IMG/VR virus record: IMGVR_UViG_3300021471_000016
Location: 1 to 35,445 of that record
Source: a virus
Direction: 5' to 3' (one strand)
Length of the DNA stretch: 35,445 nt
Shown here: positions 1-35,445 of the stretch, in pieces
Layout: the number at the start of each line of letters is the position of its first letter
Position numbering within the stretch: the stretch's first letter is position 1
The notes under the pieces: model-generated
Databases searched by the model: none
Told to the model about the DNA's origin: nothing
The model's input: only the letters and a program-made list of their open reading frames with translations
Made by a program: the position numbers and the translations under genes

Positions 1-220
1 AGAAAGTGCAGTTTTATGGTTTTGCTCGGATGTTGCCGATAATATTAAGAAAAGGAGGGATTGGAGTTGATTTGTTCGATGTCAAGAATTGCACTTGTAT
101 GAGACAAATAAGAAATTAATTGCACCAAAATGCGAGATGAAAAAGAGTCGTTGTGATGAGAGCGAACAATAAAAAGTATAGAGTAATCAAGGATTTGAGT
201 ATAAGGTGGAATTGATAGGA

Positions 221-370
221 TACTTCCGAAATGCCACATAGTTTCGGAACTATTTCGGAACTTAGCAGATAAGGTGAGCTTCAAGGTGAAAACCGTATTA
301 TTACGGTAACTTAAGATAGGAAGAAAGGTAAGAAATGATAATCTAGTTTCGGAAGTGAAATACGAGGGGG
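221..370. repeat. Four TTTCGGAA repeats, candidate transposase end-binding sites
   Basis: TTTCGGAA occurs at 242-249, 253-260 and 347-354, and in reverse orientation at 224-231, usually followed by CT or GT. The last copy continues as GTTTCGGAAGTGAAATACGA, which loosely resembles the Mu end-site arrangement (GTTTC, short spacer, AAATACGA). Mu transposase binds three sites at each end. A role as transposase sites or as distal operators is inferred from position and repetition only. Confidence 0.4.
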
Positions 371-381
371 AATTTATATAA

Positions 382-420
382 AAGTTTAGTTATACTAAAC
401 TTGGGGGCATAAATGCCCCC
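382..420 (-). terminator. Tandem hairpin terminator of the lysogeny operon
   Basis: Two perfect inverted repeats stand back to back. AAGTTTAGT/ACTAAACTT (382-390/394-402) is a 9-bp stem with a 3-nt loop. GGGGGCAT/ATGCCCCC (403-410/413-420) is an 8-bp stem. On the minus strand, downstream of the gene ending at 437, the second hairpin met is followed by a T-rich run, as in an intrinsic terminator. Confidence 0.65.
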
Positions 421-436
421 TATAGTGATAAATGAA

Positions 437-745
437 CTATTTTGATTCCAGGGTCTTTTTAGCGCGGGGAGAATCAAGTGGTATCATGTTACGATGGCCA
501 CACACAGGACAAGCGCGGTATCGTGACGTAAGCCGCCAAAGTGAATAAATAATGCCAGGGATAATAAAAAGCCAAAGGAAAATTTCGAGAATGATACTTC
601 CCTTCGTGTGAGTCCTCGGACGTCCTATATAACCGCAATTGGGGCAAAATTTTTTTCGACCGAATGCGAAATTGAATATCCGCAAAATAAAAAATACAGC
701 AAAAATAGCAATGAGTCCTATAATGAGATTATAATACTGATCCAT
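437..745 (-). CDS. Small zinc-ribbon membrane protein
   Basis: The 102-residue product has two predicted transmembrane segments (about residues 7-28 and 49-70). They flank a CPNCG knuckle at about 34-38, and a CPVCG knuckle follows near 79-83. The two Cys pairs could form one zinc ribbon on the same side of the membrane. The start is supported by GAGGAGG just upstream on the minus strand. It is the last gene of the minus-strand lysogeny operon and precedes a terminator. That position is typical of lysogenic-conversion or superinfection-exclusion genes, but no function can be read from the sequence. The family was not recognised. Confidence 0.7.
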   Translation of the reverse strand: MDQYYNLIIGLIAIFAVFFILRIFNFAFGRKKFCPNCGYIGRPRTHTKGSIILEIFLWLFIIPGIIYSLWRLTSRYRACPVCGHRNMIPLDSPRAKKTLESK

Positions 746-757
746 AATTTCCCCTCC

Positions 758-1322
758 TCATGATCTACCTAGTTTCCAATATATTAAAGCCCTCGAAACA
801 TCTCTTAGCTCAGATAATGTCAAGCCATCGAGGCTTCGTGCCTGATAATACTCGCTCAAATAAGATTGCAACCTTTCAAGTTTCCCGCATCTCTTGGCGG
901 AGCAATAGATTTGACTGGCCAAATCGAGACGCGTATGCAACCTTTTTAATATTTTCACGGCATCAGGAAAATCCTGCGCGCGTATGTGCCGGCATGATTT
1001 CACATGCATTTTTTTTTAGGTGTGTCCAGATACGGGCCCGGCTAAATGAATCTTCCAGGGATGAACCAACATCATATATTTCGTCAACAAGTCTCTTAAG
1101 ATATCTCAGTTGCTCGTTCGAGATATATCTTTTCTTTGAAGAACAAAAAAAGAATGCCCTGGGAATAGACGAGCTTCCATTGATCTTTATAAATATATCT
1201 CCGATAATTCCGACGTTGTTTCTACCTGATATTTGTTGTTCAACTTTTCTTGATCGACCACGGTAATCGGCATTATTCAGAATCTCAAAAACTTTCCTTT
1301 TGACATCACTTTCAGCATCCAT
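758..1322 (-). pseudogene. ORF6C-like phage protein split by a +1 shift at an A9 tract
   Basis: Two overlapping reading frames, 963-1322 (119 residues) and 758-1009 (83 residues), together look like one protein of about 187 residues. The end of the first frame (SRARIWTHLKK) and the start of the second (VKSCRHIRAQDFPDAVKIL) resemble, across the join, the C-terminal ORF6C-type helical domain of phage antirepressor-like proteins, where an arginine helix is followed by a DFxxAVxxL helix. The frames meet in nine consecutive A residues (minus strand; T9 at 1009-1017). Loss of one A would restore a single frame. Options are sequencing error in the homopolymer, a true frameshift mutation, or transcriptional slippage. 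It sits directly downstream of the repressor in the lysogeny operon. Confidence 0.55.
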
Positions 1323-1331
1323 AAGGCCCCC

Positions 1332-1835
1332 CTATTTTACTAATCGCAGATATCTATGAATAACTTCAGTCTGAACATCTTCATCGGATTTAGAGAAATA
1401 ATCGTACAACAGTGATATCAATTCGGCTTTTTTCACTGGAGGAAGCCGTATGCATAATTCATCCAATCCTTCTTCTACTGCTTCAATTATTGCGGTCAAC
1501 AAATCAACATTGACGCATGAAGAGAGGGATGGGCAGCTCGAGTCGGCTTCACCGTTCGAGGGGGAACGCGGCTTCTGCTGGAGCTTCATGGGTCCAATAC
1601 CAAAAAGCAACCAATCAGCTGAGATGTCATATTTAACAGCCGCTAAAATAATCCACTTACTTGGCACTCGTCCACGGGCCCGTGCACTAGTAATAGCTTG
1701 AGGGCCAAGGCCGAACATCCTGGCTAACTCGGTTTGGTTTGGCGCTTGAGTAGCCAACATAAGCCTCTTAAGCACTTCATCAAAATTGATGAATGACTTA
1801 TCGTCATGGTTATTTAGAGAGCTGTCAGATGCCAT
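1332..1835 (-). CDS. CI-type phage repressor
   Basis: The 167-residue protein has an N-terminal helix-turn-helix of the phage CI repressor family. NQTELARMFGLGPQAITSARARG at about residues 33-55 is followed by the family's PSKWIILAAVKY...DWLLFGIGP ending near 82. The C-terminal part is helical, with no recognisable LexA/CI autoprotease serine-lysine dyad, so induction may not follow the RecA-cleavage route. It is the first gene of the minus-strand operon and is transcribed divergently from the early operon, the place of the Mu c repressor. It presumably represses the early promoter at 1953-1981. Confidence 0.8.
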   Translation of the reverse strand: MASDSSLNNHDDKSFINFDEVLKRLMLATQAPNQTELARMFGLGPQAITSARARGRVPSKWIILAAVKYDISADWLLFGIGPMKLQQKPRSPSNGEADSSCPSLSSCVNVDLLTAIIEAVEEGLDELCIRLPPVKKAELISLLYDYFSKSDEDVQTEVIHRYLRLVK

Positions 1836-2021
1836 ATGTCATTATGTTTTAGAATTATCGACTGAAATAATATGGACTGCAAGCTACATTTCTGGCAATC
1901 AAGCATTTTATTGCCATATATACACATTTTGCGTGGTGGCTATATTTTTTACTTGACTCCATCAAACTTTTTGCTTAATATTCAAGACAACAAAGTGACA
2001 CTCAACGCATACCACAGAATC
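1836..2021. promoter_or_regulatory. Divergent control region with candidate operator
   Basis: This 186-bp gap separates the repressor (minus) from the early operon (plus). It holds an inverted repeat TGGCAAT (1893-1899) / ATTGCCA (1910-1916), with centres 17 bp apart, a fair candidate for a dimeric repressor site. An open frame running in from 1872 lies upstream of the early promoter and is not used as the gene start. I could not assign a clear minus-strand promoter. Confidence 0.5.
1953..1981 (+). promoter_or_regulatory. Early promoter (sigma-70 type)
   Basis: TTGACT at 1953-1958 and TAATAT at 1976-1981 are separated by 17 bp, an almost ideal spacing. Transcription would begin near 1988, about 34 nt before the first early ATG at 2022. 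This also rules out the upstream in-frame ATG at 1872. Confidence 0.7.
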
Positions 2022-2489
2022 ATGGATCCTATCAATATCAGAAAGAAGAATAAAACCAGCCAAATTGCTATCCAGCTTTCACTATGGGAAAGCACACATC
2101 TTGACCCCACAAACAGGCTAAAGGTTGCCATGAAAGAGGCGGTAAAGCAGTCTTCAATGTCCAGGGAACAGATTGTTGACGAAATTAACCGTCTCGCAGA
2201 ATACGAGGGACTGACATGTTCAGGCAGGGCTCAAAGAGTCACGTATGCAATTTTTGACAAGTGGCTCGCCCCTAGTTCGAAAGGGCATATCATTCCTTTG
2301 AAACTTTTGCCTCTTTTTTGCTGTGCTGTTGGATCACTGTTACCACTTAAGGCACTAGCTTCTGTTCTGAATGCGGATGTGATTGGAGCTGGGGAAAAGA
2401 AGCTGCTTGAATGGGCAAAAGTTGAGAAGGAACGAAGGATACTTAGAAAAAAAGCTAAAATGCTCGAGCGCGAGGTGGGGATTAAATGA
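2022..2489 (+). CDS. Early regulatory-type protein upstream of transposase
   Basis: The 155-residue product is encoded by the first gene of the early operon. The start at 2022 is chosen because the promoter lies at 1953-1981. No strong ribosome site is visible, so translation may begin near the mRNA 5' end. The middle (SREQIVDEINRLAEYEGL, then an FDKWLAPSS segment) looks like a helix-turn-helix followed by a helical core. The C-terminus is a lysine/arginine-rich coiled helix. Proteins of this look occur just upstream of Mu-like transposases, but I cannot name the function. It overlaps the next gene by 4 nt (ATGA), so the two are translationally coupled. Confidence 0.65.
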   Translation: MDPINIRKKNKTSQIAIQLSLWESTHLDPTNRLKVAMKEAVKQSSMSREQIVDEINRLAEYEGLTCSGRAQRVTYAIFDKWLAPSSKGHIIPLKLLPLFCCAVGSLLPLKALASVLNADVIGAGEKKLLEWAKVEKERRILRKKAKMLEREVGIK

Positions 2490-2683
2490 GGCGTAAAGAA
2501 ATCTTGAAATGGCTCATTGAGAAAGAACTGACGCAGGTAAAAATTGCGCGAGAGGCAGGCGTTCATCGAAGCCTTGTTTCTAAAACGATAAAAGGGGATC
2601 GCAAATCGAAGGCCGTATTTGCAGCACTCAGACATTTTGGTTGTCCGGAAGAGTATATCGAGGAAAAAGATGAAGCTATATAG
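2486..2683 (+). CDS. Small Ner-like helix-turn-helix protein
   Basis: The 65-residue protein is almost entirely an XRE/Ner-type DNA-binding fold. KEILKWLIEKELTQVKIA is followed by the recognition helix of HRSLVSKTIKG and a closing helix near residues 43-56. In Mu, the small Ner protein lies directly before the transposase and tunes early against repressor transcription; that role is inferred here from size and position. Its start overlaps the upstream stop (ATGA), and its end overlaps the transposase start by 14 nt. Confidence 0.7.
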   Translation: MRRKEILKWLIEKELTQVKIAREAGVHRSLVSKTIKGDRKSKAVFAALRHFGCPEEYIEEKDEAI

Positions 2684-4748
2684 ATGTAAAGATATAGCAA
2701 AAGCATGCGGAGTGACGCCCCGATACATTCGGAGGAGGGCGGAGCAGGAAAATTGGTGCTTCACATTAAAGCGAAATCAGAATGGCAGGCCCAAAAGATT
2801 ATATTTTTTTTCAGCATTACCTCCCGACATCAAACAGAAAATCATAGAGCATGAAGTGGATCTTAGCGAGGTTCCCCGTCTGGAAGTTCATGACCAGGCT
2901 CCATGCCCAATACTTCCGAAACATCTCAACAACCCAAAAATCGCCCGGAAATTCAAGGTCGCTCAGTTCCTGCGGTCTCTTCCCAGGGGGGCCGGAAGGG
3001 AATCTGCGGCTCAAATGCTCGCCGATCTGTATGGGGTCCATAGAGCAACCATCTGGCGATGGGTACAATGGGTCGAAAATCGGAACGTCAAAACTCAAGA
3101 AAACGATTTTGTTCTTCCAAAGTCGAAAGCCTTTTCCCCACAGGCGCTAGCATATGGTATGGCCGTATATGCTCGCAACATGCGGTGTGGCAGAAAAGCT
3201 GCATATAGAGCATTACAGCAGAAGGCATACAGATCAAACTGGAAGATTGGGGACTATTCCAGCTTCACAAGGCTGCTTAAAAAGGTGCCGGCTGACATAT
3301 GGACAAGGATAGAAAAGGGAGAGCTCGGTTTCGAGCTTGAATGCGTACCCAAAATTATCCGCAACTGGCTAGCGGTGCCTGTCCAGTCAATAATATGCGG
3401 TGACCAAAAGATCTTCGATTATGAGATTTACGATCCGGAAACTGACTCAATCATAATTCCTAACGGTTATCTGTGGATGGACTGTGCGAGCAGATTCATC
3501 AATGGCGCGTGGATTGAGCTAGGCCACTACAACAGTTTCACAGTTGGCTATTCGCTGCGTGAAGCCCTTCGATACGGTGTCCCGGAGGAAATTTTCACCG
3601 ACTGGGGCAAGCCTGAAGGATCCAACCACATATCCCACATCCGGAAGTCAATCCAGGAACTATGCTACACGGGCAACTTTTCAGACTTCACGGATAAATA
3701 TTACTTCAGCCACAAAAAAGCCCAACCTATGAAACCGTGGCAGAAACCTATCGAAAACATCATGAATCAGATCGACCTCATATTGAAAGAGCATTTTCCG
3801 CCCGGATATCGAAAGCGTCAGGCGGATGCATGGACAAATAAGGAAGTGCAGAAAAAATTAAAATCGGAGCGAAAAAAGAACGAACTCATGACGGTACATG
3901 AGTTTATTGAGCTCGTATTTAAAGTTATCGACGAACATAACCAGAGAAAAAAGAGACTTCGCGAAGGCACAACCATAGTTCCTGCAAAAATCTATAAAGA
4001 AGGACTAGAGTCTCAAACAAGATTAAGGCTCCCTGATACCACATTAGATTATATCTGCCTTCCAACATTTCAGCGTGTTCCCAAGCAGGGAAAGGTGGGG
4101 GTCCAGGTAAGAAAAGGAGACTTCCGGGAATATTTTTCGTTCAAGCTTAGTGGCTACGAATACGTACAGGTAAGTGTCGATCCGTATAATCCAGAAGCTC
4201 CCGCGGTTCTTACTGATCCCGAAGGAAATTTCATCGACCTCGCCGAGCCGGTCCCCAGGGCGGTGCCAGGTGAAAGCAACACAGTAAGCGAGCGCTTTTT
4301 CAAGGCGAGAGCCGAGTATATGAAAGAGATCCGCACGAAGGCTCAGGCACTCAAAGACGCTTTCGGGCTGGTCGATAGGAAGGAAGTCCTGGCAATCGGC
4401 AAGACAGCTCATACAGCGAGAAAGGCCAGGAAAGAAAAGGACTTCCGCGAAGAGGCTCGTGAACATCAAAAGAAGCAAGCAAAAGTCGTAAAGATGGAAG
4501 CCCGCAGGGAGCGTAAGCGCCTGGCGCAAGCTCTCGAAGAGCCTGTTCTGGAAACTGACGGGAGATTTCAGATCCCCGAGGATTCCAGGGCAAGATACAG
4601 GCTATGGAAGGATCTAGATGCCAGGCATGACGAACTGAACGCTGAAGAATATGCCTTTTGGAAGCATTTTCAGTCTACGGCGGACTTTCACGCGTATAAG
4701 ACGCTCGAAGAGGATTTCGGGGACGCGTTTCTAGGATGCGTTAAGTGA
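2670..4748 (+). CDS. A: Mu-like DDE transposase
   Basis: The 692-residue protein is close in length to MuA (663). The start at 2670 has AGGAAAAAG just before it. Residues 1-70 form a MuA-type winged DNA-binding domain (RCKDIAKACGVTPRYIRRRA). A second helix-turn-helix region follows at about 90-215. The RNase H-like catalytic core carries the DDE triad: D245 (CGDQK), D311 (IFTDWGK) and E362 (QKPIEN). Spacings of 66 and 51 are close to MuA (67 and 56). The C-terminal third contains a beta domain and a long basic helical tail, where MuA contacts its ATPase partner. It joins phage ends to target DNA and drives replicative transposition. The triad is intact, so it is probably active. Confidence 0.95.
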   Translation: MKLYRCKDIAKACGVTPRYIRRRAEQENWCFTLKRNQNGRPKRLYFFSALPPDIKQKIIEHEVDLSEVPRLEVHDQAPCPILPKHLNNPKIARKFKVAQFLRSLPRGAGRESAAQMLADLYGVHRATIWRWVQWVENRNVKTQENDFVLPKSKAFSPQALAYGMAVYARNMRCGRKAAYRALQQKAYRSNWKIGDYSSFTRLLKKVPADIWTRIEKGELGFELECVPKIIRNWLAVPVQSIICGDQKIFDYEIYDPETDSIIIPNGYLWMDCASRFINGAWIELGHYNSFTVGYSLREALRYGVPEEIFTDWGKPEGSNHISHIRKSIQELCYTGNFSDFTDKYYFSHKKAQPMKPWQKPIENIMNQIDLILKEHFPPGYRKRQADAWTNKEVQKKLKSERKKNELMTVHEFIELVFKVIDEHNQRKKRLREGTTIVPAKIYKEGLESQTRLRLPDTTLDYICLPTFQRVPKQGKVGVQVRKGDFREYFSFKLSGYEYVQVSVDPYNPEAPAVLTDPEGNFIDLAEPVPRAVPGESNTVSERFFKARAEYMKEIRTKAQALKDAFGLVDRKEVLAIGKTAHTARKARKEKDFREEAREHQKKQAKVVKMEARRERKRLAQALEEPVLETDGRFQIPEDSRARYRLWKDLDARHDELNAEEYAFWKHFQSTADFHAYKTLEEDFGDAFLGCVK

Positions 4749-4764
4749 GAAGAAAATGAAGCGT

Positions 4765-5256
4765 TTAAAGTTTAGACTTAAGCGTTTTGTGGATGTCGTC
4801 AGATACAAGGTCGGTACCTATATCCTTCCGAAGAGCGTTGACGGCATCAATGTGAAGCTGTGTTGCCATTTCAATGATCCGGTTCGTTTCTTCCAGCACA
4901 AGCTTCTTGCCGAAAAATTGGCGATTAATCTCCACGATCGCGATGCAAAATTTGCTGATCTTCTTTGTGGCATCTTTGGAAATAACAATGCTTTTAGAAG
5001 CACAGGCAGAGATATCAGATACCTGGCCAACTGCATCGAGGCCGTCATACTCCTCGTGGATGGTCTGAAGTGCTGCCTCGATAAAGGATGCATATGCTTT
5101 CCAGAGTTTTTCAGAAATGACCCTGTATTCAGAGAGCTTCTCTCTATAAAGGGCGTCCTTAAATTTTTCTCTTCTAACGAGACGCTGTGCCAGAACGGCT
5201 CCGGATGCGCCGATGATTCCAGAGATCAAAGAAACGACAATGTTTGTGACGTTCAT
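4765..5256 (-). CDS. Antisense single-pass membrane protein between A and B
   Basis: The 163-residue product has an N-terminal hydrophobic segment (NVTNIVVSLISGIIGASGAV, residues 2-21) and a predicted cytosolic all-helical domain rich in charged residues. The start at 5256 is preceded by a GAGGT ribosome site on the minus strand, preferable to the ATG seven codons upstream. It is the only minus-strand gene inside the early operon, wedged between transposase and its ATPase, which are normally adjacent. This is moron-like behaviour: an independently transcribed gene, perhaps for exclusion or host protection. An equally long plus-strand ORF covers the same bases but has no ribosome site or recognisable domain. 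The family was not recognised. Confidence 0.65.
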   Translation of the reverse strand: MNVTNIVVSLISGIIGASGAVLAQRLVRREKFKDALYREKLSEYRVISEKLWKAYASFIEAALQTIHEEYDGLDAVGQVSDISACASKSIVISKDATKKISKFCIAIVEINRQFFGKKLVLEETNRIIEMATQLHIDAVNALRKDIGTDLVSDDIHKTLKSKL

Positions 5257-5309
5257 CGTGAATAACCTCAGAAGCAAGTATCATTCGAAGGTAGAAGGAT
5301 TTTTAACCA

Positions 5310-6068
5310 ATGTCAACAGATAGCAGGAGGTTGAAAGTGGCTGGAAGCAACGGAACCATAGCACCACTCCAAAACGTAGCACTCTGCATCAAAGCCCTGG
5401 AGCGGGCAATTAAAAGGCCGCAGTATCTCCCCGGCATGGTCTGTTTTTACGGTCCGTCCGGGTGGGGGAAAACGTTCGCCGCATGTTTCACAGCGAACAA
5501 ATACAAGGCATTCTACGTCGAATGCAGGTCCACGTGGACAAGAAAAGCCATTTTGAAAGCGATCTGTAAAGAGATGGGAATTGCGGCCGCCCGGACCATA
5601 TATGACATGACGGACCAGATAATAGAACATCTCCGAATGACCGGGCAACCGCTTCTCATAGACGAAATGGACCACATAGTAGAAAAACAAGCGGTCAACA
5701 TCATTCGCGATCTATACGACGGAAGCGGTGTGCCTATTCTACTGATCGGAGAGGAACGCATACCGGTGAAACTAAAAAAATGGGAACGTTTCCACGGTCG
5801 CATCCTCGATTGGGTCCCTGCCCAGCCGGCCGATATCGAAGACGCTCGCGTTCTTATGCAATTTTACTGCAAGAAGGTTCAGGTGGGCGATGACCTCTTA
5901 GACCGAATAGTCAGTATGGCCAGGGGATCAGTTCGCCGCATAGTGGTGAATCTCGCCAGAGTAGAAGAGGAGGCACTGGGCATGGGAGTGAAGAAGATTG
6001 GCCTCAAAGAATGGGGCAAGAGGCCGATATGGACCGGGGAGGCTCCGGCAAGGAGGTTGGCAGCATGA
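5310..6068 (+). CDS. B: MuB-like AAA target-selection ATPase
   Basis: The 252-residue AAA+ ATPase has Walker A GPSGWGKT at residues 48-55 and Walker B LLIDEMD at 115-121. A sensor region (ILLIGEER) and a C-terminal lid (RGSVRRIVVNLARVEEEA) follow. In Mu this protein binds target DNA as filaments, stimulates the transposase and confers target immunity. At 252 residues it is shorter than MuB (312) and lacks room for MuB's N-terminal DNA-binding appendage. A GTG at 5337, six bases after AGGAGG (5325-5330), is a better-supported start than the ATG at 5310 and would remove nine residues. The next gene overlaps it by 4 nt. Confidence 0.9.
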   Translation: MSTDSRRLKVAGSNGTIAPLQNVALCIKALERAIKRPQYLPGMVCFYGPSGWGKTFAACFTANKYKAFYVECRSTWTRKAILKAICKEMGIAAARTIYDMTDQIIEHLRMTGQPLLIDEMDHIVEKQAVNIIRDLYDGSGVPILLIGEERIPVKLKKWERFHGRILDWVPAQPADIEDARVLMQFYCKKVQVGDDLLDRIVSMARGSVRRIVVNLARVEEEALGMGVKKIGLKEWGKRPIWTGEAPARRLAA

Positions 6069-6625
6069 GTCAGAAACCGGTACACCTGCGGGGAAAGTTC
6101 AGAGGAAGGGAAAGGATGTGGGAGCTGATGCGGAAGCTTCGGCGCTTTTCAATCAAAGAGATCGCCGAAGAAACGGCTGGTTACGACCCCAGTACAGTGC
6201 GCCACTATGCTAACTCGCTCGTGGCTGGCGGATATCTTCAGAAGCATGAACCCAGCGGAAGATGGAAGCCGGCTATATATGAAATCGTAAAAGACAGCCC
6301 GTACGCGCCTCGCGTTCGCGCAGACGGCTCTCCTGTAACCCAGGGACAGGGCCGGGAACAGATGTGGCGAAGCATGAGAATTCTGAAATCATTTAGCGCG
6401 AATGACCTGGTGGCGGCATCATCTACCGAAGAACACAGGGTCTCTCCGGAAGAAGCAAAAACCTATCTGAGGTACCTGGTAAGAGCAGGGTACGTCAGAA
6501 AAACGGGTAAAAATTATGTCTTCATAAAGTACACCGGTCCCAGGCCACCGCAAATCCAGCGCATTCACCAGGTATGGGACCCGAACATCAGGAAGGTAGT
6601 ATGGACGCAACACGCAGACAAATAA
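6065..6625 (+). CDS. Double winged-helix early regulator
   Basis: The 186-residue protein is built of two similar winged helix-turn-helix units. Each opens with a GRExMWxxMRxLxxFS motif (residues about 13-28 and 98-113) and ends with a hairpin wing leading to a basic tail. The start at 6065 overlaps the MuB stop (ATGA) and follows AGGAGG. Tandem winged helices suggest sequence-specific DNA binding by a monomer. The context, between the MuB-like and GemA-like genes, fits an early regulator or replication accessory. The precise role is unknown. Confidence 0.75.
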   Translation: MSQKPVHLRGKFRGRERMWELMRKLRRFSIKEIAEETAGYDPSTVRHYANSLVAGGYLQKHEPSGRWKPAIYEIVKDSPYAPRVRADGSPVTQGQGREQMWRSMRILKSFSANDLVAASSTEEHRVSPEEAKTYLRYLVRAGYVRKTGKNYVFIKYTGPRPPQIQRIHQVWDPNIRKVVWTQHADK

Positions 6626-7041
6626 AGCCCTGGAGAAGCCTGGCCGAACTCAAACGTTTTTGGGCTCTTGCGCACCCATTGGGAGGCACGGACTTCGTTT
6701 ACGACGTAATCCGGAACCGATATGGAGCGGAAAAATTGCACGAAATTGCGAGAGCCGAGTTTCTCGATCTCATGAAGCACATGGAAAAGAGCATAGCTGC
6801 GCCATGTAAGTGTGGCACGCATCACGGAACAGCTACATGTGCCCAGTACCGGAGAATCATGTGGCTGCGCCGCAAACTGGGCTGGAGTGAAGATGAGCTC
6901 GTCGCCTATATCAGGAAATACGCTCACGTGGATGCGATCAGGTTCCTGACGGTGCCAAAGGCGCGAGGGATTATCACCGGCCTGGAAAAGATAAAAACAA
7001 CGAAAGGAGGTGAAAAAGATGTTCCGGAGGATCAAAATTGA
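6601..7041 (+). CDS. gemA: GemA-like (Mu gp16 family) protein, tandem repeat
   Basis: The 146-residue product is of the DUF1018/GemA type, a Mu early protein that modulates host gene expression and DNA topology. Two halves of about 46 residues align with each other: RFWALAHPLG...LMKHMEK and RIMWLRRKLG...IITGLEK. They are joined by a Cys/His linker (CKCGTHHGTATC), a possible metal site not typical of Mu GemA. The start at 6601 follows AGGAAGG and overlaps the upstream gene by 25 nt. The family assignment rests on the LxxLxxxLG...LxxLEK pattern and position. Confidence 0.65.
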   Translation: MDATRRQIKPWRSLAELKRFWALAHPLGGTDFVYDVIRNRYGAEKLHEIARAEFLDLMKHMEKSIAAPCKCGTHHGTATCAQYRRIMWLRRKLGWSEDELVAYIRKYAHVDAIRFLTVPKARGIITGLEKIKTTKGGEKDVPEDQN

Positions 7042-7129
7042 TTGGCCGACTGTAATTTATTACGTCCTGGTCATCGCTGTTGGCTTTTCGCTGGGTGTAG
7101 GTGTGGCAGTCATGTACATCGAGAGATAG
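7019..7129 (+). CDS. Tiny single-span membrane protein (36 aa)
   Basis: The 36-residue protein starts MFRRIKIDWPT, has a hydrophobic span (VIYYVLVIAVGFSLGVGVAV) and ends in MYIER. A textbook ribosome site, AAAGGAGGTG, stands a few bases before the ATG, so it is very likely translated. It overlaps the GemA-like gene by 23 nt in another frame. Positive residues before the span suggest the N-terminus stays inside. Tiny membrane peptides in phage early operons can act on host membranes or enzymes, but nothing specific is indicated. Confidence 0.65.
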   Translation: MFRRIKIDWPTVIYYVLVIAVGFSLGVGVAVMYIER

Positions 7130-7203
7130 GAGCCGGGCAAAGCTTGGCGGCAGGCACCGGCTCCCAAAAGCTGGTATGTGAAGCATACCGGGAGGGATAT
7201 GCC
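7129..7203 (+). other. Structured spacer: two hairpins before the Cys-rich gene
   Basis: GGAGCCGG (7129-7136) pairs perfectly with CCGGCTCC (7157-7164) across a 20-nt loop. GGTATG (7173-7178) pairs with CATACC (7184-7189) around TGAAG. The second hairpin ends just before the GGGAGGGAT ribosome site of the next gene, so it could adjust translation. No known riboswitch consensus was recognised. Confidence 0.4.
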
Positions 7204-7575
7204 ATGAAAAAAGCACAAAATCAAGAAAATACGAAAAGTATATTTTCAGATTTCTTCTGGTGTCCGACACTCAGGAGAGTGACGGCTGTCTCGGACTGTC
7301 TCTGGCGGCAAAGAAATCCAAGCTATTGGGCATGCCAGGCATGCACTTTGGGGCGTCATTGGAAAGACACTTTTTGTTCCAGGGAGCCCGTCAGACTCGA
7401 AGCTCAACACGTGCCGTTCAGGACAAGAAGGCCAAAATCCGGCACGCGGATCCTGGACATCAGAAAGGGTGACATCTTTACCATTGCCGGGCAGGAGTGG
7501 ATAGTTACGAAAAGGCTGCCGGGCGGTAAACTTCTTATGAGACCAACCAGTGAAGTAACGGAGAGAGTCAGATGA
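7204..7575 (+). CDS. Cys-rich early protein of unknown function
   Basis: The 123-residue product's start at 7204 follows GGGAGGGAT. The N-terminal half has Cys at FFWCP, SDCLW, CQAC and DTFCS, enough for a zinc site with an aromatic-rich setting. The C-terminal half (GTRILDIRKGDIFTIAGQEW... to LLMRPTSEV) reads as a small beta barrel or SH3-like unit that could bind nucleic acid. It overlaps the following gene by 4 nt, so is part of the coupled early operon. The family was not recognised. Confidence 0.65.
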   Translation: MKKAQNQENTKSIFSDFFWCPTLRRVTAVSDCLWRQRNPSYWACQACTLGRHWKDTFCSREPVRLEAQHVPFRTRRPKSGTRILDIRKGDIFTIAGQEWIVTKRLPGGKLLMRPTSEVTERVR

Positions 7576-7970
7576 GCAATAACAGAGAAGCATACAAAAC
7601 AAAGCTTCTGGCGGAGCTGACGCGCCATGTGGGACGAGCCCGCGCGGTACCCATGACGCAGCTATACAGAGCAGTGTTCGGTAAAGATTACAGGGACAAG
7701 ATCAACGACACAAGGAAGCTGCGAGATCTGGTAACCGAGCTAAGGCATGAAGGTGTCCCCATCATGTCGTATGCGGCTAAAGATGCCGGGGGTTACTATC
7801 TGGCGGCCGCATCGTCGGAGCTCGTAGACTATTGCGACCGTCTGAAGCGCCAGGCGCTCAAGAAACTCGCAATCGTGTCGAAAATCAAAAACACCAACCT
7901 GCCCACCCTTCTCGGGCAGCTAACGTTAGAATTGGAGAAGCTGAATGACGGATATACAAAGAGAAATTGA
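7572..7970 (+). CDS. Winged-helix early protein
   Basis: The 132-residue product has an N-terminal winged helix-turn-helix, with TQLYRAVFG followed by NDTRKLRDLVTELRHEGVPI and a hairpin around SYAAKDAGGYYLA. A C-terminal helix bundle (residues 85-125) follows. Similar short wHTH proteins recur before gam in Mu-like phages and may act in replication or gene control. The start overlaps the previous stop (ATGA). Its tail overlaps the Gam-like gene by 26 nt. Confidence 0.7.
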   Translation: MSNNREAYKTKLLAELTRHVGRARAVPMTQLYRAVFGKDYRDKINDTRKLRDLVTELRHEGVPIMSYAAKDAGGYYLAAASSELVDYCDRLKRQALKKLAIVSKIKNTNLPTLLGQLTLELEKLNDGYTKRN

Positions 7971-8406
7971 TGCGAAGCTCGAGCTTATCGCCATATACAG
8001 GTACCAGTTAGCTGAACTGGAAGCGGCATACGAGGCTGATCTGGAACGTGTGAGACAGAGGCATGAACCCAGAATCAAGAATCAAAAGAGCCTGATTCAA
8101 ACTGTAGAAAAAGAGCTCCTGAAAGCAGCCCGAAAACATAAGGCCGAGCTTTTCGGCGAGGACGGCGACCTGGTGGAATTACCCCACGGAAGAATTCTCC
8201 GGCATCTGAAACGGGTAGTGCACCGGGCCAGGGGTGTCCTGGAGGCTTTAAAAAAGCTGGGGAGGAAAGATGCCATCAAAGTCGCTGAATCGGTTAACTG
8301 GGACGCACTTTCGAAATGGTCGGACGATGAGCTCCGAGAGATAGGCACGTACAGGAAAGAAAAAGAAGAGTTTAGCTACGAGATATCAGGAGGAAAACGT
8401 ATATGA
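7945..8406 (+). CDS. gam: Gam-like host-nuclease inhibitor
   Basis: The 153-residue protein matches the Mu Gam family. A long N-terminal coiled helix (residues 1-70) is followed by a beta region with LPHGRILRHL, then GVLEALKKLGRKDAIKVAESVN and a final ELREIGTYRKEKEEFSYEI strand. Gam is a bacterial Ku-like DNA-end binder that shields linear phage DNA from RecBCD-type nucleases. Size is a little below Mu Gam (about 174). The gene overlaps its neighbours on both sides. Confidence 0.88.
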   Translation: MTDIQREIDAKLELIAIYRYQLAELEAAYEADLERVRQRHEPRIKNQKSLIQTVEKELLKAARKHKAELFGEDGDLVELPHGRILRHLKRVVHRARGVLEALKKLGRKDAIKVAESVNWDALSKWSDDELREIGTYRKEKEEFSYEISGGKRI

Positions 8407-8654
8407 TCAGGCTTAGTAGACATTTTGTAAATAACTGGAAAATGCGTGTCGGAGGAGATCCGGATCCCGCTGAAATTACACGTATGCTGGCCGACAGCAT
8501 ACGAGTACAGCCCTGCAGGAACCTGCAACGCCTCAATGGCGAGCTGTATCGCCAGCTCGCTATCTACTGGATTCCGGAGAGGAACATAATTATAAAGGTG
8601 GACGATTTTTACGGCACCGCCGTGACGGTGATGAAGGGAAACGGAAGAAAATGA
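8403..8654 (+). CDS. Small early protein of unknown function
   Basis: The 83-residue product overlaps the gam stop (ATGA) and follows AGGAGG. An N-terminal helix with SRHFVNNWKMRVG precedes a helix (ITRMLADSI) and a three-stranded beta sheet (YRQLAIYWIPERNIIIKVDD...AVTVM). The alpha-beta layout resembles small RelE/DUF4258-like folds, but no catalytic residues can be identified, so this is only a shape impression. It is coupled to the next gene (ATGA at 8651). Confidence 0.6.
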   Translation: MIRLSRHFVNNWKMRVGGDPDPAEITRMLADSIRVQPCRNLQRLNGELYRQLAIYWIPERNIIIKVDDFYGTAVTVMKGNGRK

Positions 8655-8857
8655 AGTTGCAGAGAGCCAGAATATGCATAGATTGTGAAGAGATATGGGA
8701 AACTGGCCAGATGTGTCCACGGTGTGGCTCAAAGGCATGGTGGTGGCTGGCTTCCTGGTTGGATCGGCCATATAGAGGAGATAAGCATGATACAAAGCGA
8801 ACAGAAAAAAGTAAGGCTAACCTTTCAGGAGCGCTTGCTCGGCACTGCTCCTGCTAA
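8651..8857 (+). CDS. Small zinc-ribbon protein
   Basis: The 68-residue protein's first half is a rubredoxin-like zinc ribbon, with CIDC at residues 9-12 and CPRCGS at 22-27, followed by a Trp-rich stretch (AWWWLASW). The start overlaps the preceding stop. The last 71 nt run through the start of the next gene in a different frame, so the C-terminus may be unconstrained. Small zinc ribbons of this kind are common in phage early operons; no role is known. Confidence 0.55.
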   Translation: MKLQRARICIDCEEIWETGQMCPRCGSKAWWWLASWLDRPYRGDKHDTKRTEKSKANLSGALARHCSC

Positions 8858-9374
8858 CAATAATTACAGGAAATATGTTATCGAAAAAGCCCCGGTCCCC
8901 GATGATCCGGAGGTGCTGGACGAGTTAGAAACCGCACCCAAATCGGACGAAGATACTCTGATTACCGGGTTTCACCGGGACGCAGATGGGATATATCTCC
9001 TGGACTACCAGGTAAAGGGGTTTTTCAAAGAAGCCGGGAATATTTTGAAAGATATCCTCAAGGTCCGGGCATTACGGTCCAAGCTGGACAATTTTTTCTT
9101 TGTCTTTCCAAGATACATATGGCTCGCGGAGAAGCCGGACGGCATATTTACCCGCCCGATCCGCGCGCAGACTCCCCGCGGCCCCCGTATATGCCTGGGA
9201 CACAGCGAGTATCTGAATCCACCGGTATCCATAGAGATTACGCTGGACCTGCTTCCCCACAAGGAGCTTACGTGGGATGTGATATATACGCTCCTCGATT
9301 ACGGAAGCAGGAAGGGAATTGGCCAGTTCAGGAACGGCTCGTTCGGCCGTTTCACCTGGGAGCAAATTCAATAG
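8787..9374 (+). CDS. RAMP-like phage protein next to periodic array
   Basis: The 195-residue product starts at 8787 after GAGGAG. The N-terminal strand runs into a loop (VRLTFQERLLGTAP). A central YLLDYQVKGFFKEAGNIL resembles the strand plus helix of RAMP proteins. The C-terminus ends with a glycine-rich loop (GSRKGIGQFRNGSFGRF) like the G-loop of Cas5/Cas6/Cas7-type RNA-binding proteins. PRGPRICLGHSEYLNPP precedes a second beta-alpha-beta unit (ITLDLL...LTWDVIYTLLDYG). I therefore suspect a RAMP-like nucleic-acid binder; no similarity search was possible. It is immediately upstream of the 9401-10000 periodic tract, which has no other obvious partner. Confidence 0.6.
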   Translation: MIQSEQKKVRLTFQERLLGTAPANNNYRKYVIEKAPVPDDPEVLDELETAPKSDEDTLITGFHRDADGIYLLDYQVKGFFKEAGNILKDILKVRALRSKLDNFFFVFPRYIWLAEKPDGIFTRPIRAQTPRGPRICLGHSEYLNPPVSIEITLDLLPHKELTWDVIYTLLDYGSRKGIGQFRNGSFGRFTWEQIQ

Positions 9375-9400
9375 ACGGTGCAGGGGCATTGAGTAGAAAT

Positions 9401-10000
9401 GCGATGGCACTGCTTAGCATTGAAGCGCGAGGGCGGCGCATTGCGGGGCCCTGAGAAGTGATGCGCAGGCATAGCGTTGCTTTGAATTGCATGGGCGTAG
9501 CTTGGAATTGCTTCGGCGGAGTAAAGCGACGCATGGGCGGCGCGGTGAGAAGCGATGCGCAGGCATGGCATGGCGTGGCGGGGCTTTGGCGTTGCATTGA
9601 GTGGCAAGGCGAAGGCCATGCATCAATTAGCACAGCAATGCACCGGCATTGCAAAGCTAAGCAGGGGCACGAAAAATGCGGAGGCAGAGCGAAGTAAAGC
9701 TGCGGTGCAGCACCGCTTGGGCATAGCGCAGAATCGCTGAGGCAAGGTAACGCATCGCGAGGGCATAGCTAAGCGCAAGCTAAGCATTGCAGCGCAGAGG
9801 AATTGCAAAGCTTAGCACAGGCATTGTTTAGCGATCCAGTGCGACGGCAAAGCGGAGATAAGCGTTGATTCGCGGGGCATTGGCAAAACAAGGTGCCAAT
9901 AAACTCGGCTAACCACAGGCATGAATGCAATGGCATTGCAGTGCGTCGCAAAGGTAGCGCTTTGAATAGCAAGGGCAATGATCAGCAAGGCAAGGGCGAG
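9401..10000 (+). repeat. Pentanucleotide-phased GC array (5-nt period, 1+5n blocks)
   Basis: This non-coding tract has a G every 5 nt, usually GC, with single-base phase slips at which the extra base is also G (GGC). From 9407 to 9667 I counted 51 in-phase positions: 50 are G and 42 are GC. All 10 slips in that part carry GG. Distances between slips are 36, 26, 21, 21, 26, 26, 26, 31 and 21. The rule continues with some irregularity, for example around 9667-9684 and 9883-9933, to three successive 21-nt blocks at 9933-9996. The mean step is about 5.2 nt. Mixed 21- and 26-nt blocks break any reading frame, so the ORFs here are artefacts. Individual units differ, so this is neither a simple tandem repeat nor CRISPR. 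Confidence 0.85.
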
Positions 10001-10008
10001 GTAATGAG

Positions 10009-10491
10009 ATGAAACTAACATGTCCGGCATGTGGAGCGGTAGCAAGCGCGGAAGCCTGGGTTAACGATGCATCCTGTCGCCAGTTTATGGATGAGCTTAC
10101 CAGGCTGCCCGGTCCTGTCCAGGTCAGAACTCTTCCCTACATAGCGCTTTTCCGGAAGAGCAAACGTGGCCTGTCGTGGCCACGCGCTCTCCGGATTATT
10201 AAGACACTCTCTGAGCTGGTACACGAGGGCACAGTACAGTGGGACGGCGGTGAGCTCAGGCCGGCTCCACCTTATCTATGGGCAGAGGCTATGGATAGAA
10301 CCATAGACAGAAGCCCTAAAGCATTGGAAAACCATAATTACCTGCGTAAGATAGCGTGGGAGATGGCCGAAAAGCTCGCTGCGAAAGCAGAAAGAGAACG
10401 CGAACAGCAAAAGATGAATCGCGCGTATATAGAGCGCGAACCGGAAAAAGTTAGTCAGGTTTTACGAGAGTTTCTGAAGGAGAAAAAATAA
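10009..10491 (+). CDS. Zinc-ribbon/wHTH phage protein, possible replication accessory
   Basis: The 160-residue product has an N-terminal half zinc ribbon (CPACGAVASAEAW) and a Cys at 23. A helical domain with LPYIALFRKSKRGLSWPRALRII and a winged segment (HEGTVQWDGGELRPAPPYLW) follows. The C-terminus is a long charged coil (residues 105-160). The combination of small ribbon, LSWxRA helix and ALENHNYLRKI motif recurs in temperate-phage early or recombination clusters, but its function is not established. It begins directly after the periodic array, with GCGAGG as ribosome site. It overlaps the next gene by one base (TAATG). Confidence 0.65.
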   Translation: MKLTCPACGAVASAEAWVNDASCRQFMDELTRLPGPVQVRTLPYIALFRKSKRGLSWPRALRIIKTLSELVHEGTVQWDGGELRPAPPYLWAEAMDRTIDRSPKALENHNYLRKIAWEMAEKLAAKAEREREQQKMNRAYIEREPEKVSQVLREFLKEKK

Positions 10492-10691
10492 TGCTTTTTC
10501 GCTCTGATCGAAAAGAGCCGGTAACTATATCAGGAGTAATTGTCGCTGAAACCAAAAAAGCCATTCTCTTCGACGACGGCATAATGAGAGAGTGGGTGCC
10601 GAAGTCGCAAATTCTGGATATGAAATCCAGGGAAGGCGGCCTGTACGAAATCACAATACCCCGGTGGCTCCTGGAGGAAAAGTTCGGTTAA
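10491..10691 (+). CDS. Small beta-barrel-like protein (66 aa)
   Basis: The 66-residue protein is mostly beta strand. ISGVIVAETKKAILF, then MREWVPKSQIL, then LYEITIPRWLLEEKFG resemble small OB/Sm-like phage proteins in which a WVPKSQI strand pairs with a terminal IPxWLxEEK helix. Charge and fold suggest nucleic-acid binding, which is inference. Its start overlaps the upstream stop (TAATG), and the next ATG follows immediately. Confidence 0.6.
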   Translation: MLFRSDRKEPVTISGVIVAETKKAILFDDGIMREWVPKSQILDMKSREGGLYEITIPRWLLEEKFG

Positions 10692-10898
10692 ATGAAAGCT
10701 GACATAGAAAAGATGGCGAAGTGTATATATTTGCTGCAGTCAAACAGCCGCATAAGCGTCCGGCGCCTGCAGCATGAGCTCGGTATCTCGAGGCGGTCAG
10801 TATATCGATGGATCGATGCCGTGTCCCTGGTATTGCCCATAAAATTAAAAAATGGCGTTATTATCAACATCTCAAAAGAAGGCCCCGGGCAGAGCTAA
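10692..10898 (+). CDS. Small HTH_11/DeoR-like DNA-binding protein
   Basis: The 68-residue protein is a complete winged helix-turn-helix. KCIYLLQSNSRISVRRLQHE is followed by the recognition helix GISRRSVYRWIDAV and a hairpin wing (LPIKLKNGVIINI). It resembles the N-terminal domain of DeoR/WYL-type regulators without the effector domain. As the last gene of the plus-strand early operon before the late block, it is a candidate for the early-to-late switch (the Mor/C position in Mu), by position only. Confidence 0.65.
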   Translation: MKADIEKMAKCIYLLQSNSRISVRRLQHELGISRRSVYRWIDAVSLVLPIKLKNGVIINISKEGPGQS

Positions 10899-10906
10899 CC
10901 CACGTT

Positions 10907-11263
10907 TTACTTTAAAGTAAGTGATTTCGCGATATCCCTTAGTCTGGCTAAGATCCTTTTCTTTGTCTCCTTTTCAGACCGCCATCCTCCCTTATGGTAT
11001 AAAATGAGAGGAATTAGCCTTTCGTCCTTAGTCAGGTAAATGAGTCTTAAGCCACCCCTTTTGCCGACGTTGTATTTTTTCAGTCCCACCCTAATCTTTC
11101 GGATATCTATATCGCCAAAGCCTGGATACCTTTCACCCCGATCAGGCTCTTCTTTGAGTTCGTTAAGAGCTTCTTCGATTTCGTCAGCTATATTCGGAAA
11201 TTTTTTGAGTATCTTTTTTTTATCGGATAGAAATTGAGGGAGCTCCAGGATTTCGAGTACCAT
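10907..11263 (-). CDS. RelE/ParE-like toxin
   Basis: The 118-residue product looks like a RelE/ParE-superfamily toxin. After two N-terminal helices come RYPGFGDIDIRKIRVGLKKYNVGKRGGLRLIYL, a central sheet rich in Arg/Lys, and a last helix-linked strand (LIPLILYHKG). The conserved basic residues fit mRNA cleavage or gyrase-type poisoning; which one cannot be told. Its start overlaps the stop of 11263-11703 by one base (TAATG on the minus strand), the usual arrangement of a two-gene toxin module. It converges on the early operon with only 8 bp between them. Confidence 0.7.
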   Translation of the reverse strand: MVLEILELPQFLSDKKKILKKFPNIADEIEEALNELKEEPDRGERYPGFGDIDIRKIRVGLKKYNVGKRGGLRLIYLTKDERLIPLILYHKGGWRSEKETKKRILARLRDIAKSLTLK

Positions 11264-11703
11264 TAAATCCGCTCGGCTATCTCCATAACCAGAGATCTGA
11301 ATTCAGGATCCGACCCAACGCAGAGAGACTCGACCAGGTCATCCCATCTTTCGACTTCGCTTTCCAAGAGACGGACAGTGATCCGGTCAACAAGGTTATC
11401 ACGTTGTTTGGCGGCTTCATAGGTGCGCAATGTTTTATCCCTTATCTTTGAAGCAACATTGTATGCCTCAGCCACACACTTCCCCTCCAAACATCGTTCC
11501 CTGCATCTGGCAAGAATCGAAATGATTTTCTTGTGAGCTTTTCTGCTGCTCCATTTGGCCAGTAATATGAGGAGCATATAGTAAGGGTAGTATATAATAT
11601 AAAGCTTGGTTCCCTCGGCCACAATATTGGAAATACAAGAAAGAATACCGAACAGCCGGTTATAATCCTGGACTCGGGGTACCATTTCGTTTGATCCTGT
11701 CAC
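11263..11703 (-). CDS. Putative antitoxin partner with hydrophobic segment
   Basis: The product is about 146 residues. The start GTG at 11703 is chosen for its AAAGGGG site eight bases upstream; a GTG at 11712 and an ATG at 11685 are also possible. It lies directly upstream of, and coupled to, the RelE/ParE-like gene, so an antitoxin role is likely by context. The sequence is not a standard antitoxin: a hydrophobic tyrosine-rich stretch (KLYIIYYPYYMLLILLAKW) is followed by a Cys/Arg-rich region and a C-terminal acidic-helix region (VDRITVRLLESEVERWDDLV) that could wrap the toxin. Confidence 0.5.
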   Translation of the reverse strand: MTGSNEMVPRVQDYNRLFGILSCISNIVAEGTKLYIIYYPYYMLLILLAKWSSRKAHKKIISILARCRERCLEGKCVAEAYNVASKIRDKTLRTYEAAKQRDNLVDRITVRLLESEVERWDDLVESLCVGSDPEFRSLVMEIAERI

Positions 11704-11726
11704 GGTTATCACCCCTTTCAGTAATA

Positions 11727-11755
11727 ATTGTACAAAAACATATGGGTAATCACAA
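11727..11755 (-). promoter_or_regulatory. Promoter for the toxin module
   Basis: On the minus strand TTGTGA (complement of 11750-11755) and TACAAT (complement of 11727-11732) are spaced by 17 bp. This sits just upstream of the 11703 start. A CACAA...TTGTG inverted repeat (11751-11755 / 11772-11776) overlaps the -35 and could be an autoregulatory operator. A module-specific promoter fits an addiction unit expressed in the prophage state. Confidence 0.65.
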
Positions 11756-11830
11756 GTTTTTTATTGTCACTTTGTGCAAAATTAGTTTGCCGCGTCATGA
11801 CACTCCCCCATGATATCTTTTAACTGACTT

Positions 11831-12424
11831 ATGGCAGCTCCTACTGCTAGGCGCATAACTTCTCTCATGATGACGCTCCGTCAAAGAGGGCGCCTCGAGA
11901 TGGCGGAGCTATGCAGATACTACGCATGCAGTGCCGAAGAAGCCGAAAATATAGCAGAGATACTCAGATTATTAGCGCCGGTAAAACGCGCCGGCGCAAG
12001 CATTATATGGGAGGGGGCTATGCCGAAATTTTCCAGGCGAAGCCTTGAGAAGCTATCTACCTGCGAACCTGAACTTCAGCGCCTCTTCAAACGTGTCGTG
12101 CAAAAAGTAGACTGCACAATCCTGGTCGGTCACCGCACCAGGGCAGAGCAAGAGCGACTCTACAAACTGGGCAGATCGCGCCTTCACTGGCCACATTCCA
12201 AGCACAATTCCACTCCGTCCAGGGCTGTAGACGTAGCTCCGTACCCGATTAGCTGGGACCTGCATGATCCGAAGACTCTAAAGCGGTATTACTATCTGGC
12301 TGGCTTCGTGCTGGGAACGGCAAGAGAGATGGGTATCCCGATACGCTGGGGAGGAGATTGGGACATGGATTCCGACCTTTCGGATCAGCACTTTTACGAT
12401 CTTGTGCATTACGAGCTTGTTTAG
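11831..12424 (+). CDS. Endolysin (M15 peptidase) with N-terminal winged-helix extension
   Basis: The C-terminal 134 residues (from MPKFSRR, residue 64) form an L-alanyl-D-glutamate/VanY-type peptidase. A substrate-loop region (ILVGHRTRAEQERLY) leads to the zinc motif SKHN...SRAVDVAP (H125, D134) and a terminal HFYDLVHYEL that supplies the last His. It would cut the peptide stems of peptidoglycan at lysis. The first 63 residues are a winged-helix-like unit unusual for an endolysin. An internal ATG at 12020 has a strong GGAGGGGG site, whereas the ATG at 11831 has no clear one. The 134-residue form matches T5-type enzymes and is probably the main product. Confidence 0.85.
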   Translation: MAAPTARRITSLMMTLRQRGRLEMAELCRYYACSAEEAENIAEILRLLAPVKRAGASIIWEGAMPKFSRRSLEKLSTCEPELQRLFKRVVQKVDCTILVGHRTRAEQERLYKLGRSRLHWPHSKHNSTPSRAVDVAPYPISWDLHDPKTLKRYYYLAGFVLGTAREMGIPIRWGGDWDMDSDLSDQHFYDLVHYELV

Positions 12425-12446
12425 CCGATAAAAAAAGGAGGAAAAA

Positions 12447-12863
12447 ATGGGCTTTTTCAAGAAGGTTTTCGGATGGCTTAGCGGTGTGTTTCACCGGGTG
12501 CCGGACATCATAAGGGAGAACGCGCTCCTGGTAAAAGCGTCCATAGGCGCAGGACTCGGTCTCTTTCTCGAGAATAACGAGGAATATGCCGATGAGGTCG
12601 TGGAGGCGCTCAAGGGCCTGGATGAAGCCCTGCAAGATGGCCGAATATCCACGAATTCCGTTCTGCTGGCCGAGCTTCGCAGCCTGTTTGCGAAGTATGG
12701 CCTGAAGCCGGGTACCTCGGCTGCAGTCATGGCACTTTTTGAAGCGGCGGTGCAGACTATGGAGCAATATCTTCCCGGCTCTTCCGACGAGTTTACGAAC
12801 ACGTGGAGAGGCATAGTGCAGTACGCACTATCTATAGCCGAAGGATATCTTCAGAATGTATAA
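12447..12863 (+). CDS. Lysis-cluster or virion accessory protein, unknown
   Basis: The 138-residue protein follows AAAGGAGGAAAAA. It begins with an aromatic amphipathic helix (GFFKKVFGWLSGVFHRV) and a weakly hydrophobic Gly/Leu segment (NALLVKASIGAGLGLFL, residues 25-41). Acidic helices follow, with no other membrane span. Lying between endolysin and a membrane-anchored coiled coil, it may belong to the lysis cassette, possibly as a holin-like or pinholin-like membrane agent. The hydrophobicity is too modest to be sure. Confidence 0.55.
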   Translation: MGFFKKVFGWLSGVFHRVPDIIRENALLVKASIGAGLGLFLENNEEYADEVVEALKGLDEALQDGRISTNSVLLAELRSLFAKYGLKPGTSAAVMALFEAAVQTMEQYLPGSSDEFTNTWRGIVQYALSIAEGYLQNV

Positions 12864-12884
12864 AGCCAGAAAGCGGGCTTGGGT

Positions 12885-13253
12885 ATGGATGGAATGCCAA
12901 TAAAAACCGCCCTGGATGTGCTCAGCAATTTCGGGATCGGCGGTCTCGTGTTGATTCTGAGCTGGCTCTATCAACGCCAGATCGACAGGATATTGCGCGA
13001 GACCAAAAAGCACCACGAAGATCTGATGAACCAGTACAGGCAGCACTTTGAAGCGCTCAAGCGGATGTACGAAAACAATGCGGAGCTTCTGAAGCGACAT
13101 CAATCGCTGTCCGAAGATATGAAGGACATAGTAGTCATGAACACACAGGCGCTCACAGCACTGAACGATAGCATCCGTTCGAACGAGTACTGTCCGCTGC
13201 TGCGGACCAAAAAGGAGCTGAGAACATCCGGGCTGGGAACGGAGACCACATGA
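12885..13253 (+). CDS. Membrane-anchored coiled-coil protein (spanin- or DUF2730-like)
   Basis: The product is about 122 residues. One N-terminal membrane span (NFGIGGLVLILSWLYQRQ, about residues 14-31) is followed by a continuous charged coiled coil to residue 90 and a short Cys-containing tail. This plan fits inner-membrane spanins and the DUF2730 proteins found upstream of the terminase in Mu-like phages. Start choice is uncertain: TTG 12879, ATG 12885 and ATG 12894 are in frame, with only a weak ribosome site. It overlaps the next gene by 4 nt. Confidence 0.6.
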   Translation: MDGMPIKTALDVLSNFGIGGLVLILSWLYQRQIDRILRETKKHHEDLMNQYRQHFEALKRMYENNAELLKRHQSLSEDMKDIVVMNTQALTALNDSIRSNEYCPLLRTKKELRTSGLGTETT

Positions 13254-13492
13254 ACGAAAGGCTAAAATACATGGGCAGGCTCCAGGAAAAAGAGCTGGAG
13301 CTCAAGAAGAAGGCGCTGGCCATGAAAAGTGCCATAGAGGTCATGCGAGATATGCTGGATCCGTTCGAGGATCTGGAGGAGCTAAAGACGGAGGCCATAG
13401 CCGAGGAAGCGCTCCGACTCGCCAACCTCCAGATAGAATACCGTGAAATCAAAAGCGAGATAAAGGCCATACGAAAGATACTGGGACGATAA
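13250..13492 (+). CDS. Small coiled-coil protein upstream of terminase
   Basis: The 80-residue product is almost wholly alpha-helical, with heptad-like leucine/charged spacing throughout (LQEKELELKKKALAMKSAIE and EYREIKSEIKAIRKIL). The ATG overlaps the preceding stop, and the small terminase begins one base after its stop. Mu gp25/gp26 occupy this slot. A role in DNA packaging or lysis cannot be separated on sequence. Confidence 0.6.
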   Translation: MNERLKYMGRLQEKELELKKKALAMKSAIEVMRDMLDPFEDLEELKTEAIAEEALRLANLQIEYREIKSEIKAIRKILGR

Positions 13493-14059
13493 ATGGGGAA
13501 AGAGATCCCACTGGAAGTCAGAGAACAGGCCGAGGATCTGTATGTGATCGAGGGATTCACATACGAGCAGGTCGCCGAAAAAACCGGCGTATCTCAGAGC
13601 CAGATCAAGCGCTGGGCGAAAGAAGGCCAGTGGCGCAAAGCCAGGCAGGAATACAGAGATGCGCTCAGATCGATAAGGCGCAACACAGTGCTCGTGAAGA
13701 AGAAACTAATCGAAAAGTCGCTCCAGACCCTCGATCCGCAAGCGATATATGCATTTTCCAGGCTCACAATAGCTACCGGAGATAAGACGAGCAGAGATGA
13801 GCTGCAAGATGTGTCCACCAGGTCAATAAAGACGCCGGAAGAAGCCATCAACGCCCTGCAAGAAGCCGTAGAGCTGAAGATCAACACCATGCTGGCAAAA
13901 CCGGGAGCGATCAGCTTTTCAGCCATAAAAGACATGAAAAAGGCCCTGGAGCTGCTGGAGCAAATGAAAGCAAAGTATTCGAAGCCGGAAGAGCGAAAGC
14001 GTGGGCTCTCCGATGAAACCGTGGAAGATATCAGGCGGAGGATTCTAGGAATCTCATGA
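13493..14059 (+). CDS. Small terminase subunit (Mu gp27-like, DUF1804 type)
   Basis: The 188-residue product has an N-terminal helix-turn-helix (GFTYEQVAEKTGVSQSQIKRWAKEGQW, residues about 21-47). Helical oligomerisation regions and a C-terminal segment (KPEERKRGLSDETVEDIRRRILG) follow, typical of Mu-like small terminases. It would recognise the packaging start in phage DNA and hand it to the large subunit. It overlaps the large-terminase start by 4 nt. Confidence 0.82.
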   Translation: MGKEIPLEVREQAEDLYVIEGFTYEQVAEKTGVSQSQIKRWAKEGQWRKARQEYRDALRSIRRNTVLVKKKLIEKSLQTLDPQAIYAFSRLTIATGDKTSRDELQDVSTRSIKTPEEAINALQEAVELKINTMLAKPGAISFSAIKDMKKALELLEQMKAKYSKPEERKRGLSDETVEDIRRRILGIS

Positions 14060-15555
14060 AAGGCCCGATGCCAAAAGAAAACAGATCGCTTCGCACCCCA
14101 GCCGCATTTCTGCCATATCAACAGCAGTGGGCAGCAGATGAGGCGCCCGTAAAGGTCTATGAGAAGTCCCGTCGAATAGGCATATCGTGGGCCGAGGCCG
14201 GGGAAGATGCCCTTCTCGCTGCATCAGAACATGGCATGGACGTATGGTACATCGGGTATAACCGCGACATGGCCCTCGAGTTCATCGAGGATGCGGCCGA
14301 CTGGGCCAGGCATTATAGCCTGGCGGCATCCAGCGTTGAAGAATTTGTGTTCGAAGACGGAGAAGAGCGTAAAGGCATCGCTGCCTTCCGCCTCCGCTTC
14401 GATTCAGGGTTCAAGATCGTGGCTCTTTCTTCCCGCCCTGCCAACCTGCGGGGAAAGCAAGGGAAAATCGTAATCGATGAAGCGGCATTTCATGACGACC
14501 TGGCCGGTTTGCTCAAGGCCGCAATTGCCATGCTCATGTGGGGTGGCCGGGTGGTGGTGATCTCAACCCACGATGGCGATGACAATCCGTTCAACGAGCT
14601 GATCAATGACATCCGGGCGGGCAAGAAGCCATATAGCCTCCACCGTACCACGCTCGACGATGCCCTGGCTGAGGGACTGTATGAAAGAATATGCCTGCGG
14701 CTCGGCAAGCCCTACAGGAAAGAGGACGAACAGGCATGGCGCCAGGATCTCATAGACTTCTACGGCGAAGATGCCGACGAGGAGCTTTTCTGTATACCCG
14801 CGCAGGGAAGCGGAACATACCTTTCGAGAATGCTCATCGAGGCGTGTCTCGATCCTGAGATTCCGATAGTACGCTACGAGCAAACGCCGGATTTTGCCGA
14901 AAGGCCAGAGCATATCAGACGGGCGGAAACCAGGGACTGGTGCGAAGACGTGCTGGCGCCCATTCTCGAAGACCTTGAACCGTGGCCATCATACATTGGT
15001 GAGGATTTCGGAAGGCTGGCGGATATGACTGCACTTGTACCCCTTCAGCAGCGGCCGGACACGATTCTCCGCGCTCCCTTTGTGGCGGAGTTGTGGAACG
15101 TCCCATTCCGCCAGCAGGAGCAGATATTGTTCTATGTTTGCGACAGGCTCCCCCGCTTCTCGGGAGGGGCCTTCGATGCCCGCGGAAACGGGCAGTACCT
15201 GGCGGAGGTAGCCATGCAGAAATACGGCTCGTACCGTATCGAGCAGGTGATGCTTTCGGACGCGTGGTACCGCGAACATATGCCCAGGTACAAAGCCTGC
15301 TTCGAAGACAGGACAATTTTGCTTCCGCGGCATTCGGACATAATCGATGATAACAGGGCTATCAAGAAGATCAGGGGAGTACCGAAGGTCCCGGACATTC
15401 GCAAAGACGGCACAAACAAGAAAAAGCGCCACGGAGATACTGCCATAGCTGGAGCGCTGGCAGTATATGCCGCGTACCGCTTTGAGGCATCAGGGCCCGT
15501 AGAATACGAAACCGTACTCGAGCGGCGCTTCGGTAGCGCACGAGGAGCATATTAA
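14056..15555 (+). CDS. Large terminase subunit (Mu gp28-like)
   Basis: The 499-residue packaging motor has an atypical Walker A (SRRIGIS, residues 38-44), Walker B with catalytic acid (IVIDEAAF, 138-145) and coupling motif (ISTHDGDDN, about 169-177). The C-terminal RNase H-like nuclease has acidic metal ligands D317 (GEDFGR), D374 (FDARGNG) and D461 (HGDTAIAG). These are the features of Mu gp28 terminases, which cut and translocate DNA for headful packaging. Everything needed for activity appears present. Confidence 0.92.
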   Translation: MKGPMPKENRSLRTPAAFLPYQQQWAADEAPVKVYEKSRRIGISWAEAGEDALLAASEHGMDVWYIGYNRDMALEFIEDAADWARHYSLAASSVEEFVFEDGEERKGIAAFRLRFDSGFKIVALSSRPANLRGKQGKIVIDEAAFHDDLAGLLKAAIAMLMWGGRVVVISTHDGDDNPFNELINDIRAGKKPYSLHRTTLDDALAEGLYERICLRLGKPYRKEDEQAWRQDLIDFYGEDADEELFCIPAQGSGTYLSRMLIEACLDPEIPIVRYEQTPDFAERPEHIRRAETRDWCEDVLAPILEDLEPWPSYIGEDFGRLADMTALVPLQQRPDTILRAPFVAELWNVPFRQQEQILFYVCDRLPRFSGGAFDARGNGQYLAEVAMQKYGSYRIEQVMLSDAWYREHMPRYKACFEDRTILLPRHSDIIDDNRAIKKIRGVPKVPDIRKDGTNKKKRHGDTAIAGALAVYAAYRFEASGPVEYETVLERRFGSARGAY

Positions 15556-17120
15556 TGCCCATACTGGATCAGTTTGGAAGACCATTCAAAGCCACGGCGA
15601 AGCCGGAGAGGCGCGAAATAGCGGTGACCTCGATTCGTGACCGCTGGAGCGGGTATCCGTCAGAAAAGCTTACTCCTGTCCGCCTTGCGCGCATTTTCAA
15701 GGAGGCTGACCAGGGAGACGTATATAACCAGGCGGAACTTTTCGAGGAGATGGAGGAAAAGGATACGCACCTGTCTGCTGAGCTTCTCAAACGAAAGAAC
15801 GCGGTAAACGCGATCGACTTCGACATCGTGCCCTACGAAGAAGGCCTCAAGGGCGCGGGCCGCAAAAGGGCAAGGGCCAAGCCTGACAAGGTCTGCGATT
15901 TTTGCCGCGATGTGATCTATTCCATGCCAAGCTTTGAAGACGCCCTTTTTGATCTCCTAGACGCCATCGGCAGGGGTTTTGCCGTCTCGGAAATCGTGTG
16001 GGACACGGACGGTGGGCGCGCGGTGGTAACTGACCTTAAATGGATCCACCAGAAAAAGCTGATATTTACCGAGACCATGCACCCGCGCCTTATAACTGAT
16101 GAGCATCCCACGGGCGAAGAGATACCTGCGTTCAAGGTCATATACCACCGCCATAAGGCCCGGAGCGGTTATGATACCCGCGCTGGTATGTTGAGAGTCT
16201 GCGCCTGGATGTATCTTTTCAAAAATTATTCGATCAAGGACTGGGTGGCCTTTAGCGAGGTGTTCGGTATGCCGCTCAGACTGGGGAAATATGACCCGGG
16301 CGCTACAAAAGAAGACAAAGAAGCGCTAATTCGGGCGATCCGCTCTCTGGGTAGCGACGCGGCAGGCATCATCTCAAAGAGTACGGAAATCGAGTTTGTC
16401 GAAGCTATCCGGGGAAGAACAGAGGGGAATCTTTACAGGACCCTGGCAGATTTCTGCAACCGCGAGATGAGTAAGGCCATTGTAGGGGCGACACTTACAA
16501 CGGATGTGGGCGACAAGGGATCTTATGCAGCCAGTAAGACTCACAATGAGGTACGCCTGGACCTCGTAAAATCTGACGCCTGGTCGCTTGCCAACACCCT
16601 TCGGATGCAGCTCTTGAGGCCCCTGGTTGGCTTTAACTTCGGCTGGGACGTTCCTGTTCCCTGGTTCCAGTTTCAGCTCCAGGAGCCCGAGGATCTCAAG
16701 CAATTGTCTGAGGTCTATAAGAACCTGGTGGAGATGGGCCAGCCCATTTCCGCGGAACATGTCAGCGAGCGGTTCGGTGTGCCGCTTCCCGAAGAGGGTG
16801 AGACAATTATTATGCCCCCGGGGAGAGGAGCGCCTTCGGCAATGAAACAAATTGCGGCTAAATCAGGCCGAGAAGCAACGCAAGAAGGTCCGGCCGATAC
16901 CTTGTATGCATTGGAGCGAAAAACGCTCTCAGCGGCCAAATTTGACGCTCTTATGGCCCCTGTGGAGCGGCTCCTTAATTCTGTTTCATCCCTGGAGGAG
17001 TTCCGGGACAAGCTCCTGGACCTTTACGCTCACATGGATGAATCGGATCTGGGGAATCTGATGCAAAAGGCACTAACACTTGCCGAGCTTTCAGGGAGGT
17101 TTGATGCCGCCAAGCGCTGA
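15555..17120 (+). CDS. Portal protein (Mu gp29-like, DUF935)
   Basis: The 521-residue protein is typical of DUF935 portals. YNQAELFEEMEEKDTHLSAEL is followed by KRKNAVNAIDFDI near residues 75-95. The clip/stem region includes AVSEIVW, DWVAFSEVFGMPLRLGKYDPG and a C-terminal helical barrel. It forms the dodecameric vertex through which DNA is pumped. Its start overlaps the terminase stop by one base (TAATG). The last 17 nt overlap the gpF-like gene, showing strong coupling of the packaging and head genes. Confidence 0.92.
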   Translation: MPILDQFGRPFKATAKPERREIAVTSIRDRWSGYPSEKLTPVRLARIFKEADQGDVYNQAELFEEMEEKDTHLSAELLKRKNAVNAIDFDIVPYEEGLKGAGRKRARAKPDKVCDFCRDVIYSMPSFEDALFDLLDAIGRGFAVSEIVWDTDGGRAVVTDLKWIHQKKLIFTETMHPRLITDEHPTGEEIPAFKVIYHRHKARSGYDTRAGMLRVCAWMYLFKNYSIKDWVAFSEVFGMPLRLGKYDPGATKEDKEALIRAIRSLGSDAAGIISKSTEIEFVEAIRGRTEGNLYRTLADFCNREMSKAIVGATLTTDVGDKGSYAASKTHNEVRLDLVKSDAWSLANTLRMQLLRPLVGFNFGWDVPVPWFQFQLQEPEDLKQLSEVYKNLVEMGQPISAEHVSERFGVPLPEEGETIIMPPGRGAPSAMKQIAAKSGREATQEGPADTLYALERKTLSAAKFDALMAPVERLLNSVSSLEEFRDKLLDLYAHMDESDLGNLMQKALTLAELSGRFDAAKR

Positions 17121-18345
17121 GCACATGGCCCTCCCTTTTGAGGAGGCGATCGAATATTTCCGCCGCAAGGTCAACCTTCCCACGCGCACGTGGCGGGATC
17201 TGTGGGAAGGTATGCACTCACGGGCCTTTGTGGTGGCAGGTGCCATGAAATCAGAGCTCTTGAGCGACCTTCGCGCGGCGGTGGACCGCGGGATCTCGGA
17301 GGGAACTACCCTGAGGGAATTCCGCGACAGCTTTACCGATATCGTCCAGCGCCACGGCTGGAAATACAAGGGCGGCAAGGCGTGGAGGACAGCGGTAATC
17401 TTTAACACGAACCTTTCAGTGGCCTATCACAGCGGTCATTACAAGCAGATGACAGACCCGGATGTGCTGAAGGCCCGGCCCCTGTGGCGATATGTGGCAT
17501 CCAGCTCCGCCGATCCCAGGCCCGAGCACATGCGCTGGTATAACGTGGTACTGCCTGCTGATGATCCCTGGTGGCAGACCCACTACCCGCCAAACGGCTG
17601 GGGCTGAAAGTGCGGGGTGGTAAGCCACTCCGCCCGTGAGGTGGAAAAGCTAAAGCGTGAAGGCGCGGACATCAAGGAAGAGCGCCCCGATGATGACTAC
17701 TATGAGTGGACCAATCCGGATACAGGCGAGGTCCTGAAGATACCCAACGGCATTGATCCCGGGTGGGTCTACAACCCGGGGGAGACGGCCTGGGGGAGGA
17801 AGATCTCAAAAGATGCTATGGACGCCTGGCGCGCCCAGGGCGCAAAGGCGTGGGAGGGGTTGACCCCGGGCGGCTGGGAAACGCATGGCAGACCGGCCAA
17901 TATACCGGTGGATGCGCCAAAAGCCAGGGTGGGGCCCACATTGAACACAGTCTCTGCCGCGGTCCGGGCAATCAAAAGAATTTTGGGTGGCGAAGAGAAG
18001 GTATTTTCGTTCCACAGCGGCTCTTTTCGATACGACGTGCTGGTAAACGCATCGATCCTGGCCGGTCATGTTGACCTTAAAAGATCGGGGTTTCTGCCCT
18101 TTTTGCCTGAAGCACTGGAAGATCCCTATGAGATCTGGCTGAGCTTCGAGCGGCATAAGGGTACAGGCAAGGTTGTTTTGCGGCAGCGGATTATCAAGGC
18201 AGTGCGTTTGGATAAAAATCGGGGCGTACTTCTCGTGGCGCAGTCTAAAGATGGCGTCATGGAGGCATGGACGATGGTTCCGACTTCTGATTTCAAGTAC
18301 TTGAACAGACAAAGGAGGGGAAGGTTGATATGGGCACGGCAATAA
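17104..18345 (+). CDS. F: gpF-like minor head protein with in-frame TGA and C-terminal nuclease domain
   Basis: Read through an internal TGA (17605-17607) the gene gives 413 residues. The start at 17104 follows GGGAGG. Residues 1-171 are the Mu gpF/SPP1 gp7 head-morphogenesis domain. It ends HYPPNGWG-x-KC, where family members have GWxCRC, so the TGA (residue 168) replaces the first Cys while the second (C170) is kept. Both sides are in the same frame and resemble the family. An 8-bp hairpin starts five bases after the TGA. Residues about 276-405 resemble the phage Barnase-EndoU-ColicinE5/D-RelE-like nuclease family (FRYDVLVNASILAGHVD ... GVMEAWTMVPTSDFKYLN), a toxin-type RNase fold. Selenocysteine, readthrough or a nonsense mutation are the options. 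TGA is an ordinary stop in neighbouring genes. Confidence 0.85.
17605..17632 (+). promoter_or_regulatory. In-frame TGA plus hairpin (candidate recoding element)
   Basis: TGA (17605-17607) is followed, after AAGTG, by CGGGGTGG (17613-17620) pairing with CCACTCCG (17625-17632) around TAAG. That makes eight pairs including one G-U. Bacterial selenocysteine elements are hairpins just downstream of the UGA. Here the apical loop starts 13 nt after it, slightly closer than usual, and if the top G-C pair opens the loop begins with G. A stable hairpin here could also simply stimulate readthrough. Confidence 0.55.
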
Positions 18346-18428
18346 AGATGGGGATCTCAGGCCCCGCAGCAACCCGGATCGCCAGGCACCGGCATAGAGG
18401 CTGCGGCTCATACCGGAGCCATCGCTAA
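18330..18428 (+). CDS. Possible 32-aa basic peptide
   Basis: An ATG at 18330 follows AAAGGAGGGG at good distance and opens a 32-codon frame. The product is rich in Arg, His and Gly (TRIARHRHRGCGSYRSHR). It overlaps the end of the gpF-like gene by 16 nt. The same bases hold several complementary segments: CCGCAGC 18364-18370 with GCTGCGG 18400-18406, and GGCTC 18405-18409 with GAGCC 18416-18420. The strong ribosome site may therefore serve a peptide, or the segment may be an RNA structure between head genes. No family was recognised. Confidence 0.4.
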   Translation: MGTAIKMGISGPAATRIARHRHRGCGSYRSHR

Positions 18429-18460
18429 CATAATCATAATAAAAGGCGGGAATAAGTCAA

Positions 18461-19003
18461 GTGTCAGTATCTCTAAACGTAAAAATCGAAGACGCCAGGG
18501 TCCGTGACCTGTTCTCCAGGATACAGCGGAGTATGGCCGACCTCACCCCGGCCATGAGGGTCGTCGGCGAGACGGTGCGCACCTCGGTGATTCGCAATTT
18601 CGAAGTTGGCGGCAGGCCCCGCTGGAAACCCCTGTCCCCAGTTACTCTGGCGAGGCGAAAGGGCGGCAAGGTCCTCATGATCCGGGGACTTGCAGGAGGT
18701 TTAGCTGGATCCATACATGCGAGGGCCTACAGGGACAGGGCGGTCGTTGGTACCAACAAGGTCTATGCGGCGGTGCATCAGTTCGGAGCGAAAAAAGGCT
18801 CGTTCGGGCAGATCACGTTCACGGTGCGCGAACACCTGCGCAGGACCCGGTCGGGAAAGAAAGTCAAGGTCCGGGAGCACAAGCGCACCGCGAGGCTCCC
18901 CTGGGGCGATATCCCGGCCCGTCCCTTCCTGATGGTCCAGGAGGAGGACTGGGAAGAAATCCGCGAGGCCCTGGCCGACTACATTACGGGAGGATCGGTA
19001 TGA
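18461..19003 (+). CDS. G: Virion morphogenesis/tail completion protein (Mu gpG-like)
   Basis: The 180-residue product is of the phage virion morphogenesis family. It shows FEVGGRPRWKPLSPVTLARRKGGKVL followed by GLAGSIHARAYRDRAVVGTNKVYAAVHQFG and a C-terminal IPARPFLMVQEEDWEEI. In Mu, gpG acts at the head-tail connection. The start is GTG with a weak AAGGCGGG site. It overlaps the protease gene by 4 nt. A basic insertion (about residues 126-146) precedes the conserved IPARPFL. Confidence 0.85.
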   Translation: MSVSLNVKIEDARVRDLFSRIQRSMADLTPAMRVVGETVRTSVIRNFEVGGRPRWKPLSPVTLARRKGGKVLMIRGLAGGLAGSIHARAYRDRAVVGTNKVYAAVHQFGAKKGSFGQITFTVREHLRRTRSGKKVKVREHKRTARLPWGDIPARPFLMVQEEDWEEIREALADYITGGSV

Positions 19004-20283
19004 TAATAGAAATTCTTAAGGAAGTTAAAGATATACCCAGTGAGTTTCAACTGCTGCCTTATGGCAGAATCGACATCGAGGGAGAGCCCCCGGCGTATGT
19101 CGACGAGCAATCCATTGCCTCTATTGTCGCAGAGTTCCGCCGCCGCGGCAACGACATGGTCATAGACTACGAACATCAAACTCTCAAGGACATCCAGGCC
19201 CCTGCGGCAGGATGGATCAAGCGACTAATAGACCGAGGCAAGGGTGGGCTTTGGGCAGTGGTAGAATGGACGGAGCGGGCGAAGGAATACCTCAAGGACA
19301 AGGAATACCGATATTTTTCGCCGGTTTTCTGGATCACCAAAGAGGGCCGGAAGGTGATAAAGATTAAAAACGTCGCGCTTACCAATCTTCCTAAGATCAA
19401 TCAGCTACGGCCCATCGTTGGAAAACTTAGCCGCGAGGAGGCAAGGGCTGCGCAGCGGGAGCGTTCCCGCAAATATGGAATCGGCATCAAGGAAGGAGGC
19501 CACGTGACCAAGCCCTCGGAGTGGGCGGATGTGCCCGATGACCAGTGGCTGGATCCGGTCAACTACCGGTACCCTTGCCCCGATGCCGATCAGACCCGGG
19601 CCGCTGCAAGCTACTGGGGGCAGAAGGACAACCAAAGGCAATACACGTCCGAGGAACGCGCAATCATCAATGCGCGGCTGGACAGGTTCAGGAAAAAGTT
19701 TGGCATAGGAAAATTCAAGAAGGAGGCAAAGATGATTACGAAGATCCGCAAGCTTTTGGGGCTGGCAGATGATGCCGGCGAAGACAAGGTGATGGAGGCC
19801 GTAGAGGCCGTGGTGGCAAAGAACAAAGAGCTTGAAGGCAAAGAGGTGGTTGCCTGCAAGGAGGTGTTGGATGCCCTTGGCGTGGAACAAGAGGCAGGAA
19901 AAGAAGCGGTACTTGCAAAGATCGAAGAGCTGAAGGCACCGGCTGGAGTGGCACAGAAACTAAGCCAGGAGGTTGCCGAGCTCAAACGCACCATCGCCAA
20001 GATGAAGCAGGATGACCTCGTTGAGAGGGCACTTAAGGAAGGCAAGACCTCGCCGGAAGAACTGGATGCATGGGGGCGGGAGCTCGCAGAAAAGAGCCCC
20101 GAGCAGTTCGAAAAGATCGTCCTTTCCAGGCCTGCCGGAAGCGTGGTGCCCGTTGAGGGATTAAAGCCTGCCAGGGACAAAAAAGATGGGCTGGATGAAG
20201 TCCAGATGAGCATCAACAAGATGCTCGGTATCGACGATGAAACCTGGAAGAAGTACGGACCCAATGAGTCAATGGGTCAATGA
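19000..20283 (+). CDS. I: Capsid maturation protease/scaffold (Mu gpI-like)
   Basis: The 427-residue product has an N-terminal Mu I-type protease domain (residues about 1-145), with VIDYEHQTL and YRYFSPVFW among its conserved segments. An inserted module at about 167-240 (DPVNYRYPCP ... RAAASYWGQ ... ERAIINARLDRF) recurs in some phage protease/scaffold proteins. The C-terminal half is a charged, coiled scaffold region ending in KMLGIDDETWKKYG, the family's closing motif. The protease cuts scaffold and itself during head maturation. The stop codon is the first TGAGTC of a repeat block. Confidence 0.85.
   Translation: MIIEILKEVKDIPSEFQLLPYGRIDIEGEPPAYVDEQSIASIVAEFRRRGNDMVIDYEHQTLKDIQAPAAGWIKRLIDRGKGGLWAVVEWTERAKEYLKDKEYRYFSPVFWITKEGRKVIKIKNVALTNLPKINQLRPIVGKLSREEARAAQRERSRKYGIGIKEGGHVTKPSEWADVPDDQWLDPVNYRYPCPDADQTRAAASYWGQKDNQRQYTSEERAIINARLDRFRKKFGIGKFKKEAKMITKIRKLLGLADDAGEDKVMEAVEAVVAKNKELEGKEVVACKEVLDALGVEQEAGKEAVLAKIEELKAPAGVAQKLSQEVAELKRTIAKMKQDDLVERALKEGKTSPEELDAWGRELAEKSPEQFEKIVLSRPAGSVVPVEGLKPARDKKDGLDEVQMSINKMLGIDDETWKKYGPNESMGQ
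19732..20283 (+). CDS. Z: Internal-start scaffold protein (Mu gpZ-like)
   Basis: An in-frame ATG at 19732 inside the protease gene is preceded by AAGGAGG at ideal spacing. Initiation there gives a 183-residue coiled-coil scaffold lacking the protease. This mirrors Mu, where scaffold Z is the C-terminal part of I made from an internal start. Embedded production of excess scaffold is the likely purpose. Confidence 0.65.
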   Translation: MITKIRKLLGLADDAGEDKVMEAVEAVVAKNKELEGKEVVACKEVLDALGVEQEAGKEAVLAKIEELKAPAGVAQKLSQEVAELKRTIAKMKQDDLVERALKEGKTSPEELDAWGRELAEKSPEQFEKIVLSRPAGSVVPVEGLKPARDKKDGLDEVQMSINKMLGIDDETWKKYGPNESMGQ

Positions 20284-20424
20284 GTCCGTGAGTCCATGAG
20301 TCGAAGGTCTGTGAGTCGAGAGTCCATGAGTGCCACGACCCAATAGACCCAATGACTCAATAGACCCGACGGACCCAACGACTCAATGGACCCAATAGAC
20401 TCAATCACCCAACGACTCAATAGA
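20281..20424 (+). repeat. Degenerate TGAGTC/GACTCA repeat block before the decoration gene
   Basis: The left part has TGAGTC-type words at 20281, 20289, 20297, 20312 and 20327. The right part is a run of 8-9-nt units of the form CAATAGACC, CAATGACT or CAACGACT. The two halves are largely reverse complementary, so the transcript can fold into a long imperfect hairpin. A related block follows the capsid gene. Confidence 0.75.
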
Positions 20425-20443
20425 CCAGACAAGGAGGTAAAAA

Positions 20444-20848
20444 ATGGCACTTAGCGCAGATAAAAAAACCCCTATGAGGGACGGAGAGTCCATAGAGCTG
20501 CAGGTGGCAGCAAGCACCGTCATCTACGCCGGCGGCATGGTGGCAAAGAATGCTTCTGGCTACGCGGTTCCTGCGGCAGACGCTGCCAACCTGGTGGTGA
20601 TGGGCCGGGCAGAGGAATACGTGGATAACGGCTCAGGGGCAAATGGCGATAAAACCGTCCTGGTACGCAGAAAAAAGGCGTTCAAGTTTAAGAATTCGGC
20701 CAGCAATGCTGTTACCATCGCTCATATCGGCGGAAACGTCTATGTAGAAGACGATGAAACAGTCGCATCTGCCGGAGGATCAAACAACATAGTAGCCGGT
20801 AAATGTATTGGCGTGGACTCCGACGGCGTATGGGTAGAAATAGCATAG
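20444..20848 (+). CDS. Capsid decoration-type protein (DUF2190-like)
   Basis: The 134-residue protein is small and beta-rich. It resembles phage head-decoration/DUF2190 proteins: GESIELQVAASTVIYAGGMVAKNASGYAVPA followed by VVMGRAEEYVDN, then a final GKCIGVDSDGVWVEI strand. Mu-like and other siphophages often carry such a gene immediately before the major capsid gene. It would cap or stabilise capsomers. The ribosome site AAGGAGGTA lies in a 15-bp sequence repeated before the next gene. Confidence 0.75.
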   Translation: MALSADKKTPMRDGESIELQVAASTVIYAGGMVAKNASGYAVPAADAANLVVMGRAEEYVDNGSGANGDKTVLVRRKKAFKFKNSASNAVTIAHIGGNVYVEDDETVASAGGSNNIVAGKCIGVDSDGVWVEIA

Positions 20849-20884
20849 GCATTACACCGGACAAACCAGACAAGGAGGTAGGCA

Positions 20885-21763
20885 ATGATTATAAATCAGG
20901 CGACATTACAGGGCATATATAAGTCCTTTTCAACCATCTTCCGGCAGGCGTTCGACGGTGCCCCCACCATGTGGGAGACCGTTGCCATGCGCGCACCATC
21001 TGCCGGCCGTAGCGTGGATTACAAGTGGCTTGGCGACTTCCCCATGATGAAGGAATGGGTCGGTGAGCGGGCGATAAAGGATCTTAGCGCGTTCTCCTAC
21101 GAGATCGTCAACAAGAACTACGAGGCAACCATAGAGGTGGACCGCGACGACATCGAGGACGACCAGATTGGCGTCTATACGCCTATGGTTCAGGGCCTGG
21201 GCGCAGCTGCCAAGCAGCACCGCGACATTCTGGTATTCAGTCTCCTCGCCGCTGGTTTTTCCACTCTCTGCTATGATGGGCAGTATTTCTTCGACACAGA
21301 CCACCCGGTAGCCGGCGCAAGCGTATCCAACTCTGGCGGCGGGTCCGGCACCGCTTGGTACCTTCTGGATTTGAGCCGCCCCGTCAAGCCCTTGATTCTC
21401 CAGGTCAGGAAGGAGCCCCAGTTCGTAGCAATGGACCGGCCAGACGACGAGAATGTCTTCATGAGGCGGAAGTTTCGCTACGGGGTAGACGACCGCAAGA
21501 ACGTGGGCTTTGGCTTCTGGCAAATGGCATATGCCAGCAAGGATACTCTCAATGCCACCAATTATGCTGCAGCGCGGGCGGCTATGATGAGCTTCAAGAA
21601 TGATGAGGGAGTTCCCCTGGGTATCGTTCCGACGCACCTGGTGGTTCCCCCCACCCTGGAAGAAGCGGGTAAGAGGATCGTTGAGGTCCAGACCGATGCC
21701 AGCGGTGCGGGCAACCCCTGGTACGGCACGGCCAAGCTGCTCGTAGTGCCGTGGCTGGCATGA
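20885..21763 (+). CDS. T: Major capsid protein (Mu gpT-like)
   Basis: The 292-residue product is of the Mu-like major head subunit family. The N-terminus is MIINQATLQGIYKSFSTIF. It continues with YKWLGDFPMMKEWVGERAI, then EIVNKNYEATIEVDRDDIEDD and FDTDHPVAG. The C-terminus has GIVPTHLVVPPTLEEAGKRIV. These motifs are highly characteristic. It forms the icosahedral shell. AAGGAGGTA precedes the start. It is bracketed by related repeat/hairpin blocks. Confidence 0.95.
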   Translation: MIINQATLQGIYKSFSTIFRQAFDGAPTMWETVAMRAPSAGRSVDYKWLGDFPMMKEWVGERAIKDLSAFSYEIVNKNYEATIEVDRDDIEDDQIGVYTPMVQGLGAAAKQHRDILVFSLLAAGFSTLCYDGQYFFDTDHPVAGASVSNSGGGSGTAWYLLDLSRPVKPLILQVRKEPQFVAMDRPDDENVFMRRKFRYGVDDRKNVGFGFWQMAYASKDTLNATNYAAARAAMMSFKNDEGVPLGIVPTHLVVPPTLEEAGKRIVEVQTDASGAGNPWYGTAKLLVVPWLA

Positions 21764-21858
21764 TAGAGTCGACGGGTCTGTGAGTCTGTGAGTCGGGGCC
21801 CCAACGACCCAATGACTCAACAGACTCAATAGACCCAATAGACCCAACAACCCAATAG
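21764..21858 (+). repeat. Related TGAGTC/GACTCA block and long hairpin after the capsid gene
   Basis: The segment 21774-21794 (GGGTCTG then two TGAGTC words) pairs with 21814-21836 almost perfectly, with one-base bulges. The loop itself contains GGGGCCCC. Further CAATAGACC-type units follow to about 21858. The absence of a T-run argues against simple termination. It may protect or process the capsid mRNA. Confidence 0.75.
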
Positions 21859-21876
21859 ACCAGAAAGGAGATAACC

Positions 21877-22065
21877 ATGCCCATCCGTATAACCAGCATG
21901 AAGGAGGGTTTCCGCCGATGTGGCATAGCCCATAGCCGGGAGCCTAAGATTTACCCTGATGACCATTTCAGCAAAAAAGAGCTGGAGATACTACAGGCCG
22001 AGCCCATGCTGAAGGTGGAAAAGATATCCGCCCAGGAGGCGAAGAAAACCGAGCCTAAGGAGTAA
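21877..22065 (+). CDS. Mu gp35/HI1506-like small connector protein
   Basis: The 62-residue protein has ITSMKEGFRRCGIAHSREP followed by YPDDHFSKKELEILQAEPMLKVE, the hallmark of the short Mu gp35/HI1506 family found right after the capsid gene. The tail is Lys/Glu-rich and disordered. Function in the virion is unproven. AAAGGAGATAACC provides a good ribosome site. Confidence 0.85.
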   Translation: MPIRITSMKEGFRRCGIAHSREPKIYPDDHFSKKELEILQAEPMLKVEKISAQEAKKTEPKE

Positions 22066-22071
22066 GAGTTC

Positions 22072-22497
22072 ATGCCCTATTGCACGCAGGACGACATACT
22101 TCAGCAACTGGATGAGGCCACCCTCATCCAGCTGACCGACGACACAGGTATTGGCTCGGTGGACACAGAAATGGTTGCAAGGGCAATATCCGATGCCGAT
22201 GCCACCATTGACGCGTACTGCCAGGGACATTATTCGCTTCCGCTTGAGCCGGTGCCTGCCGTGATCCGAAAGATCAGCGTGGACATCTCTATTTACAACC
22301 TCTATTCGCGCAGGGCCGACAGCGTGCCTGAGAACAGGCTGGAAAGGTACAAGAACGCCGTACGCTTTCTGGAGAGGGTCTCTGCGGGGCAGATCAGCCT
22401 GGGAGCGGCCGCACCGGCCCCAGAAACTACGGGCAATAGCGTGGATATAGACCAGAACGAACGAATCTTCACGCGCGATAACATGGAGGGCTTCTGA
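22072..22497 (+). CDS. Head-tail connector (Mu gp36-like, DUF1320)
   Basis: The 141-residue product is of DUF1320. It begins YCTQDDILQQLDEATLIQL and continues ISDADATIDAYCQGHYSLPL, PVPAVIRKISVDISIYNLYSRR and RFLERVSAGQISLG. These helical adaptor proteins sit between portal and tail. It shares a single base with the following gene (stop TGA and start ATG overlap). Confidence 0.9.
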   Translation: MPYCTQDDILQQLDEATLIQLTDDTGIGSVDTEMVARAISDADATIDAYCQGHYSLPLEPVPAVIRKISVDISIYNLYSRRADSVPENRLERYKNAVRFLERVSAGQISLGAAAPAPETTGNSVDIDQNERIFTRDNMEGF

Positions 22498-22958
22498 TGG
22501 CGGCCACCATAGAACAGGTCGAGGATGCGATAATATCCGCCCTGGAGCCGCTTAAGCAGTCCCTGGGCGTCCGTACCATTAAGACCTATGGCGGTGAGCT
22601 GGAAACCGAGGAGGAGGTCAAGGCCATAACCCTGTTTCCTGCTATCTATATAGTTTACGGGGGCTCTGACTACGAGGAGCACGGCCGGCGCAAGGTGGAA
22701 CGCATGACCTTCCACGTGCTTGCCTGCGACCGCAGCCTGCGATCAGAGGCAGAGGCGCGCCGGGGTGGAACCAGGAATCCGGGGGTATACGCCATGCTGG
22801 AGGCGATCCGAGATGCCCTATATGGAGAGACCATCGGCCTTGGCCCTGAGACCTTCCCATTTCGGCTTGTTCGACAGGGAGCAATATGGTTTTCGGCGAC
22901 TACCTGCATCTATGGGGCGGAGTATGAGACGGCCCAGCAACACCTGTATCCGTTTTAG
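22497..22958 (+). CDS. Tail terminator-like protein (Mu gp37-like, DUF1834)
   Basis: The 153-residue product is of the DUF1834 family. IEQVEDAIISALEPLKQSL precedes VRTIKTYGGEL, and the central FPAIYIVYGGSDYEEH strand leads to MTFHVLACDRSLRSEAEARRG. The position, after gp36 and before the tail tube, suggests a neck or tail-terminator function. The ATG overlaps the preceding TGA. Confidence 0.88.
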   Translation: MAATIEQVEDAIISALEPLKQSLGVRTIKTYGGELETEEEVKAITLFPAIYIVYGGSDYEEHGRRKVERMTFHVLACDRSLRSEAEARRGGTRNPGVYAMLEAIRDALYGETIGLGPETFPFRLVRQGAIWFSATTCIYGAEYETAQQHLYPF

Positions 22959-22967
22959 GAGGCTGAA

Positions 22968-23150
22968 ATGAAGACGAAGTATCATGAAGACAGTGTGGAT
23001 CAAGCCGTCACCCGGTACTTCACATCTGACGGCAAAGAGATCTCCCGCGAGGAGTATGAAAAGCTGCAAGGGTCTAAGGCCACAGGGCCGAAGGCAGGAG
23101 GCCAAAAGCCTAAAAACCTTCAGCAAAAAGATGTTGAAAAGGAGGAATAA
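22968..23150 (+). CDS. Small lysine-rich protein (60 aa)
   Basis: The 60-residue protein has a short folded start (VDQAVTRYFTSDGKEISREEYEKLQ) and a disordered Lys/Gly/Gln-rich tail. It follows TAGGAGGCTGAA, so translation is well supported. Its position corresponds to the small ORF often found before the tail sheath or tube gene in Mu-like phages. No function is known. Confidence 0.65.
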   Translation: MKTKYHEDSVDQAVTRYFTSDGKEISREEYEKLQGSKATGPKAGGQKPKNLQQKDVEKEE

Positions 23151-23153
23151 GCC

Positions 23154-24074
23154 ATGCTGACCAGAAAAACACAGGTGGCAGTGGAGATAGAGGCTACAGA
23201 GGGCACTGCTGAGACCCTGGAGGCAGCCGACGCCTTTCTGGCCTCCAATGTGGATTTTCAGCCTGCCATCGAGGTGAACGAGCGGGATCCGCTACGGAGC
23301 AACCTCTCCCCCTGGGCATCCCTGCCGGGCAAGCGCCAGGCCACCGTGACTTTCGACGTGGACCTGGCAGGTACCGGCACGCCAGGCGATCCCCTGCCCT
23401 TTGCCGATGCGCTCAAGGCCTGCGGGGTTTCAGAGACCCTGGTAGCAAACACATCCGCTACGTACAAACCTGCAAGCGATAATGTGCCGAGCGTCACTAT
23501 TAGCGTTTACATTGACGGCAAGATCTACAAGACATGGGGCGCGCGTGGCACATTCAAGCTGGATCTGGCTAGCGGTAAACCAGGGGTTATCCATTTTACC
23601 CTTACCGGCGCGGACTGGTCAGAGGAGGATGGCGCGATGCTGAGCGGTGTCTCCTACAACACTACTCTGCCTCCCGTGCTGCTGAGCGCGAACTTCAGCA
23701 TCGACGCTTACGCCGCTCTGATCGACAGCCTGAGCCTGGATGCCGGATGCGGGGTGACACTCCGGCCGGACATCAATAAGCCGTCAGGCCACCGCAGCGC
23801 AATGATCAGCTCGCGTAAACCCACGATAACCTTTGACCCCGAGAACGTGCTGGTGGCCACCTATGACTTCCTGGGCAAATGGAAGAGCGGGGCTCTTATG
23901 GCCCTTTCCGCCACTCTGGGCTCTGATGCCGGCAATACCGTAGCTATCAGCGCGCCCAAGATTCAGTACCAGGAGGCGCGCCTTGGCGACAGGGCGGGAC
24001 TTTCCATCTTTGAGCTCACAGGCCTATGCACGGTTGATTCAGGCGATGACGAATGGCAAATACAAATCACATAA
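23154..24074 (+). CDS. Tail tube (major tail) protein
   Basis: The 306-residue protein is beta-rich. VAVEIEATEGTAETLEAADAFLA and VNERDPLRSNLSP resemble phage tail-tube proteins, with paired beta-barrel segments (ATVTFDVDLAG; GTFKLDLASGKPGVIHFTLTG). There is no sheath gene before or after it, so the tail is probably non-contractile. It polymerises into the tube around the tape measure. The next two ORFs are the overlapping assembly chaperones. Confidence 0.8.
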   Translation: MLTRKTQVAVEIEATEGTAETLEAADAFLASNVDFQPAIEVNERDPLRSNLSPWASLPGKRQATVTFDVDLAGTGTPGDPLPFADALKACGVSETLVANTSATYKPASDNVPSVTISVYIDGKIYKTWGARGTFKLDLASGKPGVIHFTLTGADWSEEDGAMLSGVSYNTTLPPVLLSANFSIDAYAALIDSLSLDAGCGVTLRPDINKPSGHRSAMISSRKPTITFDPENVLVATYDFLGKWKSGALMALSATLGSDAGNTVAISAPKIQYQEARLGDRAGLSIFELTGLCTVDSGDDEWQIQIT

Positions 24075-24094
24075 GCTAAAAGTTGGAGGACAGA

Positions 24095-24355
24095 ATGCAA
24101 AAAACCGTCAAAGTGGGTGGAAAGGAAATAAAGGTCAGGGGGATGACCTGGGGCGAAAAGGCGGACCTAAAGCGGGAAGGCATCAAAATAGGGGCGCTGG
24201 ATCCAGATCAGGACAATGACGTGGTAGTGGAAAGAGTGATCCAAACCGTGTGCGGAGATATTGATCTTCGCCCCCTGCCCTCATCGGAGGTTTATGGCCT
24301 ATTTCGAGAAATCGTAAGGCTAACCTTCGTATCGGAGCGCGAAGCAAAAAACTGA
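24095..24355 (+). CDS. Tail assembly chaperone, upstream frame (gpG analogue)
   Basis: The 86-residue protein follows GGAGGACAGA. An upstream TTG at 24083 is ignored. It lies between tail tube and tape measure, the standard place for the G/GT chaperone pair. Its last codons are GCA AAA AAC TGA, which form a perfect -1 slippery heptamer ending at the stop. N-terminal strands (KVGGKEIKVRGMTWGEK) and helices fit the family. Confidence 0.75.
   Translation: MQKTVKVGGKEIKVRGMTWGEKADLKREGIKIGALDPDQDNDVVVERVIQTVCGDIDLRPLPSSEVYGLFREIVRLTFVSEREAKN
24346..24352 (+). promoter_or_regulatory. Slippery heptamer A AAA AAC for -1 frameshift
   Basis: The zero-frame codons GCA-AAA-AAC give X XXY YYZ with X=A, Y=A, Z=C, among the most efficient bacterial -1 sites. 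The stop follows immediately. After slipping, the ribosome reads CTG AGA TTG GCG GCC ATG, in the frame of the next ORF. This reproduces the lambda G-GT arrangement. Confidence 0.8.
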
Positions 24356-24357
24356 GA

Positions 24358-24690
24358 TTGGCGGCCATGCTGGCCGCCACGGGAAAGCTCTATTCCTGCA
24401 TGCAGTGCAGGCAAAATGGGCTGGACAAGCACAGGTTCTGCAATGAAGATGCCCCACACCCCATATATGAGCTTGACGGAGAGCCGATCTACCGATGTCC
24501 CGTCAGCATGCTGGAGCCAGAGAGCCTCACTGCTCTAGAGGCCTATGCCTTCTACAAGGCGGGGCACCTACCCTGCTCGGGAGGCTGGCAAGAGCAGCCG
24601 AACCGGATCATGGAGCAGATGCTGATAATCGAGGCTGCGGTGAACGAGGAGCAACAGAGATGCCTGGGAAAAACAAGGTCGAAATCATAA
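24358..24690 (+). CDS. Tail assembly chaperone, frameshift extension (GT analogue)
   Basis: The frame, up to 110 residues, is probably expressed mainly as a -1 frameshift extension of the preceding ORF. It would then be part of a fusion of about 195 residues. It has no proper ribosome site of its own at TTG 24358, and only weak support for ATG 24367. It contains LYSCMQCRQNGLDKHRFC and YRCPVS Cys motifs (possible zinc site) and LTALEAYAFYKAGHLP. This composition matches the second part of siphophage tail chaperones, which bind the tape measure. It overlaps the tape-measure start by 31 nt. Confidence 0.75.
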   Translation: MAAMLAATGKLYSCMQCRQNGLDKHRFCNEDAPHPIYELDGEPIYRCPVSMLEPESLTALEAYAFYKAGHLPCSGGWQEQPNRIMEQMLIIEAAVNEEQQRCLGKTRSKS

Positions 24691-26660
24691 TCGAAGCCGT
24701 AGACATGGCGGGGAAGGTTTTTAGGGATGTCAGTCGAGAATCATCCAGGGCTTTCCATGCCATGTCTTCAGAGGCGGAAAAGCTCAAACGCAGGCTTACC
24801 GGCCTCCACGGGGCATTTCTTACCCTGGCAGGCGGCTACGGCATTACGCGGCTGGCAAAAAGCTTCCTGGACACTGCAGTATCCTTCGAGCAGATGCAGC
24901 TCAAACTGGATGCCTTAACCGGAGGCAGAGGGAAAGAGACGCTTGAGGCCTTGAACAAGTGGGCCCTTGAGATGCCGGTCAATACTGAGAAGGTTATTGA
25001 CACTTTCGTGATGATGAAAGCGATGGGTCTCGACCCTACTCGGAAGTCGCTAGAAACCTTAATCAACGTAGCTGTGATTTTTGGTGAAGATGCCATGCCC
25101 AGGGTGGCCCGGGCACTGGGCCAGATGAAGACCCTGGGGAAGCTGTCAGCCGAAGAGCTTAACCAGCTTGCCGAGGTTGGGATCGATGCCCGTAAATACC
25201 TGCGTGATGCCTTTGGCATGTCGGTCCAGGAGATCCAACAGGCCGGCATCTCCATCGACAGGGTCATCCAGGCCATTGCACAGGGCCTTGAGCGTGACTT
25301 TGGTGGCGCCGCCCGCTCTGCCATGAACAACTGGCAGGGTCTTATCGCGGCATTCCAGAGCTACATTACCGAAATAGAGCGCGAAGTGATGGAGGCAGGA
25401 GTCTTCGAGGAGTTGAAGAAAGAGCTCAAGGCTATCAACGATGAGCTTGCCCATTGGCTTGAGAATAACCGTGAACTTATCCGCCAAAAGGTCCCGGAGT
25501 ATGTCGAAGAAACAAAAGATGCTCTGAAGCAAATATGGAACATTATCAGCTATGACCCAGCTATATTGGACTATGGCCTTATAGGCCTTGCACTTGCAGG
25601 CAGAAAGGGCGCTGTACTACTGGGCGGGCTGGCGCATCTCGAGAATGTCATAAAATACCAGATGAAGGCCATCGATTTATGGAAAAAAGGCGTTATCGAC
25701 TTTAAGGAGTTCGCAACTTCCAACTTCAAAGAATTAAAGGCCCTGGTAGATAAAGCTGAAAAGAGGTACGGGGCGACAGGCCCCATGATTTTCGAAATTA
25801 CCGAAGAGGTTAGGGAACAGGCAAAGAAAAAAGCTAAAAGTGATTTAAAGGATCGAGCAAAAGCCACTATGTATGGCCTCGAGAAAGGAGGCGGAGTTCC
25901 GTCTCATGACGAATACTCAAGGGCTCTCGCCGCATATGAGACCCTGCACGCCCAGGTGATGGAGAACATTAAACGCCTGACTCTAGATGCTACGGAATTC
26001 CAAATCTGGCAGCTCGACCGGTGGTATGAACATGCCAAAGAAGTATACCGAAAAGCCAACAAGGATACAGCGGAGCTGGAAGAACTTTACACCCGCAAAA
26101 GAGAAGCCATATTGGATGAACAAATCGATAAGTTTGCAGAGGCATATGCTAAAGATGTCAGGTCAATAAAAGAGTCTACGAATGAGATGAATCAGTTTGC
26201 CATCCAGGCTGCCAGAAATATGCAGGATGCTTTCTCAGACTTCTTTTTTGATGTCATGCAGGGTAAGTTCGACAACCTAGTCGATAGCTTTAAAGCTACT
26301 ATCGACCGTATGGTGGCTGAAGCCTTGGCTTCGAAGTTGTCGTCCGCATTGTTTGGTGACTTTGGAGAGAGCGGGAAGCTTGGGGGACTGGTCGGCTCGG
26401 CCCTCAGCTGGGTAACGGGTATTTTCGGGTTTGCAGAAGGGGGAATTATAACCGAGCCAATCTTCGGCATTGGAGCATCTGGAAGACGTTATCTGTTTGG
26501 TGAACGAGGCCCGGAGGAGATAAGGCCAGTAAAGGCCTCAAAAAATCAAAACATAACTATCAATATGTACATCCAGACCCAGGATGCAAGATCCTTTGAG
26601 CTGTCACGGGCTCGAATTGCCGGGCAAATGGCAGCCGCCATAGCGAGGTCGACATCATGA
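24660..26660 (+). CDS. Tape measure protein
   Basis: The product is about 666 residues; the start at 24660 follows GAGGAG. The N-terminal tape-measure domain (GGYGITRLAKSFLDTAVSFEQMQLKLDALTGGRGKETL ... SAEELNQLAEVGIDA) is well conserved. A helical/coiled middle with a short hydrophobic stretch (PAILDYGLIGLALAGRKGAVLLGGL) follows. The C-terminal lambda-type segment has QDAFSDFFFDVMQGKFDNLV and a Gly-rich FAEGGIITEPIFGIG ... ERGPEEIRPV. The modest length implies a rather short tail. It sets tail length and helps DNA ejection. Confidence 0.92.
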   Translation: MPGKNKVEIIIEAVDMAGKVFRDVSRESSRAFHAMSSEAEKLKRRLTGLHGAFLTLAGGYGITRLAKSFLDTAVSFEQMQLKLDALTGGRGKETLEALNKWALEMPVNTEKVIDTFVMMKAMGLDPTRKSLETLINVAVIFGEDAMPRVARALGQMKTLGKLSAEELNQLAEVGIDARKYLRDAFGMSVQEIQQAGISIDRVIQAIAQGLERDFGGAARSAMNNWQGLIAAFQSYITEIEREVMEAGVFEELKKELKAINDELAHWLENNRELIRQKVPEYVEETKDALKQIWNIISYDPAILDYGLIGLALAGRKGAVLLGGLAHLENVIKYQMKAIDLWKKGVIDFKEFATSNFKELKALVDKAEKRYGATGPMIFEITEEVREQAKKKAKSDLKDRAKATMYGLEKGGGVPSHDEYSRALAAYETLHAQVMENIKRLTLDATEFQIWQLDRWYEHAKEVYRKANKDTAELEELYTRKREAILDEQIDKFAEAYAKDVRSIKESTNEMNQFAIQAARNMQDAFSDFFFDVMQGKFDNLVDSFKATIDRMVAEALASKLSSALFGDFGESGKLGGLVGSALSWVTGIFGFAEGGIITEPIFGIGASGRRYLFGERGPEEIRPVKASKNQNITINMYIQTQDARSFELSRARIAGQMAAAIARSTS

Positions 26661-26902
26661 GGATTACGTACAGCGATGTCTTGGCAATTACAGATCAGTC
26701 TATGACCTTTACTTTCCCAGGCTACTTTGTTACCAAGCCTGCAGTGTTGGTAACTGTGAACAATAAAGTGACCGAAGTGGCAGTACAGTACAATTACCAG
26801 TATATCGAAGGAATAGGCGAGGTCTACACCTCGATAACGCTTACATTTCCATCCGACTATGTAGGGTCGGAGTTTAGCATAATCGTGACGGCAGATGAAT
26901 AA
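26657..26902 (+). CDS. Small beta-rich tail protein
   Basis: The 81-residue product overlaps the tape-measure stop by 4 nt (ATGA) and the next gene by 8 nt. It is composed of beta strands (SMTFTFPGYFVTKPAVLVTV, EVYTSITLTFPSD, SEFSIIVTADE), like a small immunoglobulin- or distal-tail-like fold. Its position between the tape measure and the tail-tip giant suggests a tail-tip structural part. The family was not recognised. Confidence 0.6.
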   Translation: MRITYSDVLAITDQSMTFTFPGYFVTKPAVLVTVNNKVTEVAVQYNYQYIEGIGEVYTSITLTFPSDYVGSEFSIIVTADE

Positions 26903-29900
26903 CAAGTATGGCATCATCATATGCTGTATAATTTTTCTTTTTATTAGGGGGACATCCTCGGCACGTATGGCTGGTAAGTACAACATAACTCTGTGCTACC
27001 ACGGCATAGCACGGACCGACTACGAGCAGCACTCCTTCAGGATTGACCTGGAGGCGTTCCAACATCATGTCAAGTACCTGATGGGACAGGGCTACACGTT
27101 TGTCAAGCCCTCACAATTCGTGCAGTGGCATTTAGGCAGCTACACGCCGGATACGCCTATCGCATGTGTAATATTCGATGATGGCCTGGAAACCTCTGTC
27201 CAGGCCATTGAGTGGATGATTGGTAATCACCTGCCCTGCGGGTTCGCCATCATAGCCAGGCGTCAGCGAAAGAGACTGCCGGAGGGTGATTTTGCAAGCT
27301 GGACGACCATACGACAGCTCGTAGACAGCGGATATTGTGAGCCGGTCAACCACACGTATAACTTGCACAGCATGGCCATAACCGGCGAAGATGCAAGCAA
27401 CTTGGAATCTGCGCCAATATTGGAGCGGCCCTGGTGGACAGATAATGGCATCTTCCCCTACATGGAATCAGGTGAGACAAGAAAATGGTGGGATAATTCC
27501 TTTGTTGATACCTGGGCCTGGAGGCTCCCGCTTTTTGGTTGTGAGCCGGCCAACCAATTTTCATCAACTATTACCACCACGCTCAAGATCAAGGCCAGCG
27601 GATCCTACACGGTGAAGCTCATAAGGCTATGGGCAGCGCTTCACAGCTTCCCGGTCACCCTGAATCTCTACAGGTCAGGCATGATGCGCATCGAGTCAAA
27701 ATACCTCGGCTATGACTGCCAGATAAGAATCAGCATAAATGGTACGCAGGTATGCCAGACTACCATCTCTCCACAGGACTACGACACCAGGTGGCAGTGG
27801 CCCGAGCGCGAATGGCTTACCATAGAATTTGACCAGCCATACGAGATGACGGCCGGCAACACCTACGAGATCAAATTCGAGACCCTTAACACGGGTAACG
27901 GTCTGTTTTGTATTTATGCGATTCCCACGGTAAACCAGGATCACGCAGTAAACACCAACTGCACCTCGCTCATATATGGCCAGACCGGCGGCGATACCCG
28001 CGACATCGTGCCCAATGTGGATAACTATGTACTTCCGTGCGTTATCCTGGCAGATGGCACCGGTACTTTTGCATCCGATGACGAGCTCACCCAGGTTTTT
28101 AGCCAAGATATCCAGCATTATCATTCCGCTATTCGGAATTTTTGTGGCGCGACCTGGTCCGAACACGACACGGGCTACACGTACAAAGAAGACCCCTGGA
28201 TGGAGCAGTTTGCACTCGCTGGAACATATCCAGACGGCAGCCTGGTGGACACCAAAATAAGGTATGTCCCCGATGCCTCGTTCACGGCCCACACCATGAA
28301 GGTGAGGTATTGGAACATATATGGTGACAATTACCCGCTGGTGGTGGACGTCTCCGTCAGCACGAGCATCGATGGCCCCTGGACGCTGATTTCCCGCTAC
28401 TGTCCCAATTGGTGGCCGTGGCACTGGCACGAGTGGGAGCTTGACACTCCATATGCATTTGAACAAGGTCAGACCTACTGGATACGATTCCAGACCAGAA
28501 CGCGCCATCCAGCGGATGGTGAATCATCAGTTATCACCATATCCTGCGATATGCCCCCGTTGCTGACCATAAGAAGCATCAATGGCTGTTGGGTAGGAAT
28601 GATTTATGACTACAATACCAAGCGGTATGTAGAAGGCGGGTACACAAAACGCTATACCACAGATTATGCTGATCCGCACTGCATTTGGGAGATTCCACAA
28701 TACACGTATACTATCTACACCAATCAGTTCTACTTTGGCTCTGATTTCTGGCCCAGCCGCGTGGACGCTCCTGGGTGCTGGCAATGGTGGGGTGAAGACT
28801 GTTATTCGAGCGGTAACTGGTATTATGATTATCCTGAGCCCCGCGGTGTGGGGAAGCCGTTGTTGGCCTTCTATGACTACAGCGCACCATCTGAGCCCGT
28901 CTCTGTTCCGGAGACATTAGCGTGGCCCTTTGGTGCGTATGAAAACTGGGGAAATCCTGTTTGGAACGCGCCTGAAGATGTGCACCCAGCCTTGCGCCAG
29001 GTCCTAGAAAACAATAATTACATCGGCGCATTTACCATATATCCATCCAGGCCACAGCGGGCAGGAGAGCTCGTAAACCCCGACCGCAGGCACACAGAAT
29101 ATACTATTCCGCGGCTCATGGTCTATGGTGACCTGGGCCCTGAACAGGCCATGAATAATATTAAGGCCTACGCAGGCACTCTATTCCCTGCAGTGCTGCA
29201 TCGGGGCGTCAAATGGAACGTCTCTCTTGAGCCTGACCCACATGGCAATGGCGAGATCCGCTCCAACTATGGCAAACTGGCTTATGTAGCCTTTGATGCC
29301 TGGTTCTGGCGGAAGAACGGCGTCATAGAACCCGGTGATATAAACGATGGCGGCATATACCTTGGGATCAACAATCGCACAGGTCAGTACCAGGAAGGCG
29401 AAACTGTCCAGGAGGCAGATACCGGCGCCACCGCCCAGGTGGTCTGGGCCACCAACAACCCCTACAATGACCTGCTTAGGCTTACCAACCTCACAGGCTC
29501 TTGGGCGGGAGGCAAGCAAATAACTGGCCAGACCAGCGGCGCAACAGCTACCGAGGATCCGGAGGGACCTGTGGAGTACGCGGATGACAAGTCGTTCCTG
29601 CAGAGCCGGGGCGTCTGTTGTATGCTTATCATTAATAACTACAACCCTGAGATAGATGACATAGATTCGGACATATTCGAGTATGTAGTCACGCATCCGG
29701 ACGAGTATGTCCAGCAGGTGGTTGACATCTGCATAAATGACGGATGGGACGGCATCATGGCCACCCTAGAACAACAAGACAGCAGCGTAAAAGATGCAGC
29801 CACGAATTTTTACAAACAACTTAGCCGCGCGCTACATGCCCAGGGAAAGCTCGTAGGTGCAGCTTTGCCCGCTATTACGGGAACGGACTACGATGCGGAG

Positions 29901-30986
29901 TGGTGGCTTGGTTGGTGTGACCTGGGCGCACTGGCGAGATATTTGGACATCGCAAAGATCATGACGTATACCGAAAGCGGTGACTGGAGTGTACCCAGGG
30001 CACATGCCCCTCAATGGTTCTGGGACGCCACGTATGAGTACACGCACCGCGTGGTTCACCGCCGATTCTGGCGGAGAATCTACGTGGGCTGTAATAGCTC
30101 ATGCGATGTCTGGTACAACATCGGCCAGCTCGGCTCGGAGTACTGCGAGTATGGCCGTGCCCTGGCCTTGGGCATGTTGCTAGGGGCAACCATCAAGGTA
30201 AGAGAGTCTGAAGGCTGGTGGCAGGCGGGGCACCGCGAGGCCTGGATGGGTATACCAGTCACTATCAACAGGGCCGTGGATCAAGCGGTGTCTCATGGCT
30301 ATGGGGGCATCAGTATATGGAAGGCAGACGATGGAGACATAGTTGAGTTTTACCCTCAATACGTTCAAATCGGGAGGTATATGGACATGAGCTTCTCCGA
30401 AGTAAGGTTCCCGGAAGATATCTCCTCCGGCGCCCTGGGCGGTCCTCAATACAGGACAGATGTCGTGCGAATGAAGAGCGGCCATGAACAGAGGGCGGTC
30501 CGGTGGGGCGAGGGCCTCAGTCGTTATGACGTGAGCTGTGGCATTCGGACCAAGGAAGAGTACCAGCAGGTTCTTGCGTTCTTCAGGGCCGTGAAAGGCC
30601 GCGCCATCGGCTTCAGGTTCAAGGACTGGTCTGACTATGAAGGCAACAATGAGTATATTGGAACGGGTGACGGCAACCAGGCAAATTTTCAGCTCGTCAA
30701 GAATTACACGAACGGAGATCACACGGAAACCCGGCCCATTAAAAAGCCCGTAAGTGGCACTGTGAGGATTTTCTTTGACGGAGAGGAACAGACGACCGGC
30801 TGGTCGTGCGATTACACCACAGGTATGATCACTTTCGACACGCCACCTTCCCAAGGCGTAGTAATTACGGCCACGTTTGAGTTCGACGTGCCTGTGCGCT
30901 TTGACACCGACGAGCTCATGGCAAGGCTGGACCTGGTGAATCTTGGCTCTATCCCGTCCATACCGCTGGTGGAGATACGCGTATGA
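26895..30986 (+). CDS. Giant tail-tip protein: deacetylase-like, CBM-like, GH18-like and DUF2460 domains
   Basis: The 1363-residue product has several parts in order. (1) A hydrophobic start (about 5-23) resembles a signal peptide; an ATG at 26967 would omit it. (2) A polysaccharide-deacetylase/NodB-like region (about 28-160) has LCYHGIA, FDDG at 94-97 and NHTYNLH at 152-158 as likely metal ligands. (3) Beta-rich regions (about 200-640) carry two Trp-rich carbohydrate-binding-like units. (4) A GH18-like TIM barrel (about 755-1160) holds DGIMATLE at 952-959. (5) DUF2460 (about 1165-1363), the GTA gp12/distal tail domain, provides the anchor to the tail. The likely purpose is recognition and trimming of host surface glycans during adsorption. 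Catalytic activity is not assured, because the GH18 motif lacks two of its aspartates. Confidence 0.8.
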   Translation: MNNKYGIIICCIIFLFIRGTSSARMAGKYNITLCYHGIARTDYEQHSFRIDLEAFQHHVKYLMGQGYTFVKPSQFVQWHLGSYTPDTPIACVIFDDGLETSVQAIEWMIGNHLPCGFAIIARRQRKRLPEGDFASWTTIRQLVDSGYCEPVNHTYNLHSMAITGEDASNLESAPILERPWWTDNGIFPYMESGETRKWWDNSFVDTWAWRLPLFGCEPANQFSSTITTTLKIKASGSYTVKLIRLWAALHSFPVTLNLYRSGMMRIESKYLGYDCQIRISINGTQVCQTTISPQDYDTRWQWPEREWLTIEFDQPYEMTAGNTYEIKFETLNTGNGLFCIYAIPTVNQDHAVNTNCTSLIYGQTGGDTRDIVPNVDNYVLPCVILADGTGTFASDDELTQVFSQDIQHYHSAIRNFCGATWSEHDTGYTYKEDPWMEQFALAGTYPDGSLVDTKIRYVPDASFTAHTMKVRYWNIYGDNYPLVVDVSVSTSIDGPWTLISRYCPNWWPWHWHEWELDTPYAFEQGQTYWIRFQTRTRHPADGESSVITISCDMPPLLTIRSINGCWVGMIYDYNTKRYVEGGYTKRYTTDYADPHCIWEIPQYTYTIYTNQFYFGSDFWPSRVDAPGCWQWWGEDCYSSGNWYYDYPEPRGVGKPLLAFYDYSAPSEPVSVPETLAWPFGAYENWGNPVWNAPEDVHPALRQVLENNNYIGAFTIYPSRPQRAGELVNPDRRHTEYTIPRLMVYGDLGPEQAMNNIKAYAGTLFPAVLHRGVKWNVSLEPDPHGNGEIRSNYGKLAYVAFDAWFWRKNGVIEPGDINDGGIYLGINNRTGQYQEGETVQEADTGATAQVVWATNNPYNDLLRLTNLTGSWAGGKQITGQTSGATATEDPEGPVEYADDKSFLQSRGVCCMLIINNYNPEIDDIDSDIFEYVVTHPDEYVQQVVDICINDGWDGIMATLEQQDSSVKDAATNFYKQLSRALHAQGKLVGAALPAITGTDYDAEWWLGWCDLGALARYLDIAKIMTYTESGDWSVPRAHAPQWFWDATYEYTHRVVHRRFWRRIYVGCNSSCDVWYNIGQLGSEYCEYGRALALGMLLGATIKVRESEGWWQAGHREAWMGIPVTINRAVDQAVSHGYGGISIWKADDGDIVEFYPQYVQIGRYMDMSFSEVRFPEDISSGALGGPQYRTDVVRMKSGHEQRAVRWGEGLSRYDVSCGIRTKEEYQQVLAFFRAVKGRAIGFRFKDWSDYEGNNEYIGTGDGNQANFQLVKNYTNGDHTETRPIKKPVSGTVRIFFDGEEQTTGWSCDYTTGMITFDTPPSQGVVITATFEFDVPVRFDTDELMARLDLVNLGSIPSIPLVEIRV

Positions 30987-31813
30987 GGAGCATACCTCAG
31001 CATATCCAGGATATTATAGACCAGCAGGTGATCACGCTGTGTACGTGCTGGAAGGTGAAGCTCCGGAGCGGACAGGAGCTTGGATACACAAGCCACAATA
31101 CCGACCTGGTAATCGACGATCTTACTTACGAATCAACCTCGGGGCTTACGCCGACGGCCGTCTCGGCCTCGCTAGGCGCCCAGCCAAGCGTGGCCGACAT
31201 GCAGGGTGCAGCCCGGTATGATGAGAAGATGTTAGAAGACTTGGTCAATGGAACATACGACCATGCTGAGGTCGAAGTCTTTCTCGTGGACCCGACTGCG
31301 CCTAATAACGGCAAGGTCGTGCTCCAAAAGGGACAAATAGCCGGTATATCGGTAGATGGAGCCAGGTTCACCGTCGAATTGAAAGGGCTCGTGGATGCCC
31401 TGGCCAACACCACGGTGGTTGAGGTCGCATCTCCAACCTGCCGAGCTAAGCTCGGAGACGAAAGATGCAAGGTGGACCTGGCCAGCTATGCGGTCAGCGG
31501 TACTATAACAAGCGTGGAGAGCCAAACCGCATTCTATGACACGAGTAATAACCAGCCGGACGGTTGGTTCAATCAAGGTAAGCTGGTGCTCCAGGGGGGA
31601 GAGGAATGCGAGATCAACACCTGGAGCCAATCAGAACACAAGATCACATTGTTTCTGCCACCCAGAACAACGTTGCAGCAAGGCATGTCGTATACGGCCT
31701 ACGCTGGTTGTGACAAGAGGTTGGCAACGTGCAGAGATAAATTTTCTAATGCAATTAACTTCCGGGGTGAGCCTTATCTTCCCGGGAGAGACAGGGCTCT
31801 TAGGTACGCATAG
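30983..31813 (+). CDS. Tail-tip protein (GTA gp13-like, DUF2163; lambda L analogue)
   Basis: The 276-residue protein is of the DUF2163/BR0599 family. The N-terminal beta domain (TLCTCWKVKLRSG ... LGYTSHNTDLVIDD) is followed by VEVFLVDP and GISVDGARFTVELKGL. The C-terminal unit has four conserved Cys (C153, C162, C243, C250) in TCRAKLGDERC and CDKRLATCRDKF. In lambda L this region binds an iron-sulfur cluster, so one is plausible here. It overlaps the preceding gene by 4 nt and belongs to the fixed DUF2460-DUF2163-NlpC-hub order. Confidence 0.88.
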   Translation: MRSIPQHIQDIIDQQVITLCTCWKVKLRSGQELGYTSHNTDLVIDDLTYESTSGLTPTAVSASLGAQPSVADMQGAARYDEKMLEDLVNGTYDHAEVEVFLVDPTAPNNGKVVLQKGQIAGISVDGARFTVELKGLVDALANTTVVEVASPTCRAKLGDERCKVDLASYAVSGTITSVESQTAFYDTSNNQPDGWFNQGKLVLQGGEECEINTWSQSEHKITLFLPPRTTLQQGMSYTAYAGCDKRLATCRDKFSNAINFRGEPYLPGRDRALRYA

Positions 31814-31814
31814 C

Positions 31815-32225
31815 ATGGGGCGATCACGTTTGTTAAGAGAGATACATGACTGGATAGGCACTCCGTTCCATCATCAGGCTCGCCGGAAGGGCGTTGGGTG
31901 CGATTGTATCGGACTGATTATTGGGGTCGCTACTGCTCTCGGCATAAAGGTCGATGACTACAGGGCTTATCCGGTAATAGGTGACCCGGTGATGTTGATC
32001 AAAAAGCTGAGAGAGCATGCTGACGAGGTGTCGCCGGAACAAATGAAACCAGGCGATATTATAGTGTTCAAATTGCAGAAAAGGCCGGTGCATGCAGCCT
32101 TTTACGTTGGCGATGGCATAGTCCATACATATTATTCTGCGCGTAAGGTAGTAAAACACGACTTAAGCCCCAAATGGGCGAACAGAATATATAAGGTATT
32201 CAGAATGAGGCAGCTAGATGACTGA
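31815..32225 (+). CDS. NlpC/P60 tail peptidase (GTA gp14-like)
   Basis: The 136-residue cysteine peptidase has catalytic Cys in VGCDCIGL (C31) and His in VHAAFYVGDG (H93). The start at 31815 is one base after the upstream stop. A longer open frame extends upstream but overlaps the gp13-like gene. In GTA and lambda (gpK) this enzyme cuts peptidoglycan cross-links to let DNA through the wall, or trims the tail during assembly. The last 8 nt overlap the hub gene. Confidence 0.88.
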   Translation: MGRSRLLREIHDWIGTPFHHQARRKGVGCDCIGLIIGVATALGIKVDDYRAYPVIGDPVMLIKKLREHADEVSPEQMKPGDIIVFKLQKRPVHAAFYVGDGIVHTYYSARKVVKHDLSPKWANRIYKVFRMRQLDD

Positions 32226-34557
32226 TATTATAATACCAGCAGCAGGGGCAGTAGTTGGTGCGGTACTTGGGGGGCCGACCGGTGCTTTTATTGGCTGGGG
32301 TGTAGGCTCATTCTTTAGTTCGTCCATGCAGAAAACCGAACTGCCCGCTCGTCAGGTCACGGTTGGCAGGCTTACGCAGGCTGTCTTTGTACAGGACAGC
32401 AGTTATAATCGCCCCATACCTAAAGTATGGGGCACCGCAAGGGTAGCTGGCAACATCATCTGGGCGGATGATATACAGGAACACGTGAGAACTGAAACCC
32501 GTGAGGTTTCGGTAGGGAGCGGGAAAAATGAGTCCTCATATACTGAGACAACCACTTATTATTGGTATACATGTAGTTTTGCAGTTGCATTATGTCAGGG
32601 GCCGATTTACGGGGTCCGTAGGATCTGGGCTGATGGCAAGTTGATTTACAACAGAGCTACTTGGGCATCTGACAGCGAAGTGGCGGCAAGCGAAAACCTG
32701 GAAGAGTTGATGACCGTATACACGGGCACGGAGACACAGACGCCCGATCCGCTTCTGCAGGCATATTGTGGTGCGGGTTCCAGCCCTGCATACCGCGGGT
32801 TAGCATATGTCGTATTCGAGAATCTACTTCTAGAGGACTACGGAAACAGAATCCCCAATTTGTCTTTTGAGGTGGTGTCTGATGGGCACACATCCGGAGA
32901 CAACATCATCCCGCACACAGTCTCTGTGTCCTCCATCCTGGACGAGTTGGCCCAAGATGCAGACATTGGTGATGAGGTAGACACGTCGCTGGTAGATGCT
33001 CAGGCTACTGGATTTGTGCTCTACCAGCAACAAAGCGCTAGAGATGCTGTCGAAAAGGTCTGTGCAGCTTATATGCTTGATATGGTTGAATCAGATAAAC
33101 TCAAGTTTCGTCCAACTGACAGCGATTCAGTTGTCACCATCCCAGAAGACGACCTTGTGCCCAAGAGTGAAACTGACTTTGATTTGCTGTCGATCTCGCG
33201 AGAAGACGAATCTAGCCTGCCTGCAGTTGTCCAGGTGGCATACCTTGACGCTAATCGGGACTTTCAGGAGTCAGTACAATCGACAATAAGAATGGCCACG
33301 ACTTCTAAAAGAACTACAAAGATCGAAGTCTCGGCAGCGATGACTGCAAGCGCTGCTCGTCAGCTTTCTGAAATGGCTTTGTATGTGCAGTGGATGAACA
33401 GGCTCAAGTTCAGATTTCGGACGACGCTTGAATACCTTGAGCTTGAACCTGGAGATGTTGTGCAGTTGCAGTATGGCGACGACCTCTTTACTGTGAAGAT
33501 AACTAGCAGTGACGTTACGGAATCCGTCATGATGCAGTTTGAGGCAGTAGCTCACTCAGCCTCTGCTTGGAACAGTGTTGTGAGTGGTGGGACAGGTGAC
33601 TATACATTACCGCAGGTTGAACCGCCTGTCCCGCCTGAGACTGATCTCTTTCTCATAGAGACTCATTGCATCAGCGACAATGATGACATACCCATGTTCT
33701 ATGCTGCCGCAGGATCAAGCGATTCAACATGGCGAGGTGCGTCCCTCTATCGCTCTTTTGACGGTGGCAACACGTATTCGTTCGTGAGTCTCTTACCTCT
33801 TGGCACTGTAGGTTATACCAACAATGCACTAGCCGATGGCATCACTACTACATGGGACGAGGCCAATTACATAGACGTGACCTTGCTGCGTGGGGAGCTA
33901 CAGAGCGTTAATGAGTTGGCCATCTTGAACTGGGCCAACCTGGCCATAGTGGGTGACGAGCTGGTACAGTTCCAGAACGCTGAGCTGGTAGATAGCAACA
34001 GATATAGGCTTACACGACTTCTTCGGGGGAGGAAAGGGACTGAGTGGGCTACTAGCAACCACAACACAGGTGAGAGGTTTGTGTTGTTAAACTCAAGTCT
34101 AATATCTAGGATCGTGGCGGAAACATCTCAGATTGGCATTGCCTACTACTACAAGGGAGTCAGTATTGGAGGAGCAGTCGCTGATGCCGAGGAAGAAATT
34201 TTCACCTATACCGGCAAGAACCTGTATCCTCTCAGTCCCGTCCATATATGGGGAGATTGGGAGGGCAATGATGTCTACATTAATTGGACCCGCAGAACTA
34301 GGGTAGGTGGAGAGTGGAGGGATTACATGGATGTGCCTTTGTCTGAAGCGTTCGAGAAATACGAGGTTGAAATCTTGAACGCTTCGAATGAAGTCGTGCG
34401 GCTCCTGGAAGTCAAGGATCAGACCTGGGTGGGATACTGGGAAGATTGGCAGATTGCTGATTTTGGGTCTGTCCAGGAAGAGGGCAGCATCAAGGTTAGA
34501 ATATATCAGATTTCTCACCTTATAGGGAGAGGTTACGTAGCGGAGGCGATTGTATGA
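32218..34557 (+). CDS. Central tail hub/fibre protein (GTA gp15 / lambda J-like)
   Basis: The 779-residue protein starts with a Gly/Ala membrane-seeking helix (IIPAAGAVVGAVLGGPTGAFIGWGVGSFF), as in phage hub proteins. NRPIPKVWGTARVAGNIIWADDI, YWYTCSFAVALCQGPIYGVRRIWADGKLIY and YRGLAYVVFENLLLEDYGNRIPNLSFEV then match the conserved phage-tail-3/hub core. The C-terminal half has fibronectin/beta domains and LLRGRKGTEWA. It plugs the tail tip and contacts the cell surface. It overlaps neighbours on both sides. Confidence 0.88.
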   Translation: MTDIIIPAAGAVVGAVLGGPTGAFIGWGVGSFFSSSMQKTELPARQVTVGRLTQAVFVQDSSYNRPIPKVWGTARVAGNIIWADDIQEHVRTETREVSVGSGKNESSYTETTTYYWYTCSFAVALCQGPIYGVRRIWADGKLIYNRATWASDSEVAASENLEELMTVYTGTETQTPDPLLQAYCGAGSSPAYRGLAYVVFENLLLEDYGNRIPNLSFEVVSDGHTSGDNIIPHTVSVSSILDELAQDADIGDEVDTSLVDAQATGFVLYQQQSARDAVEKVCAAYMLDMVESDKLKFRPTDSDSVVTIPEDDLVPKSETDFDLLSISREDESSLPAVVQVAYLDANRDFQESVQSTIRMATTSKRTTKIEVSAAMTASAARQLSEMALYVQWMNRLKFRFRTTLEYLELEPGDVVQLQYGDDLFTVKITSSDVTESVMMQFEAVAHSASAWNSVVSGGTGDYTLPQVEPPVPPETDLFLIETHCISDNDDIPMFYAAAGSSDSTWRGASLYRSFDGGNTYSFVSLLPLGTVGYTNNALADGITTTWDEANYIDVTLLRGELQSVNELAILNWANLAIVGDELVQFQNAELVDSNRYRLTRLLRGRKGTEWATSNHNTGERFVLLNSSLISRIVAETSQIGIAYYYKGVSIGGAVADAEEEIFTYTGKNLYPLSPVHIWGDWEGNDVYINWTRRTRVGGEWRDYMDVPLSEAFEKYEVEILNASNEVVRLLEVKDQTWVGYWEDWQIADFGSVQEEGSIKVRIYQISHLIGRGYVAEAIV

Positions 34558-35339
34558 GTACAACAAGACTAGATTTACCGGAAATAGTGCAGTATCAGGC
34601 ACAGAAGGAAGTAACACATAATCAGGCACTTTGGATGCTCGACTGCCTTGTGATGGCGTCTGTCATAGATAGAGCCACTACTCCTCCAGCCAATCCATCT
34701 GATGGTGACGCCTATCTCGTGACTGCTACTGCCACTGATGACTGGGCAGGCCACGAGGATGAGATCGCGCATTATTTTTCAAATGCTTGGCACTACTATT
34801 CGCCAGGGGAAGGTTGGCAAGTCTATGTGCAAGATGAAGACGGATGGTATGTTTATGACGGCGCATCCTGGGTAGCAAAAGATGTCACACAACCTGCCGG
34901 AAACGATAAGAGCATCCAGTTCAATGACAATGGCTCCTTTGCTGGATCAGACGATCTCACGTGGGATAACACAAACAAAAGGTTAGCCCTGACTGGAAAC
35001 TTCAAGATCTCTGCAGATGGAAAAATTATATGGGAAGATGCATCCGCAGCCGATGCATACCTCTCGGAAATGCGTGTTACTGGAGACCTATATCCGCGGT
35101 ACAGGCTCAGGGCGGATGGCCAGATCGAATTGGGCTCGGGCGCTGCCGCACCAGATTGCGAATTGAAGCGTCGTGATACAGATATCCTCAACACCCCCGA
35201 CCGCCTTGAGGTAGGGAGTCTGGGAGTTTCAAACAGTGAAGCGGGTAATACTCCCGGAAACGTGGTGAAGAAGATAGAAGTCTTTGACGATGCCGGCAAC
35301 AGCCTGGGCTATTTGGCTGTATACGATTCCATAAGCTGA
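34554..35339 (+). CDS. DUF2793 tail/receptor-binding-associated protein
   Basis: The 261-residue product has the DUF2793 signature at its N-terminus: TTRLDLPEIVQYQAQKEVTHNQAL, then ASVIDRATTPPANPSDGDAYLV, and WAGHEDEIAHYFSNAWHYYSPGEGW, with a YVYDGASWVA ending. The C-terminal part (residues 115-261) is beta-rich (SIQFNDNGSFAGSDDLTWDN), the start of a fibre-like repeat domain. Such proteins follow the hub in GTA-like tails. It overlaps the hub stop by 4 nt. Confidence 0.85.
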   Translation: MSTTRLDLPEIVQYQAQKEVTHNQALWMLDCLVMASVIDRATTPPANPSDGDAYLVTATATDDWAGHEDEIAHYFSNAWHYYSPGEGWQVYVQDEDGWYVYDGASWVAKDVTQPAGNDKSIQFNDNGSFAGSDDLTWDNTNKRLALTGNFKISADGKIIWEDASAADAYLSEMRVTGDLYPRYRLRADGQIELGSGAAAPDCELKRRDTDILNTPDRLEVGSLGVSNSEAGNTPGNVVKKIEVFDDAGNSLGYLAVYDSIS

Positions 35340-35395
35340 GTCGTTGGTAAGATCCGGTGGAAAATGAAGTCAGAAAAACATGAAAAGGAGGAAAT

Positions 35396-35445
35396 ATGAA
35401 AAAGACACTCATCTTTCTTACGGCATTGGCATTGGTGATATTTAC
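35396..35445 (+). CDS. Secreted protein, truncated by window end
   Basis: The first 16 codons are visible. The ATG at 35396 follows AAAAGGAGGAAAT and is followed by a clear signal-peptide start (KKTLIFLTALALVIF). The remainder is outside the window. It could be a lysogenic-conversion or tail-associated exported protein. Confidence 0.6.
   Translation, partial: MKKTLIFLTALALVIF

Follow-up and report, generated by a model that had tools for sequence, protein, structure and literature searches.

The noncoding pentamer tract at positions 9380 to 10001 of a Mu-like phage is best read as the guide-RNA array of a VIPR-type system, and we put the probability of this reading at about 0.88. The window, i.e., the whole stretch of 35,445 nucleotides analyzed here, is an IMG/VR contig of that phage. 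VIPR (Viral Interference Programmable Repeat) is a phage-encoded, CRISPR-like, RNA-guided system first reported in a 2026 preprint (PMC13142463). In the main text of that preprint, Vipr is a phage RAMP protein, and its guide RNAs (vrRNAs), made of GGY/NN pentamers, serve DNA recognition and act on rival phages. The window's tract was assigned to VIPR because it adjoins a RAMP gene, because the gene product has a predicted RAMP fold, and because the arrangement is that of a single phage-borne RAMP with long intergenic pentamer tracts. A literature search with words for the periodicity returned nothing, and VIPR surfaced through a search by mechanism. The first-pass annotation had known of no named element with this rule; the pentamer-repeat guide RNAs beside a phage RAMP in the preprint (PMC13142463) are such an element.

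The relevant features of the window are as follows.

5310-6068: MuB-like protein
7945-8406: Gam-like protein
8685..9374, + strand: vipr-like gene (predicted stand-alone RAMP), 229 aa from GTG 8685 or 195 aa from ATG 8787, with the C-terminal G-loop GIGQFRNGSFGRF
9380..10001, + strand: putative guide array, about 120 G-(C/T)-N-N-N repeats in 5n+1-nt blocks with GG slips between, recognized by phase statistics and by the same array beside homologous genes
10009-10491: ORF after the array, phrog_2161 (function unknown), kept in the related phage L171

The window also encodes a terminase, a portal protein, a head protease and a major head protein.

The phased array and the adjoining RAMP gene

The array occupies the gap between ORF 8685/8787-9374 and ORF 10009-10491, starting 6 nt past position 9374. 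Its phased path (9380-10001) runs through 120 anchors, 112 of which are G, by 93 steps of 5 nt and 26 of 6 nt. The mean step is 5.218 nt, in agreement with the earlier estimate of about 5.2 nt. Between 9407 and 9667, G occupies 50 of 51 phased anchors and all 10 slips read GG, the same counts as in the first-pass annotation; 42 of the anchors are GC. The autocorrelation and Fourier analyses proposed there gave a clear period: the G autocorrelation was 0.35 at lag 5, 0.25 at lag 16, 0.34 at lag 21 and 0.31 at lag 26, with a spectral peak at period 5.16. With steps of 5 or 6 allowed, the tract had a chain score of 68; none of 500 dinucleotide-preserving shuffles exceeded 24, and nowhere else in the window did the score come near 68. 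Most blocks have the lengths previously listed (16, 21, 26, 31 and 36 nt), including the three 21-nt blocks that close the tract; lengths of 6, 11 and 71 nt also occur where the rule lapses. The array is less regular at 9667-9683 and 9883-9953, and registers may be wrong in degraded stretches of the arrays, including the latter. Rfam and tRNA scans of the window gave no match, nor did a nucleotide search of 8500-10800 among phages.

For the gene at 8685-9374, no family was found in PHROGs, Pfam or PADLOC, and NCBIfam returned only a weak, sub-threshold Csm4 match. A profile built from its relatives matched Csm4 and type VII Cas7 among PDB sequences (E 0.003). The AlphaFold2 model of the product (pLDDT 88.8) aligned along almost its full length with type VII Cas7 (Foldseek E 6e-7; VIA Z 12) and, next best, with Csm3. 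The best viral match, A0A8S5R426, bears the record name "Cas system-associated RAMP superfamily protein," and the G-loop GxGxxRxxxxGRF is conserved in 40 sequences. By its modeled structure, the product is a stand-alone RAMP. The ATG at 8787, giving 195 aa, suits the start of the family better than the GTG at 8685. Vipr is defined as a small stand-alone RAMP homolog with an RRM core, a G-loop and a thumb (PMC13142463), and the modeled protein of 195-229 aa agrees with this in size, RAMP fold and G-loop.

Relatives of the gene were collected first as 41 viral loci, and then by profile as 40 genome loci and 261 viral contigs, 80 of which were fetched. The branch is widespread, with more than 250 viral contigs encoding the protein in addition to bacterial MAG contigs, many of them from gut Clostridia; no relative was found in plasmids. 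Of 115 non-redundant loci, at least 68 have a strict period-5 array adjoining the RAMP gene; downstream arrays are separated from the gene by a median of 2 nt and upstream arrays by a median of 26 nt. At this strict threshold, no array is seen in about 40% of the homologous loci, and weaker arrays are found in further loci. The search of relatives suggested in the first-pass annotation thus recovered the same rule with diverged sequence.

One relative, L171 (84% portal identity), lacks the tract and also the adjacent gene. L175 and L171 are equally near the window by portal (83-84%); L175 has both gene and array, and L171 has neither, which argues that the two come and go together. MuB-bearing and portal-bearing relatives with no RAMP gene have no tract. 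The arrays track the RAMP gene rather than a fixed phage locus, also in gut Clostridia contigs unlike the window phage. Across the 115 loci, no family consistently adjacent to the RAMP gene (a candidate vap) was recognized. The ORF at 10009-10491 is probably neither a vap nor otherwise part of the system, since it is present in L171, where vipr and array are absent.

Array grammar is shared among the relatives. The pentamer G-(C/T)-N-N-N recurs across the scanned loci, with a 6-nt unit most often every 5-6 repeats, although the spacing of slips, counted in repeats, is highly variable. The commonest 6-nt slip units are GCAAAG (405), GCAATG (126), GCAACG (121) and GCAAGG (105), and 1736 of 1956 units have G as the additional base. 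In several arrays, AA is present in 90-100% of slip units versus 6-27% of ordinary units; in others, including the window's, the slip unit is variable. In L131, a vipr gene of the same family is immediately preceded by a canonical 17-repeat GGYNN tract (5780-5920, equivalent to 2780-2920 of L008), and reading this tract with one base skipped gives a codon-like text with no obvious stop.

A hairpin closes some arrays. In L013, a strong GC hairpin (4528-4551; -23.8 kcal/mol, z -4.8) lies right past the array end, and this predicted fold is possibly the end of the array transcript. In L019, arrays flank one vipr gene at 2101-2913 and 3621-4200, and the upstream array holds tandemly duplicated blocks (GGCAAAGCAGAGCAACGCAATGCAAAGGC), a pattern which suggests that arrays may grow by block duplication.

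Information stored in the variable bases

The free base before G-Y is called X here, and the other two variable bases are called N4 and N5. Linkage was measured as mutual information between pairs of variable bases, with each array shuffled internally as the control. It was present in three pairs only: N4-N5 (z 9.5), N5-X (z 4.4) and X with the next N4 (z 4.5), the last across the constant G-Y. Eight other pairings showed no linkage above shuffles. Each linked pair tracks the genomic dinucleotides of the surrounding phage DNA (r 0.76-0.83). Genomic Markov models gave NNX triplets a raised likelihood if these were joined in forward order (z 5-7), but not if X was left out or the order was reversed. 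The junction signal recurred in both halves of a split of the data (z 6.9 and 4.5), in viral loci (z 6.8), in genome loci (z 3.9) and in the window's subclade (z 4.5). The window array alone, with 68 junctions, is too short and degraded to show the signature (z 0.15). A context artefact of XGCN/XGTN was considered and rejected, as the signal follows dinucleotides instead, separately in GC and in GT repeats.

Read plainly, these sequence statistics point to contiguous DNA copied into the arrays, three bases in every five. Continuity across slips was not detected, at low power, which fits the slips as guide borders. With triplets aligned as codons, TAG and CTA were depleted, but similar triplets were likewise depleted in other phases, so that no codon alignment is claimed. 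The dinucleotide signature reveals the bases that are stored, not those that are read. As a method, a search for natural dinucleotides across constant bases reads a guide code without any known target.

Comparison with VIPR and competing explanations

In the proposed mechanism, the array would be transcribed on the + strand, with the vipr gene or just after it. Vipr subunits, with their RAMP fold, would bind one per RNA pentamer, each gripping the constant G-Y and leaving the variable bases displayed. The conservation of phase rather than sequence, seen already in the first-pass annotation, fits such a RAMP gripping RNA at each pentamer. All three variable bases of each pentamer would come from one contiguous DNA stretch, so that about 12-21 nt would be stored in a block of 4-7 repeats. 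One block would end and the next begin at the 5n+1 slip, which in many arrays reads GC AA n G | GC, yielding many short guides concatenated; each block would be a guide, with the third variable base of every repeat read. By analogy with the SUSP1 and P. fulva VIPR systems, for which the preprint demonstrates this experimentally (PMC13142463), the ribonucleoprotein would repress rival phage DNA by binding where it matches.

The likeness to VIPR is close in several respects. Both are phage-borne, with a single small RAMP carrying a C-terminal G-loop and an adjoining noncoding pentanucleotide tract; both combine a constant G-Y with hypervariable bases, and both leave an information space of three target bases per repeat. 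The SUSP1 locus (Escherichia phage, KT454805.2) has GGTNN tracts on both sides of two genes, agreeing with the preprint (PMC13142463). Its Vipr is probably ALH47069.1 (annotated as hypothetical), judged by position, length and G-loop. The window's gene family aligns with the G-loop of ALH47069.1, NAGNLCGVGDWRPRFGRF, at E 2e-4 over 31 columns, and the similarity is confined to this loop (hhalign probability 45%). The flank of a VIPR locus is described as long noncoding tandem pentamers of GGY/NN "or a related consensus" (PMC13142463), and the present tract follows a related consensus rather than GGY itself.

The differences from the SUSP1 type concern the array and its code. According to the main text of the preprint (PMC13142463), a vrRNA unit of the SUSP1/P. 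fulva type consists of 9-16 uninterrupted YNNGG repeats and, at the 3' end, a structured tail that does not vary. Here, by contrast, the arrays are continuous, with about 20-200 repeats (about 120 in the window), divided by +1 slips into 5n+1 blocks of mostly 4-8 repeats, and an unsystematic look identified no constant 3' tail. Published vrRNAs have an invariant G in front of G-Y, and their NN pairs with the target while one target base is skipped per repeat (the 1-nt skip rule; PMC13142463). In the present arrays, a variable, informative base takes the place of this first G, which makes the stored DNA contiguous. The preprint distinguishes seven VIPR types whose architectures differ from type to type (PMC13142463), and its fig. 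S18 may already cover the present array architecture. By architecture and fold, the window's element belongs with VIPR, as an array variant and probably a code variant too.

Whether the third base is read decides between the two forms of this assignment. We consider it an even bet that this branch of VIPR uses a triplet code without a skipped base, in short guides between one-base slips; gapped guide RNAs would then have a second reading rule, one that sits between the 1-nt-skip VIPR code and the contiguous code of CRISPR. If true, contiguous triplets and short guides behind one-base slips would mean that the VIPR code is not fixed and that a denser code exists. A route from a gapped code to the contiguous code of CRISPR would also be suggested; VIPR has been proposed as the CRISPR ancestor and as a minimal programmable DNA-binding system.

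The alternative is that VIPR operates here as published, with only the NN pair recognizing DNA and the third base copied but unread. This is possible, though we are inclined to doubt it. The tested VIPR systems obey the 1-nt skip (PMC13142463), target spacing is three bases per repeat in both readings, and the dinucleotide signature speaks to storage rather than reading. However, the third base is free here and yet linked to both neighbors over thousands of repeats, and an unread base should lose such a link over time. NN-only decoding with one skip also gave no excess of targets, though triplet decoding gave little too.

An improbable explanation is that the array RNA serves to bait or regulate the RAMP protein, or acts as a decoy for host type III/VII CRISPR complexes. 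The resemblance of the RAMP fold to Cas7 and Csm3 is in keeping with it, as is the predicted structure of the + strand RNA of the tract, which exceeds that of shuffles (z -3.9); this extra folding could, however, stem from the self-complementary GC skeleton. A decoy needs no contiguous-DNA information in its variable positions, and the 21/21 match between L087 and L088 described below would be a coincidence.

A locus of class 1 CRISPR-Cas was also rejected, since a tandem repeat search found no near-identical repeats of tens of nucleotides in the tract, and PADLOC and Pfam gave no cas family for the RAMP gene. The protein shares its fold and G-loop with the class 1 RAMPs type VII Cas7, Csm3 and Csm4, and presumably, by analogy, their grip on RNA at regular intervals. 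Unlike in class 1 CRISPR, there are no CRISPR repeats, the period is 5 nt rather than 6 nt, and the RAMP is single, with no other cas genes recognized alongside.

Least probable, and largely refuted, is a duplex-DNA architectural site (conceivably of MuB or gyrase type) in which the G steps keep phase with half-turns of the helix: the window's mean step of 5.218 nt lies near 5.25, but the arrays adjoin a RAMP gene also in gut Clostridia contigs unlike this phage, repeats per slip vary widely, and MuB- or portal-bearing relatives without that gene are devoid of the tract. The first-pass annotation had suggested that slips were tuned to the 10.5-bp helix; instead, the mean step differs among arrays (mostly 5.1-5.25, with extremes of 4.9 and 5.4), and the slip unit has a consensus of its own (GCAAAG, GCAATG, GCAACG), as expected for a separator. 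The bases between the GCs carry the statistics of copied DNA, for which a protein-wrapping site would have no need. Of its interpretations, the long RNA bound at regular intervals came near the best explanation, and the wrapping of duplex DNA found no support.

Target searches and other tracts in the window

Candidate targets were sought with the decoded blocks. When 16-mers were compared with 3.2 Mb of related phage DNA, 13 matches were found, versus 3-7 in six shuffles. One block of L087, AGG-AGG-AGA-TCA-TGG-AAG-AAA, matches the related phage L088 at 21 of 21 positions. The matched site covers both the ribosome-binding site and the ATG of an ORF of 63 aa that resembles a regulator (by inspection, AlpA-like), some 0.35 kb upstream of the vipr gene that L088 itself carries. 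The 18-base core of the block was present in six IMG/VR contigs and the full 21 bases in L088 alone; the chance level of this match was judged from shuffles and this count of six contigs, and is not exact. Another block, at about 7304 of L090, reads GGTTCGAATCCCGTCCGAGGC, like a tRNA T-arm plus acceptor, and such sequence exists in the tRNA region of L047. Its possible targets are the tRNA-borne integration sites that rival elements use.

Apart from the 21/21 match and the 16-mer excess, decoded blocks matched related phages no better than shuffled ones. For the decoded L075 array, none of 140 genomes from its host family yielded a significant target, and an exact scan with an L175 block gave no match. 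The window's longest block (21 nt, 18-nt core) hit three unrelated contigs, none at 21/21, which is chance level. NN-only decoding with skips of 0-3 and slip offsets of 0-3 over 1.5 Mb produced no excess over shuffled order, the top match being of low complexity, and triplet decoding across slips at five offsets produced none either. AGGAGG occurred 17 times in decoded blocks against 11.3 expected, which is not significant. Overall, the case for targets of the decoded blocks is no more than suggestive.

Two further quasi-periodic intergenic tracts are present in the window at 20262-20426 and 21763-21861. They consist of GACCCAATA units with 8- and 9-nt steps and periods of 17 and 26, and flank the region of a small gene and the major capsid gene. 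Inverse copies of the GAGTC/GGGTC type precede each tract, and each has a predicted long hairpin fold (z -5.4 and -5.3).
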